Below, piece after piece: positions 1 to 36,011 of a stretch of 36,011 nucleotides of DNA (position 1 is the stretch's first letter; each line of letters begins with the position of its first letter). The position numbers and the translations under genes are program-made. Below the pieces are notes generated by a model. The model did not search any database. It saw nothing but the letters and a program-made list of their open reading frames with translations, and had not been told where the DNA came from. The stretch comes from Acidobacteriaceae bacterium (lineage in GTDB: Bacteria > Acidobacteriota > Terriglobia > Terriglobales > Acidobacteriaceae). The stretch is from contig JANXPR010000416.1 in NCBI GenBank assembly GCA_025357215.1, positions 1-36,011 on the forward strand. Reading direction: 5' to 3'.

Positions 1-227
1 GTATCTTTATCGAAGCCAATCAAATGACCCTGTGGGCCTAGGCGCTTTGCAATTTCGAAACTGTGGCCGCCCAAGCCGAGGGTCGCGTCGATATAGGTCC
101 CGTCGCGACGGATTGTTAAAAAGTCGATCGCTTCTTGTAAAAGAACTGATACATGGCCAAGAGCTTTTCCACTGCCATGCGCTCCCTCGGGAGCTTTTTC
201 CAAACCAAACTCTTCCTCGTCCGCCAC
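1..227 (-). CDS. rsmH: 16S rRNA (cytosine(1402)-N4)-methyltransferase RsmH, N-terminal part
   Basis: Only the first 75 codons lie in the window; the gene continues past position 1. The reading frame starts at a GTG whose G is shared with the mraZ TAG stop (TAGTG), which implies translational coupling. After a short acidic leader (starting [11 protein letters not shown]) the sequence shows [13 protein letters not shown], then [12 protein letters not shown] and GHLIGFDKD. These are the conserved N-terminal HxPVLLxE block, the AdoMet-binding DATLGxGGHS motif I and the following GxDxD strand of RsmH (MraW). The enzyme N4-methylates C1402 of 16S rRNA in the decoding centre. Its place directly after mraZ is the classic order of the dcw cluster. 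The roughly 27-residue extension before the first conserved block is longer than usual, so a later start cannot be excluded, but no better one is visible. Confidence 0.9.
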
Positions 228-667
228 TAGATGCCCAGTTCGTCGAGTGTTTTCTCATCGTCAGACGTGAACGGGTTCTCTTCTATGTCCTTGCGATATG
301 TCTCGATGCTCTGCACTTCGAGGTACGTAAGGTTCCCGATCACAGCCACTTCGCCCTGCACCCTGGCCGATTCGCGCAACAGCGCTGGAATCAGCAAACG
401 CCCCTGGCCGTCCATTTCCACCAGCTGGCCGTAATAGTTGGTGCGGTTCAAAAACTTTTTCTTCGTCGGATTGAAGTTGGAGAGCTGCGCCAGCTTCTGC
501 TCGATCCGTTGCCATTCCTCGAAGGGATATACTTGAGCAACCTTCCCATCCAGCGAAGTGATGTAAAATTGCAGGCCATACTTCTCGTCGATCAGACGCT
601 TGAATTCCGCGGGGACCTTGAGTCTCCCCTTTTCGTCGACGCGAGTTGGATGGTTGCCGCGAAACAT
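227..667 (-). CDS. mraZ: Transcriptional regulator MraZ
   Basis: MraZ is a ring-forming AbrB-like DNA-binding protein that represses the dcw cluster from its own promoter. The protein (146 residues from the ATG at 667) begins [19 protein letters not shown], the standard N-terminal hallmark. A second copy of the fold carries [13 protein letters not shown] around residues 87-99. Both SpoVT/AbrB-like DxKGR/GQGR half-domains are therefore present, and the length matches the family (about 143-152). A TTG four codons upstream keeps the frame open, but the family start is MFRG, so 667 is preferred. The gene is immediately followed by rsmH with a one-base stop/start overlap, and the upstream GTGGT repeat array (798-854) is its expected operator. 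Confidence 0.95.
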
Positions 668-797
668 GCTGTCTTTCAATCAACCCGGCTTTTGCCGGTA
701 CAACTGAGGCGAAAATGGTGCTTTCTTGCTGATTTACCGGTTCGGTCACCGCTATTTGGGGTCTTTTACGGTTCATTTGCCCTTTGCTCTACTTAGG

Positions 798-854
798 ACC
801 ACTTACCCCTAGATCGAAACCACTTGATTACCACTTTCAACCACTTTGTACCAC
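798..854 (-). promoter_or_regulatory. MraZ operator: five GTGGT direct repeats
   Basis: On the minus strand, which is the mraZ coding strand, GTGGT occurs five times. On the plus strand this reads ACCAC starting at 798, 819, 830, 840 and 850, a spacing of 21, 11, 10 and 10 bases. Three inner copies are extended to AAGTGGT or AAAGTGGT. Helically phased TGGG- or AAAGTGG-type repeats upstream of mraZ are the known binding sites of the MraZ ring, so this is very likely the autoregulatory operator of the dcw cluster. A possible -35 (TTGAAA) lies within the array, but no convincing -10 is visible. The rest of the 668-1041 gap shows no gene. Confidence 0.85.
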
Positions 855-1041
855 ATCCTACGCCTAACCCTAGGCATGTCAAGGGCTATTTTCTGGGTTA
901 GGTGTGGAAAACCTCTTCCCCGCCGCCGACTCCTGCCTCTTGTGGCTTCCATCGTGACGCAGTACTAGATATGGTGTTTACCGTTGGGGTTCACGTTGAT
1001 CGGGGAACGCGCTGGCACGCGCATGACGGCTCGGCAAAAAG

Positions 1042-1070
1042 AAAAAAGCCCCGGAATCTCCGGGGCTTTT
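1042..1070 (-). terminator. Rho-independent terminator after the heptad-repeat gene
   Basis: A perfect 7-bp GC stem, GCCCCGG / CCGGGGC, with loop AATCT is flanked by six A on the left and four T on the right. On the minus strand the stem is followed by a T run, so it ends transcription of the gene at 1096-1539. The symmetry would also let it stop plus-strand transcripts. Confidence 0.85.
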
Positions 1071-1095
1071 GCGTTGCAGGCTCAGACTTTGTCGT

Positions 1096-1539
1096 TTACT
1101 TGCCGTTCTTGTCTTTGTGGATGTCACGGCGGTCGTGTTTGATGTCGCGCTTGTCAGAGCGGACGTCTTTGCGGTCCTGGTGCAGGTCGCGTTTGTCGCT
1201 GCGAATATCGCGTTTATCGTGATTGATGTCGCGCTGTTCCGCGCGGGCATCTTTCTTGTCGCCGGCCTTCAGGTCGGCGTTGCGCTCACGGCGGTCGCGG
1301 TTAATGTCCCGCTGGTCTTTGTTAATGTCCCGGCGATCAGCATTGCGGTCGCGGCGGTCTTGATTCAGATCGCGCTTGTCGCTGCGCACGTCTTTGCGGT
1401 CATGATTCAGGTCCCGCTTGTCTTGCCGCAGATCTTTGCGGTCGTTGTGAAGATCAGAGGGTGAACCGTCTTGCGCGAACGCCGCGGCTCCCAGTCCCAG
1501 AACTGCCACTGCCAGTAGTTGAGCTAGATTTCGTCGCAT
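1096..1539 (-). CDS. Secreted protein of charged heptad repeats
   Basis: The 147-residue protein starts with a clear signal peptide (MRRNLAQLLAVAVLGLGAAAFAQ, cleavage expected near residue 23). Nearly all of the rest is about fifteen tandem heptads of the form D-[ILV]-x-x-D-[KR]-[RK], such as DLRQDKR, DVRSDKR, DINHDKR and DLHQDRK. One irregular patch (AGDKKDARAEQ) sits near the middle. The composition is almost entirely Asp, Arg and Lys with one aliphatic residue per heptad. This suggests an extended charged helix, or a weak coiled coil, in the periplasm or outside the cell. AGGAGA lies just upstream of the ATG, and a strong terminator follows. Short Asp/Arg/Lys-repeat exported proteins occur in Acidobacteria, but I know of no assigned function. 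Cation or polyanion binding is speculation. Confidence 0.8.
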   Translation of the reverse strand: MRRNLAQLLAVAVLGLGAAAFAQDGSPSDLHNDRKDLRQDKRDLNHDRKDVRSDKRDLNQDRRDRNADRRDINKDQRDINRDRRERNADLKAGDKKDARAEQRDINHDKRDIRSDKRDLHQDRKDVRSDKRDIKHDRRDIHKDKNGK

Positions 1540-1721
1540 AGTAGAGATGTCTCCTGTGAATTCTCTCCAACAGTTGAAAGCGCTATGCGGGTATGAACCC
1601 GGCGGAACGGATTAGTTTCGCCGGGAGAGTTTGGAAATTAATTCGGTGCGCGGAATTAAAAGAAGCAGGTTGCGGAAGAAAAACCCGAAACTTTATCGCG
1701 GGTGGCGTGTTGGGTTGCTGC

Positions 1722-2708
1722 CTAGCAAGGCCCCAGCTTGTGGGGGTAAAGCACCCACATCTGCGGAACAACTTTGTGGACGCGCTCCACCACATCCAGT
1801 TTCCATTCTTCGGCGCGCGCCGGAGGCTCAACTTCCATCAGATAGAACGCGCTGATGGTGTTGAAAATCTGGCGGGCTTTTTGTACGACCATGGCTTTGG
1901 CCTGCGGCTCGTCGAAATTTATAGATTGCTTTTGGCCCAAGACTCCGCGGACCAGACCTCCGCTATTGGCGGTGAGTGGAAAGAAGTTCTCGTCTCCGGT
2001 TTCGTAAACAATGTTGCCGATGCCCGGCGTGGTCCACGCCAGTCCTTGCGACGTGGTAGAAGTCATGCTTCCGCCTGTGGTGACGTTGCGCGTGCTTACC
2101 GGTCCCATGGCCAGCCCAAACATGCGAATGCGCCGGTCTTCCAGGGCCTTGGCAATCGTCTTGGGATTGGTCTTCTTGCTGCCTTCCAGATCAAAAGCAA
2201 TGGCCACAATGGAGTCGCCGTTTACCGGGGCGCCGAACCATTCCATGCCTTCCATCATTGCGTCCAGCACGCCTACAGAATCGCTCTTGGCCTCAAAATC
2301 CTGACTAAGGACTTCCTTGAATTTTGCGCTGTCTTCACCAAACTTGGCTCCACGGTTCGTCCCGTGGGTCACGATCACAGCGAAGGAGTCCCCGGGACGT
2401 CCGGCCGCCACCATGGCGTTCAGCATTTCAATTTCCGCTTTGCGGTAGTTGCTGTTGATCTTTTTCCCGGTATCCACAACAAGAAGAACGCGCCGTGGAC
2501 CATCGTCAAAAGTTACGGTTTTTACCGCAATCGGGGTTTTGAGGCCTTTCCCGTTGAAATCATCCGCCTTTAGGCCGCGGAAGTTGTCTCCGTTGGCATT
2601 GATCACGCTGACAGCTACAACCTTGCAGGTTGAAGTCTGGGAAAAACCACGGTCTACAAGGCTCAAAGAAGAAAGTAGAAGGAAGACAAAGAAAGTACGC
2701 CGAGTCAT
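1722..2708 (-). CDS. Secreted VWFA-related protein (Acidobacterial type)
   Basis: The protein has 328 residues. It starts with a signal peptide (MTRRTFFVFLLLSSLSLVDRG, mature end near FSQTS), followed by a short strand-rich segment with GLKADDFN. This resembles the VTGLxxxDF block that precedes the von Willebrand A domain in the VWFA-related proteins abundant in Acidobacteria. The A domain begins at RRVLLVVDTGKKI. The first metal-site (MIDAS) loop, normally DxSxS, reads DTGKK here, so metal-dependent adhesion is probably lost or altered. A later block, GDSIVAIAFDLEG, and the RRIRMFGLAMG strand fit the second half of the domain. The ligand is unknown. The protein is likely periplasmic or exported. 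It stands alone between two unrelated minus-strand genes. Confidence 0.8.
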   Translation of the reverse strand: MTRRTFFVFLLLSSLSLVDRGFSQTSTCKVVAVSVINANGDNFRGLKADDFNGKGLKTPIAVKTVTFDDGPRRVLLVVDTGKKINSNYRKAEIEMLNAMVAAGRPGDSFAVIVTHGTNRGAKFGEDSAKFKEVLSQDFEAKSDSVGVLDAMMEGMEWFGAPVNGDSIVAIAFDLEGSKKTNPKTIAKALEDRRIRMFGLAMGPVSTRNVTTGGSMTSTTSQGLAWTTPGIGNIVYETGDENFFPLTANSGGLVRGVLGQKQSINFDEPQAKAMVVQKARQIFNTISAFYLMEVEPPARAEEWKLDVVERVHKVVPQMWVLYPHKLGPC

Positions 2709-2805
2709 AGTACGGACCCTCCCCGGGTCTACCAGGAACGCGCCGATTATACCAAGGGGACCCCGTGGGGATCCTGTGACGTTACAGGGTTGTCACCAGC
2801 GCGGC

Positions 2806-3279
2806 CTACATCTTCTGAGGGTCAAGGAGACGCGGGGAATTTTCGTCTTCGCTGGAACGGCCTTCGCTGATTTCCATGGCGTGCGTGACAATAGGCCAGA
2901 ACGCGCTGTCGGATCCAATGGGGTAACGCTTTCCGAGGAATTGCAAGAGCTGCCGAGCCTGTTTCGGGGGCAATGCAGTGGATTGAAGGAACAGTGTTTC
3001 GCAAGAAGGCGGATTATCTTCTTTTGGCGTCGCGGCTTTTGCCGGCGCCGCTGCCGGAGTGGCGGCTTGCACGGCTGCCGTTTCTACAGCGAGTACTGCC
3101 AGAAACTTCTCCACCTGGTACCAAAAGCCAGGTTCGCGGTTTCGAGCAAAACTACGCAACACGATTTGCAGGACTGGAGCAGAACTCCCCGCATCCAGGA
3201 CGCCTAGTTTCCACTGGCAGATCCATGCGGCAAATGCGGGTTCGATTTGTTGCGTGGCCGAACGGTCCCAATAGCTCAT
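2806..3279 (-). CDS. Hypothetical protein with Ala/Pro linker
   Basis: This 157-residue reading frame is not recognised. Residues 1-65 are rich in Trp and hydrophobic residues and look helical (starting MSYWDRSATQQIEPAFAAWI). Residues 68-88 form an Ala/Pro/Lys linker (AVQAATPAAAPAKAATPK). The C-terminal part includes QARQLLQFLGKRYP and then polar residues. No signal peptide or membrane segment is evident. The frame stays open upstream of the ATG without a good start, and there is no clear ribosome site, so the start is uncertain. It is oriented like the VWFA gene downstream (gap about 97 bases). A non-coding explanation remains possible, although the competing frames look like shadows. Confidence 0.5.
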   Translation of the reverse strand: MSYWDRSATQQIEPAFAAWICQWKLGVLDAGSSAPVLQIVLRSFARNREPGFWYQVEKFLAVLAVETAAVQAATPAAAPAKAATPKEDNPPSCETLFLQSTALPPKQARQLLQFLGKRYPIGSDSAFWPIVTHAMEISEGRSSEDENSPRLLDPQKM

Positions 3280-3465
3280 GGTGGTGGCGCTTTTTAGCTC
3301 CCAAGCCTTCCGCGGTACATTTTGTCGAAATCTAGATGCAGTTTTTTGGCTTTACCCCTTCCTCATCGGCAAGAAACAGGGCAAAAAAGCAGAGTACCGG
3401 CGTAACAGAAAGCAGTTTTTGGTATGATGCCTTAATGTTCGGCCAGCCAGCGGGAGTATTTCGAT

Positions 3466-3555
3466 GTGAAAACAATTACGGTGAATATGCACGAGGTTGC
3501 TGAACTAGTGGACAATGACCCACAGGACAGGGCCTTAAGACCACAGCACCCCTAG
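3466..3555 (+). CDS. Possible 29-residue small ORF
   Basis: A GTG at 3466 opens a short frame (VKTITVNMHEVAELVDNDP, then ten residues to TAG). A GGGAG lies nine bases upstream and a TATGAT hexamer at 3423-3428. The start resembles that of a small antitoxin or a truncated gene, but nothing follows it. It lies in the 564-base gap between the unknown minus-strand gene and the pilin operon. It could equally be chance. Confidence 0.2.
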   Translation: MKTITVNMHEVAELVDNDPQDRALRPQHP

Positions 3556-3593
3556 CCCGATCTGACCCCTTCGGACAGTGCCCGTTTGTTCTA

Positions 3594-3676
3594 TTTTTCG
3601 TCTCTGTGGAAATAAATATAATCCGTTTATAATCTTTAACTTATAAAGAAATACCTTAGATCACACTTGCGTGTGA
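3594..3676 (+). promoter_or_regulatory. Candidate promoter region of the minor-pilin operon
   Basis: An AT-rich island within GC-rich sequence carries two perfect TATAAT hexamers (3617-3622 and 3628-3633), 11 bases apart. Neither has a good -35 at 17 bases. Just downstream lies the inverted repeat TCACAC-ttgc-GTGTGA (3661-3676), a possible operator. The following 170 bases up to 3844 form a long leader with no gene that I can identify. The assignment to the pilin operon rests on position and composition only. Confidence 0.4.
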
Positions 3677-3843
3677 GTTAGTATATTTGGGTACCGAAGT
3701 AACAGTACGAAAGTAGTGAGCTTGAGGTGTGTTCCGGTTCGCCCCCCCTGCCCGGAGCAACTCCCAACGAACGATACGAATATTCGCAAGTGACAGGTTT
3801 TGCTTCGCCCTGAATTGAAGACTTCTTAAATCTGAGCAGGACG

Positions 3844-4500
3844 GTGTTTGTGAGAGCGACGGAGAAGAATGCGCAGGCCGGGTTCAGCCTGACCGAATTG
3901 CTGGTTGTCGTAGCGATCATTTTGATCGTGGGAGGGATGTCTCTCCCCAGCATCGCGCGTGTCGTCGACAATGCCCGTCTGAAAGCCGCCTCACAACAAC
4001 TTGCCAGCCTGTATCAACAAGCTCGCATCCGTTCCACGCAGGACAACACCTATTACGAACTGGTGAGCACTCCATCCGGGGCGCGCCCGGCGCAAGTTTG
4101 CATTGATCTGGATGGTGACGGCGTTTGCGGTCCCACGGAACCGCAGATTGAGCTTCCGTCGCAAGTCACGTTGAGCAACATTGGCGTTCCTGTGGCGCTG
4201 GACCAGACAGCGTTAGGCTTTCCGGCCATCGGCGTGGAAGCCTCTGTTATGTACAACCAGCAGGACATCATGGTTCCCGGCCTGGCTTGGAACAGCCGCG
4301 GACTGCCCTGCCAACGGACATCCACGACGTCCCCTTGCGCGAACCTTACGCCCTCTGGCGCGGTGGCCTGGATGCAATACCTGCAGATGCAGCGTTCCGT
4401 TGTAGATGTTTCCTATGCCGCTGTTTCCGTGAGTCCCACCGGACATGTGCGGACTTGGTCTTACGCCCCGACTTCGAGTGGCGGAGGCAACTGGTTCTAA
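3844..4500 (+). CDS. GspH/FimT-family minor pseudopilin
   Basis: This 218-residue protein carries a class III prepilin leader: the basic N-terminus ends in QAG, then FSLTELLVVVAIILIVGGM, with cleavage expected between Gly13 and Phe14. The Glu at mature position 5 is present. The hydrophobic helix continues into a conserved N-terminal alpha-helix (ARLKAASQQLASLYQQARIRSTQ) typical of GspH/FimT. The globular part carries two cysteine pairs and a DLDGDGVCGPTEP loop. The start is GTG at 3844, with AGGA about five bases before it; a second GTG at 3850 is also possible. It is the first gene of a four-gene minor-pilin operon. FimT/GspH pseudopilins prime type IV pilus assembly and can bind DNA during uptake, but the subtype cannot be resolved here. 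Confidence 0.85.
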   Translation: MFVRATEKNAQAGFSLTELLVVVAIILIVGGMSLPSIARVVDNARLKAASQQLASLYQQARIRSTQDNTYYELVSTPSGARPAQVCIDLDGDGVCGPTEPQIELPSQVTLSNIGVPVALDQTALGFPAIGVEASVMYNQQDIMVPGLAWNSRGLPCQRTSTTSPCANLTPSGAVAWMQYLQMQRSVVDVSYAAVSVSPTGHVRTWSYAPTSSGGGNWF

Positions 4501-4509
4501 ACAACCGCC

Positions 4510-5088
4510 ATGAAAATGACTACCCCATCCCGCGCAACATCTCACGCAAACCAGACCGGCAGAAAGCAGGGAGGCTTCAGCTTGATTGAGCTGATGATCG
4601 CCATGACCGTGCTGGTGGTTGGCTTGCTTGGCAGCATGGGAATCATCTTCGTGGCTACCGCCAGCAATGGACGCTCCAAGTTGAGCACCCATGCAGCCAC
4701 ACTGGCCGAAAGCACCATGGAACGCATTGTGGCCATTCCCCAGAGCGCAACCGGGGCCGCCGCTATCACGGCTATCAACGATTGTGCCGGCAACGCATTC
4801 ATCGTAAATACCCAGCCCGGTGGCGCGCCTCTGCTTTCCAGCGGAGCCTTTGCGGACGTGGATTTCAACCAGGCAACGACACCCGGCTATGCCATGGCCT
4901 ATACAGATTGCCCAGCCAGCCCGGGCGCGGCCGGTGTTCCTTATGACGTGCGCTGGCGCATTGATCCCGGCCCCACGCCCAACACGCAACTCGTTACCGT
5001 AAGCGCCAAAGCCCTGGCTGGCGGTAACAGCCCGGTAGCAGTTTTTTCACGGCCCCGCACGCTCCACCAATTACGAGGAGACCTGTAG
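4510..5088 (+). CDS. pilV: Type IV pilus minor pilin PilV
   Basis: The 192-residue protein has a 22-residue basic leader ending in QGG, then FSLIELMIAMTVLVVGLLGSM. This is a prepilin peptidase site with Glu5 and a hydrophobic helix carrying the VLVVGLLG signature typical of PilV. The following TLAESTMERIVAIP segment matches the amphipathic helix of PilV proteins. The globular domain is small and contains two cysteines. It starts nine bases after the fimT-like stop and ends directly at the start of the pilW-like gene (TAG then GTG), so the genes are clearly one operon. PilV, PilW, PilX and FimT-type minor pilins form the priming complex at the pilus tip in the inner membrane and periplasm. Confidence 0.85.
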   Translation: MKMTTPSRATSHANQTGRKQGGFSLIELMIAMTVLVVGLLGSMGIIFVATASNGRSKLSTHAATLAESTMERIVAIPQSATGAAAITAINDCAGNAFIVNTQPGGAPLLSSGAFADVDFNQATTPGYAMAYTDCPASPGAAGVPYDVRWRIDPGPTPNTQLVTVSAKALAGGNSPVAVFSRPRTLHQLRGDL

Positions 5089-5865
5089 GTGATATTGCGC
5101 CAGTCATCATCGAATGCCCCATCGAATGCCGCCCGGGCAACGAACGTCACCAGAGCCACGCGCTCCGGCGCGGCGGCTGGCTTTTCTCTGCTAGAAATGC
5201 TGATTGCGATTGCGATTCTCGGCGTGGTTACTGGCGCGGTGTTCGAGCAGATCAGCACCATGCAGAAAAAGTCCCAGTCAGAAGCGATGAAACTGGACCT
5301 GAGCCAGCAGTCGCGCGAGTTTCTTGACCAGACTGTTCGCGACCTTCACATGGCCGGTTATCCCAAGTCCGCAATGTATGCCAACATGCCGGACAATACG
5401 GACAATCGGGTTGCCGCCGGCCTGGTTGCCGTTTCGCCGGCCAGCATCCTGATGGAAGGCGATGTAAATTCCGAAGGCCAGGTCTATAGCGTAAAAATTG
5501 TGTACGTTCCGGTTGATCCCGCTGACGCGGCATGCCCCTGCCTGCGCCGATTCGCTGTCCCCAAGACCCCAGGCAACCCGTTGGCGCAGCCAACGGCCAC
5601 CAACTATACGGAAACCACACAAGTTCTTCCCCCGGGCATCGGCCCCGGTTTGTCTGGCGAAGACCTTTTTGCTTTTTATGACATGAACGGCAATCCCGTG
5701 GATGTGACCGCCGGAGCTGATATCTCCACCAGCGGCGGCCAAGCCACCATTGCTTCCATCAAAACAATCAAGATCAATCTCAGCCTGGTCACGAACCTTC
5801 GTGATCCAGCCAGCGGAGGGTTGATGCGAACTTCTATGTCGGCCACAGCGAGGCTTAACCAATGA
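5089..5865 (+). CDS. pilW: Type IV pilus minor pilin PilW
   Basis: The protein has 258 residues from a GTG that abuts the pilV stop. The leader ends in AAAG, then FSLLEMLIAIAILGVVTGAV, again a prepilin peptidase site with Glu5. The helix continues with DLSQQSREFLDQTVRDLHMAGYP. This matches PilW-type proteins, where a RDLxxAGY motif follows the membrane helix. The central region has a CPCLRRF cysteine motif and a FAFYDMNGNPVD segment. The stop overlaps the next start by four bases (ATGA), indicating coupled translation with the pilX-like gene. Confidence 0.85.
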   Translation: MILRQSSSNAPSNAARATNVTRATRSGAAAGFSLLEMLIAIAILGVVTGAVFEQISTMQKKSQSEAMKLDLSQQSREFLDQTVRDLHMAGYPKSAMYANMPDNTDNRVAAGLVAVSPASILMEGDVNSEGQVYSVKIVYVPVDPADAACPCLRRFAVPKTPGNPLAQPTATNYTETTQVLPPGIGPGLSGEDLFAFYDMNGNPVDVTAGADISTSGGQATIASIKTIKINLSLVTNLRDPASGGLMRTSMSATARLNQ

Positions 5866-7769
5866 CCAAGCTCGCAACGGCAAAAGCAATTCGGACGCGG
5901 GAACGCGGAGCAGCCCTGCTGCTCACTTTGTTTGCGTTGCTTTTACTCTCTGCCATTGGCTTGTTCATGGTGCTCTCCTCAGACACTGAGACCCGCATTG
6001 ACAACAATTATTCCGGCAGCCTCAGCATGTACTATGCAGCGCGCTCGGGCGTGGAAGAAGTTCGCGATCGGCTGAAGCTTCCTTCCGCGAGCGGCGGGCT
6101 GGTTGTGCTGCCTCAGGATGTGGCTGGCAATTTCCACGGCGTTCTCTATGTCGTGAATCCCGCGGGCGGCGAGTTGGTGGACCCCACCGACCCGGGCAAC
6201 AAGTATTTTGATACCCAGCTTTGCCACGACTACCCTTCGGGCGTTCCCACCGGCACCAAGTGCAACGCTGTACCAGGTACCGTGGGATGGAATCTGCCCA
6301 CGCAGCCCGCCATGGTGCCGTCCATTGGTCCGCTGGGTTACAAATGGGTCCGCATCAACATCAAGACCAACGGCATCGGCCCATACCCCGTGGACGCTGC
6401 CGCCGCTATCGGCGCGCGCATTTGCTGGGACGGCCAGACCGAACAAGTTACCCCCGGCGGCCTGAACCCGGCCTGCGATGCCAATGGAATGCAGACTGTG
6501 TACATGCTTACCGCACTGGCCGCGAACCCAGGACCGGTTGGCGTAAGCGCCAGCAAGGTAGTGCGCTCAGAAGTGGTGGCGCCTGCCATACGTCCAGCGG
6601 GCGCAATCACCAGTGAAGCTCCCGTGACCGCGGCTTTCTTCGGCGCTTCGGGAATTCCCGGTACCGCGATTGACGGCCGTCCGCACAATCTGGACCGCAG
6701 TCTTTCCACCAGCGGTCGCTGCTCGGCGATTGCTCCCGTGGCAACGGATACCAACCAGTCCAGTCTGCAGATGGAAACCGCTCTGAGTAACTTGCGGCAA
6801 AGCATTGTGCAGACCGCCAACGCGTCCTGCAATGCTGACGGCACCGCAATTGGCTCCAGCCTCTGCCCGCCTGGTTTGTGGTGGGTACGTGGAACCGCGG
6901 TAGCTCCCCGCTTTATTACCAGCGGAGGCGGAAGCGGCACATCTGGCACGACGGGTACCACCGGAACAACGGGTACTACCGGTTCGGCAACCGCGTCCGG
7001 AACAACCGGCACCAGCGGATCAAGCGGCGGCGATGGTGGCGGCGACGGCGGTCATCACGACCACCCGGACCCAACACCCACGCCAACCCCCACCCCAACG
7101 CCTGTACCCACACCATCGGTCAGCTGCGATCCAACCAATCCCAGTTGCTATTCAAACCTGAATTTGGCGGCCCCCGAGTTGCGGGCTACCGCGGCATTCT
7201 TTGCTCCTCAGCTCCCCGCGGTTGCGCTGGAAGCAAATCCAACAGCTCCGTTCGTCGGCGGCACGGGCAACCAGGTAGACACCACGGTCTATCAATCCGC
7301 CAGCGTCACCATGCCGCAGAACTCGATTGCCGCACTGAACGCTTTTATTTCTTCCAACATGAACTCGCCAAACTATTTCGCGGTTTCCGCGGCCAGTATG
7401 GCGCTCTCTTACGGAACCAGCAGCAGCCCGGCGATTGTGGTCATCACGGACCCGAACCTGAAGCTGACTGGCGCTGGACTTTCCGGCTTTGGCGTCCTGG
7501 TGGTCCCCAGTGATTTCGAAATCAACGCTAATCTACAGTGGACAGGCATCGTTCTGGTGCAAGGAGCCAGCGGCCAGTTTACGATTGGACCAAGCGCGAG
7601 TGGGTACATCAATGGCGCGGTGATGTTGCAGTCCGGCGCAAGTTTGAATCTGCAGACCACCACGGCCGGTGCTGGAGACTTCCGTATTTCTTACAGCTGT
7701 GACGCGGTCGATGCGGCTTTTGCTTCCCTGCCGTTCAAGATCGTCTCAACCTCGGAAACATCGTTCTAG
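5862..7769 (+). CDS. PilX-like pilus assembly protein with Gly/Thr and Pro/Thr linker
   Basis: This 635-residue protein is much longer than usual PilX (about 170-200). Residues 14-70 carry the PilX N-terminal pattern: RERGAALLLTLFALLLLSA, a membrane helix, then a segment ending MYYAARSGVEEVRDRL. It lacks the canonical prepilin Gly-Phe site, which is normal for PilX-like proteins. Residues of about 75-350 form a globular domain with several cysteines. About 353-418 is low complexity: GTTGTTGTTG repeats, then a His/Asp/Gly patch (GGDGGHHDHPDP), then TPTPTPTPTP. The C-terminal 215 residues are a second, strand-rich domain (for example VVITDPNLKLTGAGLSGFGVLVV) resembling filament-like domains in other exported PilX-type proteins. 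It is the last gene of the operon; no pilY1 follows. Confidence 0.75.
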   Translation: MTKLATAKAIRTRERGAALLLTLFALLLLSAIGLFMVLSSDTETRIDNNYSGSLSMYYAARSGVEEVRDRLKLPSASGGLVVLPQDVAGNFHGVLYVVNPAGGELVDPTDPGNKYFDTQLCHDYPSGVPTGTKCNAVPGTVGWNLPTQPAMVPSIGPLGYKWVRINIKTNGIGPYPVDAAAAIGARICWDGQTEQVTPGGLNPACDANGMQTVYMLTALAANPGPVGVSASKVVRSEVVAPAIRPAGAITSEAPVTAAFFGASGIPGTAIDGRPHNLDRSLSTSGRCSAIAPVATDTNQSSLQMETALSNLRQSIVQTANASCNADGTAIGSSLCPPGLWWVRGTAVAPRFITSGGGSGTSGTTGTTGTTGTTGSATASGTTGTSGSSGGDGGGDGGHHDHPDPTPTPTPTPTPVPTPSVSCDPTNPSCYSNLNLAAPELRATAAFFAPQLPAVALEANPTAPFVGGTGNQVDTTVYQSASVTMPQNSIAALNAFISSNMNSPNYFAVSAASMALSYGTSSSPAIVVITDPNLKLTGAGLSGFGVLVVPSDFEINANLQWTGIVLVQGASGQFTIGPSASGYINGAVMLQSGASLNLQTTTAGAGDFRISYSCDAVDAAFASLPFKIVSTSETSF

Positions 7770-7802
7770 AAGTAAGATTTTTAAAAATCCTTGGAAACAA
7801 AA

Positions 7803-7832
7803 AAGGACGTCGCAACGCGGCGTCCTTATTTT
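7803..7832 (+). terminator. Terminator of the minor-pilin operon
   Basis: An 11-bp stem, AAGGACGTCGC / GCGGCGTCCTT (one T-G wobble), with loop AAC is followed by ATTTT. It lies 33 bases after the pilX-like stop. Upstream A residues mean that it can also serve the small minus-strand gene at 7887-8084. Confidence 0.8.
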
Positions 7833-7886
7833 GTATGCGCAAACACTGATCTCGATGCGGCTGCCCATCAGCCATCTGTGAGGCTT

Positions 7887-8084
7887 TTACGCGCGGCGTC
7901 CGGTCAGCACACGCGCTGGCAAGAAGATGATTCCGCGCAGCAGCTCCAGCACGCCTCCAACGGCAATCCCCAGAATACGAAACGGCAGCAGAAGCAACCA
8001 CACGATGGGATACAGAACCAATGCCAGCAAAGCCATCGGCCAACAGACAACCAGAAGCAGGCACCACAGGATGAAGGTCATCAT
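7887..8084 (-). CDS. Small hydrophobic membrane protein
   Basis: This 65-residue protein is almost entirely hydrophobic. Residues 2-36 could form two closely spaced membrane helices (MMTFILWCLLLVVCWPMALL, then VLYPIVWLLLLP), with a third weaker amphipathic helix (ILGIAVGGVLELLRGII) and a basic C-terminus (ARVLTGRRA). Clean membrane topology and a positive tail argue for a real gene despite a poor ribosome site. It converges on the pilin operon and shares its bidirectional terminator. The function is unknown. Confidence 0.6.
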   Translation of the reverse strand: MMTFILWCLLLVVCWPMALLALVLYPIVWLLLLPFRILGIAVGGVLELLRGIIFLPARVLTGRRA

Positions 8085-8330
8085 ATTGAGTAATACGCGC
8101 GCCGCTATCCTCCGGTTCCGTGCTTAGACTCTTAGAACATTGCTGTTTTCTTCGCTTGCTGCTCCGTCCTAATCTGCTGATTACGAACAACTTATCCAGA
8201 AGAGCCTCTTAAGTGTTAACTACTTAGGGTCTTCCCTTATTCCCGCGGTAACTTGCCCATCCGGACAAGGCACGGCAGAATGCCCTCAATCTTCACTCGA
8301 GAGTTGTGCCGCCGCTTCAAACGGATTTTT

Positions 8331-8352
8331 CAGGCTGATGTGGTTCAGCCTG
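8331..8352 (+). promoter_or_regulatory. Leader hairpin upstream of the collagen-like gene
   Basis: A perfect 8-bp inverted repeat, CAGGCTGA / TCAGCCTG, with a six-base loop lies 50 bases before the collagen-like start. It is not followed by a T run, so it is not a terminator. It could shape the 5' untranslated region of the mRNA. The rest of the 318-base gap (8085-8402) shows no gene and no promoter that I can defend. Confidence 0.3.
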
Positions 8353-8402
8353 GGCTCAGAAGACCAAAGGTCCCCTCAATCAGTAAAAGAAGAAGGATTT
8401 GA

Positions 8403-9401
8403 ATGATGCGACTCAGCAACATTTCGCGGAGCTTTGCTTCCACTGCAACACTGTTACTCTTCCTGACGCTCATCAGCGCACCCGGCATGGTTCGCGCTGA
8501 CGATAATGGCGACCAGAAAGCCCCGGTCATTGAGAAAGTTACCTTTACTTTTGATTCAGGCAACCCCAGCCCAGTGCAGATGGATATCTTCGGCCACGGC
8601 TTTGGCAACAGCTTGCCGCCGGTCGTGCTCCTGGACGGCCTGGACCAATCCGTCCACATCTTCACTGACACGCATATCACCGTGGCGCCGAACAAAATTG
8701 CTCCCGGTGGTTACGTTCTGCGCGTTACCCGTGCGGTCCTCCGCCGCGGCAAAGACAGCAAGGACGGCGGTGGTGATGATGACAGCCGTACCGGGCTGTT
8801 TGACGTAACCATTGGCGCCGTCGGCCCCAAAGGCGACAAAGGCGATCAAGGACCTAAAGGCGACAAGGGTGATACCGGCCCGCAAGGCGCTCAGGGCGCC
8901 AAAGGCGATAAGGGCGATAAGGGCGACAAAGGCGATACTGGACCGCAAGGCCAACAAGGTCCTCAGGGACCTGCTGGTCCGCAAGGACAGGCTGGCAAGA
9001 ATGGAACGAACGGAGCCAACGGAGCTCAAGGTCCGCAAGGCCCTCAAGGTCCAGTCGGGCCCCAAGGCCCCAAAGGTGATACCGGTCCGCAAGGGCCGCA
9101 AGGACCTCCGGGACCTTCCAGCAATCTCTTTGGCGCGAACACTCAAGGTGCCGTGGCAGGTAGCGGAGCCAGCTGCACCGTCGGCGAAATCATTCTTAGC
9201 GCCGGTAGCGTAACAGTAGGCGTGCCGGCCAACGGGCAAACTTTGCCAATTGCAACCAACGGGGCGTTGTTTAACGCGCTGGGAACCAGATTTGGAGGCG
9301 ACGGTAAAACTACGTTCGGCGTCCCGGATCTGAGGAACACCGCGCCCAACGGCCTGACTTACTCTATCTGCGATAGCGGCGTTATCGCCGTGAAGCGATA
9401 G
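8403..9401 (+). CDS. Secreted collagen-like protein with tail-collar-like C-terminus
   Basis: The protein has 332 residues. A signal peptide (residues 1-32, ending near GMVRA) is followed by a strand-rich domain (about 40-110) that looks like an IPT/TIG fold: [17 protein letters not shown], then APGGYVLRV. Next comes an Asp/Gly/Lys spacer, and then 34 uninterrupted Gly-X-Y triplets at residues 138-239 ([18 protein letters not shown]). The last 90 residues resemble the phage tail collar fold: [19 protein letters not shown], then [13 protein letters not shown] and FGVPDLRN. Such Gly-X-Y proteins fold into trimeric triple helices, with the collar domain as a plausible trimerisation knob. AAGAAGGA lies six bases before the ATG, and a strong terminator follows. 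It is likely a surface fibre. Proximity to the pilin operon is notable but does not prove a link. Confidence 0.85.
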
Positions 9402-9441
9402 ACCATTCATAAACTGCAAATCGCATTTTAAGTTTCAAACG

Positions 9442-9474
9442 AAAAGGCCCGCGTTGTCCGCGGGCCCTTTTTGT
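9442..9474 (+). terminator. Bidirectional terminator between collagen-like gene and fhs
   Basis: An 8-bp GC stem, GGCCCGCG / CGCGGGCC, with loop TTGTC is flanked by AAAA on the left and a T run on the right. It sits between two convergent genes and can serve both. Confidence 0.85.
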
Positions 9475-9589
9475 CTTGTCGCTGCGCTCCAAAAACCGCT
9501 TGAGCGGGCTGGATATTGGTCAGACTAATTTGCTCCTGTTGCAGCGGGCTCGGCGCGCGAGTCGGCCTCTCCCTTATTCTTCAAACCCT

Positions 9590-11203
9590 CTATATCCCGA
9601 TAATCTCGCCCTTTGCGTTTACGTCCACGCTCGCCGCGCGCGAAACTTTAGGCAATCCGGGCATCAGCATCATGTTGCCGGAGATCACCACAACAAATCC
9701 TGCGCCTGCGGAAAGAGACGCGTCCGTCACGTTGAGCGTCCATCCAGAAGGCGCTCCCAGCATCTTGGGATTGTCCGTGAACGAGTACTGCGTCTTGGCG
9801 ATGCACACTGGCAGCTTGCCAAAACCCCAGTCCTTGAACTGTTGCAGCTTGGCTTTTGCTTTGTCGCTCAGATTGACGCCTGCTGCGCCGTAGATGTTGG
9901 TGGCAACTTTGGCAATCTTGTCTTCTAGCGCGTCTTCGAGCGTGTAGATCGGCTGGACATTGGGGCTCGGGTTCTTGTCGATCGTCTCCACAACTTTCTG
10001 CGCCAGCGCCATGGCCCCTTCGCCACCTTTGGCAAAAGCTTCACTCAACGCAAATTCAGCGCCGTGCTGCGCGCAGTAGTCGGCCATGCGCTTCAGGTCG
10101 GCATCGGTGTCGTTGGGGAAGCGGTTGATCGCCACCACCACCGGCACACCGAAACGTTGCATGTTCTGGATGTGACGAGCCAGGTTCGGGAAACCTTTCT
10201 CCAGATCGCCTTCACCTTGGTTGCGCAAACTTTGCACCGTGGTGACCAGAACGGCGCAGGCCGGAGCGATTCCGGACGAGCGCATCACAATATCAAAATA
10301 CTTTTCCGCGCCCAGGTCGGCGGCGAATCCGGCTTCGTTCACCACGTAGTCGGCCAGCCGCACACCCATCATTTGCGAAATAATGCTGCTGGTGCCGTGC
10401 GCTATGTTGCCGAACGGCCCAGTGTGCACCATGGCCGGCGTGCCTTCCGTGGTCTGCACCAGGTTGGGAAGGATCGCGTCCGTCAGCAGGGCCATCATGG
10501 CGCCGCTGGCGCTCAGGTCTTTAGCGCGGATCGGTTTGCCTGATTTGGAAACGCCTACGATAATCGAATCGAGCCGGTGGCGCAGATCTTCAAGACCGTT
10601 GGCCAAGGCCATCACGGCCATCACTTCTGACGCCGCCGTGATCACGAAACCTGTTTGGCGGGTGGGCCCGCCCTTTTTCTCGCCAATTTCCACGGTGATG
10701 CGCCGCAGCGCGCGGTCATTCATGTCCATGGCGCGCGGCCAGGTGATCTGGTCAGGATCAAGCTGCAGATCGTTGCCGTGGAAAAGATGGGCGTCCACCA
10801 GCGCGGCCAAGAGATTGTGGGCCGACGTGATGGCGTGAAAATCTCCGTGAAAGTGCAGATTGATTTTCTGGCTCGGCTCGATCTGCGACTTGCCTCCGCC
10901 GGCGGCTCCGCCCTTCATGCCGAATACCGGACCGAGCGAAGGTTCGCGGGAGGTGATGATGGTCCTACGGCCAATACGTTCCAGTCCTTGCGTGAGACCA
11001 ATGGACGTAACGGTCTTACCTTCACCCGACGCCGTGGGTGTGGTGGCTGTTACCAGAATCAGCTTTCCGCGCTTGGGAAACTTCGGGTCAGCGAGCAAGC
11101 CCAGGTTCAGCTTGGCGCCGTGACGGCCCAGCGGTTCGTAGTGGCTTTCAGGCAGATTGAGCTTGCCCGCAATGGTTTGGATCGGCAGTAAATTTTGGCT
11201 CAT
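9590..11203 (-). CDS. fhs: Formate-tetrahydrofolate ligase
   Basis: This 537-residue enzyme joins formate to tetrahydrofolate with ATP to give 10-formyl-tetrahydrofolate in the cytoplasm. The nucleotide-binding loop TPTASGEGKT is at residues 55-64, preceded by LILVTATTP. Further family blocks are LREPSLGPVFGMKGGAAGGG (here with SREP), the HFHGDFHAITSAHNLL motif, GNIAHGTSS, and the C-terminal VNAKGEIIGI. The length is close to the usual 550-560. It stands alone, convergent with the collagen-like gene. Its product feeds purine synthesis and serine/glycine one-carbon exchange. It could also handle one-carbon units released by the demethylation genes proposed at 28-35 kb, although it is not linked to them by operon. 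Confidence 0.97.
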   Translation of the reverse strand: MSQNLLPIQTIAGKLNLPESHYEPLGRHGAKLNLGLLADPKFPKRGKLILVTATTPTASGEGKTVTSIGLTQGLERIGRRTIITSREPSLGPVFGMKGGAAGGGKSQIEPSQKINLHFHGDFHAITSAHNLLAALVDAHLFHGNDLQLDPDQITWPRAMDMNDRALRRITVEIGEKKGGPTRQTGFVITAASEVMAVMALANGLEDLRHRLDSIIVGVSKSGKPIRAKDLSASGAMMALLTDAILPNLVQTTEGTPAMVHTGPFGNIAHGTSSIISQMMGVRLADYVVNEAGFAADLGAEKYFDIVMRSSGIAPACAVLVTTVQSLRNQGEGDLEKGFPNLARHIQNMQRFGVPVVVAINRFPNDTDADLKRMADYCAQHGAEFALSEAFAKGGEGAMALAQKVVETIDKNPSPNVQPIYTLEDALEDKIAKVATNIYGAAGVNLSDKAKAKLQQFKDWGFGKLPVCIAKTQYSFTDNPKMLGAPSGWTLNVTDASLSAGAGFVVVISGNMMLMPGLPKVSRAASVDVNAKGEIIGI

Positions 11204-11423
11204 ATAGGCAAACGGACGAGTCTACATGTTCCCACGCAAGGCCAGCAAGGCCCATGTTGATACTCGTGTTGTTCCTGCGGTCACGTTGGTGAAGCAGCGG
11301 CAACCTAAGAGGCACACAATCAACGGCTTGTTGGCTGGACAGCAGAATGTTCTCGGCGCAGTGGCTTGCGATATTTCACGGTCACGACAAGGAAGTGGTA
11401 ACCTTATTAGAGTTCTTTTCTGA

Positions 11424-11500
11424 GCACCCGTAGTTCAGTGGATCAGAACGCTCGCCTCCGAAGCGAGAGGTCGCAGGTTCGAGTCCTGCCGGGTGCGCCA
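11424..11500 (+). tRNA. tRNA-Arg (anticodon CCG)
   Basis: The 77-base gene folds into a full cloverleaf. The acceptor stem is GCACCCG / CGGGTGC, the discriminator is G, and CCA is encoded. The anticodon stem CTCGC / GCGAG has loop CTCCGAA, giving anticodon CCG for codon CGG. The T arm carries GGTTCGAGTCC and the D arm AGTTCAGTGGATCAGA. The gap from fhs (11204-11423) shows no gene. Confidence 0.95.
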
Positions 11501-11525
11501 TTCCTCACGGTCGACTGGCAATTCT

Positions 11526-12410
11526 TCACATGGTCAAATTAGGCGTCTTCAATTCAGCGCCCGCGATCATCGTTGCATGCTCCGGATAAACCAGGGTTTC
11601 TCCGCTCGAAAACGCCGGCGCCACCGGCAACGCCGCGATCAATTTGCGGGTGTACGCATGCAACGGGTTAGTAAAGAGCTCGGCCGTTTTGCGGCACTCA
11701 ACGATCTCCCCCTGGGACATCACTGCCACGCGATGGCTGATCTTGGCCACCGAAAGAAGATCATGCGAAATATAAAGGATGCTCATCCCCAGCTTCCTGC
11801 TCAGACTTGAAAACAATTCCAACACTTCTGACTGGATAATGATGTCCAGCGCGCTGGTTGGTTCGTCGGCAATCAGCAGCGGCGGACGATGCAGCACAGC
11901 CATGGCGATGAGCACGCGCTGGGCCTGGCCCACGCTGAGTTGCGCGGGGTATTGCCGCAGAAATGTTTCGTCCGCCGGAAGGCTTACACTTTCCAGGGCT
12001 CCGAGAACGGCGCGCGTACATTCTTCGCGTGTGGTGCGCCGGTGAATATTCCATGCTTCTTCCATCTGCGTGCGGATCCGCAGCGCTGGGTTCAAGGAAG
12101 AAATAGGACTCTGCGATACCAACGCAATCTCTTTTCCTCTCAGACCACGCATTTCTTTCTCTTTCAGCGGCAGCAAATCGCGACCATTGAATTGAATGGA
12201 ACCCGACATCTTGCCGCCTTTAAGAAAAAGCAGCTTCAGGATGGCCAGAGCCATGGTGCTCTTGCCGCATCCGCTCTGTCCTACCAGTCCCAGAATCTCT
12301 CGCGGACGCACGTCGAGCGCGAGGTCACGCAAGACCGCGGGACGTCCTGGATAGCTGGCCGAGAGGCGGAGCGACAAAACTGGTTGGGCGTTCATAAGAA
12401 GTTCTGGCAT
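11526..12410 (-). CDS. Peptide/nickel-type ABC importer ATPase (DppD/OppD-like)
   Basis: This 294-residue protein powers the importer encoded by the next three genes. Walker A is GQSGCGKST, the Q-loop is ALVSQSP, Walker B is LLIADEPTSALD and the switch region is ISHD. The signature motif reads LSVGQ rather than LSGGQ. The C-terminal tail (LFTNPLHAYTRKLIAALP) is the typical oligopeptide/dipeptide ATPase extension. No Cys cluster is obvious in that tail, although many relatives have an iron-sulfur site there. It is translationally coupled to the binding protein gene by a TAATG overlap. Only one ATPase is present, whereas most Dpp/Opp systems use a D/F pair, so it either acts as a homodimer or has a partner elsewhere. 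Confidence 0.9.
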   Translation of the reverse strand: MPELLMNAQPVLSLRLSASYPGRPAVLRDLALDVRPREILGLVGQSGCGKSTMALAILKLLFLKGGKMSGSIQFNGRDLLPLKEKEMRGLRGKEIALVSQSPISSLNPALRIRTQMEEAWNIHRRTTREECTRAVLGALESVSLPADETFLRQYPAQLSVGQAQRVLIAMAVLHRPPLLIADEPTSALDIIIQSEVLELFSSLSRKLGMSILYISHDLLSVAKISHRVAVMSQGEIVECRKTAELFTNPLHAYTRKLIAALPVAPAFSSGETLVYPEHATMIAGAELKTPNLTM

Positions 12411-14041
12411 TAGCGGTTCTGTGCTACCTCACTGCCGAGCGACAGCTGATCAATGTTCCAATACACCTGCGGCCGCAAAACTACCGGGTGCGCGTTGCGT
12501 AGGTTCTTAGACACCGCCGACATCGCGTTCTTGTTCACCAGATAGATGAACGGTTCCTGCTGCCACACAATTTCCTGCACGCGGTCAACGGCTTGCTTGC
12601 GCTTCTTCTGGTCGAGCGTGGACGCCTGGGCCCGCATCAGCTTGTCAATCTCCGCTTCCCATGTGGTGGCTGGAGTTTTCTGCTCCGGGTTCCACTGGTG
12701 CTGCTCCGCCGAACTCAGCCAGACATTCATTTGCGAATTGGGGTCAAGATCGTTGTTCACCAATCCCAGCAATGAAGCCTCGTAGTCAAACGTCCGCGTG
12801 ATGCGCTCAATCAGAGACGGGAAATCCAGCGTGACCACGTTCAACCGGATTCCGATCCCAGCGAGGTCCTGCTGGATCATGGTCGCCATGCGTTCGCGAT
12901 ATTTATTGCCGGCATTGGTGATGATGGAAAACTCCACCGCATGTCCTTCGCGATCGCGAAGCACGCCATTTTGCAGGCGAAATCCATCGTTAGCCAGCAT
13001 CTGCAATGCGGCCTTCTGGTCAAAAGCATGCGGCTGGAGCTTGGCGTTGAACCAGACTTTGTTCGCGGGAGATACCCAGCTCACCGCAGGTTGCGCGTGT
13101 CCGCGAAAGACCACACGCGCCAGATCTTCACGGTTAATGGAGTTGGAGATCGCCCGGCGGAAATTCGTGGAAGTAAACCACGCTTTCTTGTACGCCGGCA
13201 GCGGCGAAGATGCTACCTGGTTAAACCACATCTGTTCGGAATCGAGCGAAACGCCGGCTTCGGTCACCGTGCCCGGCGCCTGCGCTGCCAACTTGTCAAA
13301 ATATTCCGGATCCACTGCGTTGATGAAGTCAATTTCACCGCGTACCAGGCGGAGCATCTCAACGTCACGGTTCTGCTGGATATCCAGACGAACAGAATTG
13401 ATATATGGCAACTGGACACCAGCGGCATCGTGCTTCCAGTAATTCGGGTTACGTTTCAGCAACAAATAAGAACCGGCTTTGTTCTCGGCTACATAATAAG
13501 GTCCGAGCACTGCCATCTCTTTCTTGGGTGAAGACGCGGACATGATCGCGACCTGATCAAAAAGCTTGTCCAGTCCGACGACCGGTGCCGGAAAGATGAC
13601 AGTAACCCGGTCCTTGGCTTCCACCTTGGTGATGACTTTGCCTTCGGCCGAACGGAATGAATCTCCGGTAGGCGAGTGCAGTGCGGGGTCCATCAACTGT
13701 TGCATGGTATAAGCGACATCGTCGGCAGAGAACGCCGTGCCGTCAGAAAAGTGCACGCCAGCGCGAAGCTTGAAGCTAATCGTCTTCCCTTCTTCACTGA
13801 CTTTCCACGAAGTCGCCAACTCGGGCTCCAATTGCTGAGTAAGCCGGTTCAAGCGCATCAGCACGCCGCCGGTGAGATAACGCACGGTTTCGGACGACTC
13901 ATCGGCCATCAATACCGGGTTCAACGTTTTGGGCTCCGAATGCAAGCAGAACCGCAGCTGGCTTCCGGATTGCGCGAAGGCCGCACCGGTGACCGCAACG
14001 AATAAAAGTAAAACTCCAAGACGAACCAGACGTTGTCTCAT
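12410..14041 (-). CDS. ABC importer substrate-binding protein, family 5
   Basis: The protein has 543 residues from the ATG at 14041, chosen because AGGAG lies eight bases upstream and the product then begins with a good signal peptide (MRQRLVRLGVLLLFVAVTG, ending AFAQ). A start 13 codons earlier would put a polar stretch in front. Family features are LRFCLHSEPKTLNPVL at the mature N-terminus, TSWKVSEEGKTISFKLRAGV, HFSDGTAFSADDVAYT, and LKRNPNYW. These identify the DppA/OppA/NikA family, which binds peptides or other small solutes in the periplasm. The cargo cannot be told from sequence. The start overlaps the permease stop by four bases (ATGA), and the stop overlaps the ATPase start. Confidence 0.92.
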   Translation of the reverse strand: MRQRLVRLGVLLLFVAVTGAAFAQSGSQLRFCLHSEPKTLNPVLMADESSETVRYLTGGVLMRLNRLTQQLEPELATSWKVSEEGKTISFKLRAGVHFSDGTAFSADDVAYTMQQLMDPALHSPTGDSFRSAEGKVITKVEAKDRVTVIFPAPVVGLDKLFDQVAIMSASSPKKEMAVLGPYYVAENKAGSYLLLKRNPNYWKHDAAGVQLPYINSVRLDIQQNRDVEMLRLVRGEIDFINAVDPEYFDKLAAQAPGTVTEAGVSLDSEQMWFNQVASSPLPAYKKAWFTSTNFRRAISNSINREDLARVVFRGHAQPAVSWVSPANKVWFNAKLQPHAFDQKAALQMLANDGFRLQNGVLRDREGHAVEFSIITNAGNKYRERMATMIQQDLAGIGIRLNVVTLDFPSLIERITRTFDYEASLLGLVNNDLDPNSQMNVWLSSAEQHQWNPEQKTPATTWEAEIDKLMRAQASTLDQKKRKQAVDRVQEIVWQQEPFIYLVNKNAMSAVSKNLRNAHPVVLRPQVYWNIDQLSLGSEVAQNR

Positions 14042-14844
14042 ACAGAAAGCTCCTGTTTTTTCATAGCAAGGTGAAAGCAACTAACGACGGCGATCAATAG
14101 AACTAAAGGAACGAATTGCCAGGGCTGAGAGGAAAGAGGCGAGAAGCTTTCCAGCTCACGCAGCAGGCTACCCCAGGACGGAAGCGGCTCCGCCACGCCC
14201 AGACCAAGAGCACCCAGGTTGGCCTCCGCAAGAATGAAGACCGGCACGGCGATCCAAAATTGTGCGTAAAGTACCGGTTTCAAGTTGGGAACAATATGCC
14301 GCCACAACAGCCGGAAGCCGCCGCTGCCGGAAGCGCGCGCGCGCAGAATGAAATCCGACTGGCAAAACGTGCGGGCGTCGGCACAGATCACGCGCGCAGC
14401 CGCGGCCCATCCCAGGCAGCCGAGCAAGGCAAAAGTGATCAACACGGACGTAAACGGCGCAGTGTTCAAAGGCAGCAGAGCGCGTACGGTAATCAACAAA
14501 AACAGCCAGGGCAAAGACAGAAATAAATCCGTCGCGGCCATCACGCAACGCTCGAGCCATCCGCCAACGAACCCCGCCGTCCCACCAATTAGCGCGGCCA
14601 GAATGCTGGCCAGCAACGCGGCTGCGGGGGCCAGCAAGAGAGAAACGCGCGTACCGTAAAGCACGCGGGAAAAACGGTCGCGGCCCAGAGAGTCCGTACC
14701 CAGAAGATGCTGGTGCGAAGGCGCGGCGTCCGGAACGTCACGAAACTGGCGGGCGTAAGGCGCAGGCGCGACAAAGTCCGCGAACAAGCACGCGGCGGAT
14801 ACCACGACCAGAAAAGCCAAAGCTGTGATGCGGGCCACCTTCAT
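14038..14844 (-). CDS. ABC importer permease, DppC/OppC-like
   Basis: This 268-residue inner-membrane protein has an N-terminal helix (RITALAFLVVVSAACLFADF) followed by the DppC hallmark HLLGTDSLGRDRFSRVLYGTRVSL. About five more membrane segments follow. The ATPase-coupling (EAA) loop is visible as DFILRARASGSGGFRLLWRHIVPN. The motif LGLGVAEPLPSWGSLLRE matches the conserved LGLGxxxPxPxWGxml block. The gene overlaps the DppB-like gene upstream and the binding-protein gene downstream, each by ATGA, so all four are one transcript. Confidence 0.9.
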   Translation of the reverse strand: MKVARITALAFLVVVSAACLFADFVAPAPYARQFRDVPDAAPSHQHLLGTDSLGRDRFSRVLYGTRVSLLLAPAAALLASILAALIGGTAGFVGGWLERCVMAATDLFLSLPWLFLLITVRALLPLNTAPFTSVLITFALLGCLGWAAAARVICADARTFCQSDFILRARASGSGGFRLLWRHIVPNLKPVLYAQFWIAVPVFILAEANLGALGLGVAEPLPSWGSLLRELESFSPLSSQPWQFVPLVLLIAVVSCFHLAMKKQELSV

Positions 14845-15731
14845 ACTGCACCTGCCCGCGCCGAATTGCCCAACAGGTCAGACGCAGAGTTGGCCACCAG
14901 CGTGACCGCGGTGACAACCATGGTTAAGTTCACCAGCAGTTCCAGGTCGCGACCGAGAGCGGCCTTCCATGCAAGTTGTCCAATGCCCGGCAGATCGCAG
15001 AGGGCTTCCACGGGAATGGCAGCGGCGAACGCAACACTCACAGAGACTCCGGCCAAAGCCAGCAACTGCGGCGCGGCCACGGGAAGCACGTGCCACAGCA
15101 GCACCCTGGTTCCGCCTAATCCTTTTGCTCTTGCCGTTAACACGTGCGGCATGGCCGCAGTGCGCGCAAGCAAATTTCGCGCGTAGCGGAAGATCTTGGG
15201 AAACACGATCAACCCTAGCACTAACCGCGCTGGCGCCTGAGCGATCACAAATAAAATCGCCATCACCGCCGCGGGTACACAAAGCAAGACTCCGGCCAAC
15301 AAGCTGCCGAACAAGTCGACAAACCAGCTTCGTGACATCACGGACGCCAGCGCCAGCGTAAGGCCAAGGGTCCACGCCAGAGCCAATCCCAGTCCCACGG
15401 ACTTAAGTGTTTCCGGCAAGCGATCCTTAAGAAGCTGAGTGACGGGTTGCTGCAACGTGCGTGAAGTTCCGAGGTCGCCGTGAAGTAACCGTCCTAGGTA
15501 ACGAACATAAAATCCTGCCAGACTGTCTTGACTGGAACGCGATTGCCGCAACGCCTGCATGCTCTGCTGGCTTAAACGGCTGTCGAGGTCAGATTCGTCC
15601 GTGCCGAAGCCGGGCGCCACGCGGACGAGCGTTGCTCCCAGAAAGCCGCCGAGCAACAAGATGACCGCCAACCTGGTCGCGTGCACGGCGACCGTGCGTG
15701 TTGCGCTCCGAGCTGACGATGAGGAATTCAT
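14841..15731 (-). CDS. ABC importer permease, DppB/OppB-like
   Basis: This 296-residue inner-membrane protein is the first gene of the importer operon. It has an N-terminal helix, a periplasmic region with the block GFYVRYLGRLLHGDLGTSRT (equivalent to the conserved YxxxLxxxLxGDLGxS of DppB) and several membrane helices. The coupling loop is VLTARAKGLGGTRVLLWHVLP, and near the end DLPGIGQLAWKAALGRDLEL matches the conserved PGxGxLxxxAixxRDxPv block. It starts 30 bases after the GGDEF gene, so read-through from that gene is possible. AAGGAG lies about 22 bases before the ATG, too far to be ideal. Confidence 0.9.
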   Translation of the reverse strand: MNSSSSARSATRTVAVHATRLAVILLLGGFLGATLVRVAPGFGTDESDLDSRLSQQSMQALRQSRSSQDSLAGFYVRYLGRLLHGDLGTSRTLQQPVTQLLKDRLPETLKSVGLGLALAWTLGLTLALASVMSRSWFVDLFGSLLAGVLLCVPAAVMAILFVIAQAPARLVLGLIVFPKIFRYARNLLARTAAMPHVLTARAKGLGGTRVLLWHVLPVAAPQLLALAGVSVSVAFAAAIPVEALCDLPGIGQLAWKAALGRDLELLVNLTMVVTAVTLVANSASDLLGNSARAGAV

Positions 15732-15761
15732 TGAGGTTGGTTTCGGTTTCTCAACTCCTTA

Positions 15762-17153
15762 TTACAAGGTGGGTTGTACAGGAGCTTGCGCCAGTTGTGC
15801 CGCAGCCACCACCGGGTCAGTTTGCGCGTGGTGTTGCTGTTTCACGGAATACATTTTTCTATCGGCTTCAGCCAGCAGGCGCTCGGCGTCCACGCCGTCT
15901 TGCGGATAAAAAGCAGTGCCCATGCTCAAGGACAACAAATTCTTTCCGCACACTTGCTGTCCGGCTTGTTGTGCCAGAGAATTCAGCAGTACTGCCTTCT
16001 CTTTCACCGCCGCCGGCGTAATATTGGGAGCGATTACCACGAACTCGTCGCCGCCCATGCGGGCCACGTAGTCGTACTCGCGGCATACGTCGCGCACCAG
16101 CCGCGCAAAAATCTTCAGGGTCTTGTCGCCTTCCAGGTGGCCGTAGGAATCGTTGATCTGTTTGAATCCGTTGAGATCGCACACCATCACGGCAACTGTG
16201 GAATTTTCGCGTTTACAACGCGCCAGTTCCTGGTCCAGATGCATGAACAAGGACCGGGCATTGGGCAAGCCGGTGAGGTAATCAGTGGTGGCGGAATTTT
16301 CCGCGAGACGGAACTTCAGAGCATTTTCGATCGAGAGCGCCACTTTCGCGGTGATGGCCTGCAACACTCGCACGTGGTCCTTGGCAAAAGCGTCAGGCTC
16401 AATCTGGTACAGCGCCAGCACTCCTACCAGGCCTTTCAAACCTTCCAAGGGGATGGCCAAAGCAGACTTCAGTTCCACGGTGCGTTTGGGATCGTCAGCA
16501 TAGCCGGGCTCCACCATGGGATTGCCATTGATGATGGCTTTTGCGTTCTGCGCTACCCAACCGCAGAGACCTTCGCCAACAGGAATGGTCAGCGATGAAA
16601 ACACGCGGAAGTTGTCGCCACTTACGAACTCGGGAACCAGCATGTCGCCCTTGAGCACATAGGTGACGAACGCATCGTACGGAATCAGCTTACGCAGCTT
16701 CACGGAAACCAGGGAGAGCGTTTCGTCCAGACTCAGTGAGCTGCCCAGTCCCTGGCCGAGTTCAAAGAGCGTTTGTGCTTCCTGTTGTGCGGAAGCAATT
16801 GATGCCAGGAAATCTCTCTGTCCGCCTGAGCGCGAAGCGGTGCTTTCAAATCCGGCCGCTGGCTTCTCGCCGCGTTCAACTTTATAAGGCGCAGGACTTT
16901 TCAACTCCTCGCCTTCACCCAGACTGCTAAGCGCCAGGCGCTCCAGTTCCACGTAGCGGCGCCGCAGTATGTCCACGATCTTCGGATCGAATGAGACTCC
17001 GGCTTCCGATACAACTTCTTGAATCACTTTATCCAGCGGCAGGGCCTTGCGGTACTGGCGGTCGGTGGCCATGGCGTCAAAGCAATCCACGGTGGAAAGA
17101 ATGCGCGCGCCGATGGGGATCTCTTCGCCTTTAAGTCCGGTCCCCGCGCGCAT
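15762..17153 (-). CDS. GAF-GGDEF diguanylate cyclase with truncated HD-GYP domain
   Basis: This 463-residue protein probably makes cyclic di-GMP. The first 65 residues are only the end of an HD-GYP domain: GLKGEEIPIGARILSTVDCF, then AMATDRQYRKAL and FDPKIVDIL. The HD and GYP metal residues that should precede GLKGEE are missing. A GAF domain covers about residues 120-270 (IPVGEGLCGWVAQNAKAII, ALAIPLEG). The GGDEF domain covers about 290-440, with DYLTGLPNAR, MGGDEFVVIA and an intact inhibitory site (REYD five residues before GGDEF). Homology breaks near 17,142, exactly where an opposed PilZ gene starts to match. No ribosome site precedes the ATG, and a stop lies just upstream. The cyclase half looks functional; the gene is best read as 5'-truncated. 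Confidence 0.8.
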   Translation of the reverse strand: MRAGTGLKGEEIPIGARILSTVDCFDAMATDRQYRKALPLDKVIQEVVSEAGVSFDPKIVDILRRRYVELERLALSSLGEGEELKSPAPYKVERGEKPAAGFESTASRSGGQRDFLASIASAQQEAQTLFELGQGLGSSLSLDETLSLVSVKLRKLIPYDAFVTYVLKGDMLVPEFVSGDNFRVFSSLTIPVGEGLCGWVAQNAKAIINGNPMVEPGYADDPKRTVELKSALAIPLEGLKGLVGVLALYQIEPDAFAKDHVRVLQAITAKVALSIENALKFRLAENSATTDYLTGLPNARSLFMHLDQELARCKRENSTVAVMVCDLNGFKQINDSYGHLEGDKTLKIFARLVRDVCREYDYVARMGGDEFVVIAPNITPAAVKEKAVLLNSLAQQAGQQVCGKNLLSLSMGTAFYPQDGVDAERLLAEADRKMYSVKQQHHAQTDPVVAAAQLAQAPVQPTL

Positions 17154-17532
17154 CGCAGTCAAACTTCAAGACGCAGACGGAAATGAGTTAGCGTGCACCG
17201 CCGTGGACCTGAGCGCCGGTGGCATGGGCGTGGATGGCTTGCAAGCAGTCGTAGACCAACACTCGGAAGTGCGCGTTACTTTCCAATTGCCCGACTCAGA
17301 AGCACCTTGTGCGGTAACAGCGCATCTGGCTTGGGTGGACAACGCACAAGGCCGCGCCGGACTCTCCTTTTGTAACGTATCGACGGACGCACGCCAGGAA
17401 ATTCTGCAATGGCTGCGCCAGCAGATGGTGAGCGAAGGCTGGAACATTCAGCCTGAGCCAACCGGGCAGCCTGAGCCAAGTGGGCCAATGCCTGTCCTGC
17501 CTGGCCCAACTTGGGCCAACGTGGCCCAATAA
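17113..17532 (+). CDS. PilZ-domain protein, 5'-truncated
   Basis: The PilZ homology starts at VPARIAVKLQDADG (about 17,137) and includes the D-x-S-x-x-G cyclic-di-GMP motif in CTAVDLSAGGMGV, then VRVTFQLPDSEAP, HLAWVDNAQGRAGLSF and REILQWL-like helix residues. The RxxxR motif that should lie immediately before this is absent. The residues encoded upstream are antisense to the HD-GYP gene and look like noise. The tail (about 30 residues) is Pro/Gly-rich. The ATG at 17113 is merely the nearest in-frame start. The domain binds cyclic di-GMP only if both motifs are present, so this copy is probably crippled as it stands. It is divergent from the cyclase gene. Confidence 0.6.
   Translation: MGISSPLSPVPARIAVKLQDADGNELACTAVDLSAGGMGVDGLQAVVDQHSEVRVTFQLPDSEAPCAVTAHLAWVDNAQGRAGLSFCNVSTDARQEILQWLRQQMVSEGWNIQPEPTGQPEPSGPMPVLPGPTWANVAQ
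17130..17155. other. Apparent rearrangement or chimera junction
   Basis: Leftward on the minus strand, HD-GYP homology begins at GLKGEE (about 17,142). Rightward on the plus strand, PilZ homology begins at VPARIAV (about 17,137). Two genes of opposite orientation each lose their 5' part at the same point. Either an inversion or deletion, or an assembly join, lies here. Confidence 0.65.
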
Positions 17533-17696
17533 GCCCGCCGCGGTTTCCTTCGCACTTCCTGATTTCAATCACTTACAACCCAACATGTTTGGAACAGCAC
17601 TTGCCTTAGTACGTGGTGTCGCGCCGTGCTTGAAGTGCCGACGAAGAATTGCTAAAGAGCCAAAAAGAAATGAACTCATACCACCAGAAGGACGCA

Positions 17697-19517
17697 ATGA
17701 ACAAGAGACAGTTTGGAATTAGGAGAAAGCAGAATTTGAACATCATCGCGATGTTTATATTGGTCGCGGCCATGGTGATACCGGCCAAGGCCGAACACAA
17801 GAAATGGTCGTCTGACCTGGAAGGCCGGGCGTCCAACGTTCCCACAGACGTGATCATTCAGTTCACCACCACTCCCACGCAGAAGCATTACGACAAAGTG
17901 GGCAAGCATGGCGGCACGGTAAAGACCGATCTTTCCTTCGTAAAGAGCCTGCACGCTTCCGTTACGCCGGAGCAGTTGGCGCTGCTCGCGAATGATCCCG
18001 AAGTAGCTTACATCTCTCTGGACCGCAGCTTGAAGGGCCACATGAACAACGCCGCGCAGGCCGTGAATGCTCCTTATGCCTGGGCACTCGGCCTGGACGG
18101 CAGCAACATCGCAGTCGCGGTCATCGACAGCGGCATTCAAGACAACACCGCCGTCAGCAATGTGAATTCTTCGATCGGCAAGAAAGCTCCGCTTGCCGGC
18201 ATGAAGGGCAACACGGACCTGAACGCTAAAACTTCAAACACGTCACGAGTGGTCTATAGCCAGTCGTGGATCAGCGACAAAGCGGGTGCGCTGGACATGT
18301 ACGGTCACGGAACGCACGTAGCCGGGATCATCGCGGGCAACGCTTCGAATTCGACGGGCTCCGACTACTCCAAGTCATTTAAGGGAATCGCTCCTAACGT
18401 CAACATTGTGAACCTGCGAGTGCTGGACTCCAACGGCATGGGAACTGACAGTGGTGTGATCGCAGCGATTCAGACTGCGATTCAGTTGAAATCAAAGTAC
18501 AACATTCGGGTCATCAACCTCTCACTGGGCCGTCCGGTCTATGAGAGCTACATGATTGATCCGTTGTGCCTGGCGGTGGAAGCTGCCTACAAAGCCGGCA
18601 TTGTGGTAGTGGTGGCCGCCGGTAATGAAGGCCGCAACAATGCCCAGGGCAATAATGGCTACGGCACCATCGGGGTTCCGGCCAACGATCCTTACGTGAT
18701 CACCGTAGGCGCCATGAAGACCATGGGCACGCCTACGCGCGCGGACGACCTGATCACCACCTACAGTTCCAAAGGTCCCACGGCGATTGACCACATTGTG
18801 AAGCCGGATCTTGTGGCGCCGGGCAACCTCCAAGTATCGCTTTCCACCTGGGGGACAACATTGGTTACCAACTTTCCCGGCAATGCCGTTCCGATCAGTT
18901 CTTATTCCTCGGCCAGCCAGAGTGGCAACACCCAAGGACAATGGAACCCGTACTTCACCATGAGCGGCACCAGTATGGCGGCTCCAGTGGTAAGCGGCGC
19001 CGCGGCACTGCTGCTGCAAGCGCATCCGGAACTGACTCCCGACCAGGTGAAAGCGCGGTTGATGAAAACCGCGTCCAAGACCTTTCCTTCTTACAGCAGT
19101 TACACCGATCCCGACACGGGCATCACTTACACCAGCCAGTATGACGCGTTCACCATCGGCGCAGGTTATCTGGACATACAAGCTGCACTCAACAGCAATG
19201 ACCTGGGAACGGGAACAGCGAAGTCGCCTAAAGCACAGTATGACCCCGTGACCAACAGCGTGTACTTCGTGAGTGACTCTTCCGCCATGTGGGGCAGCTC
19301 AGCCATGTGGGACGCTTCTTCCGTATGGGGAGCCAACGTTTTTGTTGGCGGCCAGTCCGCCATGTGGGGCAGCTCGGCGATGTGGGGCTCCAGCGCCATG
19401 TGGGGCAGCAGCTCAACGCAGGGCTTTAGCGCAATGTGGGGATCCAGCGCCATGTGGGGATGCGTTAACACCGCTGGCAGCCAATCCATGAGCATACGAA
19501 TCAACGGCGAGAAATAG
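17697..19517 (+). CDS. Secreted subtilisin-family (S8) serine protease with Trp-Gly repeats
   Basis: The protein has 606 residues from the ATG at 17697, picked because AGAAGGA lies four bases upstream; an ATG at 17670 is also in frame. A signal peptide runs to about residue 33 (FILVAAMVIPAKA). A short I9-like inhibitor propeptide follows (DVIIQFTTTPTQKHYDKVGK, then VAYISLDR). The catalytic triad is complete: Asp144 in AVIDSGI, His204 in GHGTHVAG and Ser426 in SGTSMAAP, with the oxyanion Asn in VAAGNEGRNN. After the catalytic domain, the last 85 residues carry eight Trp-Gly (one Trp-Asp) repeats of the type SAMWGSS. It is likely an extracellular or surface protease. A paralogue follows 58 bases downstream. 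Terminal Trp-Gly repeats may anchor or bind carbohydrate or protein; that is speculation. Confidence 0.92.
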   Translation: MNKRQFGIRRKQNLNIIAMFILVAAMVIPAKAEHKKWSSDLEGRASNVPTDVIIQFTTTPTQKHYDKVGKHGGTVKTDLSFVKSLHASVTPEQLALLANDPEVAYISLDRSLKGHMNNAAQAVNAPYAWALGLDGSNIAVAVIDSGIQDNTAVSNVNSSIGKKAPLAGMKGNTDLNAKTSNTSRVVYSQSWISDKAGALDMYGHGTHVAGIIAGNASNSTGSDYSKSFKGIAPNVNIVNLRVLDSNGMGTDSGVIAAIQTAIQLKSKYNIRVINLSLGRPVYESYMIDPLCLAVEAAYKAGIVVVVAAGNEGRNNAQGNNGYGTIGVPANDPYVITVGAMKTMGTPTRADDLITTYSSKGPTAIDHIVKPDLVAPGNLQVSLSTWGTTLVTNFPGNAVPISSYSSASQSGNTQGQWNPYFTMSGTSMAAPVVSGAAALLLQAHPELTPDQVKARLMKTASKTFPSYSSYTDPDTGITYTSQYDAFTIGAGYLDIQAALNSNDLGTGTAKSPKAQYDPVTNSVYFVSDSSAMWGSSAMWDASSVWGANVFVGGQSAMWGSSAMWGSSAMWGSSSTQGFSAMWGSSAMWGCVNTAGSQSMSIRINGEK

Positions 19518-19575
19518 CTATTCCGGGTCGCCCATCAGCATTCAAAACGAATTTAACGGTAAACAAAAAAGGATT

Positions 19576-21320
19576 ATGAAAATGAAATCGACGGAAACCA
19601 ACAATCGAGCACAGTCATTCTGGGGTCTGCTGGCGCTTCTACTGGTCCTGCTTCCGGGACTGATGTTCGGGCAGTCTGCAAAGATGTCTCACGAACTGAA
19701 CAGCCTTTCCGGGGCCGAGTCCGTGGACGTTATCGTGCAGTATCACAAAGTCCCAACACAAACGCACTTTGACCGTGTGCACTTTCGCGGCGGATCGCTC
19801 AACAGGGACTTGCACCACGTAAAGGCTGGCGCGTTTCGCGTTCCAGCAGCCAGGCTCGCTGAACTCAGCAACGATCCGGACGTAAAGTTCATTTCGCTGG
19901 ACCGGCCGGTGCGCGCCACATCGACGTCAAGCACTCCGGACCTCTACGCACAAGCGGTGCTGGCCCAGGCCGCCCAAGGCCAGTATGACGGCACCGGCAT
20001 CGGCATCGCCGTGATCGACAGCGGAATCACCAGCAACGCGGATTTTGGCACGCGCGTGGTTTACAGCCAGAACTTTGTTGTTGGCCAGCTTTCGGCCGAC
20101 GACGGCTACGGACACGGCACCCACATTGCCGGCATCGCGGCGGGCAATGGCGCCAACTCGACTGGAGCTAACTTCTCCAAGACGTTTACTGGAATCGCCA
20201 GCAAGGCGAATCTCATCAACCTGCGCGTTCTCGATCAAAACGGGTCGGCCACGGACAGCGCGGTCATCGCCGCTATCCAGACGGCCATCCAACTCAAGAG
20301 CACCTACAACATCAAGGTGATCAATCTTTCGCTCGGACGTGGAGTTTACGAAAGCTATACTCTCGATCCGCTGTGCCAGGCAGTTGAGTCCGCCTGAAAG
20401 CCGGCATCGTGGTAGTAGTCGCTGCCGGCAACGATGGCCGCAACAACTCCGCCGGCACCAATGGTTACGGCACCGTCGATGCTCCGGGCAACGATCCTTA
20501 TGTAATTACCGTGGGATCCATGAAGCCCATGAGCACGCCGGACCGCGCCGATGATCTCATCGCCAGCTACAGCTCGAAGGGCCCGAGCCTGGTTGATCAC
20601 ATTGTGAAACCCGACCTGGTTGCTCCGGGAAACCAGATCATCTCCGTGCTGGCTTCAACCAGCGCGACTCTTTACAACTCGACCGATGCTGTCCCCACCA
20701 ACTATTACAACAACAACGGCACCACGGCGGCCTCCACAAACTACTTCAGCCTGAACGGCACCAGCATGGCGGCCGGCGTTGTGAGCGGAACCGCAGCCCT
20801 CATGCTTCAGCAAAATCCGGCGTTGACGCCTGACCAGCTTAAGGCACGCCTGATGAAGACCGCGTACAAGACTTTTCCTACGTTCAGCACGGCGACGGAC
20901 CCTTCCACCGGCCTGACCTACACGAGTCAATATGACATCTTCACCGTGGGAGCTGGCTATCTCGATATCCAGGCCGCGCTGCAGGATAACGTACTGGCGC
21001 CCAACACCGTAGGCGCCGCTCTGTCACCGTCCGTGGCCATTGACGCTTCCGGCAATTTCTATCTTTCAACCGGATCCTCAACCGCCTGGGGCAACTCAGT
21101 CGCCTGGGGCACTTCCGTGGTCTGGGGCACATCTGTTCTCTGGGGAACGAGCACAAACGGCACGTCCGTTTTGTGGGGCACTTCAGTGGCCTGGGGCACC
21201 AGCACCAGCCAGGGTTACAGCGTCCTCTGGGGAAGTTCCAGCAACTCCGGAACGTCAGTGCTCTGGGGATCCTCAACCGGGTCCAGCAAGGGCACATCCG
21301 TGCAGGTCCTGGGAGAATAA
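19576..21320 (+). pseudogene. Second S8 subtilase with Trp-Gly repeats, frameshifted
   Basis: This is a paralogue of the preceding protease, with signal peptide (LLALLLVLLPGLMFGQ), propeptide (VDVIVQYHKVPTQTHFDRV), Asp148 in AVIDSGI and His180 in GHGTHIAG. The frame then stops at TGA 20395-20397 after CQAVESA. Coding resumes at once in another frame (AGIVVVVAAGNDGRNN), carrying Ser (20763) in NGTSMAAG and eight Trp-Gly repeats of the type TSVLWGTS. Alignment to the neighbour shows that TGGAAAGCC has become TGAAAGCC, a single missing base. The triad is split over two frames. Apart from this point the gene looks intact, so sequencing error, a recent mutation or programmed slippage are all open. 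AAGGA precedes the ATG, and a terminator follows. Confidence 0.85.
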
Positions 21321-21352
21321 ACGAAAATAAATAAACGAGAATAAATAAACTC

Positions 21353-21389
21353 GGGCTGTTCGACTGCAAAGTTGAACAGCCCATTTTTT
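21353..21389 (+). terminator. Terminator after the second subtilase
   Basis: A 9-bp perfect stem, GGGCTGTTC / GAACAGCCC, with a 12-base loop is followed by ATTTTTTA. It lies 32 bases past the stop codon and would end the transcript of the tandem proteases. Confidence 0.85.
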
Positions 21390-21562
21390 ATGGGCGCGCC
21401 ACTGACAGCTGATTCACTAGACAAGGTTAGGCCTGCCCCAATTCAATTCCCTTTCGCACAAACTCCCGTCACGCCGACGGCGATTGTTATAATCGAACCG
21501 CGCTGTAATCGAACCTCTTATTGACTCCGGCGCCGTCTAGCTCAACTCATCCGGAGCAACCC

Positions 21563-21664
21563 ATGGCGGGTCCCAAGATTTCCTCGGCCGCGCCGCTTCT
21601 TGAACTTCTCCTGAGACTTTGGGCCCGAGACCGGCATCGTGCGCAGGCAGGTCAAAAGGCCTGA
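21563..21664 (+). CDS. Possible 33-residue small ORF
   Basis: ATG at 21563 is preceded by GGAG six bases upstream and opens a frame beginning MAGPKISSAAPLLELLLRL and ending in a basic tail. It lies in the 323-base gap between the protease terminator and the hydrolase gene. TATAAT occurs at 21488-21493 without a good -35, and TAATCGAACC is repeated at about 21491 and 21506. It is either a leader peptide or chance. Confidence 0.25.
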   Translation: MAGPKISSAAPLLELLLRLWARDRHRAQAGQKA

Positions 21665-21712
21665 CAAGCTCACCAACATTTCGCAGTCTAACCGCATTCG
21701 AAGGAGTTATTG

Positions 21713-22648
21713 ATGAACCCCCGTCGCAATTCCCTCTTCACCGTCATGTTTCTCCCAGTCATGTTTCTGGCGTTAGTATTCATTTCCATTCCTTCGATAG
21801 CGCAAAGCGCGTCCGGGAACCAAGCCATCGCGTCCCGGACCGCGGACGTGGATGGAGTCAAATTTCATTACATGATCGCCGGTCACGGCCCCGCAGTGCT
21901 GCTACTGCATGGCTACGCGGAAACCTCTCGTATGTGGAAACCGATGATTCCGCTGCTCGCAGACAAATTCACGGTGATCGCTCCGGACCTCCCCGGCATT
22001 GGCGATTCGAGCATCCCCGCGGATGGATTGAACATGAAGACTTCCGCCACGCGCATCCATGCTCTGGTGAAATCTTTGGGAATAGAAAAAGCCCGGGTTG
22101 TGGGCCACGATATTGGATTGATGGTCGCCTACGCCTACGCCGCTCAGTTCCCGGCGGAAACGGAAAAACTTGTCTTGATGGACGCTTTCCTTCCCGGCGT
22201 GCCCGGATGGGAAGCGATCTACAACAACCCGGCTATCTGGCATTTCCGTTTTAACGGACCAACACCAGAATTGCTGGTGCAAGGCCGTGAGCGGACGTAC
22301 TTCGAACATTTCTGGAACGATTTCGCGGCTGACAAAACTCATTCCATTCCCGAAGCCGAGCGCCAGGCTTACACAGCGGCCTACGCCCGTCCGGGACGCA
22401 TGCGCGCAGGCTGGGCGTACTTTGTTTCTTTCATTCAGGCGGCCAAGGACTTTGAGCAACTCTCGCAAACCAAACTGACCATGCCCGTCCTGGCCGTGGG
22501 CGGCGAAAAAGCCAACGGAAAAGCGCTGGGAGAGCAGGCAAAACTTGTAGCGACGGATGCTACCATCGTGGTCCTGAAAAACACGGGCCATTGGGTGATG
22601 GAAGAGAACTTCAAGGAAAGCAGCGAAGCGTTGCTGAAGTTTCTATAA
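21713..22648 (+). CDS. Exported alpha/beta hydrolase, dehalogenase/epoxide-hydrolase type
   Basis: The protein has 311 residues from the ATG at 21713 (AAGGAG six bases upstream). A signal peptide covers about residues 1-32 (MFLPVMFLALVFISIPSIAQ). The fold is clear: oxyanion loop LLLHGYAETSRMW, then IAPDLPGIGDSSIP. The nucleophile elbow VVGHDIGLMVAYAYA has Asp133 as nucleophile. Use of Asp rather than Ser places it with haloalkane dehalogenases, fluoroacetate dehalogenases and epoxide hydrolases, which pass through a covalent ester intermediate. The catalytic His is in NTGHWVMEE. The substrate cannot be inferred. Periplasmic export is unusual for this group but occurs. The gene is monocistronic, with its own terminator. 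Confidence 0.88.
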   Translation: MNPRRNSLFTVMFLPVMFLALVFISIPSIAQSASGNQAIASRTADVDGVKFHYMIAGHGPAVLLLHGYAETSRMWKPMIPLLADKFTVIAPDLPGIGDSSIPADGLNMKTSATRIHALVKSLGIEKARVVGHDIGLMVAYAYAAQFPAETEKLVLMDAFLPGVPGWEAIYNNPAIWHFRFNGPTPELLVQGRERTYFEHFWNDFAADKTHSIPEAERQAYTAAYARPGRMRAGWAYFVSFIQAAKDFEQLSQTKLTMPVLAVGGEKANGKALGEQAKLVATDATIVVLKNTGHWVMEENFKESSEALLKFL

Positions 22649-22675
22649 AAAAATAAGGGCAGCAATATTTCAGAT

Positions 22676-22707
22676 GCGTCCTGCGTTTAAACGTAGGACG
22701 CTTTTTC
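22676..22707 (+). terminator. Terminator after the alpha/beta hydrolase
   Basis: A long inverted repeat, GCGTCCTGCG / CGTAGGACGC (one mismatch) around TTTAAA, is followed by TTTTTCTTTT. It lies 28 bases after the hydrolase stop. Confidence 0.85.
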
Positions 22708-22784
22708 TTTTGCGGGGTACTATTCCCCAGATCGAACGCGTTTCCATTGATTGCTTCAACTCGCTTTTCATAGAGAGGTGAAAC

Positions 22785-23171
22785 ATGTTCCCCCAGTTGT
22801 TTCAATTTGCGGATTGGAGTTTGCTTCTGTTGCGCTTAATGGTGGCTGCGGTATTCGTCACCAGCGGTTCGAGTCATCTCAAAGATCCCAAGGGGCGCGC
22901 CGCCAGCATCGGGATGAGCGCAGGCTTTACGGTTTTTCTCGGTCTGGCCGAGGTAGCCGGCGGACTCGGCGTTGCCTTTGGTGTAATGACGCAATTGGCT
23001 GCGGCCGGGCTGATTCTGCTGATGCTGGGGGCCATCCAGAAGAAAATTTTCGTCTGGCATACAGGATTCTGGGGCGGCAAAAGCTCCGGCTGGCACTACG
23101 ACCTTATGTTGGTCGTGATGAATCTCGTGATTATCTGCACCGGAGGCGGCAGGCTGGCGTTGTGGAAGTAA
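22785..23171 (+). CDS. DoxX family membrane protein
   Basis: This 128-residue inner-membrane protein has four predicted helices: LLLLRLMVAAVFVTSGSSHL, MSAGFTVFLGLAEVAGGLGV, LAAAGLILLMLGAIQKK, and DLMLVVMNLVIICTGGG. The motif RLxxAxxFxxxGxxHL in helix 1 and GGLGVxxG in helix 2 match the DoxX/SURF4-like family. Members are linked to sulfur or redox homeostasis in some bacteria, but the role here is unknown. GAGAGGTG is about six bases upstream. The gene is likely alone, between a terminator and the next membrane gene. Confidence 0.85.
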   Translation: MFPQLFQFADWSLLLLRLMVAAVFVTSGSSHLKDPKGRAASIGMSAGFTVFLGLAEVAGGLGVAFGVMTQLAAAGLILLMLGAIQKKIFVWHTGFWGGKSSGWHYDLMLVVMNLVIICTGGGRLALWK

Positions 23172-23344
23172 GTTGCCTTGGTCAAGTCTGCAAAGCTTAA
23201 ACAGCAAACCGGTAGTACGTCCGGTTTGCCGTGACGTGCGTCACCAGTAACATTGGCTGCTCCGGCTAGAGTGTTTCGCTTATATAAGTTTGCCGCGGCA
23301 GGACGTATTCATGAGAGCACTACTCAGGGGTCCCACCACTCTTC

Positions 23345-23809
23345 ATGTTTCATCTGGATTACGTCTCTTGTTTGCTCACCGTGCTGTCTACCTGGATGGT
23401 TGGAAAACGCATGTGGCATGGCTGGATTGTGGCTGGAGCCAACAGCGCCATCATTATGGTGATTGGCCTGCGCACCGGACAGTGGGGTTTTATTCCAGCC
23501 AACATTTTCTGCATGGCCATCTATGTCTACAACATCTCGAGTTGGCGCAACTCGCAACAGACAGTCGCGGAGTCGCCAAGCATCACGCCGTCTGGTAGGC
23601 TGGTCGGGCTAAGAGAAACCGTTGTGAACGCTCCAGCCCCCTTCCACAAGGCGAGAAGGCTGGCCCGGTTCCAGAACAAGCGGGCAGTTCACAAGCACGG
23701 CGTTATTCAAGAAGGCGTTCTTCAACCAAACAGCGATGAGCGAATCGCCCGCGATCGAATTCGACCACGTCCAGTTCCGGACTACCGGGAATCGAGTACT
23801 CCTCTCTGA
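23345..23809 (+). CDS. Small membrane protein, PnuC-like N-terminal region
   Basis: The first 70 residues look real: LDYVSCLLTVLSTWMVGKRM, then WHGWIVAGANSAIIMVIGL and TGQWGFIPANIFCMAIYVYN. These form three membrane helices with Trp-Gly and QWG motifs similar to nicotinamide mononucleotide transporters (PnuC), but only part of that fold. After SSWRN the product turns into polar, Arg-rich sequence with no resemblance to a protein domain. It also overlaps the downstream ATPase by 74 bases. A frameshift near 23,560 with a true stop at about 23,598 in another frame would give a more natural end of about 85 residues. There is no clear ribosome site. Function and C-terminus are unsure. Confidence 0.5.
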   Translation: MFHLDYVSCLLTVLSTWMVGKRMWHGWIVAGANSAIIMVIGLRTGQWGFIPANIFCMAIYVYNISSWRNSQQTVAESPSITPSGRLVGLRETVVNAPAPFHKARRLARFQNKRAVHKHGVIQEGVLQPNSDERIARDRIRPRPVPDYRESSTPL

Positions 23810-24497
23810 CCTGAACCTCGCCGTCCGCGCAGGCGAAATTCTCATGCTGCTGGGTCCCAGTGGCTCCGGCAAGACAACAACTCTCAAACTGATTAACAAC
23901 TTGCTCCCAGCGAGTGCGGGCCAAGTGCGCGTGGAAGGCCGCGCGCTGGCGGAATGGGACGTGATCCAGTTGCGCCGCCACATTGGCTACGCCATCCAGG
24001 AAGGCGGGCTTTTTCCGCATTACACGGTTTGGAAAAACGTAGCGCTGGTTCCCCGACTGGAAAACTGGGACGCAAAGCGCGTTGCCGCACGAGTGGACGA
24101 AGTGATGAACATGGTGGGCCTGCCGCCGGGCGAATTCGCGCAACGTTACCCTGCCCAGATCTCCGGAGGACAGCGCCAGCGCGTTGGACTGGCCCGCGCC
24201 CTGGCCGCCGATCCCCCGATTCTCTTGATGGACGAACCCTTTGGCGCGCTCGATCCGCTGACCCGCTCGGAGTTGCAAAAGGAGTTCAAGCACCTGCAAC
24301 AACGCCTGAACAAGACAGTCGTCTTTGTCACACATGATGTGAGTGAGGCCCTGCTGCTGGGAGATCGCATTGTCGTAATGGATTCCGGACGAATTGAAGG
24401 CATCTATTTGCCGAAAGAATTTTTGGCGTCGCCGGATGCCGGCGTAAAACCGTACGTTGATGCCGTACGCACGACCGCGCAGTTGTTGCAGTCCTGA
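23736..24497 (+). CDS. Osmoprotectant (glycine betaine/choline-type) ABC importer ATPase
   Basis: This 253-residue protein is an OpuCA/OsmV-like ATPase. It has Walker A GPSGSGKTT, Q-loop AIQEGGLFPHYTV, signature ISGGQRQRVGLARAL, Walker B ILLMDEPFGALD and switch VTHDVSEAL. The EGGLFPHxTV and EPFGALDPLTR blocks are typical of the quaternary-amine uptake branch. It lacks the C-terminal CBS domains found in OpuCA/ProV of many bacteria, so direct ionic-strength sensing by this subunit is unlikely. The permease follows after about 50 bases, and then the lipoprotein receptor. Confidence 0.9.
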   Translation: MSESPAIEFDHVQFRTTGNRVLLSDLNLAVRAGEILMLLGPSGSGKTTTLKLINNLLPASAGQVRVEGRALAEWDVIQLRRHIGYAIQEGGLFPHYTVWKNVALVPRLENWDAKRVAARVDEVMNMVGLPPGEFAQRYPAQISGGQRQRVGLARALAADPPILLMDEPFGALDPLTRSELQKEFKHLQQRLNKTVVFVTHDVSEALLLGDRIVVMDSGRIEGIYLPKEFLASPDAGVKPYVDAVRTTAQLLQS

Positions 24498-24548
24498 CTC
24501 TTGAAGTCGACCTGTTTTCATGGCGACCTGTTATTGATAACAACAAAG

Positions 24549-25180
24549 ATGAAAGATTTTTTTATCAACCACCGGCATGAGATTCTGACGCTGACCGCCG
24601 AACACCTCTGGCTGGTCGGAACGGCAATGTTGCTGGCCATCGCAATCGGCATACCGCTGGGAATCTTTCTCACGCGCCACCCGGCGTGGAAGAACCTGGT
24701 CCTGCGCAGCAATGGCGTGATCCAAACAGTTCCTGTGCTGGCGTTGTTTGGCTTGCTGCTGCCCGCTCCCTGGCTGGGCGCACGCGCTGATCGCCTGGCC
24801 ATTACCGCTCTCACCCTGTACGCTCTCTTGCCCATTATCCAGAATACTTTTGAAGGGATCGCTGGCGTGGATGCTCCGGTGCGCGAAGCGGCTATCGCCA
24901 TGGGACTCACCGGGCGCCAGCTTTTGTGGCAAGTTGAGTTGCCGCTGGCGTCGAACGTGATTGTCGCCGGCATTCGTGTTTCCACGGTGCTTACGGTTGG
25001 CCTGGCCACAATTGCGGCCGCCATCGGCGCAGGCGGACTGGGCGAATTTATTTTCGCGGCCTTTCCATGGTGGATAACCACGTGATTCTTGCCGGAGCGA
25101 TTCCAGCAGCAATCATGGCCTTGTCCGCGGACCTGGTGCTGGCATTGTTTCAGCGGCTGCTGCGCCGCATTTACCACTAA
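24549..25180 (+). pseudogene. Osmoprotectant ABC importer permease, frameshifted near the end
   Basis: The frame starts at MKDFFINHRHEILTLTAEHL and runs through five or six membrane helices of an OpuCB/OsmW-type permease (GIPLGIFLTRHP, IQTVPVLALFGLL, coupling loop REAAIAMGLTGRQLLWQVELP, ASNVIVAGIRVSTV, GAGGLGEFIF). It then ends early at TGA 25083-25085 with AAFPWWITT. The other frame continues smoothly from 25069 to TAA 25180 as MVDNHVILAGAIPAAIMALS, which is the normal family C-terminus. One extra T in the T4 run at 25051-25054 would restore FIFRGLSMVDN. The lesion is therefore a single-base deletion in a homopolymer, either a sequencing error or a fresh mutation. Only one permease is present, implying a homodimer. 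Confidence 0.85.
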
Positions 25181-25184
25181 AATT

Positions 25185-26081
25185 ATGGGCCGCCTCTTGA
25201 TGGATCGGCGAACGTTTCTCGCAGCCGGCGCGTTGGCGCTTGCAGGGTGCCGTCCTGGACGGCGTGGCATCGCCGTGGCGTCAAAGAATTTCACCGAGCA
25301 ATTGATCCTGGGAGAACTGCTCGCGCAGTATCTGGAAAAACCCACGATTCCGGTTGACCGACGCTTTTATATGGCCGGCACATATATCTGCCATCAGGCG
25401 CTGCTGGCGAACCGTATTGATATGTATGTGGAATACACCGGCACGGCCCTTACCTCAGTGTTGAAAGAAAAACCTTTCTCAGACAGTGCGCAGGTGTTGG
25501 CCAAAGTAAAAAACGAATACCAGCGGCGCTTTGGCCTGGAAGTACTGCCGTCTTTGGGATTCGATAACAGCTTTGCCATGGTCATGCGCGGAGACCTGGC
25601 AAGAACCGGACTACGCAAGCTGTCAGAACTTGCTGCAATCGCTCCGCATCTGCGCATGGGAGTGGGCTACGAATTCCTGGAGCGGCCTGACGGGTTCAAA
25701 GGACTGGCCGCTACGTATGATCTCCACTTCGCCGAGCCGCCGCGCGTGATGGACCTGGGGTTGCTCTACCGCGCGCTGCAAAGCCGTCAAGTGGACGTGG
25801 TGGCCGGATCGAACACTGACGGGCTGATCGCGGCGCTGGGGCTCGTTGTGCTGGAAGACGATCGACATTATTTTCCGCCGTATGAAGCTGTGCCCATCGT
25901 CCATCCGGCATGTTTTGCGAAGTATCCCGGCGTTCGCGACGCCTTGCTGCAACTAGCCGGGAAGATTTCCGCCGAGGACATGCGCCGCATGAACTACGCG
26001 GTGGACGGCGAAAAGAAAGACGCTTCCGCCGTCGTGCGCGAATACCTTGCAAGTAAGAACTGGTTTGAGCCTTGCGGTTAG
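25185..26081 (+). CDS. Osmoprotectant-binding lipoprotein (OpuCC/OsmX-like)
   Basis: The protein has 298 residues from the ATG at 25185; a second ATG at 25200 would give MDRRTFLAAGALALAGC, a compact lipoprotein signal with lipobox LAGC. The domain begins IAVASKNFTEQLILGELLAQ, the hallmark of OpuAC/ProX-like quaternary-amine receptors, with YICHQALLANRIDMYVEYTG and the late VVAGSNTDGLIAALGLVVLEDD and FPPYEAVP blocks. It delivers glycine betaine, choline or a related osmolyte to the permease. It starts four bases after the corrected permease stop. Its TAG stop overlaps the stop of the convergent methyltransferase by four bases, and no terminator lies between. Confidence 0.9.
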   Translation: MGRLLMDRRTFLAAGALALAGCRPGRRGIAVASKNFTEQLILGELLAQYLEKPTIPVDRRFYMAGTYICHQALLANRIDMYVEYTGTALTSVLKEKPFSDSAQVLAKVKNEYQRRFGLEVLPSLGFDNSFAMVMRGDLARTGLRKLSELAAIAPHLRMGVGYEFLERPDGFKGLAATYDLHFAEPPRVMDLGLLYRALQSRQVDVVAGSNTDGLIAALGLVVLEDDRHYFPPYEAVPIVHPACFAKYPGVRDALLQLAGKISAEDMRRMNYAVDGEKKDASAVVREYLASKNWFEPCG

Positions 26082-26788
26082 TCTTTGGTCGCGATCAGCA
26101 ACAAAGCGCCGATACGCTTAAAGTCACGCAACTCTTCCGCGTTCTTGAACCACTTGCCGGAATATGTCTCCGGCGTGGGACTGCGGTCTGGGATGCGATG
26201 TGCCTCAACGCCGCTGAATCCGTGCCTCTTGAGCAAGGCAATATACTCGGCTTCTGACAGCGCCTGGACCGCAACTTTGAGCTCTGCAACCCAGCGCAGC
26301 GAATAGTGATTGTCCTTGTAGAGGTTAATAAGGATGAAAATCTTGCCGCCCGGAGCGATGACGCGGTGCAGTTCGTCCAACGCCTTGCCCTGATCGGCAT
26401 GGTAATAGAACGATTCCACGGACAGCACTTTGGTGAACGCATTGTCAGCGGCGGGAATCTTTTCCGCCGATCCCCAGACGTAGCGGATGTTCTTGAAGGC
26501 TGGCGACGCTTGCTCTGCGCGACGCAACATTTCATCGGCCACATCAAGGCCAACGATTTCGCCTTTCGTCGCCACGCGGGCCATGCGTCGAGAGGCCCAG
26601 CCAGTTCCGCAACCGAGATCCAGGATTCGGTCGGCGGGTTGCAGGTCCATCAGGGCCAGCGTCTGGTCGGTAATGTCGGAATGGTGGTCTTCCATTTCGT
26701 CGCCGCGGCCGGCGGCGGCCCACTGGTTGAATTCCTGTTGCAACTTTTGGTCAGCCTGGGAAGGGAGGGTGTTAGCTTTGGGATCCAT
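26078..26788 (-). CDS. Class I SAM-dependent methyltransferase
   Basis: The protein has 236 residues. A helical N-terminus is followed by motif I LDLGCGTG (residues 56-63), then GEIVGLDVADEML, with the acidic ribose-binding residue in the GLD turn. Next is the post-motif segment ADNAFTKVLSVESFYYHADQ, and DELHRVIAPGGKIFILINLY for motif III. This is the UbiE/type-11 methyltransferase family. The substrate is not evident. Possible roles include small-molecule or lipid methylation, and proximity to the osmolyte importer and demethylation genes is only suggestive. It is convergent and overlaps the lipoprotein gene by four bases at the stops. Confidence 0.88.
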   Translation of the reverse strand: MDPKANTLPSQADQKLQQEFNQWAAAGRGDEMEDHHSDITDQTLALMDLQPADRILDLGCGTGWASRRMARVATKGEIVGLDVADEMLRRAEQASPAFKNIRYVWGSAEKIPAADNAFTKVLSVESFYYHADQGKALDELHRVIAPGGKIFILINLYKDNHYSLRWVAELKVAVQALSEAEYIALLKRHGFSGVEAHRIPDRSPTPETYSGKWFKNAEELRDFKRIGALLLIATKD

Positions 26789-26852
26789 ATTTCTATGTTA
26801 ATTTTGAAGTCGGATTCGCTCAAGTTGCTCTCCGAACCGGGTGACAAACAAC

Positions 26853-27032
26853 ATGACTCAACCTCAATCCACCAAACCTCACTCCACCAAGCCCAATTCG
26901 CCCGATGCCCTCTATTGCCCCAACTGTGCCCGCGAAGTAACGGACCCGCTCACCTGTGGCGACTGCTCCGCCGTAATCTGCCGAGTGTGCGGAACTCCGC
27001 TGGAATCGTCCGCTGATCTGGGTATGGGATAG
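26853..27032 (+). CDS. Small zinc-ribbon protein
   Basis: This 59-residue protein, from the ATG at 26853 (a GTG four codons earlier is possible), has three CxxC pairs: LYCPNCAREV, LTCGDCSAV and ICRVCGTPLE. Such an arrangement suits one or two structural zinc sites. The N-terminus is polar, with Ser/Thr/Pro/Lys repeats (QSTKPHSTKPNSP). It is too small for a domain of known function. A double zinc ribbon could act in protein or nucleic-acid contact. No ribosome site is clear. The next gene starts 75 bases later. Confidence 0.7.
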   Translation: MTQPQSTKPHSTKPNSPDALYCPNCAREVTDPLTCGDCSAVICRVCGTPLESSADLGMG

Positions 27033-27107
27033 CTGCCCGATTCTCCTTCCTTAGCCTTGGACGGGAAAACTCTTGGTGACAATCGAACTTGTGAAGCGTT
27101 CTAATAG

Positions 27108-28304
27108 ATGATGACTGCGAGGTTTCCCGCCATGATCCGACTCCATACTTTCCGCCTCAGCTTATTTTGTTCCCTGCTTGTTGCATTCCTATCCAGCAAT
27201 TGTTTTGCCCAGCAGCCAGCGAGTCGCGTGGTGGATTTGTCCGCTGCGGATGGCACCAAGCTCAAAGCAACTTACTTTGGCGCCAGCAAGCCCGGGCCGG
27301 GTGTGCTGCTGCTGCACCAGTGCAACCGGCAACGCAAAATATGGGACGGGTTGGCCCAGCAACTAGCCGCTGCCGGACTCAATGTTTTGACCCTGGACCT
27401 GCGCGGGTTCGGTGAAAGCGGCGGAACACCTATCGATAAGGCGACTCCGCAAGAAGCGCAGGCGGAAGGCAATCAATGGCCAAGTGATATTGATATTGCG
27501 TTCCAGTATTTGCAATCGCAAAACGGGATAAATCGCGAGGCGATTGGCGTGGGTGGCGCCAGCTGCGGCGTGAACAATGCGGTCCAGACGGCGCGCCGTC
27601 ATCCGAAAGAAGTGAAGTCGTTGGTGTTGCTCTCCGGCAACACGGATTTTGTTGGCCGCCAGTTTTTGCGGCAGGCCGCCAACCTGCCTCTTTTGGCGTC
27701 AGTAGCGGAAGACGATGAGTTTCGGCCATCCATTGATTCCACAAAGTTGCTCTTCGTTATTTCCACCTACCCGAACAAAAGATTTGCATCGTACGAAACT
27801 GGTGGCCACGGCGCGGACATGTTTCCGACACATCCTGAACTGCGCACAATGATTGTGGACTGGTACGTGAACACTCTGATGAAAACTCCGGGCCGCGCTC
27901 CCGCCTCCAAAGAAACATGGACGGCGACGCCGCAGGTAGAGATGTTAAACATCATCGATCAAGCGGGCGGTCCAAGCCAGGCAGCGCAAAAATTGGCGGA
28001 AGCGCGCAAAAGCAATCCGAAAGCGGAATTGTTCAACGAAGCTTTGGTCAATGTAATGGGCTACGAACATATGCAAAGCGGCGATACGAAGGGCGCGGTA
28101 GAAATTCTAAAACTGAATGCGACGGCTTTCCCCAATTCGCCCAACGTGTATGACAGCCTCTCAGACGCTTATTTGGCTGACGGCCAAAAAGAACTTTCGC
28201 GTGAAAACGCAAAGAAAGCCCTTGAAGCACTGGCAAGCGATACGGCGGACCCGGAAGCAAGACGGAATGCTATCCGCGATAGCGCCCAGCAAAAACTGAA
28301 ATGA
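27108..28304 (+). CDS. Exported dienelactone-hydrolase-like alpha/beta hydrolase with helical C-terminus
   Basis: The protein has 398 residues. The signal peptide region (LSLFCSLLVAFLSSNCFAQQ) suggests export; ATG at 27132 is an alternative start. The hydrolase domain (about 45-265) shows GPGVLLLHQCNRQRKIW, LTLDLRGFGESGG and the nucleophile elbow VGGASCGVNNA. In the elbow, Ser152 is the likely nucleophile, with Cys153 beside it. The acid is probably in SVAEDDEF and the His in GGHGADMF. Residues of about 285-398 form a helical region with TPR-like pairs (LVNVMGYEHMQSGDTKGAVE, PNVYDSLSDAYLADGQKEL), suggesting a protein-binding tail. The substrate is unknown. It is convergent with the aminomethyltransferase gene, with an 82-base gap. 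Confidence 0.82.
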   Translation: MMTARFPAMIRLHTFRLSLFCSLLVAFLSSNCFAQQPASRVVDLSAADGTKLKATYFGASKPGPGVLLLHQCNRQRKIWDGLAQQLAAAGLNVLTLDLRGFGESGGTPIDKATPQEAQAEGNQWPSDIDIAFQYLQSQNGINREAIGVGGASCGVNNAVQTARRHPKEVKSLVLLSGNTDFVGRQFLRQAANLPLLASVAEDDEFRPSIDSTKLLFVISTYPNKRFASYETGGHGADMFPTHPELRTMIVDWYVNTLMKTPGRAPASKETWTATPQVEMLNIIDQAGGPSQAAQKLAEARKSNPKAELFNEALVNVMGYEHMQSGDTKGAVEILKLNATAFPNSPNVYDSLSDAYLADGQKELSRENAKKALEALASDTADPEARRNAIRDSAQQKLK

Positions 28305-28386
28305 TTGGGCGATGGCCAGCACTGACTTGGCGATGGCGGCAACCGCGCAGGATGATATTGTTTGGCAGCGCGAATGCCTATTGGGG

Positions 28387-29592
28387 TTATACCGGCGTTT
28401 TGGTCTTGCGCTCCGGATTAAAGAACGGCATCTTCGCCACGGTGGCCGTTACTTTCTGACGCATGGCTTCAATGGTGATTTCCATTTGCAGCTTCGTGCC
28501 GATCTGCGAGTAGGACGTGTCCACGCTGGCCAGGGCAATCATCTTCTTTAAGATGGGCGACCAGGTGGTGGTGGTGGCTTTGCCCACCTGCTTGCCGCCC
28601 GAATACACGGGCACGGCCACGCGTGAAGCTTGCGCCGGCGCCGCCGGCGTGAGTCCGAACTGTTCGTAGCGCGCTTCCACTTCCGTCCAGTCAAGTTCCA
28701 GGCCGACCATTTGGCGCGGCACACCGTTTTTCGCCTGTTTGGCGAGAGCCGGCTTGCCGACGAAGTTTTCTTTATCCAGGTGAACCATCTTGCCGAAACC
28801 GAGTTCGTAAGGCGAATACTTCTGTGACGCGATCAACGCTTTCTTGCTGCTGCTGTAATCAACTTCAATGAGCAAAAGGCCGGCTTCCACGCGGGCGACG
28901 TCAAGCGCAAGCATGCCGGCGGCATGAATGTCGAAACGTTTTCCGGCGTCCATCAGCGCGTCCCAGACTCTTACGGCGCTGTGCTTGTCGCTGAGCGGAA
29001 TCCAGATTTCGTAGCCGAGGTCGCCGGTATAGCCGGTACGGGAGATGTCCACGGGGATGCCGGCAATCTTGCCGCTGGTCATCCGAAAGTATTTCAGGTT
29101 GGCGATGTCCGCTTGCGCCACGCTCTTGAGTAGTGCGCCCGACGTTGGCCCTTGCAGCGCCAGAGCGGCAGTTTGCTCGGAGATGTCTTCAATCTGAACG
29201 TCCATGTTCAGGCCGTTCTGGCGGAACCAGCGCAAACTGGGATCGGCGGCCGTCCAGCGGTATTTGTTTTCGTCCAGACGCGTGATAGTGCCGTCGTCGA
29301 TGACCATGCCCTGCTCGTCACACCAGCAGCAGTAGATTACCTGTCCCGGCTTCACCTTGTTGATGTCGCGGGTGATCACGCGGTTCACGAGCTTGGTCGC
29401 GTCCTTGCCCGAGATCAGGTATTTGTACAGCGGCGAAATATCAATTAACGCGGCGGCGTTGCGGATGGCGTTGTACTCGTGCTCATGATGCACTTCATAC
29501 ACGCTCACCGTGTAGTAGCCGGACCACTCACGATAGTTCAGGCTGTGGCACAAGGCAAACGTCCGTTCATGGAAAGCGGTACCGACTGGCAA
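28387..29592 (-). CDS. GcvT-family (aminomethyltransferase-like) tetrahydrofolate enzyme
   Basis: This 401-residue protein starts at a TTG with GAGG four bases upstream; no ATG gives a better N-terminus. Family evidence: EVHHEHEYNAIRNAAALIDIS, then DEQGMVIDDGTI, where the VIDD motif (97-100) carries the conserved catalytic Asp of GcvT. TGYTGDLGYEIWIP and the late YELGFGKMVHLDKENFVG and GVPRQMVGLELDWTE blocks follow. It moves methyl or methylene groups from a small amine or sulfonium compound to tetrahydrofolate. No gcvH or gcvP is nearby, so a role outside glycine cleavage (demethylation of DMSP, dimethylglycine or betaine) is more likely. It faces away from the flavoprotein/Rieske genes beyond the inserted MazEF pair. 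Confidence 0.9.
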   Translation of the reverse strand: MPVGTAFHERTFALCHSLNYREWSGYYTVSVYEVHHEHEYNAIRNAAALIDISPLYKYLISGKDATKLVNRVITRDINKVKPGQVIYCCWCDEQGMVIDDGTITRLDENKYRWTAADPSLRWFRQNGLNMDVQIEDISEQTAALALQGPTSGALLKSVAQADIANLKYFRMTSGKIAGIPVDISRTGYTGDLGYEIWIPLSDKHSAVRVWDALMDAGKRFDIHAAGMLALDVARVEAGLLLIEVDYSSSKKALIASQKYSPYELGFGKMVHLDKENFVGKPALAKQAKNGVPRQMVGLELDWTEVEARYEQFGLTPAAPAQASRVAVPVYSGGKQVGKATTTTWSPILKKMIALASVDTSYSQIGTKLQMEITIEAMRQKVTATVAKMPFFNPERKTKTPV

Positions 29593-29681
29593 GGCAAGAC
29601 CTCAAGGTAAGTTGCGAACGGATGATTATACGAGAAAAGACTACCGCTGATGACGCTGATGAGACTGATCGGCGAAGAATC

Positions 29682-29712
29682 CACCACTGAGGCACGGAGA
29701 CACGGAGCAGAA
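29682..29712 (+). repeat. Dispersed CACGGAG-type repeat, copy 1
   Basis: CACCACTGAGGCACGGAG and flanking bases form an intergenic repeat built of GGCACGGAG / ACACGGAG units. Related copies lie inverted at 30374-30401 and direct at 33780-33806. It is directly upstream of the mazE-like gene. Confidence 0.75.
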
Positions 29713-29726
29713 GCGGCAGGCAGCTG

Positions 29727-29744
29727 GTATAACCTGTGTTATAC
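29727..29744 (+). promoter_or_regulatory. Palindromic operator upstream of the mazEF pair
   Basis: A perfect inverted repeat, GTATAAC-ctgt-GTTATAC, ends seven bases before the antitoxin ATG. Each half contains a TATAA- or TATAC-like -10 hexamer, so it overlaps the likely promoter. The size and place fit an autoregulatory site of a ribbon-helix-helix antitoxin. The following message would be nearly leaderless. Confidence 0.65.
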
Positions 29745-29751
29745 TCGTGGT

Positions 29752-29988
29752 ATGAAGACTGCGGTTTCCCTTCCCGATGATCTGTTCCGCCTGGCTGAAA
29801 GGGCGGCGCGAAAGCTCAAGATGTCGCGCAGCCAGTTGTATGCCACCGCCATTGCCGAGTTCATTGACCGCCGCCACGCCCGCAAAATCACCGAGCGCCT
29901 CAATGAAATTTATTCTGAGCAGCCCGCCACATTGGCCCCGGCGCTGCATCGGGCACAAACAAAATCTCTCGCAAAGGAACCCTGGTAG
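29752..29988 (+). CDS. Ribbon-helix-helix antitoxin, MazE-like
   Basis: The protein has 78 residues from the ATG at 29752; a longer open frame upstream runs through a repeat and is rejected. The N-terminus KTAVSLPDDLFRLAERAARK, then MSRSQLYATAIAEFIDRR, is the ribbon-helix-helix fold: one beta strand for the DNA groove and two helices. The C-terminal 35 residues are polar and probably wrap the toxin. It ends three bases before the toxin start. This type of antitoxin pairs with MazF/PemK nucleases and represses its own promoter, here probably through the palindrome just upstream. Confidence 0.85.
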   Translation: MKTAVSLPDDLFRLAERAARKLKMSRSQLYATAIAEFIDRRHARKITERLNEIYSEQPATLAPALHRAQTKSLAKEPW

Positions 29989-29991
29989 CAC

Positions 29992-30330
29992 GTGACTCGC
30001 GGAGAGATTTGGTGGGCTGACTTGCCAGAACCACGCGGCTCGGAGCCGGGATTCCGCCGTCCCGTGCTGGTGATTCAGGCTAACGCTTTTAACCGTAGCC
30101 GCATCCAGACGGCGATTGTTGCCGTGATCTCCAGCAATCTACGTTTGGCCGATGCGCCTGGCAACGTCCTGTTGCCTGCTTCCGTCAGCGGATTGCCTCG
30201 CGATTCGGTGGTCAACGTTTCCCAGATTCTTACTCTAGACCGCGAATTTCTCACGGAAGAAGCAGGTAAGCTCCCAGGACGATTGATGGCAGACGTAGAC
30301 GCAGGGTTGAAGCTGGTGCTGGAGTTGTGA
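29992..30330 (+). CDS. MazF/PemK-family mRNA interferase toxin
   Basis: This 112-residue toxin starts at GTG 29992. The opening TRGEIWWADLPEPRGSEPGF then RRPVLVIQ is the canonical MazF/PemK start: RGEIWW..L plus the RPVLVIQ strand. The NRSRIQTAIVAVISSNLR and DSVVNVSQILTLDREFL blocks complete the SH3-like fold, with the conserved SQ(I/L) strand. It cleaves mRNA at specific short sequences and is neutralised by the preceding antitoxin. The site specificity cannot be read from sequence. The pair is flanked by two inverted copies of the CACGGAG-type repeat. Confidence 0.92.
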   Translation: MTRGEIWWADLPEPRGSEPGFRRPVLVIQANAFNRSRIQTAIVAVISSNLRLADAPGNVLLPASVSGLPRDSVVNVSQILTLDREFLTEEAGKLPGRLMADVDAGLKLVLEL

Positions 30331-30373
30331 TGGGCACACTGCTGCCCACGAGTTCCACTTCCGAAAGACAACG

Positions 30374-30401
30374 TTCTCCGTGCCTCCGTGTCTCCGTGGT
30401 G
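30374..30401 (-). repeat. Dispersed CACGGAG-type repeat, copy 2 (inverted)
   Basis: On the minus strand it reads CACCACGGAGACACGGAGG and then CACGGAGAA. It sits 43 bases after the toxin stop, inverted relative to copy 1. Copies 1 and 2 together bracket the toxin-antitoxin pair. Confidence 0.8.
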
Positions 30402-30521
30402 AGCGGGTTCCCACACCGCGACAAATCTCCCACCCCTCACGTAAAATAGCCAGTCAGCTTTTACCGGATCGACCCCCAAGGCAGGATTCCCTGACGCCTC
30501 CTGCGCTCAAGCCCAAACCTT

Positions 30522-32177
30522 ATGCCATCTGCTGCAAACGGCTCGAAAAAATATGACGTTATTGTGATTGGTGGAGGCCACAACGGCCTGGTCAACGCCG
30601 CGTACCTCGCGCGTGCGGGCAAGAAAGTGCTGGTACTGGAACGACGGCACGTGCTTGGCGGCGCCGCCGTGACGGAAGAAATCTTTCCCGGCTTCAAATT
30701 CTCCGTATGCTCTTACGTGGTGTCGCTGCTGCGGCCGGAGATCATTCGCGACCTGGACCTGCCCCGCCACGGCCTCGAGATCCTGCCGCTGGACGGCACG
30801 TTCACACCGATGCCCAACGGCGACTACCTGTGGCGCGTGAACGACCATGGCAAGACGCATCGCGAAATTGCACGCCACTCGAAAGTCGATGCCGAAGCCT
30901 ACGACGAATTTGGCAAAGCCATGCAGGCCATGTGCCGCTTTGTAAAGCCGATCCTGAGCATGGTGCCGCCGGATCCCAGCACGCTGAATCCGCGCGAACT
31001 GATGAAGCTGTTGTTTATCGGCAAGCGCTTCCAGGGCCTGACCAGCGAAGACAAGTACAACCAGGTGCAGTTGATGACCATGAGCGCCATCGACTTCCTG
31101 GACCAGTGGTTTGAAACCGACGTGCTCAAGGCGACGATGTCGGCTTCAGGAATCATCGGCACGTTCCTGGGCGTGCGGTCACCGGGCACGGCGTACGTGC
31201 TACTGCACCATTACATGGGAGAAATTGACGGAGCTTTTCGTTCGTGGGGATTTGCCCGCGGAGGCACCGGGGCCATCTCGAATGCGATTGCCGATGCTGC
31301 GCGCGAAGCCGGTGTGGAGATTCGCACTGAAGCACCGATCGCGAAGATTTTGGTTAAGGGCAACCGCGCCTACGGAGTCGCGCTGCAAAACGGTGACGAG
31401 ATTCACGGCGACGTGATTTCGTCCAGTGTCGATCCTCGGCTCACGTTCATCAAGTTCCTGGAAGAAACCCAGCTGCCGGGCGAGTTCGTGGAAGAAATCA
31501 AGCGCTACAAGTTTCGCGGGTCGTCGGGGAAAGTAAATATCGCGCTCGATGCCCTGCCGGAATTCAAGTGCCTGCCGGGCGACGGCGCGCATCTGCGCGG
31601 GGCCATGTCCATTTCACCCAGCGTGGAATACATGGAACGCGCGTACGATGACGCCAAGTACGGCAACTATTCGCGGCGTCCTTATATAGACATGGTGATT
31701 CCGTCTCTCACCGACCCGTCCGTTGCGCCGCCGGGCAAGCATGTGATGTCGTGCTTTGTACAGTACGCGCCGTACAAGCTGCGTCCGGGGTTGAACTGGG
31801 ACGAACAAAAGGAAGCGTTTGGCAACAACGTGATCGACACCATTGCCGAATACGCGCCGAATATCAAAAACATCATCCTGAACAAGCAGGTGCTCACGCC
31901 GTTGGACCTGGAACGCGACTTCGGGCTGAGCGAAGGCAACATCTTCCAGGGCGAGCTCTCGCTGGAGCAGTTGTTCTTCCTGCGTCCCGTGCCGGGTTAT
32001 GCGCAGTTCCGCACGCCCATCAAGAACCTCTATATGTGTGGATCGGCCACGCATCCCGGTGGCGGAATCATGGGCGCGCCGGGACGGCTGGCCGCGCTGG
32101 AAATTCTGAAAGACATTGGCGGCAAGGATAGTGGAGCGAAGTCCTCTCCGGAAAAAGCCGCCAAGGGAGCCAGCTAA
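30522..32177 (+). CDS. FAD-dependent oxidoreductase, PYROXD2/phytoene-desaturase-like (first copy)
   Basis: The protein has 551 residues. A Rossmann dinucleotide-binding site opens it: DVIVIGGGHNGLVNAAYLAR, with Glu40 in LVLERR, then LGGAAVTEE. Further family blocks are YVVSLLRPEIIRDLDLPRHG, GGTGAISNAIADAAREAGVE, HVMSCFVQYAPYKL, and the C-terminal FAD-closing segment NLYMCGSATHPGGGIMGAPG. The closest family is the phytoene-dehydrogenase-related/PYROXD2 group, which is not itself carotenogenic. No carotenoid synthase gene is nearby. The next gene, three bases downstream, is a paralogue, so the two may form a heterodimer. It may act with the Rieske and GcvT-type genes; the substrate is unknown. 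Confidence 0.88.
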   Translation: MPSAANGSKKYDVIVIGGGHNGLVNAAYLARAGKKVLVLERRHVLGGAAVTEEIFPGFKFSVCSYVVSLLRPEIIRDLDLPRHGLEILPLDGTFTPMPNGDYLWRVNDHGKTHREIARHSKVDAEAYDEFGKAMQAMCRFVKPILSMVPPDPSTLNPRELMKLLFIGKRFQGLTSEDKYNQVQLMTMSAIDFLDQWFETDVLKATMSASGIIGTFLGVRSPGTAYVLLHHYMGEIDGAFRSWGFARGGTGAISNAIADAAREAGVEIRTEAPIAKILVKGNRAYGVALQNGDEIHGDVISSSVDPRLTFIKFLEETQLPGEFVEEIKRYKFRGSSGKVNIALDALPEFKCLPGDGAHLRGAMSISPSVEYMERAYDDAKYGNYSRRPYIDMVIPSLTDPSVAPPGKHVMSCFVQYAPYKLRPGLNWDEQKEAFGNNVIDTIAEYAPNIKNIILNKQVLTPLDLERDFGLSEGNIFQGELSLEQLFFLRPVPGYAQFRTPIKNLYMCGSATHPGGGIMGAPGRLAALEILKDIGGKDSGAKSSPEKAAKGAS

Positions 32178-32180
32178 TCC

Positions 32181-33770
32181 ATGGCCGCGACTCGTGACAT
32201 AGTCATTATCGGCGGCGGCCACAACGGACTGGTGACCGCTTTCTACCTGGCTAAGGCGGGATTCAAACCGTTGGTGCTGGAAAGGCGAGGACAAGCAGGC
32301 GGCTGCGCGGTGACCGAGGAATTTCATCCTGGCTTCCGCTGCTCGGCTTTAGCCCATTCTTGTGGTCCTCTACTGCCGGAAGTGGTCAGCGACATGAATT
32401 TGGCGCGGCACGGGCTGAGGATGATCACGCCGGACGTGGGCGTGACAGCGCTTTCGCCGGACGGCCGGGCATTGGTGCTTTACAACGATCTCAAGCGCGC
32501 TGCTGACGAGATCCGCAAGTTCTCGGCAAAAGATGCGGCGAAGTATCCGGAGTTTCAACAGTCCCTGGAGAAAATCGGCGGTGTGATTGGCCAGGCGCTG
32601 CGGATGACGCCGCCGAACATCGACGATCCGAGCCGCAGCGATCTTTGGGCCATGCTCACCACCGGACGCAGTCTGCGCAAGCTGGGCAAGAAAGATATGT
32701 ATCGCGTCCTGCGCTGGGGACCGATGGCCGTGGCCGATCTGGTCGCCGAATATTTTGAAACTGAGTTACTGCGGGCAACGATTGCAGCGCGAGGAATCTT
32801 TGGGACTTCGCTCGGCCCATGGTCGGCGGGAAGCAGTCTGGTGTTGCTCATCCGCGCGGCGGGCGATTCACATCCTGCGGGTGCCGCGAGCTTTGCGCAA
32901 GGCGGCATGGGAGCCGTCACACAAGCCATGGCGGCCGCGGCGAAAGAAGCTGGCGCGGAAATCCGTACGGACGCCGCTGTACAGCAAGTGGTGGTGAAAG
33001 ATAGCGCGGCGACCGGCGTGATTCTGGCAAACGGCGAAGAAATCAGCACGAAAGCGGTGATTTCCAATGCTGATCCGCGGCGGACGCTCTTGAAGCTTGT
33101 TGATCCCACGCATCTGACGCCGGACTTCGTGATGAAGTTGCAAAACGTCCGCATGGCGGGAACAGTGGCCAAGGTCAACCTTGCGCTTTCCGGGTTGCCG
33201 AAATTCACGGCGCTGGCTTCGACCAATAACGACGATGCTCTCCGCAGCCGCATACACATTGGCCCGGAGATCGACTATCTGGAACGCGCGTTCGACGAAT
33301 CAAAGTACGGCAACTTCTCGCCGCATCCGTATCTCGAAGTAGCGATTCCGTCGCTCACGGATGCTTCCTTGGCGCCGGCGGGCAAGCATGTGATGTCCGT
33401 TTACATGCAGTTTGCGCCGTACAAGCTGAAAGGCCCGGACTGGAACGCGCAACGCGGCGCGCTCGGCGAAACGGTAATCAAGAAGCTTGCGGAATACGCG
33501 CCGGGCATCGCCGATCTCATCGAAGCCCAGCAGATCATCACACCCAAAGACCTTGAAGACACATACGGTCTAACCGGCGGACACATCTTCCATGGCGAAC
33601 TGGCGCTGGACCAGTTTTTTACCATGCGTCCTCTGCTGGATTGGGCGCGGTACCGCACGCCTATCCAGAACCTTTATCTATGCGGTGCGGGAACGCATCC
33701 CGGTGCGGGGCTGACCGGAGGTTCGGGAGCGAACGCGGCAAAGGAGATTGTGAAAGAACTGCGGAAATGA
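32181..33770 (+). CDS. FAD-dependent oxidoreductase, PYROXD2/phytoene-desaturase-like (second copy)
   Basis: This 529-residue paralogue of the preceding gene starts three bases after its stop, with GGGAG inside the end of the first gene serving as ribosome site. Dinucleotide motif DIVIIGGGHNGLVTAFYLAK, then LVLERRGQAGGCAVTEE. It keeps the GGMGAVTQAMAAAAKEAGAE, EIDYLERAFDESKYGNFSPH, VMSVYMQFAPYKL, and LYLCGAGTHPGAGLTGGSG blocks. It is clearly homologous but well diverged, so it is not a recent duplication. Tight coupling supports a two-subunit flavoenzyme. Positions of the two cofactor sites are both intact. Confidence 0.88.
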   Translation: MAATRDIVIIGGGHNGLVTAFYLAKAGFKPLVLERRGQAGGCAVTEEFHPGFRCSALAHSCGPLLPEVVSDMNLARHGLRMITPDVGVTALSPDGRALVLYNDLKRAADEIRKFSAKDAAKYPEFQQSLEKIGGVIGQALRMTPPNIDDPSRSDLWAMLTTGRSLRKLGKKDMYRVLRWGPMAVADLVAEYFETELLRATIAARGIFGTSLGPWSAGSSLVLLIRAAGDSHPAGAASFAQGGMGAVTQAMAAAAKEAGAEIRTDAAVQQVVVKDSAATGVILANGEEISTKAVISNADPRRTLLKLVDPTHLTPDFVMKLQNVRMAGTVAKVNLALSGLPKFTALASTNNDDALRSRIHIGPEIDYLERAFDESKYGNFSPHPYLEVAIPSLTDASLAPAGKHVMSVYMQFAPYKLKGPDWNAQRGALGETVIKKLAEYAPGIADLIEAQQIITPKDLEDTYGLTGGHIFHGELALDQFFTMRPLLDWARYRTPIQNLYLCGAGTHPGAGLTGGSGANAAKEIVKELRK

Positions 33771-33779
33771 CCGAACTTT

Positions 33780-33806
33780 CACCACGGAGACAGGAGGCAC
33801 GGAGAA
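33780..33806 (+). repeat. Dispersed CACGGAG-type repeat, copy 3
   Basis: CACCACGGAGACAGGAGGC and then ACGGAGAA start ten bases after the second flavoprotein stop. It matches copy 2 on the other strand apart from one missing C. Confidence 0.75.
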
Positions 33807-33817
33807 AACCTTCCCAA

Positions 33818-33940
33818 ATTGCCAGAATTGCCAAGATCGCAGTGATTGCCAAGATTGCTAAGATAAGAGGAATGTTTTGGGCTTTGCCAACGTTTTCAAT
33901 TTTGACAGTTTTGGCAATCGTGGCAATATTGGCAATCTGA
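33818..33940. repeat. Two opposed arrays of 9-bp tandem repeats
   Basis: The left arm (33818-33862) holds five 9-bp units of consensus ATTGCCAAG. The right arm (about 33902-33940) holds four units of consensus AATNTTGGC. The arms are reverse complementary in part and are separated by about 39 bases. They could form a long imperfect hairpin between the flavoprotein genes and the Rieske gene, 11 bases before the latter. Confidence 0.7.
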
Positions 33941-33950
33941 GGTTTTCCTG

Positions 33951-35081
33951 ATGTCCATTTATTCCAACACCCGCCCTGAAGTTGCCGCGTCCGAAGCCAT
34001 GACACTTCCGCAGCGCTACTACACAGACCCTGCGTGGTTTCAGCGCGAGATGGAAGCCATCCACTTTGACATGTGGCTGTGCGCCGGCCGCACCGACCAG
34101 ATTCCGAATTCCGGGGACTTCTTCACGCGCCAGGTGGGCAATGCCAATGTAATCATCACGCGTGACGAACAGGGACAGGTGCGGGCTTTCCACAACGTAT
34201 GTCGCCATCGCGGGACCTTGCTATGCAACGAGCATGAAGGAAAGTTCGCCGGACGCATCCAGTGTCAGTATCACGCGTGGACTTACAAATTGGATGGCAC
34301 GCTGGCTAACGCTCCGCACATGGAAAAGGTGCAGGGCTTCCGTGAGGCAGACTATCCGCTGAATGCGGTGGCCACCGGCGTTTGGGACGGACACATCTTC
34401 ATTAATCTGGCAGCGCGGCCAATTCCCTTCTCTGATCATCTGGCAGGACTCGACAAAAAGTTTCGCCCGTGGCGCATGGAAGAATTGAAGACCGTGGAGC
34501 GGCGCACGTATCAGCTTAAGGCGAACTGGAAGCTGATCATCCAGAATTATTCGGAGTGCCTGCATTGTCCGAACGTACATCCGCTGCTCAACAAGCAGTC
34601 ACACTATATGTCTGGCGACAACGAGCCGCCGCAACCTACCTATCTGGGCGGGCGCATGGACCTGCGCGAAGGCGTGAAGAGCCTGACGATGGACGGTACG
34701 ACGCTGCGTTGTTCGCTACCTGGACTCAGCGCGGACGACCAGCGCCACGTTTACTACTATTGCCTGCTGCCGAACTTTTTCCTGAACCTGCATCCGGATT
34801 ACATGTTGACGTTCACCATGTGGCCGCGCGCCGCTGACCACACGGAAGTCACCTGCGAGTGGCACTTCCATCCGGACGAAATCAAGAAGCACGGCTTCGA
34901 TCCGCAAGACGCCGTGGAGTTCTGGGAAATCACCAACAAGCAGGATTGGGCCCTCTCTGACATGGCGCAGATTGGGATCGCGTCGAAGGGCTATCAGCCG
35001 GGACCATATTCCAACCGGGAAGAACTGCTGCTGGCGTTGGACAAGTTTGTTCTCGACCGTGTTGAGCGCAGCAAGCATTGA
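33951..35081 (+). CDS. Rieske [2Fe-2S] ring-hydroxylating/choline- or betaine-monooxygenase-type oxygenase
   Basis: The protein has 376 residues. The Rieske cluster ligands are C84-R-H86 in HNVCRHRGTLL and C105-Q-Y-H108 in IQCQYHAWTY. The catalytic domain has the mononuclear iron site: NYSECLHCPNVHP (His205, His210; Glu202 nearby), with Asp332 in NKQDWALSDM as the third ligand. The late QIGIASKGYQPGPYS block is the pattern seen in choline/glycine-betaine/carnitine-type monooxygenases (GbcA, CMO). The enzyme needs a reductase; no ferredoxin-reductase gene is in the window. GAGG lies eight bases upstream of the ATG. Betaine-type N-demethylation is the best inference from family and neighbours, but a different substrate is possible. 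Confidence 0.9.
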   Translation: MSIYSNTRPEVAASEAMTLPQRYYTDPAWFQREMEAIHFDMWLCAGRTDQIPNSGDFFTRQVGNANVIITRDEQGQVRAFHNVCRHRGTLLCNEHEGKFAGRIQCQYHAWTYKLDGTLANAPHMEKVQGFREADYPLNAVATGVWDGHIFINLAARPIPFSDHLAGLDKKFRPWRMEELKTVERRTYQLKANWKLIIQNYSECLHCPNVHPLLNKQSHYMSGDNEPPQPTYLGGRMDLREGVKSLTMDGTTLRCSLPGLSADDQRHVYYYCLLPNFFLNLHPDYMLTFTMWPRAADHTEVTCEWHFHPDEIKKHGFDPQDAVEFWEITNKQDWALSDMAQIGIASKGYQPGPYSNREELLLALDKFVLDRVERSKH

Positions 35082-35120
35082 TTAAAACCAGCCCTAGGAA
35101 TGCCCATACGCGGGTTCTGC

Positions 35121-35149
35121 TTGCCTATAAACAAAAGACAGGATATGGT
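35121..35149 (+). promoter_or_regulatory. Candidate promoter of the DUF433 gene
   Basis: TTGCCT (35121-35126), a 17-base spacer and TATGGT (35144-35149) give a reasonable sigma-70-like promoter. The -10 ends 12 bases before the ATG, so the mRNA would be nearly leaderless, as is common for toxin-antitoxin genes. Confidence 0.4.
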
Positions 35150-35161
35150 AAGGCTACTTTC

Positions 35162-35392
35162 ATGAAGCCGGAACGTCTCAATCGAATCACGGTAGAAGCT
35201 GGCAAATGCGGGGGCCGTCCTTGCATTCGCGGGCAGCGCATGCGTGTGACGGATGTACTCGAGTTGCTCGCCGCCGGCGCATCCTTCGATGAGATTCTCA
35301 ACGATTATCCGTTTTTAGAACGTGAAGATATCCTTGCCGTTCTGGATTACGCGGCCCACCAGACTGACCATGTCGTGCTACAAGCACCGTGA
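35162..35392 (+). CDS. DUF433 antitoxin-like protein
   Basis: The protein has 76 residues from the ATG at 35162; the open frame upstream is not conserved-looking. It shows the DUF433 core: NRITVEAGKCGGRPCIRGQR, then MRVTDVLELLAAGASFDEIL and DYPFLEREDILAVLDYAA. This is a winged or homeodomain-like small fold found as VapB-type antitoxin next to DUF5615 PIN-like toxins. Its stop overlaps by four bases (GTGA) the start of a very short remnant of exactly such a partner. It is probably an orphan antitoxin. Confidence 0.9.
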   Translation: MKPERLNRITVEAGKCGGRPCIRGQRMRVTDVLELLAAGASFDEILNDYPFLEREDILAVLDYAAHQTDHVVLQAP

Positions 35393-35427
35393 AGTTCCTC
35401 ATTGATAACCAGTTTACAGGCGGGTGA
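35389..35427 (+). pseudogene. 12-codon remnant of a DUF5615 PIN-like toxin
   Basis: The GTG overlaps the DUF433 stop. It encodes VKFLIDNQF, matching the usual MKFLIDNQL start of DUF5615 toxins with the first catalytic Asp, and then TGG and TGA. The rest of the roughly 110-residue toxin is missing; the following sequence up to the convergent gene has no toxin-like frame. Confidence 0.65.
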
Positions 35428-35458
35428 TCGAGTCGTTGAACTCCGCTAGCACACTCTC

Positions 35459-36011
35459 CTATTCCAGAATCTCCGCCAGTATTCTTCCCGCAGATCCACT
35501 CGGAGTTTCCACGCCCAGAATCGCCGCCAGCGTGGACGCAACATCATTCACCGTGGCCGGCTCATAGTACACTCTGGGGCGGATTCCGGCCCCAAAGAAA
35601 ATCAGCGGCACGTGATTGTCGTAACTGTAAGGCGTAACGTGAGTGGTGCCGGGCGGCGAGCTGAACATGTAATAAGGTTCGGGCAATAGCTCAATGTCGG
35701 CCGAACGTGGACCGTAGAATCCCAGTTGAACGGCGCGGCCGGGCCAATCGGCGGCTGCTTTGCCGTGGAGCAGGTCGTCGCGATTGAAAACGCGGGCGAT
35801 GTGGGGAAGTCCGCGAGCGATTTCGGCGGCAACATTACGGACTTCCGTCCGATCGGCTTTGTTGCTCGAAACCGTTGTGTAATTCAGATAGAGGAAGCCG
35901 TCACCGTCGTAGCGGAACCAGTTTCCTTTGCCGAATCTCTCGGAAAGCTGCGCGGAAATTTTGTCGGCATAGTCTTTTGAGTTCAGCCATCCGCCGGGCA
36001 TTTTGCGGTCG
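35459..36011 (-). CDS. Alkaline-phosphatase-family (type I phosphodiesterase/pyrophosphatase-like) protein, C-terminal part
   Basis: The frame is open at the right window edge, so this is the last 184 residues of a longer protein. The block SSPPGTTHVTPYSYDNHVPL, then IFFGAGI, matches the conserved metal-site His region of secreted alkaline-phosphatase-superfamily enzymes (the usual form is GxxHGxPYxYDxHVPLIFxG). The C-terminus VNDVASTLAAILGVETPSGS, then AGRILAEIL is also typical. Upstream residues (starting PGGWLNSKDYADKISAQL) belong to the cap or linker. The nucleophile lies outside the window. Substrates of such exported enzymes include phosphomonoesters and nucleotides. Confidence 0.88.
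   Translation of the reverse strand, partial: DRKMPGGWLNSKDYADKISAQLSERFGKGNWFRYDGDGFLYLNYTTVSSNKADRTEVRNVAAEIARGLPHIARVFNRDDLLHGKAAADWPGRAVQLGFYGPRSADIELLPEPYYMFSSPPGTTHVTPYSYDNHVPLIFFGAGIRPRVYYEPATVNDVASTLAAILGVETPSGSAGRILAEILE

Follow-up and report, generated by a model that had tools for sequence, protein, structure and literature searches.

How two adjacent cyclic-di-GMP (c-di-GMP) genes came to lose their 5' halves at one and the same point, and what is left of their function, is the question raised by this locus. The window, a 36,011-nucleotide stretch of contig JANXPR010000416.1 from an Acidobacteriaceae bacterium, contains at 17139-17141 two headless genes that abut head-to-head. The minus strand carries the tail of an HD-GYP-GAF-GGDEF gene, the plus strand a PilZ domain. 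An earlier note on this DNA had described a head-to-head truncation of two c-di-GMP genes, and the homology edges at this position, together with the partial Pfam profiles on both sides, bear this out.

Table 1 Features of the window at the junction and in its flanks
Feature	Position	Strand	Basis
Peptide-type extracellular solute-binding protein, synteny anchor	12410..14080	-	75% to G030; function by resemblance
Second peptide-type ABC permease, synteny anchor	14038..14844	-	80% to G030; function by resemblance
Peptide-type ABC permease, synteny anchor	14841..15731	-	69% to G030 by tblastn, gene order shared by most relatives; function by resemblance
3' remnant of MASE9-like/HD-GYP/GAF/GGDEF gene	15762..17138	-	Pfam; 71% identity by tblastn to G030 from residue 378 on
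Likely deletion junction	17139..17141	.	Codon-level comparison, blastn, family-wide DNA matches
3' remnant of sigma54-activator (AAA+, HTH_8, PilZ) gene	17140..17532	+	Pfam PilZ 47.6 bits; best relative G030 C48
S8 subtilase with C-terminal SAMWGS repeats	17649..19517	+	Pfam Peptidase_S8; downstream of AAA-PilZ in G001 and G013

Two gene remnants at one junction

The minus-strand remnant comprises the tail of an HD_5 domain, a GAF domain and a GGDEF domain, and about 377 N-terminal codons are gone. Its reading starts abruptly at GLKGEEIP, the residues that directly follow GYP. In 25 intact homologues this region follows the pattern HE-x-(W/Y/F)-(D/N)-G-x-GYP-x-GL, of which only the part from GL onward is present in the window, with codons for R-A-G-T at the position of GYP-x. 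HD_5 is matched only at profile positions 116-170 of 170. As the earlier note had seen, both the HD metal-binding residues and the GYP of an HD-GYP phosphodiesterase are missing. The GGDEF domain (PF00990) is complete (143.9 bits, residues 291-445, MGGDEF present), the RxxD I-site (REYD) is intact and the frame is open.

On the plus strand, about 350 N-terminal codons are gone and the PilZ reading starts at VPARIAV, with the Pfam profile matched from position 8 of 102. The frame is open and the D/NxSxxG motif of PilZ (PF07238) is present as DLSAGG. The AAA+ domain (PF00158) and the HTH, both found in the intact homologue at L059, are absent, so that the remnant does not qualify as a sigma54 enhancer-binding protein. 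Its best relative in G030 shares 41-42% identity and adjoins the HD-GYP gene there in divergent orientation.

The earlier note had the PilZ gene losing its RxxxR motif. The first Arg is indeed lost and the second kept, but the motif alone does not describe the damage, which takes in the whole N-terminal part with AAA+ and HTH. In the 15 intact PilZ homologues, an invariant F/Y-R is followed by three residues and then by the position of the window's R. The first Arg is kept in these relatives, but 14 of them have another residue at the second position; RxxxR is therefore not canonical in this sigma54-activator PilZ family anyway.

A codon-level comparison with the same intact homologues places the edge of the HD-gene homology at 17138-17141 and the beginning of the PilZ-gene homology at 17139-17149. 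Both frames break within 17139-17141, in agreement with the proposal that a single event hit both genes, and at most 3 bases at the join could be common to both sides. The blastn alignments of relatives end at 17138-17139. On the HD side, matches were obtained in 171 of 398 family genomes; none of the listed matches extends beyond 17140 or crosses the join. The identical arrangement in related genomes, which the earlier note had named as evidence against its own reading, was found in no other genome compared. No repeats were found at the join, which rules out a repeat-mediated deletion.

The open reading frames listed by the gene finder start at TTG 17162 (minus) and TTG 17047 (plus), and overlap antisense across the join. 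These TTG starts are chance codons and the intact relatives are longer, in line with the earlier judgement that the two fronts are not natural starts.

The intact locus in relatives

In 14 other genomes, 15 related loci have intact forms of the activator and HD-GYP genes as divergent neighbours. The two sides of the join thus lie next to each other at all of these loci, with order and orientation unchanged. Among these loci, L059 belongs to G030 and lies on the contig that L094 also represents (Terriglobia Centralia_MAG_209); L068 belongs to the same-genus genome G001 and L072 to G013. The intact HD-GYP/GAF/GGDEF protein with its MASE9-like part measures about 810-845 residues in relatives, and the intact sigma54 activator (AAA+/Fis-HTH/PilZ) about 440-670. 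According to Pfam, the activator at L059 (2158-3558) consists of Sigma54_activat, an AAA lid, HTH_8 and a C-terminal PilZ domain, while its neighbour (3872-6376; 835 residues) combines a MASE9-like membrane part with HD_5, GAF and GGDEF.

The loci in G030, G001 and G013 share with the window the gene families, the divergent orientation and the ABC flank; the subtilase flank is common to the window, G001 and G013. In contrast to the window, which lacks about 2.4-3 kb, the relatives have full-length genes with an intergenic region between them. The two breakpoint positions are 2.40-3.00 kb apart in 12 intact loci and about 4.7 kb apart in the other 3, where a subtilase gene lies in between. In nearly all relatives whose contig extends far enough, the HD-GYP gene is followed by peptide-ABC genes, with the counterpart of the permease at 14841..15731 as its downstream neighbour. 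Every gene of the window's order has its match in G001 and G013, with the ABC and HD-GYP genes running in one direction and the AAA-PilZ and subtilase genes in the other. Since the flanks of the window correspond in this way to those of two relatives in which the genes are also divergent, we read the join as internal to one locus.

In some relatives (L095, L096 and L109) the activator was not found, and the gene directly opposite HD-GYP is a subtilase. The activator is therefore dispensable over evolutionary time.

Origin of the junction

We consider it likely that both divergent genes were beheaded in one step, by an internal deletion of about 2.4-3 kb at a colinear locus. This single cut would have taken out the 5' halves of the two adjacent genes together with their shared promoter region, and the ends would have been rejoined with at most 3 bp of homology, as in an illegitimate (end-joining or slippage-type) deletion. 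Both genes would thereby be silenced, expression of the peptide-ABC genes downstream would perhaps be lowered, and no pure cyclase would be made. We have good, if incomplete, confidence that the deletion is real, and it is probably so in some or all of the population sampled.

The earlier note had preferred an inversion breakpoint or an assembly chimera. Two genes cut head-to-head at a single point would suit such an origin, but the relatives have both genes as divergent neighbours with the same flanks, and the reciprocal halves are joined nowhere in the assembly. We give an inversion, or a junction of two distant loci, next to no credence. A search of the organism's own assembly (G000) for the missing HD-GYP and PilZ N-termini, which the note had proposed to look for together in the rest of the genome, returned only paralogues: 43% identity for the HD part, and 55% for the AAA part of C470, a copy with a PilZ of its own. 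This genome holds an intact activator-PilZ paralogue (C470:8850-10097).

A somewhat doubtful, though more serious, alternative is that the main allele is intact and that chimeric reads, or the deletion of a minority strain, were taken into the metagenome assembly. The assembly is a draft of 593 contigs, the junction occurs in none of the relatives compared, all of other species, and the second subtilase nearby has a one-base frameshift that may point to consensus errors or to decay. Moreover, neither remnant has decayed. The identity of the PilZ remnant to G030 is as predicted, via other pairs, from the GAF-GGDEF identity of 71% (residual -0.6, sd 6.6), the codon-position ratios of the remnants resemble those of intact pairs, and the decay test found no accelerated divergence in either remnant relative to intact copies. 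The deletion would accordingly be recent, or present only in part of the population as a minority strain, or an assembly artefact; undecayed remnants are as compatible with an artefact as with a recent event. Against an intact main allele, the at most 3 bp common at the join are below an assembler overlap, which makes a join without crossing reads improbable for an overlap-based assembler. Both sides also belong to one locus in the right order, so a random joining of two places is excluded, and neither missing half was found in the bin. This absence has to be read with the contig sizes in mind: the shortest of 20 contigs sampled from the assembly measures 2.9 kb, so an alternative-allele contig of about 2.4 kb could be absent from the bin.

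The remnants might also be functional short genes with new starts, one for a soluble cyclase with GAF and GGDEF domains and the other for a PilZ protein on its own. The GGDEF signature, the RxxD I-site and DLSAGG are intact, the frames are open, and the remnants appear as constrained as intact copies. Recency accounts for this constraint equally well, however, and neither front has a start with a good ribosome-binding site or a promoter-like site. The starts overlap antisense, and the PilZ fragment lacks the first Arg, which is invariant in relatives. We therefore regard functional short genes as very improbable. The same holds for a real, recent deletion that strips away the phosphodiesterase, the membrane sensor and the sigma54 activator from a c-di-GMP module, after which a soluble, active cyclase and a free PilZ domain would rewire the pathway.

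Expression, module and genomic context

Returning to the deletion, its predicted effect is on expression. No sigma70-like promoter was found within 15600-17700 by a scan that misses other promoter types, and no start codon with a good ribosome-binding site was found at the front of either remnant. Both promoters were presumably lost with the deleted intergenic stretch and both products are likely lost, while the peptide-ABC genes behind the HD-GYP gene are possibly less expressed. The earlier suggestion of a two-way enzyme turned into a pure cyclase assumes expression, and is unlikely because both starts, and the promoter region that the genes shared, are missing. The proposed crippling of a receptor through RxxxR is unlikely for the same reason, and the motif is already incomplete in nearly all intact relatives. 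With the signature and the I-site kept, a cyclase could arise from the GGDEF remnant only with a new start and promoter. The leftovers probably represent a recent gene-breaking deletion, or a minority-strain or assembly allele, rather than a new kind of switch. For annotation, the two open reading frames are to be filed as fragments and not as a cyclase and a receptor, which is mostly a matter of annotation hygiene.

Like the HD-GYP/GGDEF hybrid c-di-GMP enzymes, the window copy has C-terminal GAF and GGDEF domains with the GGDEF and RxxD motifs; unlike them, it has no membrane domain, HD residues or GYP. The intact relatives of the PilZ gene share the sigma54 AAA+ domain and Fis-type HTH, without an N-terminal receiver, with the c-di-GMP-responsive sigma54 enhancer-binding proteins BerB and FleQ. 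The window remnant, in contrast to this type, consists of the PilZ domain only. In the acidobacterial relatives a C-terminal PilZ is fused to the activator; the parts of the account of BerB from Burkholderia cenocepacia (PMC5552954) that we consulted do not mention a PilZ domain.

Together, the relatives define a conserved acidobacterial module, in which a sigma54 AAA-HTH-PilZ activator is divergent from a MASE9-like HD-GYP-GAF-GGDEF gene and adjoins peptide-ABC genes and often subtilases. Nothing specific on this architecture or module was found in the literature searched. The adjoining peptide-ABC and subtilase genes suggest c-di-GMP control of extracellular peptide use, and the intact copies of the module are worth testing.

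At 9590-11203 the window encodes a formate-tetrahydrofolate ligase with 90% identity to that of the same-genus genome G007. The contig therefore fits the genome, and we reject a foreign-genome origin. The c-di-GMP/peptide-ABC cluster (12410-17532) shows 71% (G030) and 73% (L095) identity to other genera and only 57-60% to its own genus. This higher identity to other genera suggests that the cluster may have been exchanged horizontally or may be a different paralogue.

Several further observations concern the surrounding genes. In the first subtilase, 18-nt tandem units at 19266-19460 encode the SAMWGS repeats of the C terminus, and the second subtilase carries a similar SVLWGTS tail. This second S8 subtilase (19576-21320) falls into two reading frames, 19576-20397 and 20409-21320, apparently through a one-base frameshift near 20396 that is either a mark of decay or a consensus error. 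Positions 8403-9401 encode a protein with long collagen-like GPQGPQG repeats.
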